Positions 1 through 64,000 of a stretch of 64,000 nucleotides of DNA are shown in pieces. The DNA lies in contig CANJRA010000004.1 of the NCBI GenBank assembly GCA_947476625.1, positions 62,001 through 126,000 of the forward strand, read 5' to 3'. Numbering within the stretch: position 1 is the first letter of the stretch; each line of letters begins with the position of its first letter. A program made the translations under genes and the position numbers. A model generated the notes under the pieces. It saw only the letters and a program-made list of their open reading frames with translations, had not been told where the DNA came from and did not search any database. Source of the stretch: Fidelibacterota bacterium. GTDB lineage: Bacteria; Pseudomonadota; Alphaproteobacteria; Rhodospirillales; Rhodospirillaceae.

Positions 1-1
1 G

Positions 2-517
2 CTGGCCTCGAAGGAATTCGTGATGGATAAGTTGACGCCGTTTATGCGCCACACAGGGCCCAGCCTTTCGCCATTCAATGCGTGGGTTCTATTGAAGGGT
101 TTGGAGACGCTGGAACTGCGCGTGAATCGTCATTGCGACAACGCGTTGACGATCGCACAAGTCATGGAAAAACAGAAGGGCATCACGCGTCTACTTTATC
201 CGTGGTTACCGAGTCATCCGCAGCATGCGCTCGCAAAGTCGCAGATGACGGCGGGCGGTTCAGTGATTTCCTTTGAATTAGCCGGCGGCAAGGAAGCCGC
301 TTTCCGTTTCTTGAATGCGCTGAAGATCGTCGATATTTCCAACAACCTCGGCGATGCCAAAAGCTTGGCGTGCCATCCGGCCACCACCACGCACCAGCGG
401 CTTTCGCCCGAGGACCGCGTGCACGTGGGTATTACCGATGGCTTTATACGCCTATCAATCGGTCTGGAAAATATCGACGATTTAATTGCAGATATTACGC
501 AGGCCCTTCACGCTTAG
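2..517 (+). CDS. metZ: O-acetyl/O-succinylhomoserine sulfhydrylase, C-terminal part (partial)
   Basis: The reading frame is open from the left edge and ends at a TAG at 515-517, so only the last ~171 codons are inside the window. The protein matches the C-terminal domain of Cys/Met-metabolism PLP enzymes: a GLETLELRV segment, GGSVISFEL, then SNNLGDAKSLACHPATTTH and a final RLSIGLENIDDLIADI stretch, which are hallmarks of homoserine sulfhydrylases and gamma-synthases. These enzymes condense an activated homoserine with sulfide or cysteine in methionine synthesis. The PLP lysine lies upstream of the window. MetZ is preferred over MetB or MetY from the overall wording of these blocks, but the substrate cannot be settled from the C-terminus. 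Confidence 0.85.
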   Translation: MASKEFVMDKLTPFMRHTGPSLSPFNAWVLLKGLETLELRVNRHCDNALTIAQVMEKQKGITRLLYPWLPSHPQHALAKSQMTAGGSVISFELAGGKEAAFRFLNALKIVDISNNLGDAKSLACHPATTTHQRLSPEDRVHVGITDGFIRLSIGLENIDDLIADITQALHA

Positions 518-603
518 GTGGCGATTTGACCGCGCGTCATACGCGCACTAAGTAATAGGCGCTGACCGACTGGATGCCGTAACCAAGGGACTGCGAGAAG
601 CAC

Positions 604-1785
604 ATGACTCCATCCGAAAAATCCGTAGCAAAGCCATTTCTGGATTTTTACACCACGCATAATATCATCCCGACTCATCAGGACATTTCTGACATTGAGA
701 GCCATGTCTTCCGCAGGAACTATCTGTACAGAACGCTGGGCTTACCCCCCTCCTTGCTCAAGAACAAACGGGCATTAGAATTTGGTCCGGGTACGGGCGA
801 CAATGCCATTGCAACCAGCATGTACGGTCTGGATACGTATGATTTTGTCGACGGCAACCCCTCTAGCGTCCGCGAACTTCGCAGAAAACTAGACCTCGGA
901 TTAATCAAAGCGAATACAACCAAGGTCGCGGAAACGAACGTCTATGATTACCGCGACCAGGTAAAGTACGACCTCGTTATTGCCGAGGGAATCATTCCTG
1001 GTCAGGACCGTCCCAAGGAGTTCCTTAATCACATAGCTTCCTTTTGCACATTAGGCGGCATCGCGGTTTTCACAACAACGTCCTACACATCGCTACTTGC
1101 CGAGATTTGTCGGAATGTTTTCCGACCTGCCATTGTCTCCGAGAAGAAATCGTTTGAACAACAGGTACAGATCGCATCCAATATCTTCAGAGATCATCTC
1201 TCGACGTTCAGCGTCTCAACGCGGTCGATTGAAGACTGGGTGACGGACAATATCCTCCACAATTGGCTGGTTTCTCATAGCCAAGTATTTTCCCTTGTGG
1301 ACGCTCTCGATACGTTCGGGGATCGATTTCAGTTTTACTCATCGTCCCCGCGCTTCTTGGTGGACTACAGGTGGTACAAATCCGTGCGGCGCGCGTCGCC
1401 GGATTTTAATGGTATCGTGCGAGAGCAATACCACAATTTTTCGGCGCTGCTCCTAGACTACCGAGTCAAACAGGAAACCATCCAACGCAGTCAAATTGAT
1501 AGGGAGTGGGCACTCAGGTTGGAAGAATTGTGCAAACAGGCCTTCGATATACATCTGATCATATGCCATGATCAAAATTTCAACAGCCTCATGAATTTTA
1601 TCGACACGCTGCACAGTATCTCGCACATACTGCCAGCCGAGATGGGCGAAACGAAGTCTGCCATTACCGATTACACGCATGGCATTCGTAAAATCGCCAG
1701 AGGCGAAATCGATCATCAATTTGGCGCGTTCCGGAGTTGGTGGGGCCGCGGACAACAATATGCAAGCTTTGTGCGTGAGGTGTGA
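604..1785 (+). CDS. SAM-dependent class I methyltransferase
   Basis: A 393-aa protein whose residues ~50-150 form a Rossmann methyltransferase core: motif I is ALEFGPGTGDNA, followed by an acidic loop (VDGNPSS) and a motif IV-like VIAEGII. The remaining ~230 residues are largely helical and match no family I can name, so the substrate is unknown. The ATG at 604 follows an 86-bp gap after the sulfhydrylase gene. Base composition is somewhat more AT-rich than the flanking housekeeping genes, which could indicate acquisition. It is not obviously in an operon with apaG, since 123 bp separate them. Confidence 0.7.
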   Translation: MTPSEKSVAKPFLDFYTTHNIIPTHQDISDIESHVFRRNYLYRTLGLPPSLLKNKRALEFGPGTGDNAIATSMYGLDTYDFVDGNPSSVRELRRKLDLGLIKANTTKVAETNVYDYRDQVKYDLVIAEGIIPGQDRPKEFLNHIASFCTLGGIAVFTTTSYTSLLAEICRNVFRPAIVSEKKSFEQQVQIASNIFRDHLSTFSVSTRSIEDWVTDNILHNWLVSHSQVFSLVDALDTFGDRFQFYSSSPRFLVDYRWYKSVRRASPDFNGIVREQYHNFSALLLDYRVKQETIQRSQIDREWALRLEELCKQAFDIHLIICHDQNFNSLMNFIDTLHSISHILPAEMGETKSAITDYTHGIRKIARGEIDHQFGAFRSWWGRGQQYASFVREV

Positions 1786-1908
1786 TCTCGGCGCGAGTTG
1801 CACTGAAGGCCTTTTCAAAGTTTAGGTCTCGCTTATACGCTAGACAGCGGCAATGCTTTTACGCAAAAATCGCCGCTTCCCCGAAACCGATTTGAGCGTA
1901 TTTGGTTT

Positions 1909-2295
1909 ATGTACGAGAAAGTTACCCGTAATATCAGTGTCTCGGTGCGCCCGTTCTTTCTTGAGGAACAGTCGGAACCCGATGAGGACCACTTTGTCTG
2001 GGCTTACCGCGTGAATATCGAGAATCGCGGCGGCGAAACCGTGCAGCTTCTGCATCGGTATTGGCGGATTACCGATAAGCTCGGCCGCCTGCAGGAGGTG
2101 AAGGGGCCCGGCGTCGTCGGCGAGCAGCCGGTCCTAAAACCGGGCGAGTCTTATGAGTATACGAGTGGCTGCCCGTTAGGCACGCCCTCGGGCATTATGG
2201 CCGGGAGCTACCAAATGACCACGACCGGCGGCGAGCACTTCGACATCGAAACTCCGATCTTTTCCCTCGATAGCCCGCACGATAGGGCGAACTAA
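1909..2295 (+). CDS. apaG: ApaG family protein
   Basis: A 128-aa single-domain ApaG protein of the usual length (about 125 aa). Visible family blocks are [23 protein letters not shown], the [21 protein letters not shown] segment and [11 protein letters not shown] near the end. ApaG has a fibronectin-III-like fold; its role is debated (linked to Co/Mg efflux and diadenosine tetraphosphate metabolism in enterics), so the biochemical function here is left open. folE starts 27 bp downstream on the same strand, so the two may be co-transcribed. Confidence 0.95.
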
Positions 2296-2322
2296 ACCGG
2301 TGGCCAGAATTAAGGACGCACT

Positions 2323-2931
2323 ATGACCTTCGTTCCTGAAAAACCCGCGACAGCCTTACCTGCCGACCGTCCTTCGCGTACCGAGGCCGAAAACGCCGTC
2401 CGCGTGCTGATCCGCTGGGCCGGCGACAATCCGGGCCGTGAAGGCCTGGAAGGCACACCCGACCGCGTTGTGCGCTCCTACGAGGAGTTCTATGCCGGGT
2501 ATCTGCAAGATCCTGTGGAAATTCTCCGCACTACCTTCGAAGAAACCGAGGGCTATGACGAGATGGTGTTACTGAAAGACATCAGTTTCGAAAGCCACTG
2601 CGAGCACCACATGGCGCCGGTGATCGGCAAGGCATTTGTCGCTTATCTGCCGGACAGGCGCGTGGTCGGCATCTCAAAGCTGGTGCGCGTGGTTGAGGCC
2701 TATGCCAAACGGCTTCAGATTCAGGAAAAAATGACGGCGCAAATCGCCAACGCCATCAACGACACATTGCATCCCAAAGGCGTAGCGGTGGTCATTGAAG
2801 GCGAACATCAGTGCATGACCACGCGCGGCGTTCACAAGCCCGGCGTTGCCATGGTGACATCGACCATGCTGGGCGCCTTCCGCGACGACGCATCAACCCG
2901 CCGCGAATTCCTCGCGATTATCGGTAAATAG
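2323..2931 (+). CDS. folE: GTP cyclohydrolase I
   Basis: A 202-aa type I GTP cyclohydrolase, full length, catalysing GTP to 7,8-dihydroneopterin triphosphate, the first step of folate synthesis. Key blocks are present: SHCEHHMAP with the zinc-binding Cys and catalytic His residues, [17 protein letters not shown], and the C-terminal ECQ-like [12 protein letters not shown] containing the second zinc Cys. The first ~20 residues are a non-conserved extension. It follows apaG closely and converges on the secreted-protein gene that ends at 2939. Confidence 0.97.
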
Positions 2932-2938
2932 CCAGCTG

Positions 2939-3565
2939 TTACTTAACGTATTGCGCCATCGCTTGGCGCAATTGCGGCTGCAGTTCGGCATCCAGCGCAT
3001 CGAATGAGGCGACAATCAGCCCCGCCCATGTCTGCTGCTTGTCGGCTTCGGTCGCGCCTTCCGTCACGGTACGGCTGGTGCCGGCTTTGCCGCTGGCCGA
3101 GGTCAGCACGCGCCCGTTGGGATCAATAAGCGCCACTTCTACTTCTAATGTCGCGACGTACTCGGCCGACTGGTCTTTGGTGAACCAGCCCTTGATGCCC
3201 TTTTTCACAGGCAGCAGGTTCTCGACGATATCGCCTTTGCGGATGGTGATACGCAGTTTGTTAACGCTGTTGCCGGTGAGCGTATAGCGCGCCGCGGCCC
3301 ATTCACGCGCGGCATCTTCAAAGCGCACTTGCGAGCGATAATTAACGTGCGGATATTCGCGCGGCGGAATGTCGGTGACTTGCAAGTCAAGCGACGTCGC
3401 GTCGACATTCATGACGCCTTTGCTGGCAAACACCAAAGTGTTGGGCGCTACGGCGGCGGTGTCTTGCGCAAACGCAGCGGGCGCAAACGCAGCGGGTACG
3501 CTCACCGCCGTCAACAACAGCGCCGCAACGCAAACTGAACGTTGTGCAATATGGGACAGCTTCAT
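2939..3565 (-). CDS. Putative secreted/periplasmic protein of unknown function
   Basis: A 208-aa protein with a clear Sec-type signal: basic start, hydrophobic run (VAALLLTAVSVPAAFA) and an AFA-Q cleavage site near residue 33. The mature part is hydrophilic, with alternating beta-like stretches (VNKLRITIRKGDIV, YVATLEVEVALID). I do not recognise a named family. Its ATG overlaps the hslO stop as ATGA, so it is the last gene of the argD-argF-hslO transcript and translationally coupled to the Hsp33 gene. A periplasmic lipoprotein-like or envelope role is possible but unproven. Confidence 0.75.
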   Translation of the reverse strand: MKLSHIAQRSVCVAALLLTAVSVPAAFAPAAFAQDTAAVAPNTLVFASKGVMNVDATSLDLQVTDIPPREYPHVNYRSQVRFEDAAREWAAARYTLTGNSVNKLRITIRKGDIVENLLPVKKGIKGWFTKDQSAEYVATLEVEVALIDPNGRVLTSASGKAGTSRTVTEGATEADKQQTWAGLIVASFDALDAELQPQLRQAMAQYVK

Positions 3566-4545
3566 GGTGTTTCACCTTTCTCGGGTTCATTCTCAGCGAG
3601 CGCTCTCGTTCTTTGAACGATCGCATCAAGCTCATCCACGTCAAAGACATAATCGGCGCGGCAGAATTCGCAGCTCATATGGATTTTGCCGTTTTCAGCA
3701 TAGGAGCGCACTTCTTCCACTGGAAATGAGGCAAGAATGCGTTCGCTGCGTTCCTGCGAGCACCGGCATTTGGAACGGATCGGCCGACGTGCCGAGGGTA
3801 CAACGCCGATTGTAATGAAAAGTCGCGTCAGCAGCTTCTCGGGCGACAGCGTTAAATCGAGCAATTCCGTATTCTTAACGCTTCCCAACAGGATAACCGC
3901 CGTGCGCCAGGCGTCCTCCATGTCTTCATTGCTGGCCAGCCTGAGGCCGCCTTCCTCGGGCATCCGCTGCAGCAATAAGGCCGTCGCTGTCCAACCTTCG
4001 CCCGGCGCCTTAGGAGCCCCCACGGCGACTTTTAACGCCGACACCAATTGCTCGGATTGGCGAAAGTAGTGGTGAACCGCATCGGCGATGCTTTCGCCCG
4101 AAAGCTCGACGATGCCCTGATAGCGCTCGGTATCCGGTCCTTGATCGACCGTGAAGGACATATAGCCGCCAGGCCCAATAAGATGCGGCAGAAAATTGCC
4201 GCGGGCACGCGCTAACTCCGCGGCCACGGCATCGGCATCGCATTTGGTGCAGCCGCGCAAATCGCCGTCGCTGGTGACGTCGGTCACCAGCATATGGACC
4301 GGGCCCTTGCCTTGAATCTGGAGCGAAAAAACGCCGGTGTATTTCAAGCCGCCCGCTAGCGCGACCGCCGACGCCATGGCTTCGGCCAACAAGGCCGCAA
4401 CAGGCTCGGGGTCGTTATGACGGGCAATAATGTCGGTGGCCGCCGCGGTCAGGCGGACAATGCGTCCGCGAAAAGCACCGCCGTTGACGAGAAACGGCAG
4501 GCATACATCGGCGGCCGGATTGATACCAAAAGTATCAGGGACCAT
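3562..4545 (-). CDS. hslO: Redox-regulated chaperone Hsp33
   Basis: Hsp33 is a cytosolic holdase activated by oxidation. The C-terminal zinc centre is intact: a CRC (CxC) motif followed ~40 residues later by CEFC (CxxC). The N-terminal domain carries GPGGYMSFTVDQG and GEGWTATALLLQRMPEEGG, typical of the family. The longest frame begins with a GTG at 4557 (331 aa), but I prefer the ATG at 4545, which overlaps the argF stop as TAATG and gives 327 aa; this is the normal geometry of a coupled gene. Its location after argF is common in alphaproteobacteria. Confidence 0.95.
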   Translation of the reverse strand: MVPDTFGINPAADVCLPFLVNGGAFRGRIVRLTAAATDIIARHNDPEPVAALLAEAMASAVALAGGLKYTGVFSLQIQGKGPVHMLVTDVTSDGDLRGCTKCDADAVAAELARARGNFLPHLIGPGGYMSFTVDQGPDTERYQGIVELSGESIADAVHHYFRQSEQLVSALKVAVGAPKAPGEGWTATALLLQRMPEEGGLRLASNEDMEDAWRTAVILLGSVKNTELLDLTLSPEKLLTRLFITIGVVPSARRPIRSKCRCSQERSERILASFPVEEVRSYAENGKIHMSCEFCRADYVFDVDELDAIVQRTRALAENEPEKGETP

Positions 4546-5450
4546 TAGCTCAAGCACCAGAGCAACACGGCTTTTTGCGCGTGCAGGCGATTTTCGGCCT
4601 CGTCCCAGACCGCCGAATGCGGACCATCGATAATCTCATCCGTTACCTCCTCGCCGCGATGGGCAGGAAGACAATGCATGAACAAGGCATCTGGTTTCGC
4701 GAGCGCCATCAAATCGGCATTCACCTGAAAGGGCGCAAGCAGGTTGTGACGGCTGCCGGCTTCATCGCCCATGGACACCCAGGTATCGGTGATGATGCAA
4801 TCCGCACCCTTGGCCGCAGCGCGCGGGTCATTGCCGACGACAATCTTGGCGCCCTTGGATTGCGCCCAAGCGACCGCCTTTTGTGACGGCTCCAGGCCTT
4901 TCGGGCACGCCAGGCGCAATTCAAAGCCAAACTGCGCAGCGGCGTGGATGAAACTGGTCGCGACATTGTTGCCGTCGCCGGACCACGTCAGGACCGCGCC
5001 CTTGATCGGCCCCTTGCGCTCTTCATAGGCCATGATGTCGGCCATGATCTGGCACGGATGGGATTCGTCGGTCAGGCCATTGATGACCGGCACGGTGGCG
5101 TACTTCGCCAGCTCATGCAGTTTTTCCGGCGCCGAGGTGCGCAGCATGATGGCATCGACGTAACGCGACAACACGCGCGCGGTATCGGAAACGGTTTCAC
5201 CGCGACCCAGTTGCGAGTCTTGCGGCGACAGCGAGATGACATCGCCACCCAGTTCGCTCATGCCAACATGAAATGAAACGCGCGTCCGCGTCGAGGGCTT
5301 CTCGAACAGCATCGCCAGTGTGCGGCCGGCCAGCGGCTTTTCAGCAGCGCTGGTTTTACGCTTGGCCTTCAAAGACACGGCCGAGGTCAAGATAGACCGC
5401 AAGGTTTCAGCGGACAGCAGATCCAGATCGAGGAAATGTTTCGGGGGCAT
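4545..5450 (-). CDS. argF: Ornithine carbamoyltransferase
   Basis: A 301-aa anabolic ornithine carbamoyltransferase producing citrulline from ornithine and carbamoyl phosphate. All signature blocks are present: the carbamoyl-phosphate loop [10 protein letters not shown], the ESHPCQ motif, DTWVSMGDE, and the ornithine-binding [10 protein letters not shown] near the C-terminus. It lies 9 bp downstream of argD and overlaps hslO by one base. With argH at 24 kb this supplies a good part of the arginine pathway in the window. Confidence 0.97.
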
Positions 5451-5459
5451 GACGTTTGC

Positions 5460-6635
5460 CTAAGTAGCTAAGGAAGCCGCGGCGCGGTCGATGATCGCGG
5501 CAGCGGCATCCACCTCGGCGTCGGTGATGACAAGCGGCGGCAACAGCCGCACGACATTGTCGCCGGCGCCAACCGCAAGGAGGCCGTGGTCGATCAGCCG
5601 CGCAATAACATCAGTATTGGGCACTTTGCATTTAAGGCCGATCATCAAGCCTTTGCCGCGCACGGATTCGAAAACCGCGCCGTGTTTAGCGACAATCGCG
5701 GTCAGTTTCGCCCACAGCTTATCGGCTACGGCGTTAACGTGCGGCAGGAAGCCTGGCTCCAGCATCACATCGAGCACGGCATTCGCCGTAGCCATCGCTA
5801 ACGGATTGCCGCCGAAGGTCGAACCATGCGTACCGGCCACCATGAACTTCGCAGCGCGTTCGCTGGCAAGGCATGCCCCCACCGGGAAACCACCGCCCAA
5901 ACCTTTCGCCAATGCCATGATATCGGGCGTCACGCCGGACCATTCGTGGGCAAAGAGTTTGCCCGTGCGGCCCATGCCGGTTTGTACTTCGTCGAAAATC
6001 AACAACAGGCCGAACTCGTCGGCCATGGCGCGCAGACCTTTGAGATATTCCGGATCTGCCACCACAATGCCGCCCTCGCCCTGCACCGGCTCGACCACGA
6101 CAGCGGCGGTCTGCGGCGTCACGGTCTGGCGCGCTTCATTCAAATTGCCGAACGCAACTTGGTCGAAGCCATCAACCTGAGGCGCGAAACCGTCGAGGTG
6201 TTTTGCCTGGCCGCCGGCCGCGATCGTGGCCAGCGTGCGGCCGTGAAACGCGCCGCGCGCAGTGATGACGCGGTATTTATCCTTCGCGCCATCGGCTTGA
6301 TGATAACGCCGCGCGGTCTTCAGCGCGCACTCCATGGCCTCGGCCCCGGAATTGCAGAAGAACATGGTATCAGCGAAGGAGTTGGCCACCAGCCGCGCCG
6401 CCAGTTTCTCCTGACCCGCCACGCGGTAGAGATTGGAGGTGTGCCAGAGCTTTTCCGCCTGGAGCTTTAAGGCTTCGACCAGATGAGGATGCGCGTGGCC
6501 GAGCGCGTTCACGGCAATGCCCGCACCGAAGTCCAGGAAACTGCGTCCGTCATCGGTGTACAGCATGGCGCCTTGGCCGCGCTCGAACACGAGGTCGGTG
6601 CGCGCGTAGGTCGGCATCACGGCGGAAATACTCAT
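5460..6635 (-). CDS. argD: Acetylornithine aminotransferase
   Basis: A 391-aa class III PLP aminotransferase. Family features are [17 protein letters not shown], the [15 protein letters not shown] block, [15 protein letters not shown], and the PLP-lysine segment [15 protein letters not shown]. In the arginine pathway it converts N-acetylglutamate semialdehyde to N-acetylornithine, and family members often also serve as succinyl-diaminopimelate aminotransferase in lysine synthesis. It is first in the argD-argF-hslO operon, and an intrinsic terminator lies just upstream, separating it from the permease transcript. Confidence 0.96.
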
Positions 6636-6681
6636 ATCATCGCCCCCCTTGAAGATCGGCGATCACAAACATCAGGAAACG

Positions 6682-6713
6682 GAAAAAATGAGGGCGGCCC
6701 TTAAAGACCGCCC
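6682..6713 (-). terminator. Intrinsic terminator after the ABC-2 permease gene
   Basis: Read on the minus strand, a GC-rich hairpin (stem GGGCGG at 6713-6708 pairing with CCGCCC at 6697-6692) is followed by TCATTTTTT. It sits between the end of the permease gene (6809) and the start of argD (6635), both on the minus strand, so it would end the upstream transcript and isolate argD expression. Confidence 0.75.
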
Positions 6714-6808
6714 GAAGCTTCAGAATTCATACGCCAAACCTGGGTTTTGTCAACGCTTTCGGGCGCCAACCAGATTATGGAACCATGACAATTGGGGACG
6801 GATACGCC

Positions 6809-7672
6809 CTAAGACTTGAGCTTGTAGCCGCTTTTAATCAGCCCGTACGTCAGGGCGAACATCACCACATTCAGCCCGGTCAGCACGCCAACGCCGATCA
6901 TCGGACTGACGGTTTCATGGCCGAGGAAACCGTAGCGGAAGCCATCTATATTGTAGAAGAACGGATTGTAGTGGGCCAGGAATTGGGCCCAAGCGGGCAG
7001 CCGGTCGACGGTATAAAAAGTACCCGACAGAAAAGTAAGCGGCATTACGATGAAATTGTTCACGAGCGCCATGTGGTCGAACTTTTCGGCCCAGACGGCG
7101 GCGATCACCCCCATCATCGACATAAACAAGCACCCGGCGATGCCATGGAAGATGACCATCCCAAGGCTATGAAGATGGATGTGGGCAAATATATACATCA
7201 CCGCAGCGGAGACCAGGCCCACGGCCACTCCACGCGTCAGTCCGCCCAGCGTCCAACTGATAGTCAACTCAAGCGCACTGAGCGGCGGCATCAGCACATC
7301 GACGATATTGCCCTGCACCTTGGACACCAGGATCGAGGACGACGTATTGGCAAAGGCGTTTTGAATCATCGTCATGATGATAAGGCCAGGGACCAGGAAG
7401 TCCTCGAAAGGATAGCCCGCCACCTCGGTACTGCCGCGGCCAAAAGCGAACACCATCATCAGCAGAAACATCAGGCTGGTGATGACCGGCGACGCCACGG
7501 TTTGGAAGAATACTTTCCAGAAACGCCGCACCTCTTTGAGATACAGCTCCCACATGCCGCGCCAATTGACCGCACCCATGTGGCGCGGCGGCGGAAGGCC
7601 GCTATCGCGCGCGCTTACCGCGCGCGGCGGACTGGATGTTTGAGGGGAAGATGGAACGGCTTGGTCGTGCAT
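6809..7672 (-). CDS. ABC-2 type transporter permease
   Basis: A 287-aa inner-membrane protein with a ~45-aa proline-rich cytoplasmic N-terminus, then about six membrane segments in the ABC-2 (YadH/DrrB-like) arrangement: VVFFQTVASPVITSLMFLLMM at the first helix, a central ABC-2 signature region (MPPLSALELTISWTLGGLTRG), and LTFLSGTFYTVDRLPAW before the last helices. No ATPase gene is adjacent, so the partner must be encoded elsewhere. It begins 5 bp after the stop of the preceding minus-strand gene, which suggests co-transcription with the two unknown paralogues at 7678-9041. Cargo is not predictable. Confidence 0.9.
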   Translation of the reverse strand: MHDQAVPSSPQTSSPPRAVSARDSGLPPPRHMGAVNWRGMWELYLKEVRRFWKVFFQTVASPVITSLMFLLMMVFAFGRGSTEVAGYPFEDFLVPGLIIMTMIQNAFANTSSSILVSKVQGNIVDVLMPPLSALELTISWTLGGLTRGVAVGLVSAAVMYIFAHIHLHSLGMVIFHGIAGCLFMSMMGVIAAVWAEKFDHMALVNNFIVMPLTFLSGTFYTVDRLPAWAQFLAHYNPFFYNIDGFRYGFLGHETVSPMIGVGVLTGLNVVMFALTYGLIKSGYKLKS

Positions 7673-7677
7673 GGATG

Positions 7678-8364
7678 TCAGCCCTCCAGCACTTTAGCAG
7701 TCGAGACCTCGGTTATGATCTCGACAGGCGCGGAGAGATAGGCCACCGGAATTTGCGACTTGCGCAGGTGATGCAGCAGCATGACGTGCGGATTGAACAG
7801 GACTTTGTCGTTGTGGAAATAATCATCCATCCGATCATACAGTCCGGCCATGACGTCCATGTTCTCCGACGAGGAAAAGGCGAATATATCGTTTAACCCG
7901 CCGCTGAAATAAGGAACATCTGGAACAAACATGTAATCGTTCAACAGCGGCTGATATTTCGTCAGATCCATAGGCGTTAAACATGACGCATCCACACGCG
8001 CGCGGATCGCGCAGTCATAGCGCATTCCGTGCGTTTTTTCGTAATCGATCTTCAGCTGGTTAGCCATCTTCATGGAATAGTACATGCTTTGAATATTGAA
8101 GATGTTCGAACCCGCATGCATACGCTTAGCGTAATCCTTCTCTGGAAAATCGATTTGTTCCAGGATGGACCAACCGCGGACTGGAATATGCCGCCCGATA
8201 TGGCTTTCAGCCAAAGCGCGGGCTTCGTCTTCCGATTGCCCCTTCAGGCGCCACAAGAACACAAAGGCGTCGCAATCCAGCGACTGCAACATGTTCTTTA
8301 CCAAACCCTGAAAGGCAAAGCTGCCGAAGCGTGGTTGGCCAGAAATGCATACAGCTGTTTTCAT
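7678..8364 (-). CDS. Conserved protein of the 'SGQPR' type, possible glycosyltransferase fold
   Basis: A 228-aa cytosolic protein beginning MKTAVCISGQPRFG, with no signal peptide. It contains YDCAIRARVDASC near residue 140 and PYFSGGLNDIFAFSS near 175. Proteins starting with this SGQPR block and having a YDxxIRxRxD motif occur in surface-polysaccharide loci and resemble nucleotide-diphospho-sugar transferases in layout, but I cannot name a family with confidence. The gene 9 bp upstream encodes a diverged paralogue with the same two blocks. The acidic residue of the RxD motif is present here (RVD), whereas the paralogue reads RLE. Confidence 0.6.
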   Translation of the reverse strand: MKTAVCISGQPRFGSFAFQGLVKNMLQSLDCDAFVFLWRLKGQSEDEARALAESHIGRHIPVRGWSILEQIDFPEKDYAKRMHAGSNIFNIQSMYYSMKMANQLKIDYEKTHGMRYDCAIRARVDASCLTPMDLTKYQPLLNDYMFVPDVPYFSGGLNDIFAFSSSENMDVMAGLYDRMDDYFHNDKVLFNPHVMLLHHLRKSQIPVAYLSAPVEIITEVSTAKVLEG

Positions 8365-8372
8365 ATTCGCAC

Positions 8373-9041
8373 CTAACAGCCTGTGTAAGCGACGGGCACA
8401 CAGAGCGTTTTAAGGCGCGTGTGGTGAAAGTGGTTCACCAAGCCCTGCCCGACATCCATCGCTTTGAAACGAAGCAGGTATTGGCGGCGATGCAGGGAGT
8501 GAAGTGCGCTGTAGGTTCCCATATTGCGCGACGACATCAGTGCAATGCGGAAGTCGTATGTCGGCCACCACGGCATGACGTCGAGCTGTCCGATAACCAC
8601 ATGGTCGTCCAAAACCGTGGCGAACTTAGACAGCCGTGGCGCGTGCTGAAGGTGTATGTGGCATTCCAATCGCACGACAGCGTCATAATCAGTGCCGTCA
8701 AGGCGCTCCTGGTCGGCTTTGAGCTGACCCACCATCTGCAGCATATGCTCGAGGCGTTCCAACTGTTGCGTATAGTTCTTGGTTTCTACTGAACTATTCG
8801 CAACGAACTTATCCCAATTCGTCATCTGACGACGGGGCTCGAACGCCCAACGCTTCAAGGTCATGCGAGCGTTCATCTGGCCACGGATCCAAGTACGCAG
8901 CTGATTTTCGCTCGTCTCAGGTGGCGTCCAGAGCGCGGCAAAAATGTCGACCTGCTCTTCCGGCAAGATCATGGCGCCGGCCGCGGCAATAATATTGCTC
9001 GCGGGCCTGAAATCCCCCGAAACACACAAGGCTACGCGCAT
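8373..9041 (-). CDS. Paralogue of the 7678-8364 product, unknown function
   Basis: A 222-aa protein that opens MRVALCVSGDFRPAS and carries YDAVVRLECHIHLQHAP, aligning with ISGQPR and YDCAIRARVD of the next gene, so the two probably arose by duplication. Its start overlaps the stop of a short minus-strand open frame ending REAFKQMIEHSQCA, which looks like the surviving 3' end of a lost upstream gene. A glycan-related role is plausible given the TPR-glycosyltransferase at 9703-11439, but there is no catalytic motif that I can claim. Confidence 0.55.
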   Translation of the reverse strand: MRVALCVSGDFRPASNIIAAAGAMILPEEQVDIFAALWTPPETSENQLRTWIRGQMNARMTLKRWAFEPRRQMTNWDKFVANSSVETKNYTQQLERLEHMLQMVGQLKADQERLDGTDYDAVVRLECHIHLQHAPRLSKFATVLDDHVVIGQLDVMPWWPTYDFRIALMSSRNMGTYSALHSLHRRQYLLRFKAMDVGQGLVNHFHHTRLKTLCVPVAYTGC

Positions 9042-9100
9042 TGCGAATGCTCGATCATCTGCTTAAAGGCCTCCCGCTGCCTTGATGGTCCGCTGTATAG

Positions 9101-9691
9101 CATTGTGCGATTGCCGCGACGACCGTCAAATTCGGCGGCCTGGATATCCTCATCAACAATGTCGGCGGCATCGCCAAATTTGGCCCGTTTACCGAACTCA
9201 ACGAGCAGGATTGGTATCAGGTGTTCGATATCAACGTCATGTCGGTTGTGCACGCGGTACGGCACGCGTTATCGTGGCTTAAGAAATCTAAAAGCCCATG
9301 CATCGTCGACATTTCCTCGATTGCGGCTGCAGAACCAGGTCAGATCAACCCCCACCACAACTCCGCCAAAACCGCCGTGATCAATCTGACAAAGCATCTG
9401 TCGGATGCTTTTGCGCCGGACAAAATCCTGGTGAATGTCATATGCCCCGGCCAAGTCGCGAATGAATCGCGAGATCAGCTTGCCGAGGACATGGCGCAGG
9501 CCGAGGGCCTGTCGGTTGCTGCCGCAATTGAAAAAATCGATTCGCAGGGGGCAGCGCAAATTTCATTGAAGAGACTGGGCACACCAGCCGATATCGGCGA
9601 GTTCGTGGCGTTCCTAGCGTTAGACCGCGCGTCGTGGATTACAGGATCATGTTTTCATCTCAACGGCGGCAAGGTTCGCTCGCCATTCTGA
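9101..9691 (+). pseudogene. Short-chain dehydrogenase/reductase, 5'-truncated
   Basis: The frame contains an SDR core from roughly residue 75 of a normal ~260-aa protein onward: GGLDILINNVGG, VVDISS-type IVDISSIAA, the catalytic Tyr region represented as HHNSAKTAV (the expected YxxxK Tyr is Asn here: NSAK), LVNVICPGQV, and a normal C-terminus (ITGSCFHLNGG). The N-terminal NAD(P)-binding glycine motif is absent. A TAG at 9098-9100 closes the frame immediately upstream, and no ATG precedes the homology. With the cofactor motif gone and the catalytic tyrosine replaced, the gene is very likely dead. Confidence 0.8.
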
Positions 9692-9702
9692 GAAACCGTG
9701 CG

Positions 9703-11439
9703 CTAACTTAATTCCGCCAAACGCTTGTCATATTTTCTCCACGTCTCGGCGTACAAAATAAGCGGCGAGTCCGGCGCGCCGCCGCCCGCGGGCACAAAAG
9801 CCTTGGGCATTTTCTTTAAAGGACCTGTGCCCCACACAATGCCTTCATCGCTGCATTCGCCGTCGATGATCAGCGCCGTGAGCATGATGACAGATGGACC
9901 GCGCCCTTGGTCTCTCAAGAATTCGAGAACCGCGTACATGGCGAGCTGATCGATGCCCCAATAGAGCTCGTTACGCCGGTGAAAGTGCCTGATATAGCCC
10001 GCGACCAATCTCAGGTAGGCGACAGCCTTTTCGGTCGGCCGTATGCCGACCATGCTGGCATTGTATTGCATCCACGGCTCCCAGCGTGCCGGATGACCGT
10101 ACAACGCTATGTCGGCGGTGCCGATACCATCGAAGACCACCCGCGGATCGCGGTGCATCAAGCCGTCGACGTCCATCATCCATAACGGCTTTTGATATTC
10201 GACTGCGATTTGATACATGCGCACGAAGCGTATGGCGTGAAAATAGGCGCGCGCCGACACTTCACCCTTCGCACGGGCGCTGGGATGTTCTGCCGTAATC
10301 GCAACACTGGTATTGAGAAGTTTGGCGCAGAACGCCAATGCCTCAGCGATCTCTTCACGCGACGCATCCATAATATGGACATGGACCTGGAGCTTTTGCG
10401 GACGGCTTTTGTCGACGACATCGTCGATCGACAAAAGCATTGTCCGCACGAACTTCAGGTAATAGCGAGAATCGCACGAGAAGAAAATGATGGGCGCGTC
10501 TGCAAAAGCAGGGCTTAAAACCTTCTCCAGCGGCGGCAGGCCGTCCGTGAGTTCGCTATCGCCCTCCGCCTCGAGGCGTTGATAAAGCGCGTCATCGAAA
10601 ACGACATTGGCGTAGATGGATTGCGGCTGAGCGGCCTTTCGTATGTCGTAGTATTTCTGAGCGTCTTTGCGTTTCCCGCGCGCAATCAGGCATGATGCCT
10701 TGAGAACCGCGAGGAAGTTGTTGGTGGAATCGCCCACGAGCATCTCGTCGATCTCCGCCTCGTAGGCGTCAAATTCCTTTTGCGCGAACGTGAAAAACAT
10801 TTCGTCGGGTGTTTGCGCATTAGCCGGCAAGCCGCGTTTGGCGCGCTCGACGCATTCCTTCCACGTCACTAGCGGCCCTTCAATTTCTATGCGCGCCATG
10901 CCCGGCGACGACTGAGGGAGGCGCGCCTTAAGATACGCATTGTAAGTGCGGTCGACGTGCTTGTAAGGAACAAGCTTGCTGATTCTTCGAAGGAAATGTT
11001 TATCTCTCGGCGCCAGCGCCAAAGCCTTTTCATAGCATTCGAGGGCCAAGGAACTGTAGCCCGTCTGATCGTAAATATCCGCAAGGCCCGCAAGCGCGGA
11101 AGCATGGTTTGGCACTTGCGCAAGTATGGCGGTGTAATAGCGAGAGGCAGCATCAAACTGCTCGGTCGTCTTGAGCATGTCGGCAAAGGCGGAGAAGTAA
11201 GGAAGCTGCGTATTCTCTCGCACGACCCGATGAAGGATATTTAGCCCCTCCTCGCGCCTTCCAAGATTGAAGGCAACGATCGCGGCATTGTAGCGCACGG
11301 GGACATTGCTCGGCTCAAGGGCAAGAGCGCGCTGGAGGAGAGGATCGGCGGCCTGCAGGTTGCCTGCAATGACGAGGCTTTCCGCCGCCTTGAGTAAAGA
11401 AGCGGCCGTGTCGACCGGCCCAGATGACGCCGTATTCAT
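9703..11439 (-). CDS. TPR protein fused to a nucleotide-sugar (GT8-like) glycosyltransferase domain
   Basis: A 578-aa soluble protein. Residues ~10-150 form three to four TPR repeats (AADPLLQRALALEPSN, ASRYYTAILAQVPNH, ALECYEKALALAPRD). A helical linker follows, and from ~310 a transferase-like domain starts with PIIFFSCDSRYYLKFVRTMLLSI, the entry strand of GT-A folds that scan for sugar nucleotides. A DVDG motif at residues 423-426 is a plausible metal-binding DxD. NASMVGIRPT and a conserved GIDQLAMYAVL segment follow. No signal peptide or membrane helix is seen. It ends 12 bp from the SDR remnant, facing it. Acceptor unknown. Confidence 0.7.
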   Translation of the reverse strand: MNTASSGPVDTAASLLKAAESLVIAGNLQAADPLLQRALALEPSNVPVRYNAAIVAFNLGRREEGLNILHRVVRENTQLPYFSAFADMLKTTEQFDAASRYYTAILAQVPNHASALAGLADIYDQTGYSSLALECYEKALALAPRDKHFLRRISKLVPYKHVDRTYNAYLKARLPQSSPGMARIEIEGPLVTWKECVERAKRGLPANAQTPDEMFFTFAQKEFDAYEAEIDEMLVGDSTNNFLAVLKASCLIARGKRKDAQKYYDIRKAAQPQSIYANVVFDDALYQRLEAEGDSELTDGLPPLEKVLSPAFADAPIIFFSCDSRYYLKFVRTMLLSIDDVVDKSRPQKLQVHVHIMDASREEIAEALAFCAKLLNTSVAITAEHPSARAKGEVSARAYFHAIRFVRMYQIAVEYQKPLWMMDVDGLMHRDPRVVFDGIGTADIALYGHPARWEPWMQYNASMVGIRPTEKAVAYLRLVAGYIRHFHRRNELYWGIDQLAMYAVLEFLRDQGRGPSVIMLTALIIDGECSDEGIVWGTGPLKKMPKAFVPAGGGAPDSPLILYAETWRKYDKRLAELS

Positions 11440-11565
11440 GCGCTCTGATAGCTTAACCAGTTAGGACGGTCAATTGGATGAAATTTGCCAAAACAAGGGA
11501 AAGAAACAATTTTTCGCGCGCCGATTTTGGCTGCCGTCGCGCCGGAGGCGCGTTATATCCAACAC

Positions 11566-12165
11566 ATGGTTAAGCCGCCGCTTAATACCGCCGCCAGCAA
11601 GGCTGCCCGCAAACTGGGCGTGCCACGGCCCATGACTAAACGGCGGTTGGAAAATATCGCCAAATTCCATATCGAGCGTTTTGCCACAACCGCTGCCAAC
11701 CTGCGGCGCGTGCTGCAGCGGCGCGCGGAACGGGCCCGCCGGGCGCATGGCGGCGATGCGGCAGAAATAAGGGAATGGGTGGAGGATGTCGTCGCGCGCC
11801 TGGTCAAAAGCGGCGCGGTCAACGATGGGCTGTATGCCGCGGGGCGCACGGCGTCCCTGCGACGGCTGGGAAAGGGCCCCGGTAAAATCCGTGCGCTCCT
11901 GATGGCCAAGGGTGTGGACCGCGCGCTGGTGGAAGCCGTGCTGACGGAGACCGCCATCAGCGAGACCGGCGGCGATGCCGCGCTGGAAGCCGCATTTGCC
12001 TATGCCAAACGCAGACGTATAGGCCCCTTCGGCAAACAGCTGGACGACAAGAAAGCGCAGCGAACGCAGACGCAGAAAGATTTGGCGGCACTCGGCCGCG
12101 CTGGATTTTCCTACGATATCGCCAAGCAAGTCATAATCGGCGATCGCGAAAAGGAACCAGCATGA
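11566..12165 (+). CDS. recX: Regulatory protein RecX
   Basis: RecX modulates RecA filaments. The protein (199 aa from the ATG at 11566) has the alphaproteobacterial pattern RRLENIAKFHIERFATTAANLRRVLQRR, then three-helix RecX repeats including DGLYAAGRTASLRRLGKGPGKIRALLMAKGV and a final DLAALGRAGFSYDIAKQVI. The open frame extends upstream to a TTG at 11485, but homology begins after the ATG I chose. recA is not nearby, which is usual in alphaproteobacteria. The stop overlaps the MFS gene start as ATGA. Confidence 0.85.
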   Translation: MVKPPLNTAASKAARKLGVPRPMTKRRLENIAKFHIERFATTAANLRRVLQRRAERARRAHGGDAAEIREWVEDVVARLVKSGAVNDGLYAAGRTASLRRLGKGPGKIRALLMAKGVDRALVEAVLTETAISETGGDAALEAAFAYAKRRRIGPFGKQLDDKKAQRTQTQKDLAALGRAGFSYDIAKQVIIGDREKEPA

Positions 12166-13676
12166 TGGGCGGCTGGCGCGCGTGGGCGGGTTTCACCGCC
12201 ATGACCGCCGGCATGTTCTTAGCCATTCTCGATATTCAAGTCGTGGCGAGCTCGCTGATCGACATTCAGCTCGATCTCAAAATTCCGGGATCGCGCCTCA
12301 GCTACCTGCAAACCACCTACTTGATCGCCGAGGTTATCGCCATTGCCCTGACCGGCTGGCTCACGCGCGTGATGTCGACACGCTGGCTATTCGCCGCAGC
12401 CATGACCGGCTTTGTCGCCGCGAGCATCTGCTGCGCGGCATCGACATCCTATCCGATGCTGTTTGCTTTCCGGTTCGTGCAGGGCTTTTTCGGCGGCGCG
12501 GTGATTCCGATCATTTTCTCGGCGGCGTTCCTCATGTTTCCGCCCGCGCGGCAACCTTTGGCTACGGTCATCGGCGGTGGCTTCGCCATGCTGGCGCCGA
12601 CCGTGGGGCCTTACATCGGCGGCTGGATCTCAGAGCATCTGTCTTGGCATTGGCTTTTCTTGATCAATGTAGCGCCCGGATTGCTGGTAGCGGTTATCGC
12701 CGCCGTATTCGTCCGATACGACAAACCCGACTGGAAGCACGCCGCGCGGCTGGATGTCGTCGCCCTGGGTCTGATCGTGTTTTTTCTGACAAGCCTTGAA
12801 CTGGTGCTCAAAGAAGCCCCCCACCGCGGTTTGAGAGATGCGCTGACGTTAGGGCTGGGAGCGGCCTGCCTGATGAGCGGCGTTGGCGTCGTGGCGCGCT
12901 GCCTGCGCACAACCGAACCGCTGGTGGACTTCACCGTATTTCGCGACCGGACGTTTGCGATCGGTGCCTGGTTTAGTTTCATGCTGGGCATGGCCTTGTT
13001 CGGCGCGATGTATCTGCTGCCGTTGTTTTTGGGATACGTGCGCGAGCTTGGTCCCTTGGATATAGGTACCGTGATGATCGTCACAGGTTTTGCCCAGCTT
13101 CTGACCGCGCCGTTCGCCACGATTGCCGAGCAGCGCCTGCCGGTGCGCAGCCTGACGGCTTTCGGCTATGCGCTGCTTGCCATCGGCATTCTGTGGAACG
13201 CCTTTGCGACCCACGCGTGGGAATACAATGAACTGTTCGGGCCACAGATTTTGCGCGGCGTCGCTTTCATGTTGTGTTTGCTGCCGGTCACGCGCCTCGC
13301 CTTGGGGCAGCTTCCGGCGGCGCGGATGGCAAACGCCTCGGGTTTGTTCAATCTGATACGCAATCTCGGCGGCGCGGTCGGCTTGGCGTTGATCGACACC
13401 GTTATCGAGGTCCGCTCGCCGCACCATGTGGAACGCATCGCTACCCAGCTTCAAGCGGGCAGCCGCAACATGGCAGCGTTCGTCGGACTGCCGCTGGAGC
13501 GCTTTACCGGCGCCCCCTTAAATGTCGACGACGCAACGAAAGAAATTTTGCGCCCGCTCATAGAACGCGCTGCCGCCGTGGCGAGCTTCAACGATGCCTG
13601 GATGCTGTTGGGAATATTGGTCGCGGCCTCGTTGCTGGCCTTGCCGCTGACCAAGCAGCCTAACGCCGCGGCTTAA
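12162..13676 (+). CDS. DHA2-family (EmrB/QacA) MFS efflux transporter
   Basis: A 504-aa inner-membrane protein with ~14 hydrophobic helices. The MFS motif appears early as FLAILDIQVVASSLIDIQLDL, the signature of EmrB/QacA drug:H+ antiporters; RFVQGFFGGAVIPI (motif B/C region) and ARMANASGLFNLIRNLGGAVGLAL (second-half motif) are also typical. No emrA-type membrane-fusion gene is adjacent, so it may act alone or with an unlinked partner. It starts inside the recX stop (ATGA) and its 3' end overlaps the convergent methyltransferase gene by 17 bp. Confidence 0.92.
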   Translation: MMGGWRAWAGFTAMTAGMFLAILDIQVVASSLIDIQLDLKIPGSRLSYLQTTYLIAEVIAIALTGWLTRVMSTRWLFAAAMTGFVAASICCAASTSYPMLFAFRFVQGFFGGAVIPIIFSAAFLMFPPARQPLATVIGGGFAMLAPTVGPYIGGWISEHLSWHWLFLINVAPGLLVAVIAAVFVRYDKPDWKHAARLDVVALGLIVFFLTSLELVLKEAPHRGLRDALTLGLGAACLMSGVGVVARCLRTTEPLVDFTVFRDRTFAIGAWFSFMLGMALFGAMYLLPLFLGYVRELGPLDIGTVMIVTGFAQLLTAPFATIAEQRLPVRSLTAFGYALLAIGILWNAFATHAWEYNELFGPQILRGVAFMLCLLPVTRLALGQLPAARMANASGLFNLIRNLGGAVGLALIDTVIEVRSPHHVERIATQLQAGSRNMAAFVGLPLERFTGAPLNVDDATKEILRPLIERAAAVASFNDAWMLLGILVAASLLALPLTKQPNAAA

Positions 13677-14151
13677 GTGCTGCGTTTTCCGCACGAATAC
13701 GGACCCAGAGCATCGCGGCATTCAGCACAGAGAATACCGCCGCGATATGCCATGCACCGTAGACCAAAGGCAGAAGTGCGATTTCCAGCACGACCACGAC
13801 ATAGTTCGGATGACGCAGATATTTGTAGGGTCCGGCCATCACCAGCGGCGCGCGTGGAAGGGTGATGATGCGTGTGGTCCAGTAGGGGCCCAGCGACATC
13901 ATCGTCCACATCCGTAAGCCTTGGACCAGCACGAAGAGCAGGAAAAAGATTGACTGCACGGGCGGGCTTGTCCAGAGAACCCAACCGACGATGGCCACAA
14001 TCCAACTGACATGCATCGCGATCATGACTGGATAGTGGCTTGCGCCAGCTTCGTGGGCGCCGCGCGCCAACAATTGCTTGGTGTTGCGATGAGAGACAAA
14101 GAGCTCCATCAACCGCTGCAGCACTACGTAAATCAAAATCGCGTACGTCAT
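13660..14151 (-). CDS. Isoprenylcysteine carboxyl methyltransferase (ICMT) family protein, probable polyketide O-methyltransferase
   Basis: A 163-aa integral membrane protein with four or so helices and the ICMT/PEMT-type C-terminal core: GPYKYLRHPNYVVVVLEI followed by RIRAENAAL. In Bacillus (bpsB) and Streptomyces (srsB) small membrane methyltransferases of this family sit beside type III polyketide synthases and methylate alkylpyrone or alkylresorcinol products; the same pairing is seen here. I chose the ATG at 14151 because it overlaps the synthase stop as ATGA; a longer frame begins at 14169. Confidence 0.85.
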   Translation of the reverse strand: MTYAILIYVVLQRLMELFVSHRNTKQLLARGAHEAGASHYPVMIAMHVSWIVAIVGWVLWTSPPVQSIFFLLFVLVQGLRMWTMMSLGPYWTTRIITLPRAPLVMAGPYKYLRHPNYVVVVLEIALLPLVYGAWHIAAVFSVLNAAMLWVRIRAENAALKPRR

Positions 14152-15209
14152 ATAAGATCCAACACACACATACCGACAGAAAAGCCCGGACCAAGCGCCG
14201 TCATGAGATGCCGACCCTTAGCACCGCGCGCGAATGTGCGCTCCAGCACCGCCAGCACCGTGACAGCCGACATATTGCCGTGCGCGGCGAGCACTTCGCG
14301 CGCATCCGTCAGTCCACCTTCCGGCAAGCCATAACACGCCTCCATCGCTTCGAGCACCTTCTCGCCGCCGGGGTGAACAATCAGTCCCGTGATATCCGCA
14401 TGCGTCATGCCCTGGGTTGCGAGGAAATCGTCGGTGACCTGGCGCATCCGTTCACGCACGAGAATGGGGATGCTGCGCGAGAACACAACGCCCAAGCCGT
14501 TATCCTCAATCCGCCACCCCATGATGTCGCGGGTGTCCGGCCATGTGTGTTCGCCCCACGCGGCGATTGTAGCGATCGCACCGGCTGTCGTGTGGTCCGC
14601 GCGTAAAAGTACTGCCGCCGCGCCATCGCCGAAAATCGTTGTGCCGATAATGTTGGATTTGCTGTCATCGCCGTGGCGGAAGGTGAGCCCACACAATTCG
14701 GTGCACATAAAGAGTACCCATCGCCCAGGCAACGCTCGCGCCATGGCGGCGGCGCGCGATAGTCCGATGACGCCACCTGCACATCCCAGGCCGAAAACCG
14801 GCAAGCGTTGCACCGTCGGCGCAAGGCCGAGAGGCCCTTGCAGCAATGAGTCCAGGCTGGGCGTGACGATACCGGTGGAAGAGACCGTTACCGTGACCGC
14901 GATGTCCTTCGCATCGATGCCGGCTTTGGCAATCGCATCGGCGCCGGCTTCGGTCAGAAGTTGCACAGCATTGCGCTCAAAAAGCTCCATGCGTTCGGGC
15001 CAACCATGAGGCTGGGCATACCATTCTAACGGCACACAGGAATTGCGCTGCTTAACGCCGGCGTTGCCGTAGCTTTTCGCCATGCGTTGCATCAGCTCGG
15101 CGCGGTGGCCGAAGACCTCCGTGGCCTTGGCGAGGACGTCTTCTTGGCGCAGACAATACCGCGGATAGGCCGTGGCGACGGCGTAAACCGCGACCGGCGC
15201 TACGGTCAT
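14148..15209 (-). CDS. Type III polyketide synthase (chalcone/stilbene-synthase superfamily)
   Basis: A 353-aa homodimer-type synthase of usual length. The catalytic triad can be read directly: Cys143 in FGLGCAGG, His279 in LIVHPGG and Asn312 in AAHGNMSA; the C-terminal GPGFSVGM loop is present. Bacterial homologues extend fatty acyl starters with malonyl-CoA to give alkylresorcinols or alkylpyrones. The frame is open far upstream, but that extension is the antisense/offset reading of two other genes; the ATG at 15209, overlapping the upstream stop as ATGA, is the real start. The partner methyltransferase follows with the same overlap. Confidence 0.93.
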   Translation of the reverse strand: MTVAPVAVYAVATAYPRYCLRQEDVLAKATEVFGHRAELMQRMAKSYGNAGVKQRNSCVPLEWYAQPHGWPERMELFERNAVQLLTEAGADAIAKAGIDAKDIAVTVTVSSTGIVTPSLDSLLQGPLGLAPTVQRLPVFGLGCAGGVIGLSRAAAMARALPGRWVLFMCTELCGLTFRHGDDSKSNIIGTTIFGDGAAAVLLRADHTTAGAIATIAAWGEHTWPDTRDIMGWRIEDNGLGVVFSRSIPILVRERMRQVTDDFLATQGMTHADITGLIVHPGGEKVLEAMEACYGLPEGGLTDAREVLAAHGNMSAVTVLAVLERTFARGAKGRHLMTALGPGFSVGMCVLDLI

Positions 15210-15652
15210 GACTGCGTGCCGGGCGGCAACGGACACGCAACAGGCGCGACCGCAAGATCGTGTGCCCGCTCCGCCGCTGCCGGCTCCCCTTGGAATGCAG
15301 GCTTGAGCGTCTCGCTTAAAAACCGCGCCATTCCATCTCCTCGCTCGGGTGTAACCGGAGCCCATGCGGCAAAAACGCCGCGATTGTTTTCGTGCGCCGA
15401 GACCCAGGAAGCCTGGCTCAAAGCCGTGAGCGTCGCGCCCAGATCGTCGCTCATCCCCACACGCAGCCACTGCGGCCGCACGCCGAGATGCCACAAGGCA
15501 TAAAGCCCCTGCTTGCCGAAAAGATCCTCGGCGGCGGGATCGAACGTGGCCAACAAGGGATAGGCGCGCTGCGCGGGCTGCCACAACGCCGTGGGAGCGG
15601 TGTTTTTTCCCGTAAGAAGTCCGACGAGTTTCGAAAGTAGGGGCGTCTTCAT
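15206..15652 (-). CDS. Unknown 148-aa protein in the polyketide operon
   Basis: A 148-aa soluble protein with no signal peptide, locked by ATGA overlaps to the PAP2 gene upstream and the polyketide synthase downstream. The middle reads GLYALWHLGVRPQWLRVGMSD then DLGATLTALSQ, a layout that recalls a degenerate GIY-YIG fold (GLY, about 10 residues, RVG), but the catalytic Arg and Glu cannot be assigned. The C-terminal 25 residues are low in structure. I do not recognise a family; translational coupling argues that it works with its neighbours. Confidence 0.6.
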   Translation of the reverse strand: MKTPLLSKLVGLLTGKNTAPTALWQPAQRAYPLLATFDPAAEDLFGKQGLYALWHLGVRPQWLRVGMSDDLGATLTALSQASWVSAHENNRGVFAAWAPVTPERGDGMARFLSETLKPAFQGEPAAAERAHDLAVAPVACPLPPGTQS

Positions 15653-16329
15653 GCGACGACTGCCGGCCGTAGAATGATACGCGCAAGCAGCGCGTTGACT
15701 GCCAGCACAACGAAACCGGCGCCAACAACGTCGCTGAAAAAATGGCCGCCTTGCGCCATGCGTACCATGCCAACCGCGAAACCGATAACCACACCGCCGA
15801 CCAAAACACGCAAGCGCCAAGGCGGCGGGGCAATAAACGCAAAAGCCGTCAGCCAGAAGGCAATCGCGGCATGGCCGGAAACAAAGGAGCAATTGTTGTC
15901 GCACTCATGCGCGATCACCCACGGCGGCGTGTAGGCAGCGGCGCCGCCGAAAAGAGTCGTGTCGTCCGGCCGCGCGCGACCCCAGTTCGGCTTCAGGAGA
16001 GTCTCGACGATCAATCCCGGCCCGATCAGGATGGTCAAAAGAAGATAGATGATGCGCGGCGTCGTCATGCGCCACGCCCATTGCGTTTTGACCAGGCCCA
16101 CAAGCCACAAGACGACACACAGAACAAACCCGCCGACGATAATGTCAGGCACAGTGACGCGCACAAATTCCAAAACGGCCTTCGCGCGGCCCGGAAATCC
16201 GACGCCCGGTTGGTAGACGAGATTGCTAAAAACAATGTCGAGCCGCGGAAACGCCAGCAGCACCAAAAACAGCACCAGCAGCCAGCGGGTGGGATGCGCA
16301 CGCAAATCTCCGGCGAACCACGAGGTCAT
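15649..16329 (-). CDS. PAP2-family membrane phosphatase
   Basis: A 226-aa inner-membrane protein with about six helices. The three PAP2 motifs are present: KPNWGRARPDDT (KxxxxxxRP), FVSGHAAIAFW (PSGH-like, with Val-Ser-Gly-His), and VRMAQGGHFFSDVVGAGF (SRxxxxxHxxxD-like; Arg, His and Asp retained). Such enzymes dephosphorylate lipid phosphates, e.g. phosphatidate, undecaprenyl diphosphate or lipid A. The gene is 12 bp downstream of lptG and overlaps the unknown gene by ATGA, placing it inside the lptG-polyketide transcript. Confidence 0.9.
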   Translation of the reverse strand: MTSWFAGDLRAHPTRWLLVLFLVLLAFPRLDIVFSNLVYQPGVGFPGRAKAVLEFVRVTVPDIIVGGFVLCVVLWLVGLVKTQWAWRMTTPRIIYLLLTILIGPGLIVETLLKPNWGRARPDDTTLFGGAAAYTPPWVIAHECDNNCSFVSGHAAIAFWLTAFAFIAPPPWRLRVLVGGVVIGFAVGMVRMAQGGHFFSDVVGAGFVVLAVNALLARIILRPAVVA

Positions 16330-16341
16330 GTTGCGTATGTC

Positions 16342-17448
16342 CTAGCCGTCTTCACGGTGGAATAAATACGCCACGCCCAACATGCTCGCGAGCGCCGCCG
16401 GTGCCCACGCTGCAAGAAATAGCGGCAACGTCGCCGACAGCCCAAGGGCATAAAGAAACCGGCTGAAGAAGTAGAGCAGAAAACCCATGCCCATGCCGGC
16501 GATGCCGCGCGCCATCCATCCGGTCAACTGCGGGCTGGCCGTGAGATTGAACGACGCCGCCACCAATACCATCGCGCACAGCAGCCACGGCGACGCGAGT
16601 AGCGAGTACCAATACAGCCGGTGCGGCAAGGCCGAGAACCCCGACTTTTCGGAGAAGTAGATGAACTGCGGCAGCTCCCAGAACGACATCGTTTCGGGCG
16701 CGGCGAAACTGACCTGCACCTTGTTCATGGTGATCGATGTCGGCAGCGAATACGTGTCGCGGAATATCGACGTTTTTCCCGGAACGATGTCCCAGACTTT
16801 ATCGAGCAAGAAAGCGCCTTCAACCAGCTTGCCGCTTTCGGCCTCAAGGCGCCGCGCCAAAGACTCTTTTTTATCGGTCTGAAAAATCGAAACCTGAGAG
16901 AGTTGCAGCACGCCTTTGTCTTGATGCACCGTTGCTGCATAGACCACGTTGGCCACAGGTCCTTGGGACTCGCGCAGCCACAAACCATTTTCGCCGATGT
17001 TAAGGGTGGTGCTTTGGCCGCGTATCAGGTTGCCGTCCATGCGCTGATAAGAATCGTACATGCCGGCCGCGAGGGGATCGATGATCGCGAGGTTTATGAG
17101 TCCGAGCATGGCGGTAATCGCCAGCGGCGGTGTCAGAAACTGCCAAACCGAAAGACCCGCCGAGCGGATCACCACCAACTCGTGACTGCGTGTTAGCCGG
17201 AACAGCACAAACATCATGGCCATCATCACCACGAAGGGCAGCGTGGCCTGGGCCGTGTGCGGAAGTTTGAGCAACGCCATCCCGAAGATCTGACTGAAAT
17301 CCATGGTCGCGGAACTGACCGCGCGCCGCATCAGCTCCACCGTATCGAATAACAAAACCAAACCGGCGATCACACCGAGCAGCCCAAAAAAGGCCGCCAC
17401 GAATTGTTTGCCGAGATAGATCGATAATGTCGGGTGGACGGATTTCAC
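16342..17448 (-). CDS. lptG: LPS export ABC transporter permease LptG/LptF family
   Basis: An LptF/G permease (~368 aa from the GTG at 17448). The N-terminal helix block (TLSIYLGKQFVAAFF, GLVLLFDTVELMRR), the conserved LPHTAQATLPFVVMMAMMF segment and a large periplasmic jellyroll before three C-terminal helices are diagnostic. With LptF, LptB2 and LptC it extracts LPS from the inner membrane. The open frame continues to a TTG at 17499, but conserved sequence starts at HPTLSIYL. lptF is not adjacent; finding lptG as the head of a polyketide operon is unusual. Confidence 0.88.
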   Translation of the reverse strand: MKSVHPTLSIYLGKQFVAAFFGLLGVIAGLVLLFDTVELMRRAVSSATMDFSQIFGMALLKLPHTAQATLPFVVMMAMMFVLFRLTRSHELVVIRSAGLSVWQFLTPPLAITAMLGLINLAIIDPLAAGMYDSYQRMDGNLIRGQSTTLNIGENGLWLRESQGPVANVVYAATVHQDKGVLQLSQVSIFQTDKKESLARRLEAESGKLVEGAFLLDKVWDIVPGKTSIFRDTYSLPTSITMNKVQVSFAAPETMSFWELPQFIYFSEKSGFSALPHRLYWYSLLASPWLLCAMVLVAASFNLTASPQLTGWMARGIAGMGMGFLLYFFSRFLYALGLSATLPLFLAAWAPAALASMLGVAYLFHREDG

Positions 17449-17554
17449 GCGAGGGCAACCTTGATGCGCGGGCAGACCGGAATTGGCATCATAATCCAAG
17501 GGTAGCGTGTGACAGTAACGGCGCGTAAGATATGCGCATAGTGGAGAAAACCCG

Positions 17555-18136
17555 ATGGTAAAACTGACTAAGATCTATACGCGCGGCGGCGACAAGGGCG
17601 AAACATCGCTCGGCGACGGATCGCGCGTGAAAAAGTACTCGTTGCGCGTTGCGGCGTACGGCACCGTCGATGAAGCCAACTCGGCAATCGGCATCGTGCG
17701 CCTACATACCTCGACCTTGCCGGATGCTGCCGATCGCGATGCCATGCTGGAGCGAATCCAAAACGATTTATTCGACCTCGGCGCCGACCTTTGCACCCCA
17801 CCGGAAGACGGCGAAAACCCCGCCAAGGTTTTGCGCATCGTCCAGTCGCAGGTTGACCGGCTCGAGCGCGAAATCGACGTTATGAATGCCACGCTGCAGC
17901 CCCTTAATTCGTTCGTCCTGCCGGGCGGTCACCCGGCGGCTTCATATCTGCACCTGGCCCGCACGATCATCCGGCGCGGCGAGCGCGAGATCACGGAACT
18001 GGTCGGCCTCGAGGGTGTGAACCCGCTCGCATTGACCTACGCCAATCGCCTGTCGGACCATTTTTTCGTGATGTCGCGCCATATCAACGCGACAACAACG
18101 GGCGACGTTCTGTGGAAACCGGGCAGCAGCCGTTAA
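17555..18136 (+). CDS. Cob(I)alamin adenosyltransferase, PduO type
   Basis: A 193-aa ATP:cob(I)alamin adenosyltransferase that makes adenosylcobalamin. The N-terminal ATP-binding segment TRGGDKGETSLGDGSRVKK, YGTVDEANSAIG, the VLPGGHPAASYLHLARTIIRRGERE block and ALTYANRLSDHFFVMSRH at the end are all present, with a length typical of the PduO family. It faces the lptG operon divergently. An AdoCbl-dependent ribonucleotide reductase (nrdJ) occurs at 34.9 kb, so at least one consumer of the cofactor is encoded nearby. Confidence 0.95.
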   Translation: MVKLTKIYTRGGDKGETSLGDGSRVKKYSLRVAAYGTVDEANSAIGIVRLHTSTLPDAADRDAMLERIQNDLFDLGADLCTPPEDGENPAKVLRIVQSQVDRLEREIDVMNATLQPLNSFVLPGGHPAASYLHLARTIIRRGEREITELVGLEGVNPLALTYANRLSDHFFVMSRHINATTTGDVLWKPGSSR

Positions 18137-18194
18137 TTTTGGCGCAACGCAATATAAAACGTATTTATAATAGAATTACGTAATATTATTTCGT

Positions 18195-18223
18195 TTGACA
18201 GCTATGTGACCACAGACTAGTTG
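18195..18223 (+). promoter_or_regulatory. Possible sigma70 promoter for etfBA
   Basis: In the 183-bp AT-rich gap before etfB, a perfect TTGACA lies at 18195-18200, and 17 bp later TAGTTG occupies the -10 position (weak match). A strong ribosome site (AAGGAGG, 18306-18312) precedes the etfB ATG by 7 bp. Confidence 0.3.
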
Positions 18224-18319
18224 TTTTGCCGCTTTCGGGTAAACCGAAAAAGAGGCGGAGGCGCGAAGCGTGGGACTAGCGCTTTGACGGGGATTTCCTA
18301 AAAAAAGGAGGTTAATGGC

Positions 18320-19069
18320 ATGAAGGTACTCGTCACCGTAAAGCGGGTGGTCGACTACAACGTCAAAATTCGCGTCAAAGCGGACAAGACCGGCGTTGAA
18401 TTGGCCAACGTTAAAATGTCCATGAATCCATTCGACGAAATTGCAGTCGAAGAAGCCGTCCGCCTTAAGGAAGCCGGCAAAGTCACCGAAATCGTAGCCG
18501 TCAGTATTGGCCCCACCGCCGCCCAGGAAACACTTCGTACGGCGATGGCCATGGGTGCCGACCGCGGCATCCTCGTGCAGACCGATGCCGAAGTGCAGCC
18601 GCTGGCTGTAGCGAAATTGCTGAAAGCACTCGTCGAAAAAGAAAGCCCCAACCTCGTCATCTTGGGCAAGCAAGCCATCGACGACGATTCTAACCAAACC
18701 GGCCAAATGCTCGCCGCGCTGCTGGGCTGGCCGCAAGGCACCTTCGCCTCGAAGGTCGAACTCAGCGACAAGCTGGTGGTGACGCGCGAAGTCGACGGCG
18801 GCCTTGAAACCATCGGCCTCACGCTTCCGGTGATTGTCACAACCGATTTGCGCTTAAACGAACCGCGTTATGCATCGCTGCCCAACATCATGAAGGCCAA
18901 GAAGAAGCCGATCGACATTTTGGCACCGGACGCGCTGGGCGTGGATATCACGCCGCGCTTGGTGACTTTGAAGGTCGAGGAGCCCGCCAAACGTCAGGGC
19001 GGTACGAAAGTAGCGGATGTCGCGACTTTGATCGAAAAGCTGCGTAACGAAGCAAAGGTAATCGCATGA
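18320..19069 (+). CDS. etfB: Electron transfer flavoprotein beta subunit
   Basis: A 249-aa EtfB. Signatures are [19 protein letters not shown] at the start, [19 protein letters not shown], the AMP/FAD-site region [19 protein letters not shown], and the ETF-beta recognition stretch [13 protein letters not shown]. The EtfAB dimer passes electrons from acyl-CoA and other dehydrogenases to ETF-ubiquinone oxidoreductase. It overlaps etfA by ATGA, with an hbd-type gene after that, a common beta-oxidation-linked order in alphaproteobacteria. Confidence 0.97.
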
Positions 19070-19995
19070 CCTCGCTGGTCCTCGCAGAGCACGACAACGC
19101 GTCGATTAAAGCCGCCACGCTCAGCGCCGTTACGGCCGCGCAGCAAATCGGCGGTGATATTCATGTGCTGATTGTCGGCAAGGGTTGCGCCGCTGCCGCG
19201 GAAGCCGCCGCCAAGATCGCCGGCGTGACAAAGGTGCGCGTCGCCGATGCCGACCTTTACACCAATCTGCTGGCTGAACCCGTTGCGGCGCTGATCGTCG
19301 GCCTTGCCGGCGACTACTCGCACTTGATCGCCCCGGCCACGACCGGCGGCAAAAACATTATGCCGCGCGTCGCAGCCCTTTTAGATGTCGCGCAGATTTC
19401 CGACATCTCAGCTGTTGTTTCGGCAGATACGTTTGTCCGCCCGATTTACGCCGGTAACGCCCTGGCCACCGTGCAGTCGAAAGACGCAACAAAGGTGATC
19501 ACGGTGCGCGGCTCGACGTTTGATAAAGCCAAAGCCGACGGCGGCAGCGCCGCGATTGAAAGCGTCAACGCCGCGGCCGATCCCGGTGTGTCGCGCTTCG
19601 TCAGCCAAGCATTGTCCAAGTCCGAACGCCCCGAACTGACCGCCGCGCGCATTGTCGTGTCCGGCGGCCGCGGCATGGGTTCGGGCGAGAATTTCAAAAT
19701 CATCGAAGCGCTTGCCGACAAGCTCGGCGCGGGCGTCGGTGCATCGCGCGCTGCGGTCGATGCCGGTTACGTGCCCAACGATTATCAGGTTGGGCAGACC
19801 GGCAAGATTGTCGCGCCGGAATTATACATCGCCGTCGGCATTTCCGGCGCGATCCAGCATTTGGCGGGCATGAAAGACTCGAAGGTCATTGTCGCCATCA
19901 ATAAAGACCCTGAAGCACCGATCTTCACCGTCGCCGATTACGGCCTCGTGGGCGATCTGTTCACGGTCGTACCCGAGCTCACGAAATCTTTGTAA
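19066..19995 (+). CDS. etfA: Electron transfer flavoprotein alpha subunit
   Basis: A 309-aa EtfA. The C-terminal FAD domain is clear: [62 protein letters not shown] and [21 protein letters not shown]. The N-terminal half is the usual nucleotide-binding-like domain. Start overlaps the etfB stop. About 60 bp separate it from the next dehydrogenase gene. Confidence 0.97.
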
Positions 19996-20055
19996 TCATT
20001 GATTGAGGGGCCGGACTTACCTGTCCTCTCGTAACTATTTTAGGTGGATAAAATT

Positions 20056-20961
20056 ATGACTGCTGCAAGCGCATCCAAGGCTCCCATCACCATCCATAAA
20101 ATCGGCATCATCGGCGCCGGTCAAATGGGTTCCGGCATTGCTCATGTCTGCGCCCTGTCGGGATTTGATGTCATGATCTCCGACATCAGTGAAGAGCAAC
20201 TGGCCAAGTGCGTCGTCAACATCGACAAAAACATCGGCCGTCAGGTGAATAAGGGTTTCGTCAGCGAAGCCGATAAAAAGGCGGCGATGGACCGCATTAA
20301 GACCGGCGCCGGCATGGCCCCGCTGAGCGACCGCGATGTCGTCATCGAAGCCGCCACCGAGAACGAAGAACTCAAGAAAAAGATTTTCCGCGATCTTTGC
20401 CCGCACATAGGCCCCGACACGCTGTTGTGTTCCAACACCTCCTCGATCTCGATCACGCGCCTTGCCGCTGTGACCGACCGTCCGGAGCGTTTCATGGGCC
20501 TGCACTTCATGAATCCGGTGCCGGTGATGAAGCTGGTGGAATTGATCCGCGGCATCGCCACGGACGAAAACACCTTTGCCTCCGTGAAAACCTTCACCGA
20601 GAAGCTCGGCAAGAACACGGTGTCGTCGGAAGATTTCCCGGCCTTTATCGTCAATCGCATCCTGATCACGATGATCAACGAAGCGATTTACACGCTGTAT
20701 GAAGGCGTCGGTAATGTCCGCGCTATCGACGTCGCCATGAAGCTGGGCGCCAATCACCCGATGGGACCGCTGGAACTGGCCGACTTCATTGGCCTGGATA
20801 CCTGCCACGCGATCATGTCGACGCTGCATGACGGTCTAGCCGACACCAAATACCGCCCCTGCCCGCTGCTCGCGAGGTACGTTGAAGCCGGTTGGCTTGG
20901 TCGCAAGACCGGGCGCGGCTTCTACGATTACAGCGGCGCCGAGCCGGTCCCGACGCGCTAA
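20056..20961 (+). CDS. 3-hydroxybutyryl-CoA dehydrogenase
   Basis: A 301-aa single-function 3-hydroxyacyl-CoA dehydrogenase (Hbd/PaaH type). NAD motif GIIGAGQMGSGIAHVCALSG, SNTSSISITRLAAVTDRPERFMGLHFMNPVPVMKLVE (catalytic His-Glu region) and ANHPMGPLELADFIGLDTC are present. The frame also has a GTG at 20044, but that GTG belongs to a Shine-Dalgarno-like AGGTGG; the ATG at 20056 is the likely start. Neighbouring etfBA suggests use in fatty-acid or polyhydroxybutyrate-related oxidation. Confidence 0.95.
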   Translation: MTAASASKAPITIHKIGIIGAGQMGSGIAHVCALSGFDVMISDISEEQLAKCVVNIDKNIGRQVNKGFVSEADKKAAMDRIKTGAGMAPLSDRDVVIEAATENEELKKKIFRDLCPHIGPDTLLCSNTSSISITRLAAVTDRPERFMGLHFMNPVPVMKLVELIRGIATDENTFASVKTFTEKLGKNTVSSEDFPAFIVNRILITMINEAIYTLYEGVGNVRAIDVAMKLGANHPMGPLELADFIGLDTCHAIMSTLHDGLADTKYRPCPLLARYVEAGWLGRKTGRGFYDYSGAEPVPTR

Positions 20962-20984
20962 TCTGAGCTGTGACGGTAGGGACG

Positions 20985-22595
20985 ATGCCTTCGCGCGTTC
21001 GTCCCTACCTGTTGCTCACGCTGCTGTGTGCCCTGCTGTTTCTGCCGGGCATTGCGTCCATCCCGCCGATCGACCGCGACGAGGCACGCTTCATGCAGGC
21101 CACCAAGCAGATGCTGGAAACCGGCGACTGGATTCAGATTCGTTTCCAGGACGAACCCCGCAATAAAAAACCCATCGGCATTTACTGGCTGCAAGCGACA
21201 GCGGTGAAAGCTTTGGGGCAGGATCTGACGGCAACATGGCCGTACCGCCTGCCGTCGGTTTTGGCAGCGTGGCTCGCAGTCATGATGACCTGCTATGCCG
21301 GACGGCGGCTGTTTAATCCCCGCGCCGGACTGATCGCAGGCGCGGCACTGGCCACAAGCTTCATCGTCGTCTTCGAAGCCCATATCGCCAAGACCGATGC
21401 CACATTGCTTGCCGCGACCACCGCCGCGATGGCGATGCTGGCGGTGATGTACACTTCGCGCGAGACGTCCCTGCGTCACGCATTGTGGTTCTGGCTGGCG
21501 CTCGGCGTCGGCATTCTGATCAAAGGGCCGGTCATTCTGCTCGTGGCGGGGGCTACCATCGTCGCCCTCGGCATCGCCGACCGCGATATGCGTTTGCTCA
21601 AATCGTTGCGCGTAGAGCTTGGCATTCCGATTGTACTGATTGTCGTTCTGCCCTGGCTGATCGCGATTTCAAGCACGGGCCAAAGCAGTTTTGTCGGCGA
21701 CGCGCTGCGTCAGGATTTATTGCCCAAACTCATCGGCGGCGCCGAGAGCCACGGCGCGCTGCCCGGCACGTATCTGTTGTCGTCCTTGCTGACGGCATGG
21801 CCATGGTCGGTGCTGGCGCCATTTGTGCTGATCGCCGGTTGGAAGCACCGCACGCAACCCGCGGTGCGATTCTGTCTAGCTTGGTTGATTCCAGCGTGGA
21901 TCGTTTTCGAAATCGTCCCCACCAAACTGCCGCACTACACGATGCCGCTTTACCCGGCCTTGATGCTGCTGACCGGCTGGGCGCTGAGTGAGACTGCGGA
22001 AAGTCAGACCCTTCTGAGGAACATGCTGAGTCGTTTCGGATCGGCCTATCGCATTTTATGGGCGCTGGTAGCAGCAGCTATGGGCGCGGCTATTGTCTAC
22101 GCGACTATGACATACGGCCAAGTAGCGTGGCTTGGTGCGAGTGCCGCGGCGCTCGCGGCTATATTTGCCGGAGTCTGGGCGGTATTTTTCATCCGCCGTT
22201 CGCAAGCGTGGATCGGCCTGGCAGCGGCAAGTCTGTTGTTCGGCTTTTTTGTCTTCGGTGGCACGATGCCATACTTGGAACGCTTGGCAGTCAGTGTGCG
22301 TTTAAGCGCGGCACTGGCGCCATTTTCCGAACCGGCCGCGCTGGCGGAATTCCACGAACCATCGGCGGTTTTCTTGCTGGGAACGCATACACGGCTCACG
22401 ACTGTCGAAGGCGCTGTCGCCTATGCCATGAGCGCGCCGGACAGGCCCGCCGTTATTCCCAAGGCCGCCATGGAAACTGCCCGCGCGCGCGCCGAAGGCC
22501 GCGAGATCGTCTCGCGCGGAGACGTCAGCGGTTATAATTATTCGCGCAGCAAACCGGTAGATCTTGTAGTGATCGTCATTGGAGGTCCGCGATGA
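20985..22595 (+). CDS. GT39-family (ArnT/PMT-like) membrane glycosyltransferase
   Basis: About 536 aa, with around 10-12 membrane helices and the GT39 catalytic loop PPIDRDEARFMQATKQMLETGDW after the first helix, where the Asp-Glu pair is typical of ArnT. RNKKPIGIYWLQA and WPYRLPSVLAAWLAVM follow, also ArnT-like. Such enzymes transfer sugars from polyprenyl-phosphate donors to lipid A or proteins in the periplasm. I chose the ATG at 20985 with TAGGGA before it; a GTG at 20970 in frame is the alternative. It overlaps the following PAP2 gene by ATGA, so the pair may act on the same lipid. Confidence 0.88.
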   Translation: MPSRVRPYLLLTLLCALLFLPGIASIPPIDRDEARFMQATKQMLETGDWIQIRFQDEPRNKKPIGIYWLQATAVKALGQDLTATWPYRLPSVLAAWLAVMMTCYAGRRLFNPRAGLIAGAALATSFIVVFEAHIAKTDATLLAATTAAMAMLAVMYTSRETSLRHALWFWLALGVGILIKGPVILLVAGATIVALGIADRDMRLLKSLRVELGIPIVLIVVLPWLIAISSTGQSSFVGDALRQDLLPKLIGGAESHGALPGTYLLSSLLTAWPWSVLAPFVLIAGWKHRTQPAVRFCLAWLIPAWIVFEIVPTKLPHYTMPLYPALMLLTGWALSETAESQTLLRNMLSRFGSAYRILWALVAAAMGAAIVYATMTYGQVAWLGASAAALAAIFAGVWAVFFIRRSQAWIGLAAASLLFGFFVFGGTMPYLERLAVSVRLSAALAPFSEPAALAEFHEPSAVFLLGTHTRLTTVEGAVAYAMSAPDRPAVIPKAAMETARARAEGREIVSRGDVSGYNYSRSKPVDLVVIVIGGPR

Positions 22596-23260
22596 CATCA
22601 AGACATGTACTTGTGCAGCGCTTGCTATGGGCCGGTCTCGCGACAGCCATTGTCGCCGCTGTTTTGATTATCTGGGTGGATATTCCGCTCGCGCATTTTT
22701 TCGAAGGCTACAAACAAACCTGGTGGTCGCGCTTTTTCGCCGCGATTACCGATTTCGCCAGCGGCTACATTTGGTACACACTATGCGCCCTTGGCATCGG
22801 CGCAGCTTATGTGCGTCACAAACGGCGCAACGCTAATCCGTCAGCGTTTATACGAGAAAGCCGTGCTTGGCTGTTCATGATCGCCGCCATGGCCAGTTCG
22901 GGAGCCGCCATCAATATTTTGAAGGTCGCCATTGGACGCGAGCGTCCGCGGTTTTTATTTCGCGATGGTACCGCGGACTTTCATCCCTTCAGCGTCAGAC
23001 TATCCGATTGCGGCTTTCCATCGGGACACACGCAATCCATCTGCGCGGCGATGTTATGCCTATGGTTTATCTATCCGCCGCTGCGATGGCTGTATGTGGC
23101 GGCGGCGGTGCTGATCAGCGCCAGCCGCGTGGTTATCACGGCGCACTATGCCGGTGATGTGGTCGCGGGAATGTATGTCGCGATTGTCGCCGTGGTGTTG
23201 TGGCGCTGGTGGTTCGAGCGCGGCGGCGTGCCGCTCGCACTCGAACGCACATCAGGCTAA
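22592..23260 (+). CDS. PAP2-family membrane phosphatase
   Basis: A 222-aa membrane protein with six predicted helices and well-kept PAP2 motifs: KVAIGRERPRF, CGFPSGHTQSI and SRVVITAHYAGDVVAGM. Substrates of the family include lipid A 1-phosphate and undecaprenyl diphosphate. Translational coupling to the GT39 enzyme suggests lipid A modification, for example dephosphorylation paired with glycosylation, or recycling of the spent carrier. It is not closely similar to the PAP2 protein at 15649-16329. Confidence 0.9.
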   Translation: MTSRHVLVQRLLWAGLATAIVAAVLIIWVDIPLAHFFEGYKQTWWSRFFAAITDFASGYIWYTLCALGIGAAYVRHKRRNANPSAFIRESRAWLFMIAAMASSGAAINILKVAIGRERPRFLFRDGTADFHPFSVRLSDCGFPSGHTQSICAAMLCLWFIYPPLRWLYVAAAVLISASRVVITAHYAGDVVAGMYVAIVAVVLWRWWFERGGVPLALERTSG

Positions 23261-23899
23261 TCAGCTTTTATCCAATAAATCGCGTATCAGTTTTTCGATC
23301 TCGGGCGAATTCCAATCAACCTCGCCTTCGACGCGCGCGACTTCCAGGCCGGCCTTATTGACGATCAGCGACGTCGGCAAGCCGCGCAGCTGGGCGTCAC
23401 GGGAGAATTTGCCCAGTGGTTCGACGTAGAGGGCTAAATTCTTCCAGCCGTTTTTCTCGGAAAAGGGTTTGGCGACCTTCGCGCCTTCGCGGTCTTGGGA
23501 GATTGTGACGACCTGGAAGCTGTCGCCACCCAACTTGGCCTCGAGACTGTCGAGCATCGGCATTTCCTTGACGCACGGGGCGCACCACGTTGCCCAGAAA
23601 TTCACCACCAGCACTTTACCCTTAAAGGCCGCCAGCGTTTGGTCCGCATCGGCCCCATCCTTGAAGACCGTCGCTGCGACCGGTTGCGGCGTCTCATGCC
23701 AGACAAAATCGGCGGCCGAGGACTTATTGAGGTCCGCTGCGGACTTTTCCGCTTCGGGTGCCTTTTGGGCCTCCTGCGGGGCGTCGGCCTGCTTGCCGCC
23801 GCTTGCCACCACCGCCACGGCAATGATAATCACCGCGACAATAACCGAGGGCACCAGTATCCGGGGTTTTTGAAACCAACGGGATGTATCATTCGGCAT
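23261..23899 (-). CDS. tlpA: TlpA-like thiol-disulfide oxidoreductase
   Basis: A 212-aa membrane-anchored thioredoxin-fold protein. An N-terminal helix (VPSVIVAVIIIAVAVVA) tethers a flexible Pro/Glu/Lys-rich linker (~35-65) and a periplasmic domain with VVNFWATWCAPCVKEMPML (CxPC active site) and a LRGLPTSLIVNKAG cis-Pro loop. TlpA reduces periplasmic cysteines, classically in cytochrome oxidase assembly. It is divergent from argH, an arrangement common in alphaproteobacteria; the 73-bp gap must hold both promoters. Confidence 0.93.
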   Translation of the reverse strand: MPNDTSRWFQKPRILVPSVIVAVIIIAVAVVASGGKQADAPQEAQKAPEAEKSAADLNKSSAADFVWHETPQPVAATVFKDGADADQTLAAFKGKVLVVNFWATWCAPCVKEMPMLDSLEAKLGGDSFQVVTISQDREGAKVAKPFSEKNGWKNLALYVEPLGKFSRDAQLRGLPTSLIVNKAGLEVARVEGEVDWNSPEIEKLIRDLLDKS

Positions 23900-23972
23900 A
23901 TTTTATCTCCCCTTCACGCCAACAGCCGGTAGGCGTGATATATAGTGGCTGATCCTAGGCCAAGGCTAGCAT

Positions 23973-25370
23973 ATGACGAGTAAAATTTGGGGCGGTCGGT
24001 TCTCCGCCGGTCCCTCCGCCATCATGGAGGAGATTAACGTCTCCGTCGGGTTTGACCAGCGCCTTGCCAAGCAGGATCTGCACGGCAGCCGCGCTCACTG
24101 TTCCATGTTGGTGGCCCAGGGCATTATCAGCCCGGAAGACGGCGACGCCATCCAAGAAGGCCTGCTGCGCATCGAGAAGGAAATCTCCGGCGGCAATTTC
24201 CTCTTCAAGCGCTCGCTCGAAGATGTGCACATGAACATCGAAAGCCGCCTGACCGACCTGATCGGCGCGCCGGCAGGACGTTTGCATACCGCACGCTCGC
24301 GCAATGATCAGGTAGCGACCGACTTCAGAATGTGGGTACGCGCGGCGTTCAGCACCATCGACGAAGAAATCATGAAACTGCAATCGGTGCTGATCGACAA
24401 AGCCGAGCAGCATGCGGGCGCCATCATGCCGGGTTTCACCCACCTACAGGCGGCGCAGCCGGTAACTTTCGGCCACCATCTTTTAGCTTACGTCGAAATG
24501 TTCGGCCGCGACCGCAGCCGGATGATCGATGCGCGCAAACGGTTGAACGAATGTCCACTTGGCGCCGGCGCACTGGCCGGCACGTCGTTCCCGATCGACC
24601 GCGCGCTGTCGGCGCAGAAACTCGACTTCGACCGCCCCATGGCCAATTCCATGGATGCTGTCTCCGACCGCGATTTCGCTTTGGATTTCCTGTCGGCGGC
24701 GGCGATCCTGGCGATGCATATGTCGCGCCTTGCCGAAGAAATGGTGAACTGGTCGAGCGCGCAGTTCGGCTTCATCCGCTTCTCGGACGCGTTCTCCACC
24801 GGCAGTTCGATGATGCCGCAAAAGCGCAACCCCGACGCCGCCGAACTCGTGCGCGGCAAAACTGGCCGCATCTTCGGCGGATTGATGTCGCTGCTGACGG
24901 TGATGAAAGGTCTGCCGCTGACCTATTCGAAGGACATGCAAGAAGACAAGGAAACCGTGTTTGCGGCCTTCGACACGATGGAGCTTTGCCTGGCCGCGAC
25001 CACTGGCATGATTGTCGATATGCAACCGAACGCCGAGCGTATGCGCGAAAGTGCCGCGGCGGGTTTCACAACTGCGACGGACTTGGCCGATTGGCTGACG
25101 CAGGCGCTGAATATTCCCTTCCGCGAGTCACATCACATTACGGGTAAGGTCGTAAAACTGGCCGAAGGCAAAAACTGTCTGCTGTCCGATCTTAGCCTCA
25201 CCGAAATGCAAAGCGCTGAGCCGCGCATTACGCAGGATGTCTTCAAGGTGCTGACGCCGGAAGCGTCCGCCGCCAGCCGCAATAGTTTCGGCGGCACCGC
25301 GCCCGACAATGTGCGCGCGCAGGTCAAAGCCGCACGCGAACGCTTTCTGAACAAAGGCAGATTTTCATGA
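23973..25370 (+). CDS. argH: Argininosuccinate lyase
   Basis: A 465-aa fumarase/aspartase-superfamily lyase, full length. The family signature [12 protein letters not shown] is intact, as are [11 protein letters not shown] at the N-terminus, [14 protein letters not shown] and [18 protein letters not shown]. It cleaves argininosuccinate to arginine and fumarate, the last step of arginine synthesis. It overlaps the lptM start by ATGA, and lysA follows, giving the argH-lptM-lysA operon seen in many proteobacteria. Confidence 0.98.
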
Positions 25371-25507
25371 CGACCTTCGCCCGCCATTTCGGCCTTGCCG
25401 TGATGATCCTGTGCCTGACGTTAAGTCTCGCGGGATGCGGCAAGAAGGCGCCGCCTACCCCGCCGGAAGGCTCGACCTATCCGCGCCAATATCCAAAGCC
25501 GCAGTAA
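25367..25507 (+). CDS. lptM: Small lipoprotein, LptM (YifL) family
   Basis: A 46-aa lipoprotein precursor: a hydrophobic signal ending LSLAGC (lipobox, Cys24), then [11 protein letters not shown] and a proline/tyrosine-rich tail. This LxGCGxKxPxxxP composition and the argH-lptM-lysA position match LptM, a small outer-membrane lipoprotein that assists disulfide maturation of the LPS translocon LptD in E. coli. The ATG overlaps the argH stop, and lysA begins 6 bp downstream. The role here is inferred from position and motif. Confidence 0.85.
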
Positions 25508-25513
25508 AATACG

Positions 25514-26785
25514 ATGCATCACTTTATTTACGGAAACGGCGTCCTGCACGCCGAAGACGTCGCTCTACCGCGTATCGCTGACGAGGTCGGAACGCCGTTT
25601 TATTGCTATTCCACCGCCACCCTGACGCGGCATTACCGTGTCTTCGCGTCCGCGCTGGCCGGTTTGGACGCAACAGTGTGCTTCGCGATCAAAGCTAACA
25701 GCAATATCGCCGTCATCCGCACACTCGTGGAGTTGGGTGCGGGATGCGACGTGGTGTCGGGCGGTGAGCTGCAGATTGCGCTCAAGGCCGGCGCCTCGCC
25801 GGAAAAAATTGTTTTTTCCGGTGTCGGCAAAACCGAAGCGGAAATACGCCTCGCCTTGGCGTGCGGCGTCGGCCAAATCAACGTTGAGTCCGAAGCCGAA
25901 TTGGAAACCCTCAGCCGCATTGCGACCGGCATGGGCAAAACCGCGCGCATCGCACTACGCGTCAATCCGGATGTCGAGGCCGGAACTCACGACAAAATTT
26001 CCACCGGCCGCAAGGAAGACAAATTCGGCGTCGACTGGACGCTGGCTCCGGCGCTCTATCGCAAAGCGCGCGCGCTCCCGGGCATCGATCCGTCCGGCGT
26101 GGCCGTGCACATTGGCTCGCAGATCACATCACTCGCGCCATTCGAAGCGGCGTTCACACGCGTGCGCGATTTAGTCGTGATGCTGCGCGCCGACGGTTTC
26201 GATATTCGCCACCTCGATCTCGGCGGCGGCCTCGGCGTCCCTTACGATCATTCCAGCAACGTTGTGCCGCCCAGCCCGGAAGAGTACGGCGCCATGGTCA
26301 AGCGCACGGTCGGGGACATCGGTTGTAAGTTCACTTTTGAGCCGGGACGCGTGATTGTCGGCAACGCCGGCATCATGGTGTCGCGGGTCATTTCCATCAA
26401 AGAAACCCCCAGCCGTCGGTTTGTGATCGTCGACGCCGCCATGAACGATCTCGTCCGCCCCGCCATGTACGGCGCGCGTCATGAGATCCTTGCGGTTCAG
26501 GAAGCGCCCACCAGCGCGGTCTTCGAACCCGCAGACGTGGTTGGACCGGTGTGCGAGACGACCGACTGCTTTGCCAAGGCTTACCCCCTGCCGTCCTTGA
26601 AGGAAGGGGATTTGGTGGCTTTTCTCACCACCGGCGCATACGGCGCGGTCATGGCATCCGGTTACAATGCGCGACCGTTGGTGCCGGAAGCCATGGTGTC
26701 CGGCAGCAAGTTCGCCGTTGTCCGTCGCCGCCCGAGTTTTGCCGAAATGATGGCCCTTGAGCAGATGCCCCCCTGGATTGCGTAA
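25514..26785 (+). CDS. lysA: Diaminopimelate decarboxylase
   Basis: A 423-aa fold-type III PLP decarboxylase making lysine from meso-diaminopimelate. Motifs are FAIKANSN (PLP lysine), GAGCDVVSGGEL, HIGSQITSLAPF, the HLDLGGGLGVPY phosphate loop, EPGRVIVGNAG, and CETTDCFAK with the catalytic Cys from the other protomer. GAYGAVMASGYNARPL lies near the C-terminus. Full length; third gene of the argH operon. Confidence 0.98.
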   Translation: MHHFIYGNGVLHAEDVALPRIADEVGTPFYCYSTATLTRHYRVFASALAGLDATVCFAIKANSNIAVIRTLVELGAGCDVVSGGELQIALKAGASPEKIVFSGVGKTEAEIRLALACGVGQINVESEAELETLSRIATGMGKTARIALRVNPDVEAGTHDKISTGRKEDKFGVDWTLAPALYRKARALPGIDPSGVAVHIGSQITSLAPFEAAFTRVRDLVVMLRADGFDIRHLDLGGGLGVPYDHSSNVVPPSPEEYGAMVKRTVGDIGCKFTFEPGRVIVGNAGIMVSRVISIKETPSRRFVIVDAAMNDLVRPAMYGARHEILAVQEAPTSAVFEPADVVGPVCETTDCFAKAYPLPSLKEGDLVAFLTTGAYGAVMASGYNARPLVPEAMVSGSKFAVVRRRPSFAEMMALEQMPPWIA

Positions 26786-26855
26786 ATAGGCGCGGGCGGG
26801 GGACCCCCTGCGCCCATTATTGAACCGGCGCATATAAGGCCGTAGTCTTGCGGCC

Positions 26856-29381
26856 ATGTCGCTCGATTCCTCTCCTAATCCCTCCGTCGTTGGCGTCCAA
26901 GTCCGGCTTGCTTTGGCATGGCTGGCGGTGGCCTGGGAACGCCTGTGGTCGCGCCTCTGGATCGTCGCCGTCGGCCTCGAGGTTTTGCTCATCGTCGTGC
27001 TGGTCGATGTGCTGCCGTCATTTCACTGGATCGTTCACACGCTTCTCCTGCTCGCCGCTGCGGCTGGGATCGGAACGCTGATCGCGCGGCGTCTGCGCGG
27101 CTTCACGTGGCCCACACGCGACGACGCGCGCGTGCGTTTAGAGGCGTCATCGGCGGTCACGCACCGCCCCCTCACGGCAGTAGAGGATTCATTGCCGCCG
27201 GGCGCGAGTGCCGTGCAAAAGGCGATGTGGCACCTTCATCAGGTGCGCGCGCTGGCGGATCTGAAGCGCTTGCGCGTCACCGGACCTGCACCCGGCATTG
27301 CACGACGCGACCGTTTCGCCTTCCGCGCCGCTATCGTGCTTGTTCTGATGATCGCCGTCATCGGCGGTTGGCACGATCTCGGCCCGCGCCTCGCGCGCGG
27401 CCTTTGGCCTTTGCCGAAAAGCGGCGCCACAATGGTCGCTGTGAAAGTATGGGTAACGCCGCCGCCCTACACCAACCGTTCGCCCATCTATTTGGAAACG
27501 CCGTTACCGGCGGGCGCTCATGCGCCTGCGATCTTGGATATCCCCGCAAACAGCACCGTGCTCGCGGTGGTGACCGGCACCGAGCGCGAGATCGCGCTTC
27601 AGTTTGACGACGTCAAACAACCGCTGGAAAAACTTGCCACCGCCACGCAACGGGCTACCGTTACCCTAAAGCCGCTGAAGCGGCTGGAAGTGCGCCAAGG
27701 CACGCGGATGCTGGCCGGCTGGGACGTCAATTGGATTCCCGACGCGCCGCCGCAAATCTCTTACGCCGGACCACCCGCCGAAGCGCCGCGCTGGCGTCTG
27801 CGGATTCCGTATAAGGTCAGCGACGACTATGGCATCCCCTCGGTAAAAGCACGCTTCACGAAAGCCAGCAACGCCGCCGCCGCGCCGATCGAAGTTCCGC
27901 TGAGTACGCCCGCCGACGCTGGTAAGGCGTTCGCATACGCGTCATTCCATGATCTGACGTCGCATCCCTGGGCCGGACAGAAAGCCATTCTCGTACTAAC
28001 GGCAACCGATCACGCCGGCCAGACGGCAACGACACGCGAGGTCGAGATTGTGCTGCCGGAACGCGATTTCACGCATCCCGTCGCCAAGGAACTCGCCGGC
28101 CTGCGCAAGAATTTGCTGTCTGAAACGGACGATGCTCCGGCGCGCGCTTTGGAAGGCGTCACGCGTATTCTCGATCATCCCCAGAGCTTCAACGGCGATT
28201 CCCTGGTGCATTTAACTTTATCAACCGCCAAGTATCGGCTTGCGTACAGCGCATCCGACGAGACGACGGAGAGCGTACCGGATCTTTTGTGGCACGCAGC
28301 CATACGCATTGAGGACGGCAATCTTGTCGGCGCCGAGCAGCGGCTGGCAGCGGCGGAGAAAGAACTACGCGATGCTATTGAACGCGGCGCGCCGCCCGAA
28401 GAGGTCGCGCAGTTGCTCGAGCAACTGAAGGAAGCCGTGGCCGACTATGCGAAAGCCATGGCCGAGAAAAATCCCGGCCAAAAGAACGATCCCGGCAAAA
28501 AGGCCGACTCGACAGCAAAAGACATGCAGTCGTCGATGGAAGACATCAAGCGCATGTCGGAGATGGGCGCACAGGACGCCGCCAAAAAAGCGCTGGCCAA
28601 GCTGCAAAAGCAGCTACAGGCCATGCGTAACGGCATGCAGAACAAATCTGCCGAGTCCGCGGAGGCCGAGAAACTGCAAGAGGCCATGCGCGATCTGACT
28701 GAAAAACAGTCTGAACTGATGGACGAAAGCTTCGAGCAGGCGCGCAAAGAGGAAAAGGAGCGCGCCAAAAAATACGGCGACGACAAAGACAAACAAGACG
28801 CTGATCGCCAGAATCAAAAACAAGCCAGCCAAAAGAATCAAAAAGACAATCAAAAAAGCGATCACAGCGGCGCGCAACAAAACGGTAAATCGTCCTCCTC
28901 TGGCCAGGCCGCCGCGCAAAAACAAAACTCTCTTCGCGAACAACTGCAAGCCGTCCAGGAAAGACTGGAGCATTTGACCGGCAAGCAGTCGGAGACGATG
29001 CAGCAGGCCGACAACGCCATGTCCGCAGCGAGCGGCTCGCTCAGCGCGGCCGATTGGGAACAAGGCGCTTCGCAACAAAGCAAGGCGCTCGCCCAGTTAC
29101 AGCAAGGCATGCAACAACTCGGCGAACAGATGAAGTCGCTGGAAGAAAAGATGAGCATGGAGGGCGAACAGCCCGGCGGTCAGCAGATGGATCAATCGGA
29201 TTCAGCGCCCAGCCGCGGCAGCAACGGCGCCGAACATGTCGATGTGCCTACGGGGCCCGACACCGCCGGCGCCGCGCAACGCGTACGTACTATTCTGGAA
29301 GAGATTCGCAAACGCTCCAGCGACCGCACGCGTCCCGAATCTGAACAAGAGTATCTGCGGCGCTTGCAAAAGCAGTTTTAA
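26856..29381 (+). CDS. DUF4175 (TIGR02302-type) membrane protein
   Basis: An 841-aa protein typical of alphaproteobacteria, in its usual place after lysA. Two membrane helices occur near residues 30-80 and one near 145-165; a long extracytoplasmic-type domain follows, with a TPPPYT segment around 205 and beta-rich repeats. Beyond ~520 it becomes Gln/Lys/Glu-rich and strongly coiled-coil (LAQLQQGMQQLGEQM, LREQLQAVQERLEHL), with polar low-complexity around 640-690. The C-terminus ends RTILEEIRKRSSDRTRPESE. Function is not established; an envelope role is usually assumed. Confidence 0.88.
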   Translation: MSLDSSPNPSVVGVQVRLALAWLAVAWERLWSRLWIVAVGLEVLLIVVLVDVLPSFHWIVHTLLLLAAAAGIGTLIARRLRGFTWPTRDDARVRLEASSAVTHRPLTAVEDSLPPGASAVQKAMWHLHQVRALADLKRLRVTGPAPGIARRDRFAFRAAIVLVLMIAVIGGWHDLGPRLARGLWPLPKSGATMVAVKVWVTPPPYTNRSPIYLETPLPAGAHAPAILDIPANSTVLAVVTGTEREIALQFDDVKQPLEKLATATQRATVTLKPLKRLEVRQGTRMLAGWDVNWIPDAPPQISYAGPPAEAPRWRLRIPYKVSDDYGIPSVKARFTKASNAAAAPIEVPLSTPADAGKAFAYASFHDLTSHPWAGQKAILVLTATDHAGQTATTREVEIVLPERDFTHPVAKELAGLRKNLLSETDDAPARALEGVTRILDHPQSFNGDSLVHLTLSTAKYRLAYSASDETTESVPDLLWHAAIRIEDGNLVGAEQRLAAAEKELRDAIERGAPPEEVAQLLEQLKEAVADYAKAMAEKNPGQKNDPGKKADSTAKDMQSSMEDIKRMSEMGAQDAAKKALAKLQKQLQAMRNGMQNKSAESAEAEKLQEAMRDLTEKQSELMDESFEQARKEEKERAKKYGDDKDKQDADRQNQKQASQKNQKDNQKSDHSGAQQNGKSSSSGQAAAQKQNSLREQLQAVQERLEHLTGKQSETMQQADNAMSAASGSLSAADWEQGASQQSKALAQLQQGMQQLGEQMKSLEEKMSMEGEQPGGQQMDQSDSAPSRGSNGAEHVDVPTGPDTAGAAQRVRTILEEIRKRSSDRTRPESEQEYLRRLQKQF

Positions 29382-29403
29382 AACATCGCCGCGCCAGCCT
29401 GGG

Positions 29404-31557
29404 CTATTCGTCCCAGACCACGCCGTAACCGCCTTTGGCGAGATTGAGCTGCGGCAGTTCCATGCGGATTTCGAATTCAGAAGAACCGTTCGGATCGAGG
29501 ATGCCAACCGGTGCGTTGGCGGTCGAATCCTGAATGACTTCTTTTTTCTCGTTGTAGAGTTGCAAGCGCAAGTTCGGCACGGCCTTGGGAAGCTCCGAAA
29601 TGTTCGAGATAAAGCCGCGCACAACCAGGGTTTCGACGCCGCCGATACGCTGCAGGCGTTTTGACGATTCCGCGATTTTCAGCCCTACGCCAGGTTTGGC
29701 GGGCTCGGCGCCGACACTTTTGTAAAAGCCCGAGATGCCGGGCCACATTTCCACGAGAACGCCACGCCCGAGCCATATCATTCCCGCCAGCGTCAAAACG
29801 GCGAGACCCATGATGCCAACGGTGACGTAAGCCGGGTCGATCGGCTTGGTTTCTCTCTTTTTCTTCGCGGCCTTGCCTTTGGCACGTGCAGCAACACTGG
29901 CGAAACCGTCTTCTTCTTCATCCGCGTCTTCGTCGCCGTCTTCGGCCTGATCGCCAGGTCCGCCGCTTGTACCAAAGTTGGGGCGGTCGGCATCTGGATC
30001 AACGAGTTAGTCGTCATCGGCCTTCTTGCCACCCGGCCCACCGGATGCGCCGGCCTCGGCCTTGTCGGCCTCACCGGGGCCACTCGATGCGCCGGGCCCG
30101 CCGGATGCACCAGGCCCGCCAGAGGTACCGGCTTCGGGATCGTCCTTGCGGTTTGGCTCACCACTGACGAGCTGCGGATCTTCTTTTTTATGACCAGGCT
30201 CTCCGGCTTTAAGTGCGGCGGCTTCTTTTTTCGCTTTCGCCGCCTCGGGGCCACCGCTGGCACCTGCACCGGCGTCCGTCATCGGTTGTCCCGGCTGACC
30301 AGGGCCGCCGGCTTGACCCTTCATGGATTCACCCGGCGCACCTGAAGCACCAGCTTCGGACTTCAGCGATTCGCCCGGCGCACCCGCGGCACCGCTTTCG
30401 GACGCCATCGACTGACCTGGCGCACCGCCTTGGGTTTTACCATCGAGCATCGACTGTGCGCCTTGGCCCGGCGCGGCAATCGCGCCGCCCATTTGCGAAA
30501 CCCCGGGGGCGCCGGGAGCGCCCTGCGCCCCACCTTGCGGCTGCATCCAAGATTCTGAGGCGCCGCCAACCGCGCCCGCACCGGCTTGGCCCATCATCGA
30601 ATTGCCCGCCATAGCAGCCGCTTGAGGACCACCTTGCGCGCCGGCCTGCATCGGCTGCCCCGCCGCGCCCGGCGCGCTCGCGCCAGCCTGGCCGCGCATT
30701 GACTGTCCGGCCATAGCCGCCGCTTGCGGACCGCCTTGAGCGCCGGCTTGCATAGGTTGGCCAGGAGCGCCGGGCTGACCTGGAGCACCCGGTTGCTGTG
30801 TCCACGACACGGCACCTTGTCCCACGGCGCCCGCGCCTGCTTGCCCGCGCAGTGATTGACCAGACATAGCCGCCGCTTGCGGACCGCCTTGAGCACCAGC
30901 CTGCATAGGTTGGCCAGGAGCGCCGGGTGCGCCGGGTGCTCCGGGAGCCCCAGGCGCGCCCTGCGCGCCGCCTTGCGGTTGCATCCACGACACCGCGCCT
31001 TGCCCCACGGCACCGGCACCGGCTTGTCCGCGCATTGATTGACCGCCCATGGCCGCGGCCTGCGGACCACCCTTAGCGGCGGGCGCTCCGGCAATGGATT
31101 GGCCCGGCGGACCGGCCTGAGCGGGCGGTGATTGACTCTTTTGCATCCATGATTGTTGCGGAGGCGGGCCTTGCGGCCCGCGCGCCGGCTGTTGGCCGCG
31201 GTTCATCATCGAGATCGCGCCCTGCGGAAGCGCCGCCGCGACGGGTTGCGGACCCGGCGCCCGCGGCGCGCCCAAAGCAGCCGTTTGCACGCGTGGAGCG
31301 GGATTAATTGTGCCTAGCGGCGCAGCCTGAACACGCCCTTGCGTGCCCGCGGCGGCTTGCTGCTTTTGCGCAGCGGCATTGGCCGCGTTTTGCGCGTACT
31401 CTTCGCCCATGATGGATGCAAGATCCATCGATTCGACTTGCGCGCTTTGATACCAAGAGTGGCCACAGCTCGCGCATTTCAAAGCGCGGCCCTTCTTGCC
31501 CAACAGCTCTGTCGGGATTTCAAAGTGCTACGTGCAATTAGGGCAGGTGATCCGCAT
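29404..31557 (-). pseudogene. MJ0042 zinc-ribbon / FxLYD-type membrane protein with repeat expansion, broken by two in-frame stops
   Basis: One continuous frame runs from the ATG at 31557 to 29404 except for TAG at 31530-31528 (codon 10) and TAA at 30009-30007. Codons 1-31 encode a zinc ribbon (MRITCPNCT, stop, HFEIP... KCASCGHSW: Cys5/8 and Cys28/31). Then comes a ~480-residue Gly/Ala/Gln/Pro region with tandem repeats and collagen-like GAP triplets. After the TAA, the frame continues as an acidic stretch, KAAKKKRETKP, one membrane helix and a beta domain ending YGVVWDE, the standard C-terminal part of this alphaproteobacterial family. Intact relatives sit divergent from ftsE as here. Either a pseudogene or sequence errors. 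Confidence 0.75.
30610..31071 (-). repeat. Four imperfect tandem coding repeats, period 34-61 codons
   Basis: The peptide GGPQAAAMxGxSMxGQAGA recurs four times; the DNA blocks encoding GGPQAAAM lie at 31071-31048, 30888-30865, 30735-30712 and 30633-30610, i.e. spaced 183, 153 and 102 bp, all multiples of three. Between them AVGQGAVSWMQPQ and APGQPMQAGAQ are also repeated, with variable numbers of GAP triplets. The blocks are near-identical at DNA level, which points to recent slippage or recombination. Confidence 0.85.
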
Positions 31558-31853
31558 TCATTTACCCACACGCGCTGAGATTATCTTTCGCGTACGCTAT
31601 TGCCGCGATGATAACCTTCAGCTTTCGCCGGTTCACACCTAGGCGAATTTTTATAATACCTACAAGCGTGTTAATAGGAACTAAACGTCGGGGCGACGAA
31701 TAAATCACGGTAAATTTTGAGATAAAATCCGGCGCTTCATTTATCCTGTTTAAAGTCGAAAGCGATGTTAACGCGGCGCTAAGATTCACCTAGAAATGAG
31801 TTTCGTGTCAAAACTATAACGCATATCGCGGATAGGCTGGACGGTACGTTTAC
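31558..31853. other. AT-rich divergent intergenic region, zinc-ribbon gene / ftsE
   Basis: This 296-bp gap between divergently oriented genes is markedly AT-rich and must hold both promoters. A 75-codon minus-strand frame crosses it but shows no homology or ribosome site. I see no hairpin terminator or RNA gene here. Confidence 0.5.
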
Positions 31854-32594
31854 ATGGCGCTGTTACGTAAAAAGGACGAAGGCTTCTCCGGCGATACCGT
31901 CACGCTCGAACGGGTCGGCCTGCGCTATGACACAGGGCCCGACATCCTTTCCGATGTCTCCCTGAGCATCCCGCAAAAATCCTTTCATTTTTTGACCGGC
32001 CCGTCGGGCGCGGGCAAGACCTCGCTTCTCAGCCTGATGTATCTCGCGCAGCGCCCGAGCCGCGGCGAGGTCAAGCTGCTCGGCGAGGATGTCACCCGGG
32101 CCAAGCGCGCACGCTTGGCGATCATCCGCCGCAGGCTGGGTGTGGTGTTCCAGGATTTCCGGCTGCTCAATCATATGACGACGTTCGATAACGTAGCCTT
32201 GCCGCTGCGCATTGCCGGCGTCGGAGAACCCGTCGTACAGCGCAACGTCACCGAACTTCTCAATTGGGTAGGCCTCGAGGACTATATGCAGGCCCGCCCG
32301 GCGGTATTATCAGGCGGACAGAAACAACGCGTCGCTATTGCCCGCGCGGTGGTCAATCGACCCAGACTGATTCTCGCCGACGAACCTACAGGTAACGTCG
32401 ACGATGCAATTGCCGTAAGGCTGATGCAATTGTTCATCGAACTTCACAAACTCGGTGCCAGCGTCATCATCGCCACGCACAATGAATCTTTGGTGGAGCG
32501 ATTCCCTTTTCCAAGATTGCATTTGGACGCCGGTTCGGTTTCGGTGTTGCCGCCGCTAACAACGGCATCCGATCAACGCGCCGTAGGGATGTAG
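31854..32594 (+). CDS. ftsE: Cell division ATP-binding protein FtsE
   Basis: A 246-aa ABC ATPase: Walker [11 protein letters not shown]-loop FQDFRLL, signature [16 protein letters not shown], Walker [13 protein letters not shown] and H-loop IIATHN. The [20 protein letters not shown] stretch is FtsE-like. With FtsX it forms a complex that activates periplasmic peptidoglycan hydrolases at the septum rather than importing a substrate. The ~20-residue N-terminal extension is non-conserved. ftsX starts 7 bp after the stop. Confidence 0.96.
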
Positions 32595-32601
32595 CTCACG
32601 C

Positions 32602-33486
32602 ATGTTTGGAATGCGCTCCGATCTACCGCTTCGTCGCGACAGCGTGGGAAGCTTTGTCTTATGGCTGGTGATGGTATTGGTGTTCATGGCGTCGCTGGCC
32701 GTGACGGTCAATTCCTACATTGGCGTCTTGCTGGACAATTGGAACCGCGGCGTCTCCGGCACACTGACAGTGCAGATTCCCGTCGGCGGCGGTGGCGATA
32801 AAGCCGCCGCACTCACAGTAAACAAAGTGGTCGATGTGCTGAAACGTCACCCCGCCGTCGCGAAGGCGGAAGCTGTGTCGCACGCCAAGGTGCGCGATCT
32901 TCTGAAGCCATGGCTCGGCGACGGCGAATTGATCGACGATCTGCCTTTACCCGCGTTGATCGACGTGGAGATGCGTGACGAGGCGCCCGATGCCATTGCC
33001 GCCGTCACGGCTTCGATTAAAACCGCCGCGCCCGAAGCGGTCATCGACGATCATCGTGTCTGGCTGGGGCGTGTTATGAGTCTTGCACAGGGTTTCAGTG
33101 TCGTGGCGTTGACGATTATGGCACTGGTCACAGGGGCGTTAGGTTTGACGATTATGTTTGCGACGCGCGCGAGCTTGGCGGAGTTTTCACAAGTCATCGA
33201 AATCTTGCATGTGGTCGGCGCCAAGGACGGCTATGTCGCCCGGCAATTTGCCCAACGCGCGCTGGTGCAAGGTATTCTCGGCGGCGCGGCCGGGTTGGCA
33301 CTATATGCGCCGGCGCTGGTTTTGGTGGGCTATTTGGCAAGCCGCGTCGATCCGGAGGTGCTGCCGGATGCCGCGTTGCCACCGCAGCATTGGCTGATCG
33401 TAGCCGCCCTTCCTTTCGCCGCCGGCCTATTGGCGATGATCACGGCTCACGTCACCGTTCGCCGCACATTGGCGGCAAAAGTCTGA
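32602..33486 (+). CDS. ftsX: Cell division protein FtsX
   Basis: A 294-aa FtsX-type permease: one N-terminal helix (FVLWLVMVLVFMASLAVTV), a periplasmic domain (~residues 45-160) that contacts amidase activators in known systems, then three helices of the MacB/FtsX C-terminal core, including ALVTGALGLTIMFATRASLAEFSQVIEILHVVGAKDGYVARQF, here quoted only as its start and end: ALVTGALGLTIM and HVVGAKDGYV. The pairing with ftsE confirms the assignment. Confidence 0.93.
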   Translation: MFGMRSDLPLRRDSVGSFVLWLVMVLVFMASLAVTVNSYIGVLLDNWNRGVSGTLTVQIPVGGGGDKAAALTVNKVVDVLKRHPAVAKAEAVSHAKVRDLLKPWLGDGELIDDLPLPALIDVEMRDEAPDAIAAVTASIKTAAPEAVIDDHRVWLGRVMSLAQGFSVVALTIMALVTGALGLTIMFATRASLAEFSQVIEILHVVGAKDGYVARQFAQRALVQGILGGAAGLALYAPALVLVGYLASRVDPEVLPDAALPPQHWLIVAALPFAAGLLAMITAHVTVRRTLAAKV

Positions 33487-33507
33487 TAGCTGGTATAGAC
33501 TTCGCGC

Positions 33508-34125
33508 ATGGTGAAATTCGTTTCCAACCCGATCGTCGGATGTATCGGCCTCGTGGCGCTCGCTTGGGCCGGCGGGCTGCTATGGTTCGGCGCGACGATT
33601 CCGACAACGGTCGAAGACAAAGCCACACACACCGATGCGATCGTTGTGCTGACGGGCGGCAGCGAGCGCATCGAAACCGGGCTCACGTTGCTTGATGAGG
33701 GCCTGGCCGAACACCTGTTCGTGTCGGGCGTTGGCGAGCAGGTAAAGACCGGCGATCTTTTGCCGCGGACCCGCGTTTTGCGACCCGAGCTGCGCGACAG
33801 TATCACTGTCGGCACCGCCGCCAACAACACGCCGGGCAACGCCATCGAGACTGCGGTTTGGGCGCGGGCTTCCAATGTACATTCCATTCGGCTGGTAACG
33901 GCGGCTTATCATATGCGCCGCAGCTTGCTGGAGTTTCATGCCGCCATGCCCGGCGTTGCCATCGTTCCACACGCGGTGTTTCCGGCGACGGTCAAAAGCG
34001 ATTGGTGGCGGTATCCCGGCACGGCCAGTCTGATCGCGCGCGAATACACAAAATTTCTCGCGACCTGGGTTCTCCAACATCTTAGTGGCGAGCGTGCCGG
34101 CCGCGCGACAAAGGACGCACCATGA
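33508..34125 (+). CDS. YdcF-like DUF218 membrane protein
   Basis: A 205-aa protein with one N-terminal helix (GLVALAWAGGLLWFGAT) followed by a DUF218 (SanA/YdcF) domain: DAIVVLTGGSERIETGL, LFVSGVGE, TAANNTPGNAIETAVWA and LVTAAYHMRRSLLEF, which matches the family's TxxxHxxRA block. SanA/ElyC-type members affect envelope barrier function and undecaprenyl-phosphate use. It lies 21 bp after ftsX and overlaps plsC by ATGA, the order common in alphaproteobacteria. Confidence 0.92.
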   Translation: MVKFVSNPIVGCIGLVALAWAGGLLWFGATIPTTVEDKATHTDAIVVLTGGSERIETGLTLLDEGLAEHLFVSGVGEQVKTGDLLPRTRVLRPELRDSITVGTAANNTPGNAIETAVWARASNVHSIRLVTAAYHMRRSLLEFHAAMPGVAIVPHAVFPATVKSDWWRYPGTASLIAREYTKFLATWVLQHLSGERAGRATKDAP

Positions 34126-34835
34126 CGAGCGCGGCGATTTGGCTGCGATCATGGCTGTATCTGATCGCTTTCGTGACATGGACCTTCTGCATAGCGATTG
34201 TCGGCCTGCCGACGCTTTCGACCCAGCGTTGGACACGGGCGCTGACGCGTCTATGGATTCGCGGCATCATGCTATTGGCGCGCAAGATCGTTGGCATCAC
34301 ATGCCGCGTAGTGGGACGCGAGCATGTACCGCCGGGTGCGTGCATTATCGCCGCGCAGCATCAGTCGTCCTTCGAGACCTATCGCCTCTTCCTGGAGTTG
34401 GAACATCCGATCTTCGTTTTGAAGCGCGAGTTAACGTGGATTCCGATTGTCGGCTGGTACATGCGGCGCGGCGGGCTTGTTCCCATCGACCGCGGCGCAG
34501 GCGCAGGCGCCATGCGCAAAATGTTACGCGCGGCGAAATCCGCCTTGAACACCGGTGGGCAAATGGTCGTATTTCCCGAAGGTACGCGCGTGCCGCCGGG
34601 TGAAAGCCGTCCCTACCGCCCCGGAATCGTCGCGCTGTACACACAGTGTGAGGTGCCGGTGATTCCCATGGCGCTTAATTCCGGTGTTCTGTGGGGCAAG
34701 ACCCGTATCCTGAAACTTCCCGGCGAGATCGTTTTTGAGTTCCTGCCGGCTTTGCCGCCGGGTCTCGACAAAGACGCCATGCTGAGCGAGCTGCGCGCCC
34801 GTCTCGACGCCTTCCAGCCGGATTCGGCGGCTTAG
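34122..34835 (+). CDS. plsC: 1-acyl-sn-glycerol-3-phosphate acyltransferase
   Basis: A 237-aa PlsC-type acyltransferase with an N-terminal membrane helix. The catalytic motif reads HQSSFE, i.e. HX4E instead of the textbook HX4D; this Glu form is frequent in alphaproteobacterial PlsC proteins. Other motifs are GWYMRRGGLVPIDRG and FPEGTR. It converts lysophosphatidate to phosphatidate. It ends the ftsE-ftsX-ydcF-plsC gene string, 86 bp before nrdJ. Confidence 0.93.
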   Translation: MTSAAIWLRSWLYLIAFVTWTFCIAIVGLPTLSTQRWTRALTRLWIRGIMLLARKIVGITCRVVGREHVPPGACIIAAQHQSSFETYRLFLELEHPIFVLKRELTWIPIVGWYMRRGGLVPIDRGAGAGAMRKMLRAAKSALNTGGQMVVFPEGTRVPPGESRPYRPGIVALYTQCEVPVIPMALNSGVLWGKTRILKLPGEIVFEFLPALPPGLDKDAMLSELRARLDAFQPDSAA

Positions 34836-34921
34836 CCAATATTTTCCCATTGAAAAATAATGATAATTTTCTTATCTGCTAGGATAAGAGAACAAAACCG
34901 GAATGTTGGAATTAACGTAAC

Positions 34922-37204
34922 GTGACCGAACCTTCGCCCATCGCCCAGCAAATCTGGGACATGAAATACCGCTTCAAAACGCCCGACGGCGCGCCCGGTG
35001 ATGGTGCGGTGGCCGATACATGGACGCGCGTTGCGAAAGCGTTGGCTGCACCCGAACGCGACCCCGCGCTGTGGACGCCGCGTTTTGAACACGCGCTCGT
35101 CGATTTCCGTTTTCTTCCTGCCGGCCGCATTCTCGCTGGTGCCGGTACCGGCCGCACCGTGACGCTGCACAACTGTTTCGTCATGGGCACGATCGGTGAT
35201 GACATGGGTTCGATTTTCGCGCATCTGCGCGAAGCCGCACTGACCATGCAACAGGGCGGCGGGATCGGCTATGACTTCTCGACCTTGCGCCCAAAGGGCG
35301 CGCCGGTGAAAGGTGTCGGCGCCGACGCGTCGGGCCCGCTGTCATTCATGGAAGTCTGGGATTCCATGTGCCGCACGATCATGAGCGCGGGTTCGCGCCG
35401 CGGCGCCATGATGGCGACCTTGCGTTGCGACCATCCCGATATCGAGGATTTCATTGCCGCCAAACAGACACCAGGCCGGCTAACCAACTTCAATGTGTCG
35501 GTTCTCGCGACCGATGCTTTCATGGCGGCGTTCAAGGCCGATCAGGACTGGCCGCTTCAGTTCGGCGGCAAAGTTTATAAAACTGTTCGTGCCCGCGCGC
35601 TGTGGGACAAGATGATGCGCGCGACATACGACTATGCCGAGCCCGGCGTAATCTTTATCGACCGCATCAACGCGCGTAACAATTTGTACTATTGCGAAAA
35701 TATCGCCGCGACCAATCCGTGCGGTGAACAGCCGCTGCCGCCCTACGGCACATGCTTGCTGGGCTCGATCAATTTTGCGCGTTTAATCAAGGCGCCCTTC
35801 TCGCCGCAGGCGCAGCTTGATGAAACAGAACTCGCCGCGTTGATTTCGACTGCTGTACGCATGATGGACAACGTCATCGAAGCCTCGAAATATCCGGTCG
35901 AGGAACAACGCCGCGAAGCCGAGCAGAAACGCCGCATCGGGCTTGGCGTTACGGGCTTAGCTGATGCGCTGATCATGTGTGGATTGCGTTACGGCAGTCC
36001 CGAAGCTGTCGCCCAGACGCGCCGCTGGATGGCCGCCTTCCGCGATGCCGCCTATGGCGCATCGGTCGACTTAGCCGCTGAAAAAGGCCCATTCCCGCTG
36101 TTTGACCGCGACAAATATCTCGCCGGTGAGACTATTCGTGCCTTGCCCGAGACCTTGCATAAACGCATTGCCGCGCACGGCATCCGCAATGCACTGATTA
36201 CGTCCATCGCACCTACCGGTACGATCTCGCTGTTCGCCGATAATATCTCTTCAGGCCTGGAGCCGGTTTTCAGCTTTGCCTACACGCGTCACGTGACAAT
36301 GCGCGACGGCAGCAAACGCGCGGAAGAGGTTTCCGATTATGCCTATCGCATGTTCCGCGACATAAAAGGCGATGCGCCCCTGCCGGATTACTTCGTCGAC
36401 GCACAAAGCCTCATGCCTGGAGATCACTTGGTAATGCAGGCCGCCGTGCAGGACTATGTCGACAGCTCGATTTCCAAGACCATCAATGTGCCGGAAAGCT
36501 TTCCCTTCGCGGCCTTCAACGACGTTTATATGCAGGCCTACGATATGGGCTGCAAAGGCTGCACAACCTACCGCCCCAGCGCCGTACGCGGTGCTGTGCT
36601 GGAAATCAAAAAGGAAAAACAGGCGCCATTGCCATCGGACGCGGGCGAAGAACCGCTGGCGCGTCCCGAGACCTTGCCCGGCTTGACCTACAAACTGCGC
36701 TGGCCGGAAAGCGATCACGCGATTTACATCACCGTTAACGACGTGATCGTCGAAGAGAGTCATGGGCGCACACACCGACGGCCGTTCGAGGTTTTCATCA
36801 ATTCGAAGAACATGGAGCACTACGCCTGGACAGTGGCGCTGACGCGCATGATCTCGGCGGTGTTCCGGCGCGGCGGCGATGTCAGCTTTGTTGTCGAGGA
36901 ACTGAAAGCCGTGTTCGATCCGCGCGGCGGCCAATGGATGAACGGACGTTATGTACCGTCGTTGCTGGCGGCCATCGGCGACATCATCGAGCAACACATG
37001 ATCGAAATCGGTTTCATGCCGCGCGTTGCTGATACGCGTATGAAAAATGATGACGGAAAAGTTGTCGTTCTGAAGGACGCCGCGCAAAAGGACAGCGCGC
37101 GCGACAAGCGCTTCCGCGCGTGTCCAAAATGCGGCACCCATAGCCTGTTACGTCAGGAAGGGTGCGACAGCTGCACGAGTTGCGGTTATTCGAAGTGCAG
37201 CTGA
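34922..37204 (+). CDS. nrdJ: Adenosylcobalamin-dependent (class II) ribonucleotide reductase
   Basis: A 760-aa class II reductase starting with GTG. Active-site elements are LHNCFVMG, the finger-loop region NPCGEQPLPPYGTCLLGSIN, IGLGVTGLADALI and GCKGCTTYRPS; the C-terminal zinc ribbon CPKCGTHSLLRQEGCDSCTS plus CGYSKC matches the family and carries the redox cysteines. This compact form lacks the long insertion of ~1,200-aa NrdJ proteins. It makes deoxyribonucleotides without oxygen and depends on AdoCbl, consistent with the PduO adenosyltransferase at 17.6 kb. Confidence 0.95.
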   Translation: MTEPSPIAQQIWDMKYRFKTPDGAPGDGAVADTWTRVAKALAAPERDPALWTPRFEHALVDFRFLPAGRILAGAGTGRTVTLHNCFVMGTIGDDMGSIFAHLREAALTMQQGGGIGYDFSTLRPKGAPVKGVGADASGPLSFMEVWDSMCRTIMSAGSRRGAMMATLRCDHPDIEDFIAAKQTPGRLTNFNVSVLATDAFMAAFKADQDWPLQFGGKVYKTVRARALWDKMMRATYDYAEPGVIFIDRINARNNLYYCENIAATNPCGEQPLPPYGTCLLGSINFARLIKAPFSPQAQLDETELAALISTAVRMMDNVIEASKYPVEEQRREAEQKRRIGLGVTGLADALIMCGLRYGSPEAVAQTRRWMAAFRDAAYGASVDLAAEKGPFPLFDRDKYLAGETIRALPETLHKRIAAHGIRNALITSIAPTGTISLFADNISSGLEPVFSFAYTRHVTMRDGSKRAEEVSDYAYRMFRDIKGDAPLPDYFVDAQSLMPGDHLVMQAAVQDYVDSSISKTINVPESFPFAAFNDVYMQAYDMGCKGCTTYRPSAVRGAVLEIKKEKQAPLPSDAGEEPLARPETLPGLTYKLRWPESDHAIYITVNDVIVEESHGRTHRRPFEVFINSKNMEHYAWTVALTRMISAVFRRGGDVSFVVEELKAVFDPRGGQWMNGRYVPSLLAAIGDIIEQHMIEIGFMPRVADTRMKNDDGKVVVLKDAAQKDSARDKRFRACPKCGTHSLLRQEGCDSCTSCGYSKCS

Positions 37205-37405
37205 GATATTTATAGTTGCCGGCGGTAGGTGCGAGTCCGCCCAATCTCGACAAAGAGTAACGGTGGCAGGATCACGCCCTAGCCTGGAGTGTCATAAATC
37301 CTTCATATATATAGTCAAATTTTGTTGCCAGAATATGGCTGCGCCGCTGGCTGATATTTGCTAGAGTCGCCTACGCAGGGTTAATCGTCCAACGCATGCG
37401 GCGCC

Positions 37406-38428
37406 ATGACTCGTTCCCTTTCCACAACCGTGAAAGCTGATTTAGGTCGTCCGCTGGTAAAAACCGGCAACGCCGGTACGCGTTTGCGAACAAATCCGCC
37501 GCGCGCGGGCGCGCAAACCAAAAGCGTGCGGATCAGCGTGCCGGTCAAATCCGCCCGGATCATTCTAAAACCGAATTCGACCGTAGATGATGCCATCGCC
37601 GTCGTTGTCGCCGCTTGCCGCGATCATTGGCAGGCCAATCTGTCGTCTGCTATTGCGGGTCATCCCGAAGGCACGCATCAAGTTCGCGTCGCTTTACGGC
37701 GCATGCGCTCGGCGCTATCGGCTTTCAAAAAGCATATCCCCGCCGTGCAACGCGAAGCGTTGAATGTGGAGGCCAAATGGCTTTTGACGCAACTGGGGCC
37801 CGCCCGCGACCTCGATGTGTTTATCGACAGCCTCGCCGCACCGATCGCCGAACGCGCATCGGAAAATGCCGATGTCGCGCAAGTGAAGCGCGCCGCACGC
37901 GCGGCGCAATCCGGCGCTCATGACGCGGCCGGCAAGGCGTTGCAAAGTCCGCGCACCCGCCGCTTCGCGGCACGCATTGATGCTTGGGTCTCCGGACGCG
38001 GCTGGCGCGCGGCGCAGCCCGGCCATCCGGCGAAAGACTGCCGCACGATCTCCGCTGCCGATTTCGCGCAGTGCTTTCTAAACCGGCGTCTGCGCAACAT
38101 CCGCTCCGACTATAGCGACATCGAGCAGCTGACGGTCAACGCGCGCCACGATCTGCGCATCGCGGTCAAGAAAACCCGCTATGGGCTGGAATTCTTTCAT
38201 GCGCTGCTGCCGGCCAAGCGCGCGGCTCGCCTCAATGAACTCCTGAAGCATCTCCAGGACAGCTTGGGTCACCTGAACGACATCGAAGTGGCCGAGCGCA
38301 CAATCGGCACACTGGTCAATGGCGCCGCATCCGGCCGCCAGCGATGCCGAGCCGGAAACCGCCAATTTCTGGCGCAAATTGAAGAAAGTCCGCGCCTTTT
38401 AAAGGCGGACCGCTTTCAATACGAATGA
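37406..38428 (+). CDS. CHAD domain protein, C-terminus probably frameshifted
   Basis: A 340-aa protein whose residues ~65-315 form a CHAD domain: HQVRVALRRMRSALSAF, AKWLLTQLGPARDLDVF, HDLRIAVKKTRYGLEFF and LLKHLQDSLGHLNDIEVA, with conserved His and basic residues thought to bind polyphosphate. The first 55 residues are basic and non-conserved; there is no CYTH domain. After NGAAS the frame loses resemblance, whereas the +1 frame reads SDAEPETANFWRKLKKVRAF and stops at 38402, like a normal CHAD end. A 1-bp indel near 38320-38340 is therefore likely. Confidence 0.85.
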   Translation: MTRSLSTTVKADLGRPLVKTGNAGTRLRTNPPRAGAQTKSVRISVPVKSARIILKPNSTVDDAIAVVVAACRDHWQANLSSAIAGHPEGTHQVRVALRRMRSALSAFKKHIPAVQREALNVEAKWLLTQLGPARDLDVFIDSLAAPIAERASENADVAQVKRAARAAQSGAHDAAGKALQSPRTRRFAARIDAWVSGRGWRAAQPGHPAKDCRTISAADFAQCFLNRRLRNIRSDYSDIEQLTVNARHDLRIAVKKTRYGLEFFHALLPAKRAARLNELLKHLQDSLGHLNDIEVAERTIGTLVNGAASGRQRCRAGNRQFLAQIEESPRLLKADRFQYE

Positions 38429-38475
38429 CATCGACAGGCTTGGGCTGACGAGGGCGTTCGACTATAAATCTGCCC

Positions 38476-40669
38476 ATGTCGTCAGATACGATTCTCGCCC
38501 AATTGCAGCAAGCCGTGGCGCTCCACCAACAGGGACGCCTCGGAGACGCACAAAATCTATATCGCCAGATTCTGGGGGTTCAGCCCGCACATTTTGATGC
38601 TCTGCACTATCTGGGCATACTAACTTTCCAAGCTGGGAATCCCACCGAAGCCGCTGCGCTCATCGGCCGCGCTAACGAAGTAAACCCGGGCGACGCTCAA
38701 GCCCGCTTTCATCATGGCGTGGTACTGAACGCATTGAATCAATACGACGCAGCCGTCGCGGAATATGACCACGCTATTCGCCTCGCCCCTACGTATGACG
38801 AAGCCTACGTCAATCGCGGCAACGCGCTAGATGCCCGCAAGCTTTTTGAAGAAGCGATCGACAGCTACACGCAAGCGTTACGATTTCTGCCAAGCCACGC
38901 GGAAACCTACAACAACCGCGGCAATACTCAAAAAATGCTTGGGCGGATCGATGATGCTGCTGCCGATTTTGACAAGGCGATTAGTCTCAAACCAAACTAT
39001 GCGGATGCATACGTCGGACGCGCGGACATTGCCTGGCGCAAAGGCGAGATCGAAGTCGCCATCGCACACTTCGACAAAGCGATCCAATACAGCCCGAAGA
39101 ACGCACGCCTCCACATTGACAGGGGTAACGCGCTGGGCGATTTAAAACGCCTGGAATCAGCACTCGCTAGTTACGATACGGCCATTCAGATCAATCCGAA
39201 CTTAGCCGAGGCACACAATAATCGCGGCAAAATTCTCAATGACATGAGACGCCGAGGCGCTGTTAGGCTATCTCAAAGCGGCCCAGATTCAGCCGAATCT
39301 GCCTTTTGTCTACGGCACGCAGCTGCATACGCAGATGATGATTGCAGATTGGCGAGACTTCGATGCCCGCTATGACGCGCTACTGGTTAGACTACGGCGC
39401 GGCGAGCGCGCCGCCTCGCCGTTTTCGTTCCTGACGCTATCTGACTCGCCGGCGGACCAACATACGGCGGCCAAGACATGGGCCGACTTCATCCGCATTA
39501 AGCCGACATTGCCAAACATAACTCCGTCGCGTGGCGAGCCGAAAATCAAGATTGGTTATTACTCGGCTGACTTTCACAATCACGCCATGATGGTGCTCAT
39601 GGCGGGATTATTCGAACAACATGACAAAAACCGTTTTGAACTATTCGGATTCTGGCATGGTCGCGATCTCATCAATGACACGCACCGGCGGGTAGCGATG
39701 GCATTCGACCGGTTCATAGACGTACGCAAAGAAACTGATACGGGTATCGCGGCATTGTCGCGCTCTTTGCAGATCGATATCGCCGTCGATCTTTCGGGTT
39801 TTACGCAGCTAAACCGCCCCAATATTTTCGCGCAACGGGCCGCACCTCTGCAAGTCAACTATCTAGGGTATCCGGGAACAATGGGCGCGGCGTACATGGA
39901 CTATATGATCGCGGATCATATCCTCATTCGAGAAAACGCCCGAGAGCACTACGCGGAAAACATCGTCTATATGCCGTACAGCTATCAGGTCAACGATCGT
40001 GCCCGGAGGATCGCAGAGAACAAATTTAATCGCGCGGACCTTGGGCTTCCGGAGCAGGCCTTCGTTTTTTGTTGCCTTAACAACAACTATAAAATTCACC
40101 CAGCGATTTTCGACAATTGGATGCGTATCCTCAAACGAACACCCAGCAGCGTATTGTGGCTGCTGGAAGACAATGCCGCGGCGGCGGAGAATCTGCGGCG
40201 TGAGGCGACTCAGCGCGGCATCGACGATAAGCGACTGGTTTTTTGCGGCCGCATTTCACCGACGGCGCACCTCGCGCGCCATCGTGCGGCGGACCTATTC
40301 CTCGACACCCTGCCCTATAACGCACACACGACCGCGAGTGACGCACTTTGGGCCGGGCTCCCGGTGCTGACACGGATCGGCGAATCCATGGCTGGGCGCG
40401 TAGCGGCGAGTCTGCTAAATGCAATTCAAATGCCGGAACTCAACACAACCACGGCCGAAGAATACGAAAATCTCGCCGTGGCTCTGGCCACCGATGCCGA
40501 CCGCATGCGCCGGATTAGGGATAAACTTGAGCGAAACCGGCTCACGACGCCACTCTTCGATACGACTTAATTCGCACGCCACATCGAGCGCGCATATGCG
40601 CTTATGATAGAGCGTCACAGTGCCGGCCTGCCGCCGACAGATATAAACGTTCCGCTTGAGTGCCCATGA
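38476..40669 (+). pseudogene. TPR + GT41 (OGT/SPINDLY-like) glycosyltransferase, frameshifted and prematurely stopped
   Basis: Residues 1-260 carry about seven TPRs (AEYDHAIRLAPTYDEAYVNRG type). At 39247-39251 the frame shifts +1; the new frame continues ALLGYLKAAQIQPNLPF into a GT41 domain (KIKIGYYSADFHNHAMMVL, VNYLGYPGTMGAAY, LPVLTRIGESMAGRVAASLL). A TAA at 40568-40570 then interrupts FDTT; reading on gives FARHIERAYALMIERHSAG, matching the paralogue's FTRHLEAAYTRMVERLRAG, to a stop whose TGA overlaps the next ATG. Two independent lesions in a gene with an intact copy next door indicate redundancy and loss, or sequencing error. Confidence 0.88.
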
Positions 40670-42846
40670 CGAAAGCCACACTTCGAGATGCCGTAACACT
40701 GCATCAGAAAGGACAGTTGGCCGAAGCCGTCGCTGTCTATCAAGACATACTGCGCCGGGAGCCCGATCACTCCGACGCTTTACATCTCCTCGGCATAGCG
40801 TCCTTACAAACGGGCGGTGCCGAAAAGGCGGCGGCGTTTCTGGAGAAGGCCATCGGGGTCAATCCCGGCCGCGCCGAAACGCACTTTTATCTCGGCGTGG
40901 CGCTGAACAGACTTCAGAAATCCGATGCCGCCATCGCCAGCTACGACCAGGCGCTGCGCTTAAACCCCGACTATGCTGAAGCCTATAACAGCCGCGCCAA
41001 CATAGTCAGCGCTGCGGAACGGCCGCGAGAGGCGCTCGATGACTACGGCAAAGCTATTGGCCTCAATCCTACATACATCGATGCCTACTATAACCGCGGC
41101 ATTGTCCTCCGTTATCTCAAAGAGCGTGAGCGTGCACTTGCAGATTTTGAGCAGATCGCCCGGCTGAAAGTGGATTTCGCGGAAGCTCACTATCATCGCG
41201 GCGCAATCTTCATGGAATTAAGTAATTTCAAGGCGGCATCTGCGGCCTTTGAACTCGCCATTACGTGCCGCCCGGATTACGCCGAGGCTTACGCCGATCG
41301 TGGAAATGCCTTGGGATTTCTTGCGCGCTACGATGCTGCTATTGCCAGCTATGACAAGGCTATCGCGATAAAACCGAACCTCGCGCCAGCGCACAGCAAC
41401 CGCGCGCGCATCCTGGCGGACATAAATCAATATCCCGCGGCCGTTGCGAGTTATGACAAGGCCCTACACCTTCAACCCGATATGGCTTTTGCGCGCGGCG
41501 CGCGCCTTCATGCAAAACTGTTCATGTGCGACTGGTCAAATCTGGCCGATGAGATAAAGGATTTGGAAGATCACGTGGCGCGCGGTGAAATGGCGGCGTC
41601 GCCGTTCTCATTTCTGCTCGTCAACGATTCCCCGGCATTACAGCGCACATGCGCTGCCACGGCCACGCAGACCTTACATCCGGCCAATGACGAACTGGGA
41701 TCGCTCGCGCCGCATCCGCGCGGCGCAAAAATCCGTATTGGATACTATTCCGCCGACTATCATAACCACGCCGTCATGGCGCTCATGACGGGCGTATTCG
41801 AGCGCCACGACAAAACCGCGTTCGAACTGACCGCTTTTAGTTACGATTCTTCCGCACCCGACGATATGCGTGCACGCGTCGCCGCGGCCTTCGATTCATT
41901 CATTGATGTACGCAACAATTCGGACAGAGAGGTCACGGCGTTATCGCGCGAATTGCAGATCGATATCGCGATAGATCTCAGCGGCTACACGCGCGACAAC
42001 AGAACCGGCATATTCGCGCGGCGCGCGGCGCCGATTCAGGTCAATTATTTGGGTTATCCCGGCACGGTGGGCGCGGATTATATCGACTACCTGATCGCCG
42101 ATGCGCGCATTATTCCGGAAACCGCGCGCGCTCACTACGCCGAGAAAATCGCGACGTTGCCCTTTTGTTATCAACCCAACGACAACACACGCGACGCGGG
42201 TCACCGCATACTGGCACGTGCGGAGCTTGGACTACCAGAATCCGGTTTTGTATTTTGCTGCTTCAACAATAATTTTAAAATCCTGCCGGCGGTTTTCGCT
42301 GGATGGATGCGGATCTTGCAGCAAGTGCCGGACAGCGTGCTGTGGCTGCTCGAGCATAGCCCGCTGTCCGCCGCCAATCTGCGCCGCGAAGCCGCGCGTC
42401 GCGGGATCGATGAAAAACGCTTGATCTTCGCGGCGCGCGTCCCCACGGCGGAACACCTCGCGCGCCATCACGCGGCCGACCTGTTTCTCGATACATTTCC
42501 TTATACCGCTCACACCACGGCCAGCGACGCATTGTGGATGGGATTGCCCGTCCTTACACGGATCGGTGAATCATTTCCTGCACGGGTCGCGGCCAGCTTG
42601 CTCACGGCGATGGATGTGGCGGAACTCATCACGACAACAACGGATACTTATGAGAACCTGGCCGTCGCACTCGCAAGCGACCGCGCGCACCTGGAGGCAA
42701 TCCGGCAGAAGATCGTTCGTAGCAGATTGACCGCGCCGCTGTTCGACACAGCGTTATTCACGCGGCATTTGGAAGCGGCTTATACGCGGATGGTCGAGCG
42801 CCTGCGCGCCGGCTTGGCGCCGGATCACTTCGCCGTAGCGCCTTAA
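40666..42846 (+). CDS. TPR + GT41 (OGT/SPINDLY-like) glycosyltransferase
   Basis: A 726-aa intact protein: roughly eight TPRs to residue ~280 (AIASYDQALRLNPDYAEAYNSR, AVASYDKALHLQPDMAF), a linker, then a GT41 domain beginning KIRIGYYSADYHNHAVMAL, with VNYLGYPGTVGADYIDYLIAD, FCCFNNNFKILPAVFAGWMRIL, AHTTASDALWMGLPVLTRIG. GT41 enzymes are soluble and transfer a sugar (GlcNAc in eukaryotic OGT) to Ser/Thr or Asn of proteins; bacterial substrates are mostly unknown. The start I use (ATG) overlaps the remnant stop of the upstream paralogue; a GTG two codons earlier is possible. Confidence 0.93.
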   Translation: MTKATLRDAVTLHQKGQLAEAVAVYQDILRREPDHSDALHLLGIASLQTGGAEKAAAFLEKAIGVNPGRAETHFYLGVALNRLQKSDAAIASYDQALRLNPDYAEAYNSRANIVSAAERPREALDDYGKAIGLNPTYIDAYYNRGIVLRYLKERERALADFEQIARLKVDFAEAHYHRGAIFMELSNFKAASAAFELAITCRPDYAEAYADRGNALGFLARYDAAIASYDKAIAIKPNLAPAHSNRARILADINQYPAAVASYDKALHLQPDMAFARGARLHAKLFMCDWSNLADEIKDLEDHVARGEMAASPFSFLLVNDSPALQRTCAATATQTLHPANDELGSLAPHPRGAKIRIGYYSADYHNHAVMALMTGVFERHDKTAFELTAFSYDSSAPDDMRARVAAAFDSFIDVRNNSDREVTALSRELQIDIAIDLSGYTRDNRTGIFARRAAPIQVNYLGYPGTVGADYIDYLIADARIIPETARAHYAEKIATLPFCYQPNDNTRDAGHRILARAELGLPESGFVFCCFNNNFKILPAVFAGWMRILQQVPDSVLWLLEHSPLSAANLRREAARRGIDEKRLIFAARVPTAEHLARHHAADLFLDTFPYTAHTTASDALWMGLPVLTRIGESFPARVAASLLTAMDVAELITTTTDTYENLAVALASDRAHLEAIRQKIVRSRLTAPLFDTALFTRHLEAAYTRMVERLRAGLAPDHFAVAP

Positions 42847-42858
42847 ACCAAAAGCGCC

Positions 42859-43329
42859 CTAAGCCAAAAGCGCGGAAGGCTCCAGCGGCAGCGCCGTGGT
42901 GTACTTAATCTCTTCCATTACGAACGTCGAACTGACGTCGCTCAAGGACACGCGCTTGATCAACCGCTTATAGAAAGAGTCGTAAGCATCCATGTCCTTC
43001 ACAACCACCCGCAGCAGATAATCGATGTCGCCCGCCATGCGCCATATCGCGGTGATCTCATTCATCTCTTTTACGGCGCGCGCGAACTTCTGCAGCCACA
43101 CATCGTCGTGCTGGTTGGTGCGGATAATGACGAACACCGTCAGGCCCAAATTGAGCTTCTTGCCGTCGAGCAGCGCAACCCGCGCCTTGATCACGCCGGA
43201 CTGCTCCATTTTCTGAATGCGTTTCCAGCACGGCGTCTGCGATAGCCCAACCTTGGTCGCGATTTCGGCAATCGATAACCCGGCATTGGATTGCAGCAGA
43301 GCGAGGATTTTGCGGTCGATAGGATCCAT
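42859..43329 (-). CDS. Lrp/AsnC family transcriptional regulator
   Basis: A 156-aa feast/famine regulator from the ATG at 43329, which has AAGGAG nine bases upstream; the frame extends 11 codons further. N-terminal winged-helix part: MDPIDRKILALLQSNAGLSIAEIATKVGLSQTPCWKR (here split: IDRKILALLQSNAG, SIAEIATKVGLSQTPCW). C-terminal RAM domain: VSLSDVSSTFVMEEIKYTTALPL. Such proteins bind amino acids and regulate their metabolism. The target gene is not evident; it is divergent from cysE. Confidence 0.93.
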   Translation of the reverse strand: MDPIDRKILALLQSNAGLSIAEIATKVGLSQTPCWKRIQKMEQSGVIKARVALLDGKKLNLGLTVFVIIRTNQHDDVWLQKFARAVKEMNEITAIWRMAGDIDYLLRVVVKDMDAYDSFYKRLIKRVSLSDVSSTFVMEEIKYTTALPLEPSALLA

Positions 43330-43643
43330 AAGGAGGCACTCCTTCAAAAGATGAACCGGCATAGGCCAGAGCCGCGCATCAAACCAGGGCTTGCCGCGCC
43401 GAAAACGGCGATTTTCGGCACCGAGTCGGAATGATGTTCCGTATATCCATGCGTCAGGTAGAATAATTCACTCTTTCGAGGCGATCTGTCCAGTCTTTAA
43501 AGATTTTTATTTCCTTTCTTTGCAAGCGCGGTGCTATAGGGCATGGGTCTCGAGATATGCCTACGTGCGCCTATATCCGGACACTTGTGAGAGGGCTGTC
43601 CGGCAACCTTCATAGCCTGCACGATTTTTTTGGGAGCGACGTC
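43330..43643. other. Divergent intergenic region, Lrp-type regulator / cysE
   Basis: A 314-bp gap with no gene that I can support. It contains a palindrome (43398-43419) and an AT-rich stretch (about 43480-43530) likely to hold the cysE promoter. An in-frame upstream extension of cysE starts at 43557, but lacks homology and a ribosome site. Confidence 0.5.
43398..43419. repeat. Perfect 8-bp inverted repeat, candidate operator
   Basis: GCCGAAAA and TTTTCGGC flank CGGCGA. It lies ~70 bp upstream of the Lrp-type gene on one side and ~225 bp before cysE on the other. Without a T-tract on either strand it is more like an operator than a terminator; autoregulation by the Lrp-type protein is a possibility. 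Confidence 0.35.
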
Positions 43644-44375
43644 ATGTCTGACGGCTTGCGTTCGATGCTTGAATCCATCAAAGCCCGCGACCCTGCGGCG
43701 CGCTCGCTGGTGGAAGTGGCGCTACTTTATCCGGGCGTGCGCGTCCTGGTGTTCCATCGTCTAGCTCATGCCTTGTGGACATCCGGCTTTTTGTTTCTCG
43801 GTCGCCTGGTGTCCGAACTCGGACGCTGGCTGTCCGGCATTGAAATTCATCCCGGTGCGGTTATCGGCAAACGCCTGTTCATCGATCACGGGATCGGCGT
43901 GGTGATCGGCGAAACCGCCATCATCGGTAATGACGTGACGCTGTATCACGGCGTCACACTCGGCGGCATCGCCCCGGGCAGCACACCGCAAGGCCGCCGC
44001 CACCCCATCATTGAAGACAACGTCATCATCGGCGCCGGCGCGCAAGTGCTCGGCGGCCTCATTGTCGGTGACGGCGCGCGCGTCGGGGCCAATGCCGTCG
44101 TGGTAAAAGATGTCCCGCCCGGCGTTACCGTCGTCGGTATCCCGGCTCAGGTTGTCGCGGCGCGTGCCGCTAACAAGCCGGACTTCGTTGCCTACGGCTC
44201 ACCATGCGACGATCTTTCCGATCCAACCTCGCGCGCTCTATGCGGATTGTTGAATGAGGTGGATGCCCTGCGTCGCCGGGTCACCGAACTGGAAGCCACG
44301 CACGAGGGCCGCGAGGATGTGGGACGAGCGTTTCAGCCCGGCAAACCCCGCCGCGCCGCGCGCCCAGAAGGCTGA
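43644..44375 (+). CDS. cysE: Serine O-acetyltransferase
   Basis: A 243-aa left-handed beta-helix acetyltransferase from the ATG at 43644. Blocks: HRLAHALWTSG, GIEIHPGAVIGKRLFIDHG with the catalytic His, GETAIIGNDVTLYHGVTLGG, HPIIEDNVIIGAGAQVLGG, and GVTVVGIPAQVV. It makes O-acetylserine for cysteine synthesis. The C-terminal ~60 residues after the helix are charged and non-conserved. This is the short CysE type lacking most of the N-terminal helical domain of the enteric enzyme. Confidence 0.93.
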   Translation: MSDGLRSMLESIKARDPAARSLVEVALLYPGVRVLVFHRLAHALWTSGFLFLGRLVSELGRWLSGIEIHPGAVIGKRLFIDHGIGVVIGETAIIGNDVTLYHGVTLGGIAPGSTPQGRRHPIIEDNVIIGAGAQVLGGLIVGDGARVGANAVVVKDVPPGVTVVGIPAQVVAARAANKPDFVAYGSPCDDLSDPTSRALCGLLNEVDALRRRVTELEATHEGREDVGRAFQPGKPRRAARPEG

Positions 44376-44435
44376 GCCGGAGGGCTGAGCGACAGCTTTT
44401 TCTGCGTTTGGCCCTTTTAAACACGCAAATTAAAC

Positions 44436-44459
44436 CGGCGGCCCTTTGCAAGGCCGCCG
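44436..44459 (+). repeat. Hairpin downstream of cysE
   Basis: CGGCGGCC and GGCCGCCG form a perfect 8-bp stem around an 8-base loop. On the plus strand no T-tract follows; on the minus strand it would be followed by GTTTAATTT. It may limit transcription between cysE and the kef remnant in either direction. Confidence 0.35.
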
Positions 44460-44489
44460 CTCGCGTTCCATATTGACGCCTTGCTCAAC

Positions 44490-44527
44490 GGGGACGGAGG
44501 AGCGGGCACAGCCCCTCGCCTTCCGCC
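44490..44527 (+). other. Imperfect stem-loop leader before the kef remnant
   Basis: A purine-rich arm (GGGACGGAGGAGCGGGC) faces a pyrimidine-rich arm (GCCCCTCGCCTTCCGCC) around the loop ACA, with several bulges. The AGGAGA ribosome site and the ATG at 44543 follow directly. It may be a structured leader; no known riboswitch class is recognised. Confidence 0.3.
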
Positions 44528-44542
44528 AGGAGACCCTCCCTC

Positions 44543-44990
44543 ATGGAAATGATCACGCAAGCGGCCATCTTTTTTACTGCCGCCGTCATTGTCGTTCCGA
44601 TTTTCCGCAAGCTTGGTCTTGGCGCGGTGCTGGGTTAACTCGCCGCCGGCGCGCTGATCGGACCCTTTGGTCTTTCACTGATCAACGACGTTGAAGCCAT
44701 CATGCACTTCGCCGAATTCAGCGTTGTCCTGCTGTTGTTCATTATCGGTTTGGAATTGCAGCCGGCGCGGCTATGGACGTTCCGCAGCGCCGTCTTTGGC
44801 CTCGGCGGCGCTCAAGTGGTTGTTGGCGGACACTTCCTTTTGCGACCGGTCTTGCATGCCGTCGCCACAACGCGCACGCCGGAGCTTTTTACAGCCACAG
44901 CACTGCTGATTGTCTGCGGGACCGCGCTTTTGATGAACTCCATCGGCATTTCCATGGCGCTCGGCGCGTTTCTGGCCGGCATGCTTGCTT
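44543..44990 (+). pseudogene. Kef-type cation:proton antiporter remnant
   Basis: The ATG at 44543 opens a KefB-like frame (VVPIFRKLGLGAVLG) that hits TAA at 44636-44638 exactly where the family has a Tyr ([11 protein letters not shown]). The same frame continues [27 protein letters not shown] and FGLGGAQV, then jumps to [22 protein letters not shown], losing ~100+ residues of internal helices, and runs [21 protein letters not shown] before the homology ends near 44990 at the junction with tamA. Everything after, including the TrkA-N domain, is gone. Three separate lesions make it non-functional. Confidence 0.88.
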
Positions 44991-46105
44991 TCAATCGCGG
45001 TTTTCAGCGTCTGATTTCTGCGCAGGAAATTCGGCTTGGACAGAACCGCTTTGGCGGTTTGATCTAATTGTGTTGCTTCCAACGAAAGCTCCAGCTGCTC
45101 GCCGGAGCCGAAGAAATTGCGGTGATTCCAGCTCGCCGTTCCGCCGAAACCTTTATCGCGCGCATAGCTGCCGCCCAGACTTATGGTGCGGGGCGCGCTT
45201 TCGGTGACGACGACGTTGACATCCAGCGGTCCGCCGCTCGCCATGTCTTTCGCACCAACGGGCACGACTTTCACCGAGGCGAACAATGTCAGGTCCACCA
45301 GCGATTTGCGGAGCTCCTCCAGCAAGCTCATGTCAAAGGTCGCACCCGCCTTCCAGGGCACGGACCTTGCCATAAAACGCTCTTTCACGCGCTCGAGCCC
45401 CAGAAAATGCGTCTCTCCGAAAACCGCGGCAGGCCCGAGTGTCACCGGCAGGGTGACGGAAATCGTATGTGCGGCGTGGTCGATTTCGACAAGACGGTCG
45501 CCGCGCGTTGTAAATGGAAACCCACGATTGCGAAAAATGGACAGCGCTTCGTCTTCTGCGGCAATGACATCCGGCGCACGCGCGACGCGCCCGGTGATTT
45601 TATTGAGCGGGCGGCGCGCTGCCGCTTCGGCGGCATTGTGCGATGTGCTGGAGGTTTCCAGTGCTTCTATTTCCAACGCAATCCCTGCGACGCGAAAACG
45701 CGCGCCGGGCTCAATGGTCATCCGTACCGTGACGTCACCGCTGCCGTCTCCGTCGACGGCCGCCATGACTTTCGCGTCGTAATACCCTTCAGATTCTAAA
45801 ACCGCGCGGAAGCGCCCTTCGTCGCCCACAGCGCGGCGGCCCAAAGCGGCGAGTGACGGCGGAAGACGGTCCTTCAACAACAGAAGCTGAGAGGACTCTT
45901 TTAAAAGATCGTCCGCAGCTTTGGGCGCACCGATAATGTCCACGCGGTACTTCACGCCGCCCGCGAAAGGTTCATACTGGGCTCCAACGCTTGATTGGGC
46001 GGCAAACAACCAGAACACGAGACAAATGGCGCGCGCTGCAACCAAGCGCCCGCGCTTCAAGTAGCCGCGCAGAACAACTGGCGCTGTCAGATTAAAATTC
46101 ATCAT
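44985..46105 (-). pseudogene. TamA/BamA-family outer-membrane assembly protein, 3'-truncated
   Basis: From the Met at 46105 there is a signal-like segment (ICLVFWLFAAQSSVGA), then three POTRA-type modules (YRVDIIGAPKAADDLLKES, GARFRVAGIALEIEALE, TLGPAAVFGETHFLGLERV) and the first barrel strands (PRTISLGGSYARDKGFGG, NHRNFFGSGEQLELSLEAT). TamA normally has a 16-strand barrel; here homology stops around 44990 and the frame runs on through antisense kef sequence, so most of the barrel is missing. It starts 11 bp after the AapJ-like gene, so it was the fourth gene of that operon. Confidence 0.8.
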
Positions 46106-46116
46106 ACCGGAAAGGC

Positions 46117-47079
46117 TTAGCGCACAGGCGGAGCGAACATCAACCCGCCATCGCGCCACAGCTTGTTTAAGCCGCGATCTAGTTTGATGGGACTGCTCTG
46201 CCCTAGATTGCGCTCAAACATCTCGCCGTAATTCCCGACCGCCGCAATCACAGCCTCGATCCACCGCGCATCGAGACCCAGAACGGCACCATGACTATCG
46301 CCAAATTCAGCGGCGTTACGCGACGTGACATTGCGTTCTTCGGCTTCAATCAAGGCAATCACTGTCCAACGCACGACTTCATAAAAGCGGTCGTCACCTT
46401 GCCGCACTAACGGTGCCAGCGGCTCCTTCGAAATTATGTCGGGCAGGATCGCAAAACGCGCGAAACCGTCCTTGAAACCTGCGCGTGCCGCCGCGAGCCA
46501 AGACACGTCCGCCGAAAAAGCCGTGCAACGCCCATCATGCAACGCTTTCTCCGCATCGGCATCGGTTGCAACGATGACTGTCCTGACCGCGCCCCTAAAA
46601 TGATCGATCAACGTTTTGGCGTGCGGACCGGCATTCACGCATATTTTTTCGCCCATAAGCTGTGCCGCCGACATCGCGCCGTCGCGCGGCAAAAGGAACC
46701 CCTGCCCGTCGTAAAACGTGATTGGACCGAACATCATGCCATGCGTCGTCGCTCGGCTGAGCGACCACGTCAGGCGCCGCGTCACCATGTCGATGTCGTC
46801 ATTGTCGCTAAGCTGACGGACATTCTCGGCGGCCTTGAAGACAACCTTGGCATCGGCCCCGAGAATGGCCACAGCCACAGCGCGGCACACGTCGGCATCG
46901 AAGCCGGCATTATTTTGGTCTTGCTTGACGGAGAATCCCGCAACGTCAGGCCCCAGCCCGCAGCCGAAATATCCGCGCGCACGGATATTTTCGATCCGCC
47001 CGGCGTTCGCTGGCACGGATACCCCAAGCAGGCCAAAGCATAGCAGCAAAATAAAAGTTTTAATAACCGCGTTTGACAT
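46117..47079 (-). CDS. AapJ-like amino-acid-binding periplasmic protein
   Basis: A 320-aa solute-binding protein family 3 member with a signal peptide (IKTFILLLCFGLLGVSVPANA, cleavage near 26). AapJ-type signatures are GYFGCGLGPDVAGFS, NAGFDADVCRAVAVAILG, TRRLTWSLSRATTHGMMFG, YYDGQGFLL-like FYDGQGFLLPRDG, ILPDIISKEPLAPLVRQGDDRF, AVGNYGEMFERNLG and LNKLWRDGGLMFAPPVR. AapJ binds a broad range of L-amino acids for the AapQMP transporter, but no permease or ATPase gene is here. It overlaps the dehydrogenase gene by 20 bp and is followed by the tamA remnant. Confidence 0.9.
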   Translation of the reverse strand: MSNAVIKTFILLLCFGLLGVSVPANAGRIENIRARGYFGCGLGPDVAGFSVKQDQNNAGFDADVCRAVAVAILGADAKVVFKAAENVRQLSDNDDIDMVTRRLTWSLSRATTHGMMFGPITFYDGQGFLLPRDGAMSAAQLMGEKICVNAGPHAKTLIDHFRGAVRTVIVATDADAEKALHDGRCTAFSADVSWLAAARAGFKDGFARFAILPDIISKEPLAPLVRQGDDRFYEVVRWTVIALIEAEERNVTSRNAAEFGDSHGAVLGLDARWIEAVIAAVGNYGEMFERNLGQSSPIKLDRGLNKLWRDGGLMFAPPVR

Positions 47080-48142
47080 CGACTACCGACAGCATCTTAT
47101 CGCCCGCCACATAACGCCGCAGATTTTCCCGCATGACGCTCCACATACGTTCAGTCTTCAGGTCCGATTGATCAGCGGCATGCGGCGTAATCAGTACATT
47201 GTGCGCACTCCATAAGGGGTGGCTTTTGGGCAAAGGCTCGGGATCGACCACATCAAGCCCCGCACCCGCAATGGTACGCTTATTCAATGCGGCAACCAGG
47301 TCGTCTGTGACGACGCTTTTGCCCCGCCCGAGATTGAAGAAAAACGCCGTCGATTTCATACGGGCGAACATTGCAGCATTGAACAATCCCGTCGTTTCTG
47401 GCGTCAACGGCGTGACATTCACGACAAAATCCGCCTGGGCGATCAATTCCGGCAAATCCCCGGGTGCGCCAATGGGCGCGACAAAATCAGGCCCGCCGCG
47501 ACCGCTGTTTCGCGTGGCGATAATGTTCATATCAAAAGCATGCGCGCGTTTGGCAATCTCCGTGCCGATGCCGCCAAGGCCGACAATCAGCACGGTCTTT
47601 CCCGCGAGATCGCCTGGCTTTGACGGCTTCCATTCCTGCTTATGCTGCGCATCGACCGCATCTGGAATGTTCCGGCTCAGCGCCAACATCATGGCCAGCG
47701 CATGCTCGGCGACGTTCGAGCCGTTCAGACGTTGCATATTGGTCAGGAGGACAGCACCACTCTGAACGCGCGGAATCGGAATGCAGTCCTCGACACCGGC
47801 TCCTTGCGTTTGAACCCACCGCAGCTTTGGGCCCGCCGCGACCACGTCAGCCCGGCATGTGCCGATCAACGCATCGGCATCGGCGAGCGCGGCTTTAAAT
47901 TCGGCGGGATTTCGCGCACCAACAACCGTGGTGCCTTTTGCTGCTTCTTGAAACCACGCGAGCCGCGCGGCGCTATCGACCAGAACAACAATCTTTTGCG
48001 GCTTTTTCCAGTTGGGCATGTCGCGTACCGGCACCGCGCTTTCGCGCAGCCCGAGCGCAGCGGTCACCGCGGCGTCGCTTTCGGCCATAGCGTGACCGGC
48101 GCTTAACAGAACTGCGCTCAAAACCAGACAGCGGGCAAACAT
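47060..48142 (-). CDS. Exported D-isomer-specific 2-hydroxyacid dehydrogenase
   Basis: A 360-aa protein from the ATG at 48142. It starts with a Sec-type signal (CLVLSAVLLSAGHAMA, cleavage after residue 20), unusual for this NAD(P)-dependent family. The cofactor motif GLGGIG is at 188-193, with Arg211 after the second strand, suggesting NADP(H). The catalytic triad is intact: Arg273 (NLGRG), Glu302 (DPEPLP) and His321 (TPHAA). The family reduces 2-oxoacids to D-2-hydroxyacids. It sits 2 bp after the Tat-aminotransferase gene, whose product would be a 2-oxoacid. Confidence 0.88.
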   Translation of the reverse strand: MFARCLVLSAVLLSAGHAMAESDAAVTAALGLRESAVPVRDMPNWKKPQKIVVLVDSAARLAWFQEAAKGTTVVGARNPAEFKAALADADALIGTCRADVVAAGPKLRWVQTQGAGVEDCIPIPRVQSGAVLLTNMQRLNGSNVAEHALAMMLALSRNIPDAVDAQHKQEWKPSKPGDLAGKTVLIVGLGGIGTEIAKRAHAFDMNIIATRNSGRGGPDFVAPIGAPGDLPELIAQADFVVNVTPLTPETTGLFNAAMFARMKSTAFFFNLGRGKSVVTDDLVAALNKRTIAGAGLDVVDPEPLPKSHPLWSAHNVLITPHAADQSDLKTERMWSVMRENLRRYVAGDKMLSVVDVKRGY

Positions 48143-48144
48143 CG

Positions 48145-49215
48145 TCACGTAAAAACCGTGCGCATGACGTCGGCGTAACGTTTCATATCTTCCATACGCC
48201 CCATACTGACACGCGCCCACTGCGCATAAGGCTCTGTCACGGGACTGATCAGTACGTTGCGCGTGCGCATCAGTTCGACAAATCCAGCGCCGCTACGGCC
48301 GGTATCGAACATCAAGAAACTGGCTTGCGTCGGCGCGGTAGGCACACGCAAGTCTTTGAACATGCGCTGTGTGAAGTCTAAACAGTCGCGCGTCGCTTGA
48401 CGGCTTTGCGCGAGAAAAGCTTCGTCGTCATAACTCACGCGCGCCGCCGCAAGCCCGGCGCGGTTGGGAAAAGACATCCGCATGGACTCAAACGAACGAA
48501 TAATGTCAGCACGTGCCATGCCGTAACCGATGCGCAAGCCCGCTAGCCCGTGAATTTTCGAGAACGAACGCGTGATGATGAGATTTTGCCCTGCCTTCAC
48601 CTGATCAATAACCGTCACGCGCGCGGGGTCGTCGGCATAGTCGATATAAGCCTCGTCTACCACCGTCAACGCCCGCTTCGACACCGCTGCGATAAATCGC
48701 CGCAGGTCATCGGTGTTCACGAGTGAGCCGGTCGGATTATCGGGATTGCAGACGTACACCAAGCCAGTCTGCGTATTCACACGCGCCTGCATGGCCGCGA
48801 GGTCGTGGCGAAAGTCCTTGTCCAAATCGACCCACACAATGTTCGCGCCGCGACGGCTGGCGTACTGCGCCAGCATCGGGAACGTTGGGCGCGCCACAAC
48901 GACGTCGCGTTCTTTATCGCTGTGAATAAGCGCGGCTAGTTTCAGCAATTCGCCCGAGCCCTCGGTGACGATGACGTTTTCGGGCTTCAACCCTTCGTGC
49001 GCAGCAATCATTTTGCGCAGCGCCGCTAAATCTTCGTAAGGATATTGCCAGCCTTTTTCGAGCGCCGCGGCGGCGGCTTGCTTGGCGCGTTCCGAAGGGC
49101 CAAAAGGATTTTCATTGTATAGCAGACGTAACGGCGCCGCCTCGGCCGCGCTTGCGCTGGCCACGAGAAAGGCACCCGAGACTTGCAAAACACCGCGACG
49201 CGTGAAGTCCGTCAT
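48145..49215 (-). CDS. Tat-exported PLP aminotransferase, HisC-like
   Basis: A 356-aa fold-type I aminotransferase preceded by a twin-arginine signal: TRRGVLQ (Arg6-Arg7), then VSGAFLVASASAAEA. Active-site blocks are VTEGSGELLKLAALI, CNPDNPTG, VVDEAYIDY, and the PLP-lysine segment ITRSFSKIHGLAGLRIGYG (Lys220). HisC relatives act on histidinol phosphate or aromatic amino acids. Tat export is consistent with secretion after PLP is bound. Being first in an operon with an exported dehydrogenase and an amino-acid-binding protein, it probably deaminates amino acids outside the cytoplasm rather than working in histidine synthesis. Confidence 0.88.
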   Translation of the reverse strand: MTDFTRRGVLQVSGAFLVASASAAEAAPLRLLYNENPFGPSERAKQAAAAALEKGWQYPYEDLAALRKMIAAHEGLKPENVIVTEGSGELLKLAALIHSDKERDVVVARPTFPMLAQYASRRGANIVWVDLDKDFRHDLAAMQARVNTQTGLVYVCNPDNPTGSLVNTDDLRRFIAAVSKRALTVVDEAYIDYADDPARVTVIDQVKAGQNLIITRSFSKIHGLAGLRIGYGMARADIIRSFESMRMSFPNRAGLAAARVSYDDEAFLAQSRQATRDCLDFTQRMFKDLRVPTAPTQASFLMFDTGRSGAGFVELMRTRNVLISPVTEPYAQWARVSMGRMEDMKRYADVMRTVFT

Positions 49216-49303
49216 CTGCGCCCTCAGACTAAAATCGAATCACGGAACGGATCGATTGTAACACTTATGCATGCACGTCCCGCTCCGCAGCGACATCCAT
49301 AGC

Positions 49304-51588
49304 CTAAGAATACGTCGGCATAATGGGTAGGGCAATCTTGCGGGAAATGGCGGTTTTACTGATCATCCGCAGTTCGTTATTCGTCACGCGCAGCCGCGCC
49401 GCGATCTCGCGGGCTATATTAGCGACCAATTTGGCCGCTAACGTTGGATTTACACCCAGAACATTATCGAAATTCGCTTTGGTTACTTCGTAGATAACAA
49501 TCTCCGTATCGGCGATGGCGTCGGCTGAGCGGCGCTCGCCCTCCAACATCGCCATTTCGCCGAAGATCACCCCGGGAATGAGATTGGCGAGTTGTATAGG
49601 CGCACGACGACCGCTGACCAAACGAATGGTAACCGTGCCCTTGGCCAGCATAAAGAACGAATCACCCTGGTCGCCTTCGCGGAACAGCACGGTACCCGCG
49701 GGCAGCTCTTCGCCCCGCGTCAGAGTAGCGAGTTGCGCCTGCTCTTCCGCCGCCAGGCCCGCCGCAAGGCTGAAGTTATGAAGCGCCACTTCCGTATTGA
49801 TGGTCGAAACGATACCGGCCGCTTCCAGCAGCCTGTCTTCTGCCTATTCCAGCGCAGCATCGGTATCGGCGAATAACCGGCAGACATCGAAAATTCTCTC
49901 GCCGGCGATAACCCCGAGAAATTCTCCGTTCATGTCTTCGCGAGTCATGTGGGCGATGGCCGCGATCTTGCCTCCCGCAATCATGCGCTGAAATAGCTGC
50001 AGCAAAATCCGCACGCCAGTCGCATCCATATCCGCAAGGCGACCGCAGTCGAGAATCACGACCCGCGCCCGCACCGACAGACGCTCGACCTCGCTAAACA
50101 GCGCGTCGGCTGTACCGAAGAATAGCGGGCCATCGAGTTCAACGACGACGACTTCATATCCGCGCGCCGCAAGGTATTCGGCCTCGCTGCGTTCACGCAC
50201 TTTCAGCGACCGGCGCGGCGCGCCGCGCCGTCATAAGACCGGCGCACGATAGGCTTGCTCATGTCGCGCACGAACATCACCATCGCAATCATAATGCCCG
50301 CGATCACCGCAGTGATCAGGTTCACGATCACCGTGACCGCGCCCACGGCGATAACAATGACGAGATTGGCGGCAATCGCACGGCGGAATGGTCCTGCCAG
50401 ACGCAGACGCGACAGCAATTCGCGGCTCCAACTATCCATGATGCCGAGCGCTACGACCGTTAGCACAGCGGCAAGTACAGAACGCGGCAAATAACCCAGC
50501 CACGGCCCGGCAACGATTGTACCGACAAGAACAAAGAGCGCGCTGATGACCGCGCTGCGGCGTGTTTGCGCGCCGGCCTTCAACGCGGCGGCACTGCGGC
50601 CGACCGCGCCGGAACTGGCAAGCCCGCCCACCGCCGCCGAAGCCATGTTGGACAATCCCTGCGCCAGCAGCTCACGATCAATATTGTGCCGGCCAGCCGT
50701 GAGACTATCGACGACCGCCGCACCCATCAGCGAGTCAATCGCCGCGATAACCGCCAAGATAGCAACGTGGGGCATCAGCGCCGCAATGCGATCGATAATC
50801 CAGGTATCACTCGCGACGTCCCAGATTTCGAACAAAGCAAAGGACGGTATCGCCGATGGAACCGCGCCGATGGTCGGGCCCAGCAGTGCCGCGCCGACAT
50901 AAGGCCGCAACGCATAATGCAACGCCAATCCCGCCAGCAGACCGATCAGCAACGACGGCGCACGGCGCGTGATTTTAGGTGCGATCGTGATAACCAACAT
51001 CGTCACGCCGGCGACGATAATGCCCCACGGACTGGCCTCGGCACGAATGTCGCTCCAGTCGGCCCAGGCGAAATGCTCTGGCAGTCCCAAGAGCCCGCGC
51101 ATCTGACTCAGCAGCAGCAAAATCGCGACGCCGTTCATGAACCCTTCGATAACGGGATAAGGAATGAATTTAATCACGCGTCCCAAGCGTGCGATGCCGA
51201 AGATGCCTTGCAGCAAGCCGGCAAGAAACACACCGAATAATGCCAGCGCTACTGCCGTCGCAGGACCGCCGTGCTGATCCAAGTCAGGTGCTTGCGCGGC
51301 CGTTGCCACCATCGAAGCCATGATCACCGCCACGGATGCACGCGGACCGGAAATCATGCGCGGTGTACCGCCGAGCAGCGCCGCGACTAAACCTGCGGCA
51401 ACCGCGCCGTACAGGCCCGCGATCACGCCCATACCGGCGAAGGCCGTGCCGAGGGCGGCAAAGGTCATCAATCCTAAAGGAACGGATTCCGAAATCGTGA
51501 TAACCGCGGCTACCAGCGCGCCCATGAGGTCGCCGCGCAGAATCGCCGCGTCACCGCTCCGCGCCATAGCGGGCATGTCCGTAGGCAA
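49304..51588 (-). pseudogene. SulP anion transporter with STAS and cyclic-nucleotide-binding domains, disrupted
   Basis: From 51588 the first 461 codons encode a SulP permease (ISESVPLGLMTFAALG, GTPRMISGPRASVAVIMASM, ten or more helices). The frame ends at a TGA (50205-50203) inside a GC-rich palindromic stretch; a shifted frame continues without a gap as LKVRERSEAEYLAARGYEVV, a STAS domain with CGRLADMDATGVRIL. After ALE a TAG (49846-49844) stands where relatives have Trp (ALEWAEDRLL), and the same frame continues through a cNMP-binding domain (GTVLFREGDQGDSFFML) to 49304. Summed length (~760 codons) equals an intact SulP-STAS-cNMP protein. One frameshift plus one nonsense codon. Confidence 0.85.
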
Positions 51589-51620
51589 TGCCTCGGGTAA
51601 GTCAGATTCGACTGTAGCCC

Positions 51621-51649
51621 CTCGCCGGAAAATTCCGGCTCCCGGCGAG
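51621..51649. repeat. Hairpin upstream of the SulP gene
   Basis: CTCGCCGG (51621-51628) pairs with CCGGCGAG (51642-51649), with a nested alternative CCGG-AAAATT-CCGG. It lies between the end of the 51714-51914 gene and the SulP start, both minus strand; no T-tract follows, so a terminator function is uncertain. Confidence 0.3.
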
Positions 51650-51713
51650 AGACTATCACTGGGCCAGTAGAAGAACCAATATGTTGCGCTTCAGAACCGG
51701 AGGTTTTGCCGCG

Positions 51714-51914
51714 CTACTTTTTCCGAAGCAACACAATGACGGCGAGGATACCGACAATCGCCAGCGCGGCACCGTTATAGGCCCACGTCGGGTCGGCGAT
51801 CATGAAGCTGGAAGCGGGATACGGGAAATATCCGGTCCCTTGCCCAATCCAGATGATGCCGATCAATGTCGCAAACGCGGCGACGACGAGCAGAATAGGT
51901 TTTAGCTTTGTCAT
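51714..51914 (-). CDS. Small two-helix membrane protein of unknown function
   Basis: A 66-aa protein from the ATG at 51914 with GGGAGG well placed upstream. Two hydrophobic segments (ILLVVAAFATLIGIIWIG and AALAIVGILAVIVLL) flank a short loop (YFPYPASSFMIADPTWAYN) and the end is LLRKK. The frame is open 19 codons further upstream. I do not recognise it. It lies downstream of the copper genes on the same strand, but an ~80-bp gap does not prove co-transcription. Confidence 0.55.
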   Translation of the reverse strand: MTKLKPILLVVAAFATLIGIIWIGQGTGYFPYPASSFMIADPTWAYNGAALAIVGILAVIVLLRKK

Positions 51915-51995
51915 AGCGGCTCCTCCCTTGATGGCTTCACTATAAGAGTTCATCGCCGGTCGCGCACACACAGCACCGTGAGCAAACCGCGCGGC

Positions 51996-53228
51996 CTATT
52001 GAATTTTCAGCCGGACAAAGACCATCGCGCCATTCGGGTTACCGCCGTAAGACGGCTGCAAATGCGCCGACGTCCAGTTGAAACTGTAAAGCCCGCCAAG
52101 GCCGATCATCGCATGTTCCGCCACCTTGAAGTCCCGTACTACGCCAACTGCCAGTTTCCCCACCGGCTCGGCATCGCCATGCGCAGGGCCTGATAAATCC
52201 AACTCCGCGGCTTCTATACGCTCAGCACGCGTGAAGATCGTCCAGACGTCGGTAGGTTTCAGTGCCGCTTCCAAAAGAACGGCATCAAGACTGGCGCCGT
52301 CATCGAGATTTTTTCTGCCCCACGCCGCCGTGACAGACCATTGCCCGGTCTGCCCAAAAGGCGCGGTGTAAATCGCGCTCGCCGACCAACGCTCCTCGTT
52401 GTCGTCGGGATGCAACTGTTCGGGACTGCGCAGATGCGCCCAAGATGTTTGCAAAGAAATGTTTTCAGTCGGATTCCAGCTTAGGCGTGTAGAGGTGCTG
52501 TCGAAGCGCGGGTGATCAATGTCGGTGCGGCGGCGGTTAGGCTCGCGACCTGTGAACTGCGAGACCTCGGCCTTGATGTTTTTGTAAACTACACCGGCCG
52601 TGGTGACACCGAACGTGATATGCGTGGAATCCAGCCAATGATGACTAATAGGCGCCTCGGGGCTATCCACGCTCGCCGCGCGATGCATGAAAGCCGGCGG
52701 ACCAAACGCCGGTTCGCCCGGCAGCCCGACATAAATGAAAGCGCTGACATCCTCTGCCAGTGGACGGCTGTAAAACGCCGAGAGTTCCATGAACAAATCA
52801 TGCGGATGCTGGCGGTCCACAAGCGTTGTCGTGCCATCGGCGGTTTCGCCTGCCGCCAGCAACAAAGGGTAGCCGCGCTTTCCCATGAGCGGATCGGGGC
52901 TTAACATCGCGCGCACATTCACGACATCGTCATCGGCGAATGTGCGCTGCGCGGACGCCATCGCCATACCCGACATGAACAACAGATTGTCGCCGCGCGG
53001 ACCGCCTTGCCAATCGTAGACGCCGTTCAACGTGGCATGAACCATAGTGCTCCAGTCGCCCACCGCACCATGAATCCCGTCATGCGTGGTCACGTCGGGC
53101 TGCCAACTGGTGCCCGACGCCTCGCGTGTCATGGGATAAGAGCCCAGGACACCGGTGGTAGACATCGCATAGACCGGAGTTACGGCACACACAGTCAGTG
53201 CCGCGCCTAAAACAATTTTCATTTTCAT
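51996..53228 (-). CDS. Putative outer-membrane beta-barrel protein of the copper operon
   Basis: A 410-aa protein with a signal peptide (IVLGAALTVCAVTPVYA). The mature part is rich in alternating amphipathic strands and ends in a C-terminal aromatic-alternating strand (GAMVFVRLKIQ), typical of barrels. A conserved DRQHPHDLFMELSAFYS block near 140 and many His/Met residues (MSGMAMASAQ, SHHWLDSTHITFG) fit a metal-handling role. It overlaps copA by ATGA and so is translationally coupled to copper export. Function in metal passage is inferred from context only. Confidence 0.75.
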   Translation of the reverse strand: MKMKIVLGAALTVCAVTPVYAMSTTGVLGSYPMTREASGTSWQPDVTTHDGIHGAVGDWSTMVHATLNGVYDWQGGPRGDNLLFMSGMAMASAQRTFADDDVVNVRAMLSPDPLMGKRGYPLLLAAGETADGTTTLVDRQHPHDLFMELSAFYSRPLAEDVSAFIYVGLPGEPAFGPPAFMHRAASVDSPEAPISHHWLDSTHITFGVTTAGVVYKNIKAEVSQFTGREPNRRRTDIDHPRFDSTSTRLSWNPTENISLQTSWAHLRSPEQLHPDDNEERWSASAIYTAPFGQTGQWSVTAAWGRKNLDDGASLDAVLLEAALKPTDVWTIFTRAERIEAAELDLSGPAHGDAEPVGKLAVGVVRDFKVAEHAMIGLGGLYSFNWTSAHLQPSYGGNPNGAMVFVRLKIQ

Positions 53229-55525
53229 AATTTCACCACACGTAAACGCAAGGCATTGGCAATCACGCTGACCGACGACACGGACATAGCCGCGGCGGCA
53301 ACCGCGGGCGTCAACAACCAGCCCAGTAGCGGGTACAGCGCCCCCGCCGCCAAGGGGATACCCGCGACATTATAGGCAAACGCGAAAAACAGGTTTTGCC
53401 GGATATTGGAAAGAGTCGCGCGCGATAGCTTATGCGCGCGCACCAATCCGGCAATGTCGCCCTTCAACAAGGTGATGCCCGCGCTTTCCATGGCGATATC
53501 GGTGCCGGTTCCCATGGCCACGCCGACATCTGCCACCGTCAGGGCCGGGGCGTCGTTGATGCCATCGCCGGCCATGGCGACAACACGCCCTTGCGCTTTA
53601 AGTGCGGCAATGACGTCGGCTTTGTCCTGCGGCGTGACTTCGGCGCGGAAATCTTCCAGGCCCAATCGCTTGGCTATCGCCGCCGCTGTCGCGGCGTGAT
53701 CGCCGGTCAGCATCAGCACACGCAAGCCCCGGCCCTTGAAATAGGCAAGCGACGCTGGCGCTGTTTGTTTGATCGGATCAGCAATGCCGATGATGCCGCC
53801 GAACTGATAGTCCAAAGCAATATAGATCACTGTGGCGCCAGCGCTGCGCGCGTCGTTGGCTTCGTTATCCAGCTCTGCCGTATCGATGTTATTCTCGCGC
53901 AAGAAACCAGCGCTCCCCAACAGCACGCGTTTTCCGCCCACGATGCCGCTGACGCCCTTACCGACGATGGATTGAAATTCGAGCGCAGGCGTAGGCGTTA
54001 ATGATCGCGCTTTTGCGCCGCGCAGAATGGCGCTGGCCAGCGGATGCTCGCTGCCGCGTTCGAGGCCAGCGGCCGCTTTCAGCATCGTGTTTTCATCGAA
54101 GCCCGCCGCAGCGCGCACGAGGGTGACGTCCGGGCGGCCTTCGGTCAGCGTGCCGGTCTTGTCGAGTACCAGCGTATCGACGCGCGCGAAGCGTTCTAAT
54201 GCTGCTGCGTTCTTGATCAACAAGCCCGCCTGCGCCGCGCGCCCCACCGCCACCATGATCGACATCGGCGTTGCGAGACCCAGCGTGCAGGGGCAGGCAA
54301 TGATCAACACCGAGACTGCCGCCACGAGGGCCATAGACAGTGACGGCGCGGGACCGAACGCGGCCCAGATGCCAAAAGTCAGAACCGCCACGATAATCAC
54401 CGCCGGAGCGAAACATGCCGACACCTGATCGGCCACGCGCTGGATCGGCGCCTGACTGCGCTGCGCCTGTGACACCAAATGCACGATCTGCGATAGCAGC
54501 GTGTCGGCACCAACTTTCTTGGCGCGCATCACGAACGAGCCGCTGGTATTAAACGTCCCCGCCAGAACAGCATCCTTGATCTCGCGCGTTACCGGCAGCG
54601 CCTCACCCGTTACCATGGATTGATCGACCGCACCCCGGCCTTCAACGACAACACCGTCTACCGGAATTTTTTCGCCGGGCTTGATGCGCAGGAGGTCGCC
54701 CACAACGATCATCGCGACTTCGATTTCGATATCGGTGCCGTCTTGCACCTTCAGCGCGGTCTTCGGCGCCAGATTTATCAGGCCGCGAATAGCGCCCGAG
54801 GTCCGTTCGCGTGCGCGCAATTCCAGCACTTGTCCCAGCAACACCAACGTCACGATCACCGCCGCCGCTTCGTAATAAACCGGCACCATGCCGCTGGTCG
54901 CAAACGTGGCTGGAATTATCTGCGGCGCAACCGTCGCAACAACGCTGAACAGCAAGGCAATGCCGGTGCCCATGGCAATCAACGTGAACATATTGAGATG
55001 GCGATGCATGACCGAAGCCCAGCCACGCACAAAAAACGGCTGCCCTGCCCACAGCACCACCGGCGTGGCGAGCGCAAACTGAACCCAGTTCATATTGTGC
55101 AGATGAAAGCCAAAAAGATGGCTCCCCATCTCCAGCACAAACAACGGCGCGGTCAGGATCACCGCCACCCATAGCCGCCGCATGAAGTCGATCAGCTCGT
55201 GATTGACCTCCGTCCCCGTCGCGACGTCCGGTTCCAGCGCCATGCCGCACTTCGGACAACTGCCTGGTCCTTGTTGGCGCACCTCGGGATGCATGGGGCA
55301 GTTATACGCAGCACCGGGGACAACCTTCTCCGCGACCGGCTTACCGCCAAGATACCGCACGGGCGCGGCCACGAACTTAGTCCGGCACCCGGCAGAGCAG
55401 AAGAAATAGGGTTTATTCGCGTGTTCCGCGCGGTGCGGCGTCGTCTCGGGATCGACCGTCATGCCGCAGACCGGATCAATCGCGGTATGGGTGTGGTGAT
55501 GATGAGCGTGCGTATGCTCTGACAT
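53225..55525 (-). CDS. copA: Copper-translocating P1B-type ATPase
   Basis: A ~766-aa P1B-1 ATPase. The N-terminus is His-rich, then a YHS domain (DPVCGMTV, PYFFCSAGCRTKF) and a heavy-metal-binding cysteine block (CPMHPEV, CPKCGMALEP) replace the usual HMA domain. Core motifs are the CPC helix IIACPCTLGLATP, DKTGTLTEGRP, the HP motif SEHPLASAI, and GDGINDAPALTVADVGVAMGTG. It pumps Cu(I) out of the cytosol. The start chosen (MSEHTH, 55525) has CAGGAG nearby; six codons further upstream are open. Divergent from csoR across a CsoR operator. Confidence 0.95.
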   Translation of the reverse strand: MSEHTHAHHHHTHTAIDPVCGMTVDPETTPHRAEHANKPYFFCSAGCRTKFVAAPVRYLGGKPVAEKVVPGAAYNCPMHPEVRQQGPGSCPKCGMALEPDVATGTEVNHELIDFMRRLWVAVILTAPLFVLEMGSHLFGFHLHNMNWVQFALATPVVLWAGQPFFVRGWASVMHRHLNMFTLIAMGTGIALLFSVVATVAPQIIPATFATSGMVPVYYEAAAVIVTLVLLGQVLELRARERTSGAIRGLINLAPKTALKVQDGTDIEIEVAMIVVGDLLRIKPGEKIPVDGVVVEGRGAVDQSMVTGEALPVTREIKDAVLAGTFNTSGSFVMRAKKVGADTLLSQIVHLVSQAQRSQAPIQRVADQVSACFAPAVIIVAVLTFGIWAAFGPAPSLSMALVAAVSVLIIACPCTLGLATPMSIMVAVGRAAQAGLLIKNAAALERFARVDTLVLDKTGTLTEGRPDVTLVRAAAGFDENTMLKAAAGLERGSEHPLASAILRGAKARSLTPTPALEFQSIVGKGVSGIVGGKRVLLGSAGFLRENNIDTAELDNEANDARSAGATVIYIALDYQFGGIIGIADPIKQTAPASLAYFKGRGLRVLMLTGDHAATAAAIAKRLGLEDFRAEVTPQDKADVIAALKAQGRVVAMAGDGINDAPALTVADVGVAMGTGTDIAMESAGITLLKGDIAGLVRAHKLSRATLSNIRQNLFFAFAYNVAGIPLAAGALYPLLGWLLTPAVAAAAMSVSSVSVIANALRLRVVKL

Positions 55526-55577
55526 AGGCGGCTCCTGAACCATCGCCAGTATAGACCCCCAGTAGGTATTTTGTCAA

Positions 55578-55594
55578 ATACCCCACTGGGGTAT
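55578..55594. promoter_or_regulatory. CsoR-type copper operator
   Basis: A near-perfect palindrome ATACCCCACTGGGGTAT, the classical GC-tract operator recognised by CsoR repressors, lies 29 bp before the csoR ATG. A degenerate second copy, AGACCCCCAGTAGGTAT at 55553-55569, lies nearer copA. Together they suggest joint repression of both divergent genes, relieved by Cu(I). Confidence 0.8.
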
Positions 55595-55622
55595 ATAGTG
55601 CCCGTTGCATCAGGAGACCGAC

Positions 55623-55916
55623 ATGGCCGCACAGCATAAACACGGCGCGCATCCACCCAAGGCGGGAACCGTCAGCCGTCTCACTCGCATCGAAGGTCAG
55701 GTGCGCGGTGTCACGCGCATGGTGGAAGAGGGCCGCTACTGCATAGACATCTTGACGCAGCTTAAGGCCGTGCGTGCCGCTTTGACGAAAGTGGAAAGCG
55801 CGATTCTCAAGGATCATCTCGGCCATTGCATCGAAGGCGCCATCGTCGCCGGCAACGTCAATGAACAGCGCAAAAAAGCAGCGGAGCTGGTGGCGCTATT
55901 GGAACGTGCGCGCTGA
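55623..55916 (+). CDS. csoR: Copper-sensing transcriptional repressor, CsoR family
   Basis: A 97-aa all-helical DUF156 repressor. Copper-ligand positions are present: Cys40 (GRYCIDIL), His65 and Cys69 (KDHLGHCIEGAI), together with the family blocks RLTRIEGQVRGVTRMVEEG and QLKAVRAALTKVE. It should bind the palindrome upstream and release it on Cu(I) binding. The ATG at 55623 with CAGGAG upstream is the start; a TTG at 55605 is an in-frame alternative. Confidence 0.93.
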   Translation: MAAQHKHGAHPPKAGTVSRLTRIEGQVRGVTRMVEEGRYCIDILTQLKAVRAALTKVESAILKDHLGHCIEGAIVAGNVNEQRKKAAELVALLERAR

Positions 55917-56083
55917 TCAGTCGGGCTTGATCATTCGGTCTTAAGGCATTTGTAGAGTTGGAATGGTGCAGGTGCAACGGCGACAAAGCCAGAGCTAGTA
56001 CCCACTATCCGAAGTGAGTGAGTCATAATTGCACTATCGCGGTGTTTTGCGCCGTGATTCAAGATGGCATGATATTGGATGCC

Positions 56084-56224
56084 ATGAAAGTGCGGCTGCG
56101 GCCGGGAGATCGCGGGATTCTGGAGGCGCGGCTGCGTGCGGCGACCACGGAACAGCGACAACTGCTGCGGATGCGGATCGTGTTGGAAGCGGCGGAAGGG
56201 CACGCACGCGAGCTTTACGACCTA
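56084..56224 (+). pseudogene. IS630-type transposase N-terminal fragment
   Basis: About 47 codons resemble the start of an IS630-family transposase: KVRLRPGDRGILEARLRAA, QRQLLRMRIVLEAAEGHA, the pattern that precedes the helix-turn-helix. The homology then stops abruptly and the remaining frame to 56404 is unrelated. The whole catalytic domain is missing. The rest of the 484-bp gap between csoR and the HiPIP gene (55917-56400) holds nothing else that I can name apart from a hairpin. Confidence 0.6.
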
Positions 56225-56358
56225 ACGCCGCGGCTCAGCCGCATTGGCGATAGGGAGATTTGGAAACCACGCCCGCTTTGCGGCTGGGCGCCGAGGCACA
56301 TGCCCATCCACGGCTGCGGGTCAAAAGCCGCGACCTCCACTAAACGCCGATCAAGCAT

Positions 56359-56385
56359 AGCGGCGGCACCCTGGGCGCCGCCGCT
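56359..56385 (-). terminator. Hairpin downstream of the HiPIP gene
   Basis: AGCGGCGGC and GCCGCCGCT form a perfect 9-bp stem with a 9-base loop, starting 16 bp past the HiPIP stop on the minus strand. There is no strong T-tract, so it may be a weak terminator or an RNA-stabilising hairpin. Confidence 0.4.
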
Positions 56386-56400
56386 TTACGAAATATGCGC

Positions 56401-56718
56401 TTAGTCTTTAGCGCTCCAAGAATCGCAGTGACCGCCGGCGTTGGCCGGACCGGTGAAGATCATGCAGGTGCCGCATCCATCGCCTGCGGCTTGGAAGAAA
56501 GCGCAGTTGCCACAGGTTTTGGCCGCCTCTGGCGATTTCTCCACATAATTGAGCGACTCACGTATACCGAGCTGCCCGCCGTCCATCGCTTTCGGATCGG
56601 CACAAAGCTTGTCGGCCGCCGACGCCGTTTGTACGGTTGCCATTGCCGCCAGCGCAAAGCCGCCTAACCGCATACCTTGCTCGATCAATGTGCGCCGTGA
56701 AATCTGTCTGCCAGTCAT
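56401..56718 (-). CDS. High-potential iron-sulfur protein, Tat-exported
   Basis: A 105-aa HiPIP precursor. A twin-arginine signal (SRRTLIEQG, then GGFALAAMATVQTASA) is followed by a ~70-residue mature domain with cysteines at 69, 72, 82/85 and 98 (TCGNCAFFQ, GCGTCMIF, GHCDSW), the pattern for one [4Fe-4S] cluster; an extra Cys39 lies near the mature N-terminus. HiPIPs carry single electrons in the periplasm between respiratory or photosynthetic complexes. It is isolated here, so its partner cannot be told. Confidence 0.9.
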   Translation of the reverse strand: MTGRQISRRTLIEQGMRLGGFALAAMATVQTASAADKLCADPKAMDGGQLGIRESLNYVEKSPEAAKTCGNCAFFQAAGDGCGTCMIFTGPANAGGHCDSWSAKD

Positions 56719-56991
56719 AGTGCCGTCCTTTCCTTGAACCTGCGCCGACCTTTTAATCGGAGCTGTTTCAGCCTACGCGTTAGTGTCGCCTTCAATTGCG
56801 CCTCAAATACGTCTGGCCGGAGGTTCTTTTGTGATGTCCCTGCGCCCCAACGCACCCATCTCAAACATAGCACTCATTTTTACCGGCTTGGGAAATCGCG
56901 CAACAATGAAGAATTGTCCACGTACCGGAATGACGGCCAATCGCATTTGCGGATCATTCCAAACAGCTAACTTCCCACTAGGGGCGCGAGC
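56719..56991. other. Divergent intergenic region, HiPIP / rhamnose cluster
   Basis: A 273-bp gap between the divergent HiPIP and glycosyltransferase genes, presumably carrying both promoters. Short open frames cross it, but none has homology or a ribosome site. I see no other structure. Confidence 0.4.
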
Positions 56992-57981
56992 ATGTTATCC
57001 ATGCCGATAATGGCCACTTCCAACGACATCCCGGCCCTTTCGCCACCGCCCACGGACCAAGTTTCCGTCGCGATCCTTCTCTGCACCTTTCGCGGGGAGC
57101 ATTTTCTGGCACGGCAATTGAACTCCTTTGCCGCCCAAACCCATGACAACTGGAAAGTCTGGGCCTCCGACGACGGCTCCGACGACAAAACCCTCGCGCT
57201 TTTGGCGGCGTACAAAGAAAAATGGGGCGACAGCAGAATTAACATCAGCCAAGGACCCCGCCGCGGCTTTGTCGCCAACTTCCTGTCGCTGACATGCAAC
57301 CCCACCATCCAGGCCGACCACTATGCTTATGCCGACCAGGACGATCTGTGGGAGCCGGATAAGCTGGCGCGCGCCGCCGCCTGGTTGGGCGGCGTTCCGC
57401 GTGAAACGTCTGCACTATATATGTCGCGCACCCGGCTGATCGACGAGGACGACCGTGAGCTGGGTTTTGCGCCGTTGTTCACGGCCAAACCCCCGACCTT
57501 CGCCAACGCCATGGTCCAGAATATCGGCGGCGGCAACACCATGGTGTTCAACGATACGGCGCGCAAACTCATCATGGCCGCCACCAGCGACGATACCATC
57601 GTCAGCCACGATTGGTGGACCTACCTGTTGATCACCGGAACGGGCGGGGTCGCTTTCTATGACCCCTATCCCAGCATCCGCTACCGTCAGCATCGTTCGC
57701 AGTTGGTAGGCACGAATGCAGGTTTGGCGGCACGGTTGTGGCGGGCCATGCGGGTATTTGGAGGTCGCTTCAAACGCTGGAGCGCTATCAATGTCCGGAC
57801 CTTGGCGCCCTTCCGCGAGCGCCTGACGCCCGAAAATCGCCATATCTTCGATCAATTCTGCGCCGCCCGCTCCGGCTGGCTGCCGATGCGCCTCCTGGCC
57901 CTCAAACGCTCCGGGGTGCACAGGCAGAACTTTCTCGATAATATCGGCCTCTATGTCGCGGCCATCTTCAACAGGCTCTAA
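56992..57981 (+). CDS. Family 2 glycosyltransferase, rhamnosyltransferase-like
   Basis: A 329-aa GT-A enzyme. It reads [19 protein letters not shown] at the first strand, then [21 protein letters not shown] and [21 protein letters not shown], giving the DDGSDD and DQDD (DxD) signatures of rhamnosyl-type GT2 proteins. A C-terminal helical region follows with no membrane span. It begins the operon that makes dTDP-L-rhamnose (rfbBDAC follow at 5-10 bp or with overlaps), so transfer of rhamnose to a surface polysaccharide is the likely role. Several in-frame Met codons within the first 10 make the exact start uncertain. Confidence 0.88.
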
Positions 57982-57986
57982 GAATA

Positions 57987-59045
57987 ATGACAATTTTGGT
58001 AACCGGAGGCGCCGGGTTCATCGGCGCCAATTTCGTAATTGATTGGATTGCTGCGGGCGGCGAGCCCGTCGTCAACTTCGACAAGCTGACCTATGCTGGC
58101 AATCTCGAAAACCTCGCCAGCCTTAAAGGCAACAACCGTCATATCTTTGTGCAGGGCGACATCGGCGACTTCGATGTGGTTGCGAAAGTGGTGGCCGAAC
58201 ACCGCCCGCGCGCCGTACTCAACTTCGCCGCCGAATCTCACGTCGACCGCTCGATCCACAGCCCGGAAGATTTCATTCAGACCAACATCGTCGGCACCTA
58301 TCGCCTGCTCGAAGCGATGCGCGGCTATTTCGGCAGCATGAGTCCGGCCGAGAAAACTGCTTTCCGTTTCCTACACGTCTCGACCGACGAAGTGTATGGC
58401 TCGTTGAAATCCGACGCGGCGGCGTTCACCGAAGATCACACCTATCAGCCCAACAGTCCCTACTCGGCCTCGAAGGCTGCGTCCGACCACTTGGTACGCG
58501 CCTATCACCACACTTATGGTCTGCCGGTTCTAACCACCAATTGCTCCAACAACTACGGACCCTATCAATTCCCCGAGAAGCTGATCCCGCTGATGATCCA
58601 CAATGCGTTGATCGGCAAACCGCTGCCGGTATACGGCGATGGGCTCAATGTGCGCGATTGGCTCTATGTCGGCGATCATTGCACGGCGATCCGCGCGGTG
58701 CTGGAACGCGGCAAGATCGATGAGACTTATAATATCGGCGGCTGGAACGAAATGTCGAACATCGACGTTGTCCACACGTTGTGCGACATCCTGGATGTGG
58801 AAAAGCCGCGCGGCGATGGGGTTTCCTACCGCAAGCAGATCACCTTCGTTCCCGACCGTCCGGGTCACGACCGCCGCTACGCCATCGACGCCAGCAAGAT
58901 CGACCGCGAATTGAAATGGAAGCCCGTGGAAACATTCGAGACCGGCATCAGGCGCACTGTGCGCTGGTATCTCGACAATCAGTCATGGGTCAAGAACGTT
59001 ACCAGCGGCGCCTATCGCGAGTGGGTAGCGACGCAATATCAATGA
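57987..59045 (+). CDS. rfbB: dTDP-glucose 4,6-dehydratase
   Basis: A 352-aa extended SDR. NAD motif [15 protein letters not shown]; the active-site region contains [12 protein letters not shown] and [22 protein letters not shown] (YxxxK); [20 protein letters not shown] is diagnostic for RmlB. It catalyses the second step from glucose-1-phosphate to dTDP-L-rhamnose. Only 5 bp separate it from the glycosyltransferase gene. Confidence 0.97.
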
Positions 59046-59055
59046 AGAACGCGCG

Positions 59056-59958
59056 ATGAGAATTCTGCTGCTAGGCGCAGGCGGCCAAGTCGGCTGGGAG
59101 TTGCAGCGCGCGCTCACACCGCTCGGCGACGTCACGGCGTTGACGCGGGCCGAGGCGGATTTCACCGACCTTCACCGTTTGCGCGAAACTGTGCGCGCCG
59201 CGAAAGCCGACATTGTCGTCAATGCCGCTGCTTATACCGCCGTCGATAAAGCCGAGTCCGAGGCCGCGCAAGCTGCGCTCGTCAATGCCAAGGCCGTCGG
59301 CGTGCTCGCCGAAGAAGCGCACCGCAATCGCGCCCTGCTGGTTCACTATTCCACTGACTATATCTTCGACGGCACCAAGCCCGATGCATACGTCGAGACC
59401 GATGCACCCAACCCCATCAGCGTCTACGGCGCGACTAAGCTGCAGGGCGAAGAGGCCGTACGCATCACCGGTGTCGATCACCTGATCTTCCGCACCAGTT
59501 GGGTTTACGCCACGCGTGGCAAGAACTTCCCGCGTACGATCTTGGCCGCGGCCCAGACCCGCGACGAACTCAAAGTCGTTGCCGACCAGATCGGGGCTCC
59601 GACCAGTGCGGAGTTAATCGCCGATGTGACGGCCCTGGCGCTGCATCGCATAAGCGCCGACCGGCGTGGTTTGACCGGCACTTACCATTTGACCGCCGCC
59701 GGGGAGACCAGCTGGCATGCCTATGCCCAGCATCTGCTGCGTCTCGCGGCCCGGCGAGGATATAGCCTGAAAGCCAACGCCGAGCGGGTCATGCCCGTGA
59801 CAACGGCGGAATATTCGACCCTCGCCAAGCGCATTGCCAATTCACGGCTGGCGACGGATAAGTTAAGAACCGCCTTCGGCTTGACCCTGCCTTTTTGGGG
59901 TGCTCAGCTTGAACGCTTTCTCGACGAACTCCCGCACGAAGGTTCCCCCGCACGATGA
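59056..59958 (+). CDS. rfbD: dTDP-4-dehydrorhamnose reductase
   Basis: A 300-aa RmlD-type [19 protein letters not shown] (GxxGxxG), [44 protein letters not shown] (YxxxK) and [18 protein letters not shown]. It performs the final NADPH-dependent reduction to dTDP-L-rhamnose. Start is 10 bp after rfbB; the stop overlaps rfbA by ATGA. Confidence 0.96.
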
Positions 59959-60848
59959 CCCAAAGCCGCGCACGTAAAGGCATTATCCTGGCCGGCGGTG
60001 CGGGCACGCGCCTGCATCCCGCCACCTTGGTTGTCTCCAAACAACTGCTCCCGGTGTTCGATAAGCCGATGATCTATTATTCGCTGTCCGCTTTGATGCT
60101 GGCCGGCATCCGCGACATTCTCATCATCTCCACGCCGCTCGATACGCCGCGCTTTGAACAATTGCTCGGCTCGGGCGAGCAATGGGGAATGAACTTCACG
60201 TACACCGTGCAACCCTCGCCCGACGGTTTGGCGCAGGCTTTCTTGATCGGCGAGAGCTTCCTCGCCGGCGCGCCGGCTGCATTGGTACTCGGCGATAACA
60301 TATTCTACGGCCAAGGCCTGCCGGCGCTGCTGTACTCCGCCGACAAAAAACCTTCGGGCGCGACGGTGTTCGCCTATCACGTTAACGATCCAGAGCGTTA
60401 CGGCGTGGTCGAATTCGACAAAACCGGCACCGCCGTCAGCCTGGAAGAAAAACCCAAGCAGCCTAAATCCAATTACGCGGTTACGGGTTTGTATTTCTAC
60501 GACAATAACGTCGTGGCCTATGCCAAATCGCTGAAGCCCTCGCCGCGCGGCGAACTTGAAATCACCGACCTCAACCGCCTCTATCTCGATAAAGGCACGC
60601 TGTCGGTCGAGATCATGCGCCGCGGCTACGCCTGGCTCGATACCGGCACCCACGACTCAATGCTCGAAGCCAGCCAGTTCATCGCCGTGCTGGAAAAGCG
60701 CCAAGGCATGAAAGTCTCCTGCCCCGAGGAAATCGCCTTCCGCCAGAAATGGATCGACGCGGCTCAACTCGAGAAACTCGCCGCGCCTTTAGCAAAGAAC
60801 GATTATGGCCGCTACCTGAGAAGCCTTCTGAGCGAGCAGCTGCTTTAA
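59955..60848 (+). CDS. rfbA: Glucose-1-phosphate thymidylyltransferase
   Basis: A 297-aa Rml[60 protein letters not shown] and [13 protein letters not shown]. It makes dTDP-glucose from dTTP and glucose-1-phosphate, the first and usually feedback-controlled step of the pathway. It overlaps both neighbours (ATGA with rfbD, TAATG with rfbC). Confidence 0.97.
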
Positions 60849-61393
60849 TGAAAGCCACCCGCCTTTCCGTCCCGGACGTTATTTTGCTGGAGCCGAAAGT
60901 TTTCGGCGACGACCGTGGATTTTTTTTCGAGAGCTTCAACGCGGGCACGTTTCAAGATGCCACCGGACTGAAGCCTGATTTCGTCCAGGATAACCATTCC
61001 CGCTCGGCCAAAGGCGTTCTGCGCGGTCTGCATTACCAAGTCAAACAGACCCAAGGAAAACTTCTGCGTGTCGTTGTCGGCGAAGCATTCGATGTCGCGG
61101 TCGACATCCGCGAGTCATCACCGACGTTCGGCCAATGGGTCGGCGAGTTATTGTCGGCAGAAAATAAAAAGCTGCTGTGGATTCCCGCGGGCTTCGCGCA
61201 CGGCTTTCTGGCGACCACCGATTACGCCGAAGTCGTCTACAAAACGACCGACTATTGGTCTGCCGAGCATGAGCGGTGTATTGCGTGGAACGATCCGGCC
61301 CTCGCGATCGAGTGGCCGCTCGAAGGCCCGCCGGTCTTGTCCGGCAAAGATCAGCAGGGCGCGACCTTGTCCGCGGCCGATGTTTTCCCATGA
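60848..61393 (+). CDS. rfbC: dTDP-4-dehydrorhamnose 3,5-epimerase
   Basis: A 181-aa RmlC cupin from the ATG at 60848, which overlaps the rfbA stop; the frame itself is open ~33 codons upstream inside rfbA. Motifs: DDRGFFFESFNAGTF, QDNHSRSAKGVLRGLHYQ (catalytic His), GEAFDVAVDIRESSPTFG, WIPAGFAHGFLA and YKTTDYWSAEHE with the catalytic Tyr region. With rfbBDA it completes the rhamnose donor pathway. Confidence 0.96.
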   Translation: MKATRLSVPDVILLEPKVFGDDRGFFFESFNAGTFQDATGLKPDFVQDNHSRSAKGVLRGLHYQVKQTQGKLLRVVVGEAFDVAVDIRESSPTFGQWVGELLSAENKKLLWIPAGFAHGFLATTDYAEVVYKTTDYWSAEHERCIAWNDPALAIEWPLEGPPVLSGKDQQGATLSAADVFP

Positions 61394-62211
61394 TACGCCA
61401 GCTTCTGGTATCGCCCCGCGAGATTGCTACCCGTCTATGGCGCAACCGCGCCCTGATTCTCATGCTCGCCAAGCGTGATGCGGTCGGTCGTTATCGCGGG
61501 TCGGTCCTGGGCATTCTGTGGTCTTTCGTTCATCCGCTGTTGATGCTGACCGTTTACACGTTTGTTTTCAGCGGTGTGTTTCGTGCGCGCTGGAACGGCG
61601 GCACCGGCTCGACCGCGGAATACGCGCTTATCCTGTTCACAGGCCTTCTGATCTTCACGCTGTTCGCCGAATGCCTCAACCGCGCACCGTCGCTGATTCT
61701 CAGTCACGTCAGCTACGTTAAGAAGGTCGCCTTTCCCTTGGAAATCTTACCGTGGGTGGCCTTCGGCTCGGCGCTGTTTCACATGGTCATCAGCTTGTCG
61801 GTATGGCTGATCTTTTACTTATTCGTTTTCGGTGTTCCGCCGGTGACGGCGCTGCTACTGCCGATCGTTCTGATCCCGCTGGTGTTAGTTACGATGGGTC
61901 TGTCATGGTTCCTGGCGGCGCTTGGTGTATACCTGCGCGACGTCACGCAGTTTGTCGGCATCGCTACGTCGGCCATGATCTTTCTATCGCCGATTTTCTA
62001 TCCGCTCTCCGTCCTGCGCGAAGACCTTCGCCGCCTGCTGTACTTCAATCCGCTGACGCTGGCGGTGGAACACACGCGCGAGGTTTTGATCTGGGGACAC
62101 CAGCCTAATTGGAATGACTTCAGCCTTTTCTTTGTGGTCGGCGTCGTGATTGCCTGTATCGGCTTTGCCTTCTTCCAAAAAGCACGCAATGGGTTCGCCG
62201 ATGTCCTTTGA
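61390..62211 (+). CDS. wzm: ABC-2 polysaccharide exporter permease (Wzm type)
   Basis: A 273-aa inner-membrane permease from the ATG at 61390, overlapping the rfbC stop. Typical Wzm/TagG features: RNRALILMLAKRDAVGRYRGSVLGILW at the amphipathic entry (given here as LAKRDAVGRYRGS), six helices, GLSWFLAALGVYLRDVTQ and LSPIFYPLSVL near the end. It works with the ATPase encoded next to move a finished undecaprenyl-linked polysaccharide across the inner membrane. Confidence 0.94.
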   Translation: MIRQLLVSPREIATRLWRNRALILMLAKRDAVGRYRGSVLGILWSFVHPLLMLTVYTFVFSGVFRARWNGGTGSTAEYALILFTGLLIFTLFAECLNRAPSLILSHVSYVKKVAFPLEILPWVAFGSALFHMVISLSVWLIFYLFVFGVPPVTALLLPIVLIPLVLVTMGLSWFLAALGVYLRDVTQFVGIATSAMIFLSPIFYPLSVLREDLRRLLYFNPLTLAVEHTREVLIWGHQPNWNDFSLFFVVGVVIACIGFAFFQKARNGFADVL

Positions 62212-63415
62212 TATCGCCCTCAGCGTCCAAAATCTGTCGAAGTGCTACCAGATTTATGCGCAGCCGCATCATCGGCTGCTGCAGGGTATTTTTCCGCGCC
62301 GCAAGTATTTCCGCGAATTTTGGGCGCTGCGCGACATTTCGCTCGATGTGAAGCGCGGTGAAGTTCTGGGCATCATCGGCCGCAACGGCGCGGGCAAGTC
62401 GACCTTGCTGCAGGCCATTTGCGGCACCGTGATGCCGACCTCCGGCACCATCTCCAAGGCGGGCCGCGTTGCGGCGCTGCTGGAACTGGGTGCGGGATTC
62501 AATCCCGAATTCACCGGCCGCGAAAACGCGTTCCTTAACGCCGCGATCCTCGGTATGACTCGCGCTGAAATCGACCCGCGCTTCGACGACATTTTGGCGT
62601 TCGCCGATATCGGCGATTTCATCGATCAGCCGGTCAAAACATATTCCAGCGGCATGTTCGTGCGCCTGGCCTTCGCCGTCGCCATCCACGTCAGCCCAGA
62701 TGTTTTGATCATCGACGAAGCGCTTAGTGTCGGCGACTTTGCATTCCGCAATAAATGCATCGAGCGCATTCAGGTTCTCATGTCGCAAGGTGTGACAATC
62801 CTGTTTGTCACGCACGACATCAGCACGCTGCAACTGATTTGCTCACGCGTCATTTGGCTGGATCGCGGTGAAATCCGCGCTATGGGCGATCCGATCAGCG
62901 TGTCGCAGGACTATTACGCCCACGCCCTGGAAGACAAAGCCAAGCAAACCGCCGACCTGCCTGCGGCGCCGCGCGAAACGCGGCCTGTACAGCAAGAGAC
63001 AGGCAAGGCGACGTTCACCAAGGTCGGCATCACCGGTGGCAAGGACGGCGTCTTCGCGCCGGGCGATGAACTCGAAATCACCTTCGAGATGATGGCCAAG
63101 GCCGATTTAGGGCCAATCGTCTTCAATATCAGCATCTACCGCTCCGACGGCGACTGGCTGGTGGGCCAGACCAGCCGCGAAACCGGCAAGCAATGGGCCG
63201 CGCCCAAGGCGGGCGAAACCCGCAAGGGCAGCGTTAAACTTAAGCCCCTGGTCTTCGCGCCGGGTGATTACCTCGTTGCCGTGGGGGCCTGTTCCGAGGA
63301 CTATAGCCTGACCTACGCCCTTACCGATCTGACCATGCGATTTTCAGTGCGCTCGGCCTATCCGACCTGGGGTAAGTTCTTTCATCCAGCCGAATGGACC
63401 GGCAATGACGACTAA
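62201..63415 (+). CDS. wzt: ABC polysaccharide exporter ATPase with C-terminal carbohydrate-binding domain (Wzt type)
   Basis: A 404-aa protein from the ATG at 62201, overlapping wzm by 11 bp. ATPase part: ALRDISLDVKRGEVLGIIGR followed by Walker A GRNGAGKST, the Wzt-specific GRVAALLELGAGFNPEFTGREN region, signature YSSGMFVRLAFAVAIH and Walker B VLIIDEALSVGD. After ~270, a Wzt-C beta-sandwich (FAPGDELEITFEMMAKAD, VFAPGDYLVAVGACSED) is expected to read the terminal modification of the O-polysaccharide. Such modifications are often methyl groups, consistent with the methyltransferase gene that overlaps its end. Confidence 0.94.
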   Translation: MSFDIALSVQNLSKCYQIYAQPHHRLLQGIFPRRKYFREFWALRDISLDVKRGEVLGIIGRNGAGKSTLLQAICGTVMPTSGTISKAGRVAALLELGAGFNPEFTGRENAFLNAAILGMTRAEIDPRFDDILAFADIGDFIDQPVKTYSSGMFVRLAFAVAIHVSPDVLIIDEALSVGDFAFRNKCIERIQVLMSQGVTILFVTHDISTLQLICSRVIWLDRGEIRAMGDPISVSQDYYAHALEDKAKQTADLPAAPRETRPVQQETGKATFTKVGITGGKDGVFAPGDELEITFEMMAKADLGPIVFNISIYRSDGDWLVGQTSRETGKQWAAPKAGETRKGSVKLKPLVFAPGDYLVAVGACSEDYSLTYALTDLTMRFSVRSAYPTWGKFFHPAEWTGNDD

Positions 63416-64000
63416 TCAGGCGACAGTATTTTCTGAGGACGTGATCGGTGGCCTCCTCGCGCAGGCGGCTGGTGCCGCGCAGCAATCGATTCTTGAAATC
63501 GGCTGCGGCGACGGCGCCCACCTCGAAATCGCGGCCAAGCGCGCCTGGAAATGTTTCGGCGTCGAGCCTTCCGCCGAAACCCGCGCCGCGGCGCGCGCGC
63601 GTCTCGGCAGTTCCGGTCACATCATTGAGAATCTGAGCGACCTGATCCCGCATGAATTCGGCGTTGTGTTCATGGCGCAGACCTCGGCGACACAGGCGCT
63701 GTTCTATAAACTGTTTTCCATCGGCGCGATCACGCCCAGCACCGTGGTCGGCATCGCTACCTCCGGCGACACTGCTGCTGTAACCGACCTTCTGCAGCGT
63801 CTGCATTTTTCCGCGCCGGAAACCAAGAGCATCGGCAACGGCGCACTCGTTGTGGCGCGCGGCAGCGATTTCACTGAATTCATGCGCGAGCGTTATGTGC
63901 CCGGCACATGGTCCAAGCTTGCCGAGTACGAGCATATTCCCCGCTACGCCCTGGCCAAGACCCTGGTTAAAGACAAAGTCGTAGTCGATTTTGGCTGCGG
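63405..64000 (+). CDS. Methyltransferase with two SAM-binding domains (partial, runs off the window)
   Basis: The ATG lies inside the wzt stop region (8 coding bases overlap) and the frame stays open for 198 codons to the right edge. Domain 1 starts with ILEIGCGDGAHLEIAAKRA (motif I). A second motif I, VVVDFGCG, is just appearing at the edge after a typical lead-in (ERYVPGTWSKLAEYEHIPRY). Double-domain methyltransferases of this kind occur in O-antigen clusters with Wzt-C proteins, where terminal methylation can set chain length; that role is inferred from context. Confidence 0.8.
   Translation, partial: MTTNQATVFSEDVIGGLLAQAAGAAQQSILEIGCGDGAHLEIAAKRAWKCFGVEPSAETRAAARARLGSSGHIIENLSDLIPHEFGVVFMAQTSATQALFYKLFSIGAITPSTVVGIATSGDTAAVTDLLQRLHFSAPETKSIGNGALVVARGSDFTEFMRERYVPGTWSKLAEYEHIPRYALAKTLVKDKVVVDFGC

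Follow-up and report, generated by a model that had tools for sequence, protein, structure and literature searches.

How does an NADP-type enzyme that is predicted to leave the cytoplasm by Sec meet its cofactor? Free NAD(P)(H) is generally regarded as restricted to the cytoplasm, and GFOR, the exported NADP enzyme already known, uses the Tat route, in contrast to the Sec-type dehydrogenases described here. The question arises at a three-gene locus within the window, by which we mean the whole stretch of 64,000 nucleotides analysed. A sequence-only reading had found there an aminotransferase (AT), a D-2-hydroxyacid dehydrogenase (DH) and a binding protein (SBP), all with export signals, and had proposed that together they convert amino acids to 2-oxoacids and then perhaps D-2-hydroxyacids outside the cytoplasm. 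Its export signals and its puzzle over NADP stand; the three-gene route as a conserved pathway finds no support. That reading had no place for the wide spread of the exported DH family, for a cysteine pair or for an association with ATP/ADP-translocase-related transporters (NTT).

The locus matters because DH belongs to a monophyletic and widespread family of Sec-type NADP enzymes, with a cysteine pair confined to the exported clade and a genomic tie to relatives of nucleotide translocases. The family raises two testable questions: does the periplasm contain a pool of pyridine nucleotides, and what role do NTTs play in free-living bacteria? Open-access literature searches brought up no report of an exported D-2-hydroxyacid dehydrogenase and none on periplasmic NADP supply.

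Gene arrangement and export signals

The source genome (G000) is an assembly of 2.6 Mb in 50 contigs, with a completeness of 100% and a contamination of 0.48% (the tool's figures). Open reading frames and coordinates of all three genes, which occupy window positions 46117-49215 on the minus strand, were confirmed:

48145..49215, minus strand: AT, predicted exported HisC-family PLP aminotransferase (PF00155; PLP Lys220; twin-arginine signal MTDFTRRGVLQVSGAFLVASASAAEA)
47060..48142, minus strand: DH, predicted exported NADP-type D-2-hydroxyacid dehydrogenase (PF02826 and PF00389; GLGGIG, Arg211, Arg273/Glu302/His321)
48083..48142, minus strand: DH Sec-type signal peptide as read from the sequence, MFARCLVLSAVLLSAGHAMA followed by ESD (likely cleavage after AMA, residue 20)
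46117..47079, minus strand: SBP, AapJ-like amino-acid binding protein (PF00497; signal MSNAVIKTFILLLCFGLLGVSVPANA followed by GR)

A gap of 2 bp separates the AT stop from the DH start (an ATG, giving MFARCLVL...) and DH overlaps SBP by 20 bp, in agreement with the close spacing, 2 bp or overlap, noted earlier. The residue numbers quoted then are also correct: Lys220 in AT and, in DH, GLGGIG from 188, Arg211, Arg273, Glu302 and His321. Export calls were made by eye, by our own hydropathy/AXA rule, which is noisy, and by conservation among relatives.

The AT N-terminus contains TRRGVLQ and a hydrophobic stretch, as in Tat signals. AT has matches in 13 other genomes, and at all nine orthologue loci examined (46-56% identity) a twin-arginine motif (SRR, TRR or DRR) with a hydrophobic stretch was seen by eye. 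Its best NCBIfam matches all fall below cut-off: 261.5 against 444 bits for PRK09105, 241.7 against 276.55 for the HisC histidinol-phosphate transaminase profile TIGR01141, and 240 against 500 for the PtaA profile NF051461. G000 has a second HisC-like gene (366 aa), beside TyrA- and MetX-like genes (names by reading), so that AT is not the sole candidate for the histidine pathway. In a review (PMC6206403) PtaA is described as a PLP transaminase of the periplasm that Tat exports in the folded state and that is also present in species making no pyoverdine. Like PtaA of pseudomonads, AT is a HisC-like PLP transaminase with a Tat signal, a likeness seen in sequence only (TRRGVLQ, Lys220); unlike PtaA, it is partnered by DH and SBP, and it scores far below the PtaA cut-off.

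SBP is just above the cut-off of PF00497 (SBP_bac_3; 26.8 against 26.4 bits) and matches the amino-acid binding protein 4z9n along its full length (8.8e-62), a type known by the name AapJ. Seven of its nine closest orthologues were examined by eye at their loci (47-53% identity), and all seven begin with a signal-like stretch, which in one is lipoprotein-like. The sequence-only remark that SBP lacks transporter genes extends to the whole genome for the expected permease type: TIGR01726 finds no match in G000 (0/1), with matches in 11 of 14 control genomes, so that the cognate His/Glu/Gln/Arg-type permease of an AapJ importer is missing, a difference from AapJ-type binding proteins; other ABC permeases do exist there (12 PF00528 matches). 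SBP is thus an orphan binding protein and, as the genome has no matching permease, is unlikely to serve a classical ABC importer.

A widespread family of exported dehydrogenases

Both domains (PF02826/PF00389) and the Arg, Glu and His residues place DH among the D-2-hydroxyacid dehydrogenases. Its AF2 model (pLDDT 87) is closest, by Foldseek E-value, to Haloferax D2-HDH (5mh5/5mh6), and it shares fold, Rossmann motif and Arg/Glu/His with this enzyme and with phenylpyruvate reductase (8hpg). It differs from these D-isomer-specific 2-hydroxyacid dehydrogenases in having a signal peptide, an invariant cysteine pair and a clade of its own. One table row of a paper on Asaia (PMC12502724) lists a D-2-hydroxyacid dehydrogenase without a signal peptide.

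A whole-protein search found close DH orthologues in 14 of 61 genomes (G000 included), at 50-64% identity; among 297 genomes of the order, 20 had a match at E <= 1e-50; the 18 that belong to the family have at least 48% identity and the other two 35-39%. A signal-like start and two invariant cysteines are present in all 20 rows aligned (the window DH and 19 loci; the L062 DH was missed there). A wide scan, in which 84,980 species were each represented by a single genome, kept the best 80 of at least 382 relatives. These best 80 have 46-64% identity and belong to Alpha- and Gammaproteobacteria, with Povalibacter uvarum DSM 26723, Steroidobacter gossypii and Methylohalomonas lacus among the named strains; some lie on contigs labelled Nitrospirales, Gemmatimonadota or Acidobacteria, which may be mis-binned. 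The combined alignment has 99 rows, 86 of them distinct (the 20 rows plus the best 80 of at least 382, minus L118, which is cut by a contig end).

A signal-like N-terminus (hydrophobic stretch and AXA-like site) was found in 85 of the 86 distinct sequences, the best 80 of at least 382 loci included, when the best start codon was chosen, a choice that favours signals: with a single start the count is 76/86, and one of 19 other homologues (other 2-hydroxyacid dehydrogenases from the order) passes from an internal Met. The sole exception, L116, scores just under our own signal limit. Homologues lacking signal peptides had been named in advance as grounds for abandoning export; the homologues keep their signals, in these 85 of 86 DH sequences as at the nine AT loci. 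It may be argued that such N-termini do not export and that AT and DH never leave the cytoplasm or its inner face, given that the cytosol is the usual place of Rossmann and PLP enzymes and that our signal rule is home-made and sequence-based. This we consider very improbable: the signals persist down to about 46% identity, the Tat motifs are conserved, and the cysteine pair marks the exported clade only. That AT and DH are built for export is well supported.

Codons of three residues kept throughout the family:

47855..47857, minus strand: Cys96, first of the invariant cysteine pair (99/99 exported-family rows, 0/19 other homologues)
47783..47785, minus strand: Cys120, second of the pair, adjoining the GV(E/D) loop (99/99 exported-family rows, 0/19 other homologues)
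47510..47512, minus strand: Arg211, NADP-type residue after beta-2 (99/99 rows, a count partly built in by the GLGG and IATR peptide patterns of the wide scan; 5/19 other homologues)

Arg211 is also present in all 20 rows of the whole-protein search, which used no peptide patterns, and the cysteine pair was part of no scan pattern. Arg273 and His321 occur in 99/99 rows, with Glu (87), Asp (11) or Thr (1) at residue 302. With Arg211 kept, the puzzle of how a Sec-exported DH obtains NADP is real. In the AF2 model both cysteines come after strand ends (strands 91-94 and 109-112). A Cys96-Cys120 disulphide probably forms beside the substrate loop. In a quick maximum-likelihood tree the family is one clade (SH-aLRT 99) against five of the 19 outgroup rows, which have long branches. 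A single clade, conserved signals and cysteines, and retained cofactor and active-site residues suggest that the family has probably been exported since its origin.

Conservation of the gene trio

A search for the same trio in relatives, which the sequence-only reading had proposed as a check, found none: the stretches fetched around 20 DH, 9 AT and 7 SBP loci hold no second trio member, and AT and DH lie on different contigs in all 10 other genomes that have both. Among these the trio is together in one genome only, which gives no support to a conserved pathway; a single route in which the three genes take an amino acid through a 2-oxoacid to a D-2-hydroxyacid rests on that genome.

The genes nevertheless tend to occur in the same genomes. 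Presence was set by hand: an SBP match below about 50% identity did not count as presence, and two draft genomes with partial AT matches were scored as positive for AT. Among the 61 genomes, DH and AT are both present in 11, DH only in 3, AT only in 3 and neither in 44 (Fisher 3e-7), and within the genus the figures are 8, 2, 1 and 8 (p 0.004); these statistics ignore phylogeny, and the positive genomes may be one subclade. For DH and SBP the 61 genomes divide into 8 with both, 6 with DH only, 2 with SBP only and 45 with neither; for AT and SBP, into 10 with both, 4 with AT only, none with SBP only and 47 with neither.

A chance rearrangement could have joined three independent exported proteins with separate roles, as the unrelated locations of their orthologues suggest. 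Directly downstream of the trio lie a TamA-like gene losing similarity and kef-like fragments, so the locus may indeed have been rearranged; TamA itself was not matched beside the orthologues at the 20 DH, 9 AT and 7 SBP loci. Against this, the tight spacing (a gap of 2 bp, an overlap of 20 bp) suggests a single transcript, the chemistry of AT, DH and SBP fits, and AT is found in 11/14 DH-positive against 3/47 DH-negative genomes, by a statistic that ignores phylogeny. We consider a chance trio somewhat unlikely.

Other than NTT, a conserved DH partner was sought and rejected, as neighbours differ by lineage. They include threonine dehydratase-like, DUF1838, phospholipase D-like, MATE-like and polyketide-like genes (names by reading; DUF1838 verified with Pfam for one protein).

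Nucleotide translocase-like carriers beside DH

An NTT-like transporter is present at 19 of the 80 DH loci (best 80 of at least 382), against 0.40 expected. A PF03219 match and an NTT fold both assign the transporter to NTT/TLC; its nearest folds are ATP/ADP translocators. It thus has the fold of AtNTT1, Chlamydia NTT1 and PamNTT4 and a distant sequence match to them, and differs from these in its linkage to exported NAD(P) enzymes and in lying far below the cut-off of TIGR00769 (NTP/NDP exchange, 387.2): two of four transporters scanned gave 33.2 and 23.1 bits and the other two no match. According to PMC5381601, NTTs are known in free-living bacteria, where their roles are not established, and the NAD transporter PamNTT4 falls into a group with uncharacterised NTTs of bacteria.

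Further exported enzymes occur at DH loci. A Tat-signalled aldo/keto reductase-like gene, assigned by our own profile and for L123 also by NCBIfam, is near in five (L083, L086, L123, L124 and L145); in L096 DH has an exported SDR-like gene beside it, in L060 DH is followed by one for an exported NAD(P)-binding-like protein, and in L057 the transporter has a Tat-signalled NmrA-like neighbour. G000 itself has two NTT-like carriers. NTT presence was rejected as a DH-specific marker, since eight of nine DH-negative genomes of the genus also have NTT.

No carrier would be needed if DH were a nicotinoprotein, holding one tightly bound NADP from leaked cofactor and recycling it between two substrates in the manner of GFOR. 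GFOR binds NADP tightly, and the NADP arginine is kept in DH. As described in PMC4628093, GFOR (Zymomonas mobilis), which is periplasmic, and AAOR (Caulobacter) are, like DH, NADP oxidoreductases with export signals. However, both belong to the Gfo/Idh/MocA family, carry Tat signals and can leave as folded proteins together with NADP, whereas DH is by Pfam a 2-hydroxyacid dehydrogenase with a Sec-like signal; RR precedes the hydrophobic stretch in only 14 of the 86 distinct DH sequences (best 80 of at least 382 loci included). A nicotinoprotein would also leave the NTT linkage unexplained, and we regard it as unlikely.

The explanation we prefer, whose chances of being right or wrong we judge evenly balanced, has AT, DH and SBP working in the periplasm. 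AT would fold with PLP in the cytoplasm, leave by Tat like PtaA, and catalyse transamination between 2-oxoacids and either amino acids or the amino-acid side groups carried by larger molecules. DH, as a member of a single widespread Sec-exported NADP-type family, would fold outside, with a probable Cys96-Cys120 disulphide, and would interconvert 2-oxoacids and D-2-hydroxyacids; that AT acts before DH is suggested by family chemistry, not data. SBP may bind the amino-acid substrate or product, outside any classical ABC importer. NADP(H) would not be carried through Sec; DH would encounter it in the periplasm, where NTT-like carriers are the most plausible means of its supply or exchange. If the DH-linked carriers do move NAD(P)(H), this would explain how a Sec-exported DH meets NADP.

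NTT copies away from DH

Forty NTT loci distant from DH, 20 taken from the order sample and 20 of 28 in DH genomes, were compared with as many random regions, drawn in equal parts (20 each) from the order and from DH genomes, a small control from only partly the same genomes. An exported NAD(P) oxidoreductase lies within two genes at 9 of the 40 NTT loci by script, or 10 with L205, whose exported MDR neighbours are missed by the final signal filter and were added by eye; the same holds for one of 40 random regions (L277, aldo/keto reductase), giving Fisher p values of 0.007 and 0.0035. The count of NAD(P) enzymes excludes FAD and GMC oxidoreductases. Four types are found beside NTT: MDR (L200, L204, L205 and L206, which are one genus, related loci not being independent), SDR (L212, L223 and L231), NmrA-like (L212 and L216) and aldo/keto reductase (L215 and L225). 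L200 is the G000 locus, where a Tat-signalled MDR lies directly upstream of one NTT copy. The Pfam tally of NTT neighbours covers 62 of 63, the masked L226 neighbour having been dropped; family tallies comprise the first 25 of 67 and of 99 families, without named members, and N-termini were read as well.

The NTT-like neighbours could be MFS carriers of something else, with a linkage that reflects genomes rich in both. Consistent with this, MFS_1 matches 15/15 members and TLC 12/15, the NTP/NDP exchange cut-off is not reached, and NTT is common in DH-negative members of the genus; the control, too, is small. Yet random regions yield 1/40 against 9 or 10/40, although signal-bearing neighbours are about equally frequent (58/160 against 63/149), the 19 DH-NTT loci among the best 80 of at least 382 compare with 0.40 expected, and the fold is nearest to NTT. 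We lean against another cargo while giving it appreciable weight.

The preferred explanation, with carriers for NAD(P)(H), can be extended, more tentatively and with the balance against it. Many free-living Gram-negatives may keep a working periplasmic NAD(P)(H) pool, which NTT-like carriers would bring across the inner membrane and on which several unrelated families of exported oxidoreductases (2-hydroxyacid dehydrogenase, aldo/keto reductase, MDR, SDR and NmrA-like) would draw, some of them Sec-exported and loaded with cofactor after export; DH, coupled to a Tat-exported AT, would be one user.

Two candidates, one from the NTT set and one from the control, were discounted as lacking genuine export: L233 has an ornithine cyclodeaminase-like neighbour, and L243 a fragment resembling shikimate dehydrogenase. 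Control region L244 has a weak exported NAD-binding match beyond the two-gene frame.

Genes flanking the three-gene cluster

Upstream of the gene for the exported HisC-family aminotransferase, on the same strand and within window 49304-51588, lie a cyclic-nucleotide-binding protein gene, identified by Pfam, and STAS-like and SulP-like genes, both read from sequence. Downstream, a TamA/BamA-like gene starts 11 bp past the AapJ-like binding protein gene (window 44446-46105). Its family match stops near residue 395, and the gene runs into opposite-strand fragments that read as kef-like (window 44446-45067). The TamA/BamA-like-to-kef-like junction (window 44446-46105) is rearranged, decayed or mis-assembled.

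Proteins with export-type signals in related loci

DUF1838-type proteins with Tat-like signals recur in the vicinity of the exported D-2-hydroxyacid dehydrogenase, according to protein clusters of the loci (L056, L060 and L061). Those of L056 are encoded at:

2096-3028, DUF1838-type gene
8659-9552, DUF1838-type gene, the only one across the three loci verified by Pfam

Dehydrogenase relatives on contigs labelled Acidobacteriota or Gemmatimonadota (L105, L107 and L116) carry additional CxxC motifs shortly after the signal peptide.

At two loci away from the dehydrogenase, L205 (524-6167; one copy confirmed by Pfam) and L206 (6268-10484), an NTT-like transporter, related to ATP/ADP translocases, is surrounded each time by three similar Tat-signalled MDR-type oxidoreductase genes. 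In Steroidobacter gossypii (L231:2401-4695), such a transporter gene is adjoined by a pair of SDR-like genes whose N-termini resemble those of signal-bearing proteins or lipoproteins.
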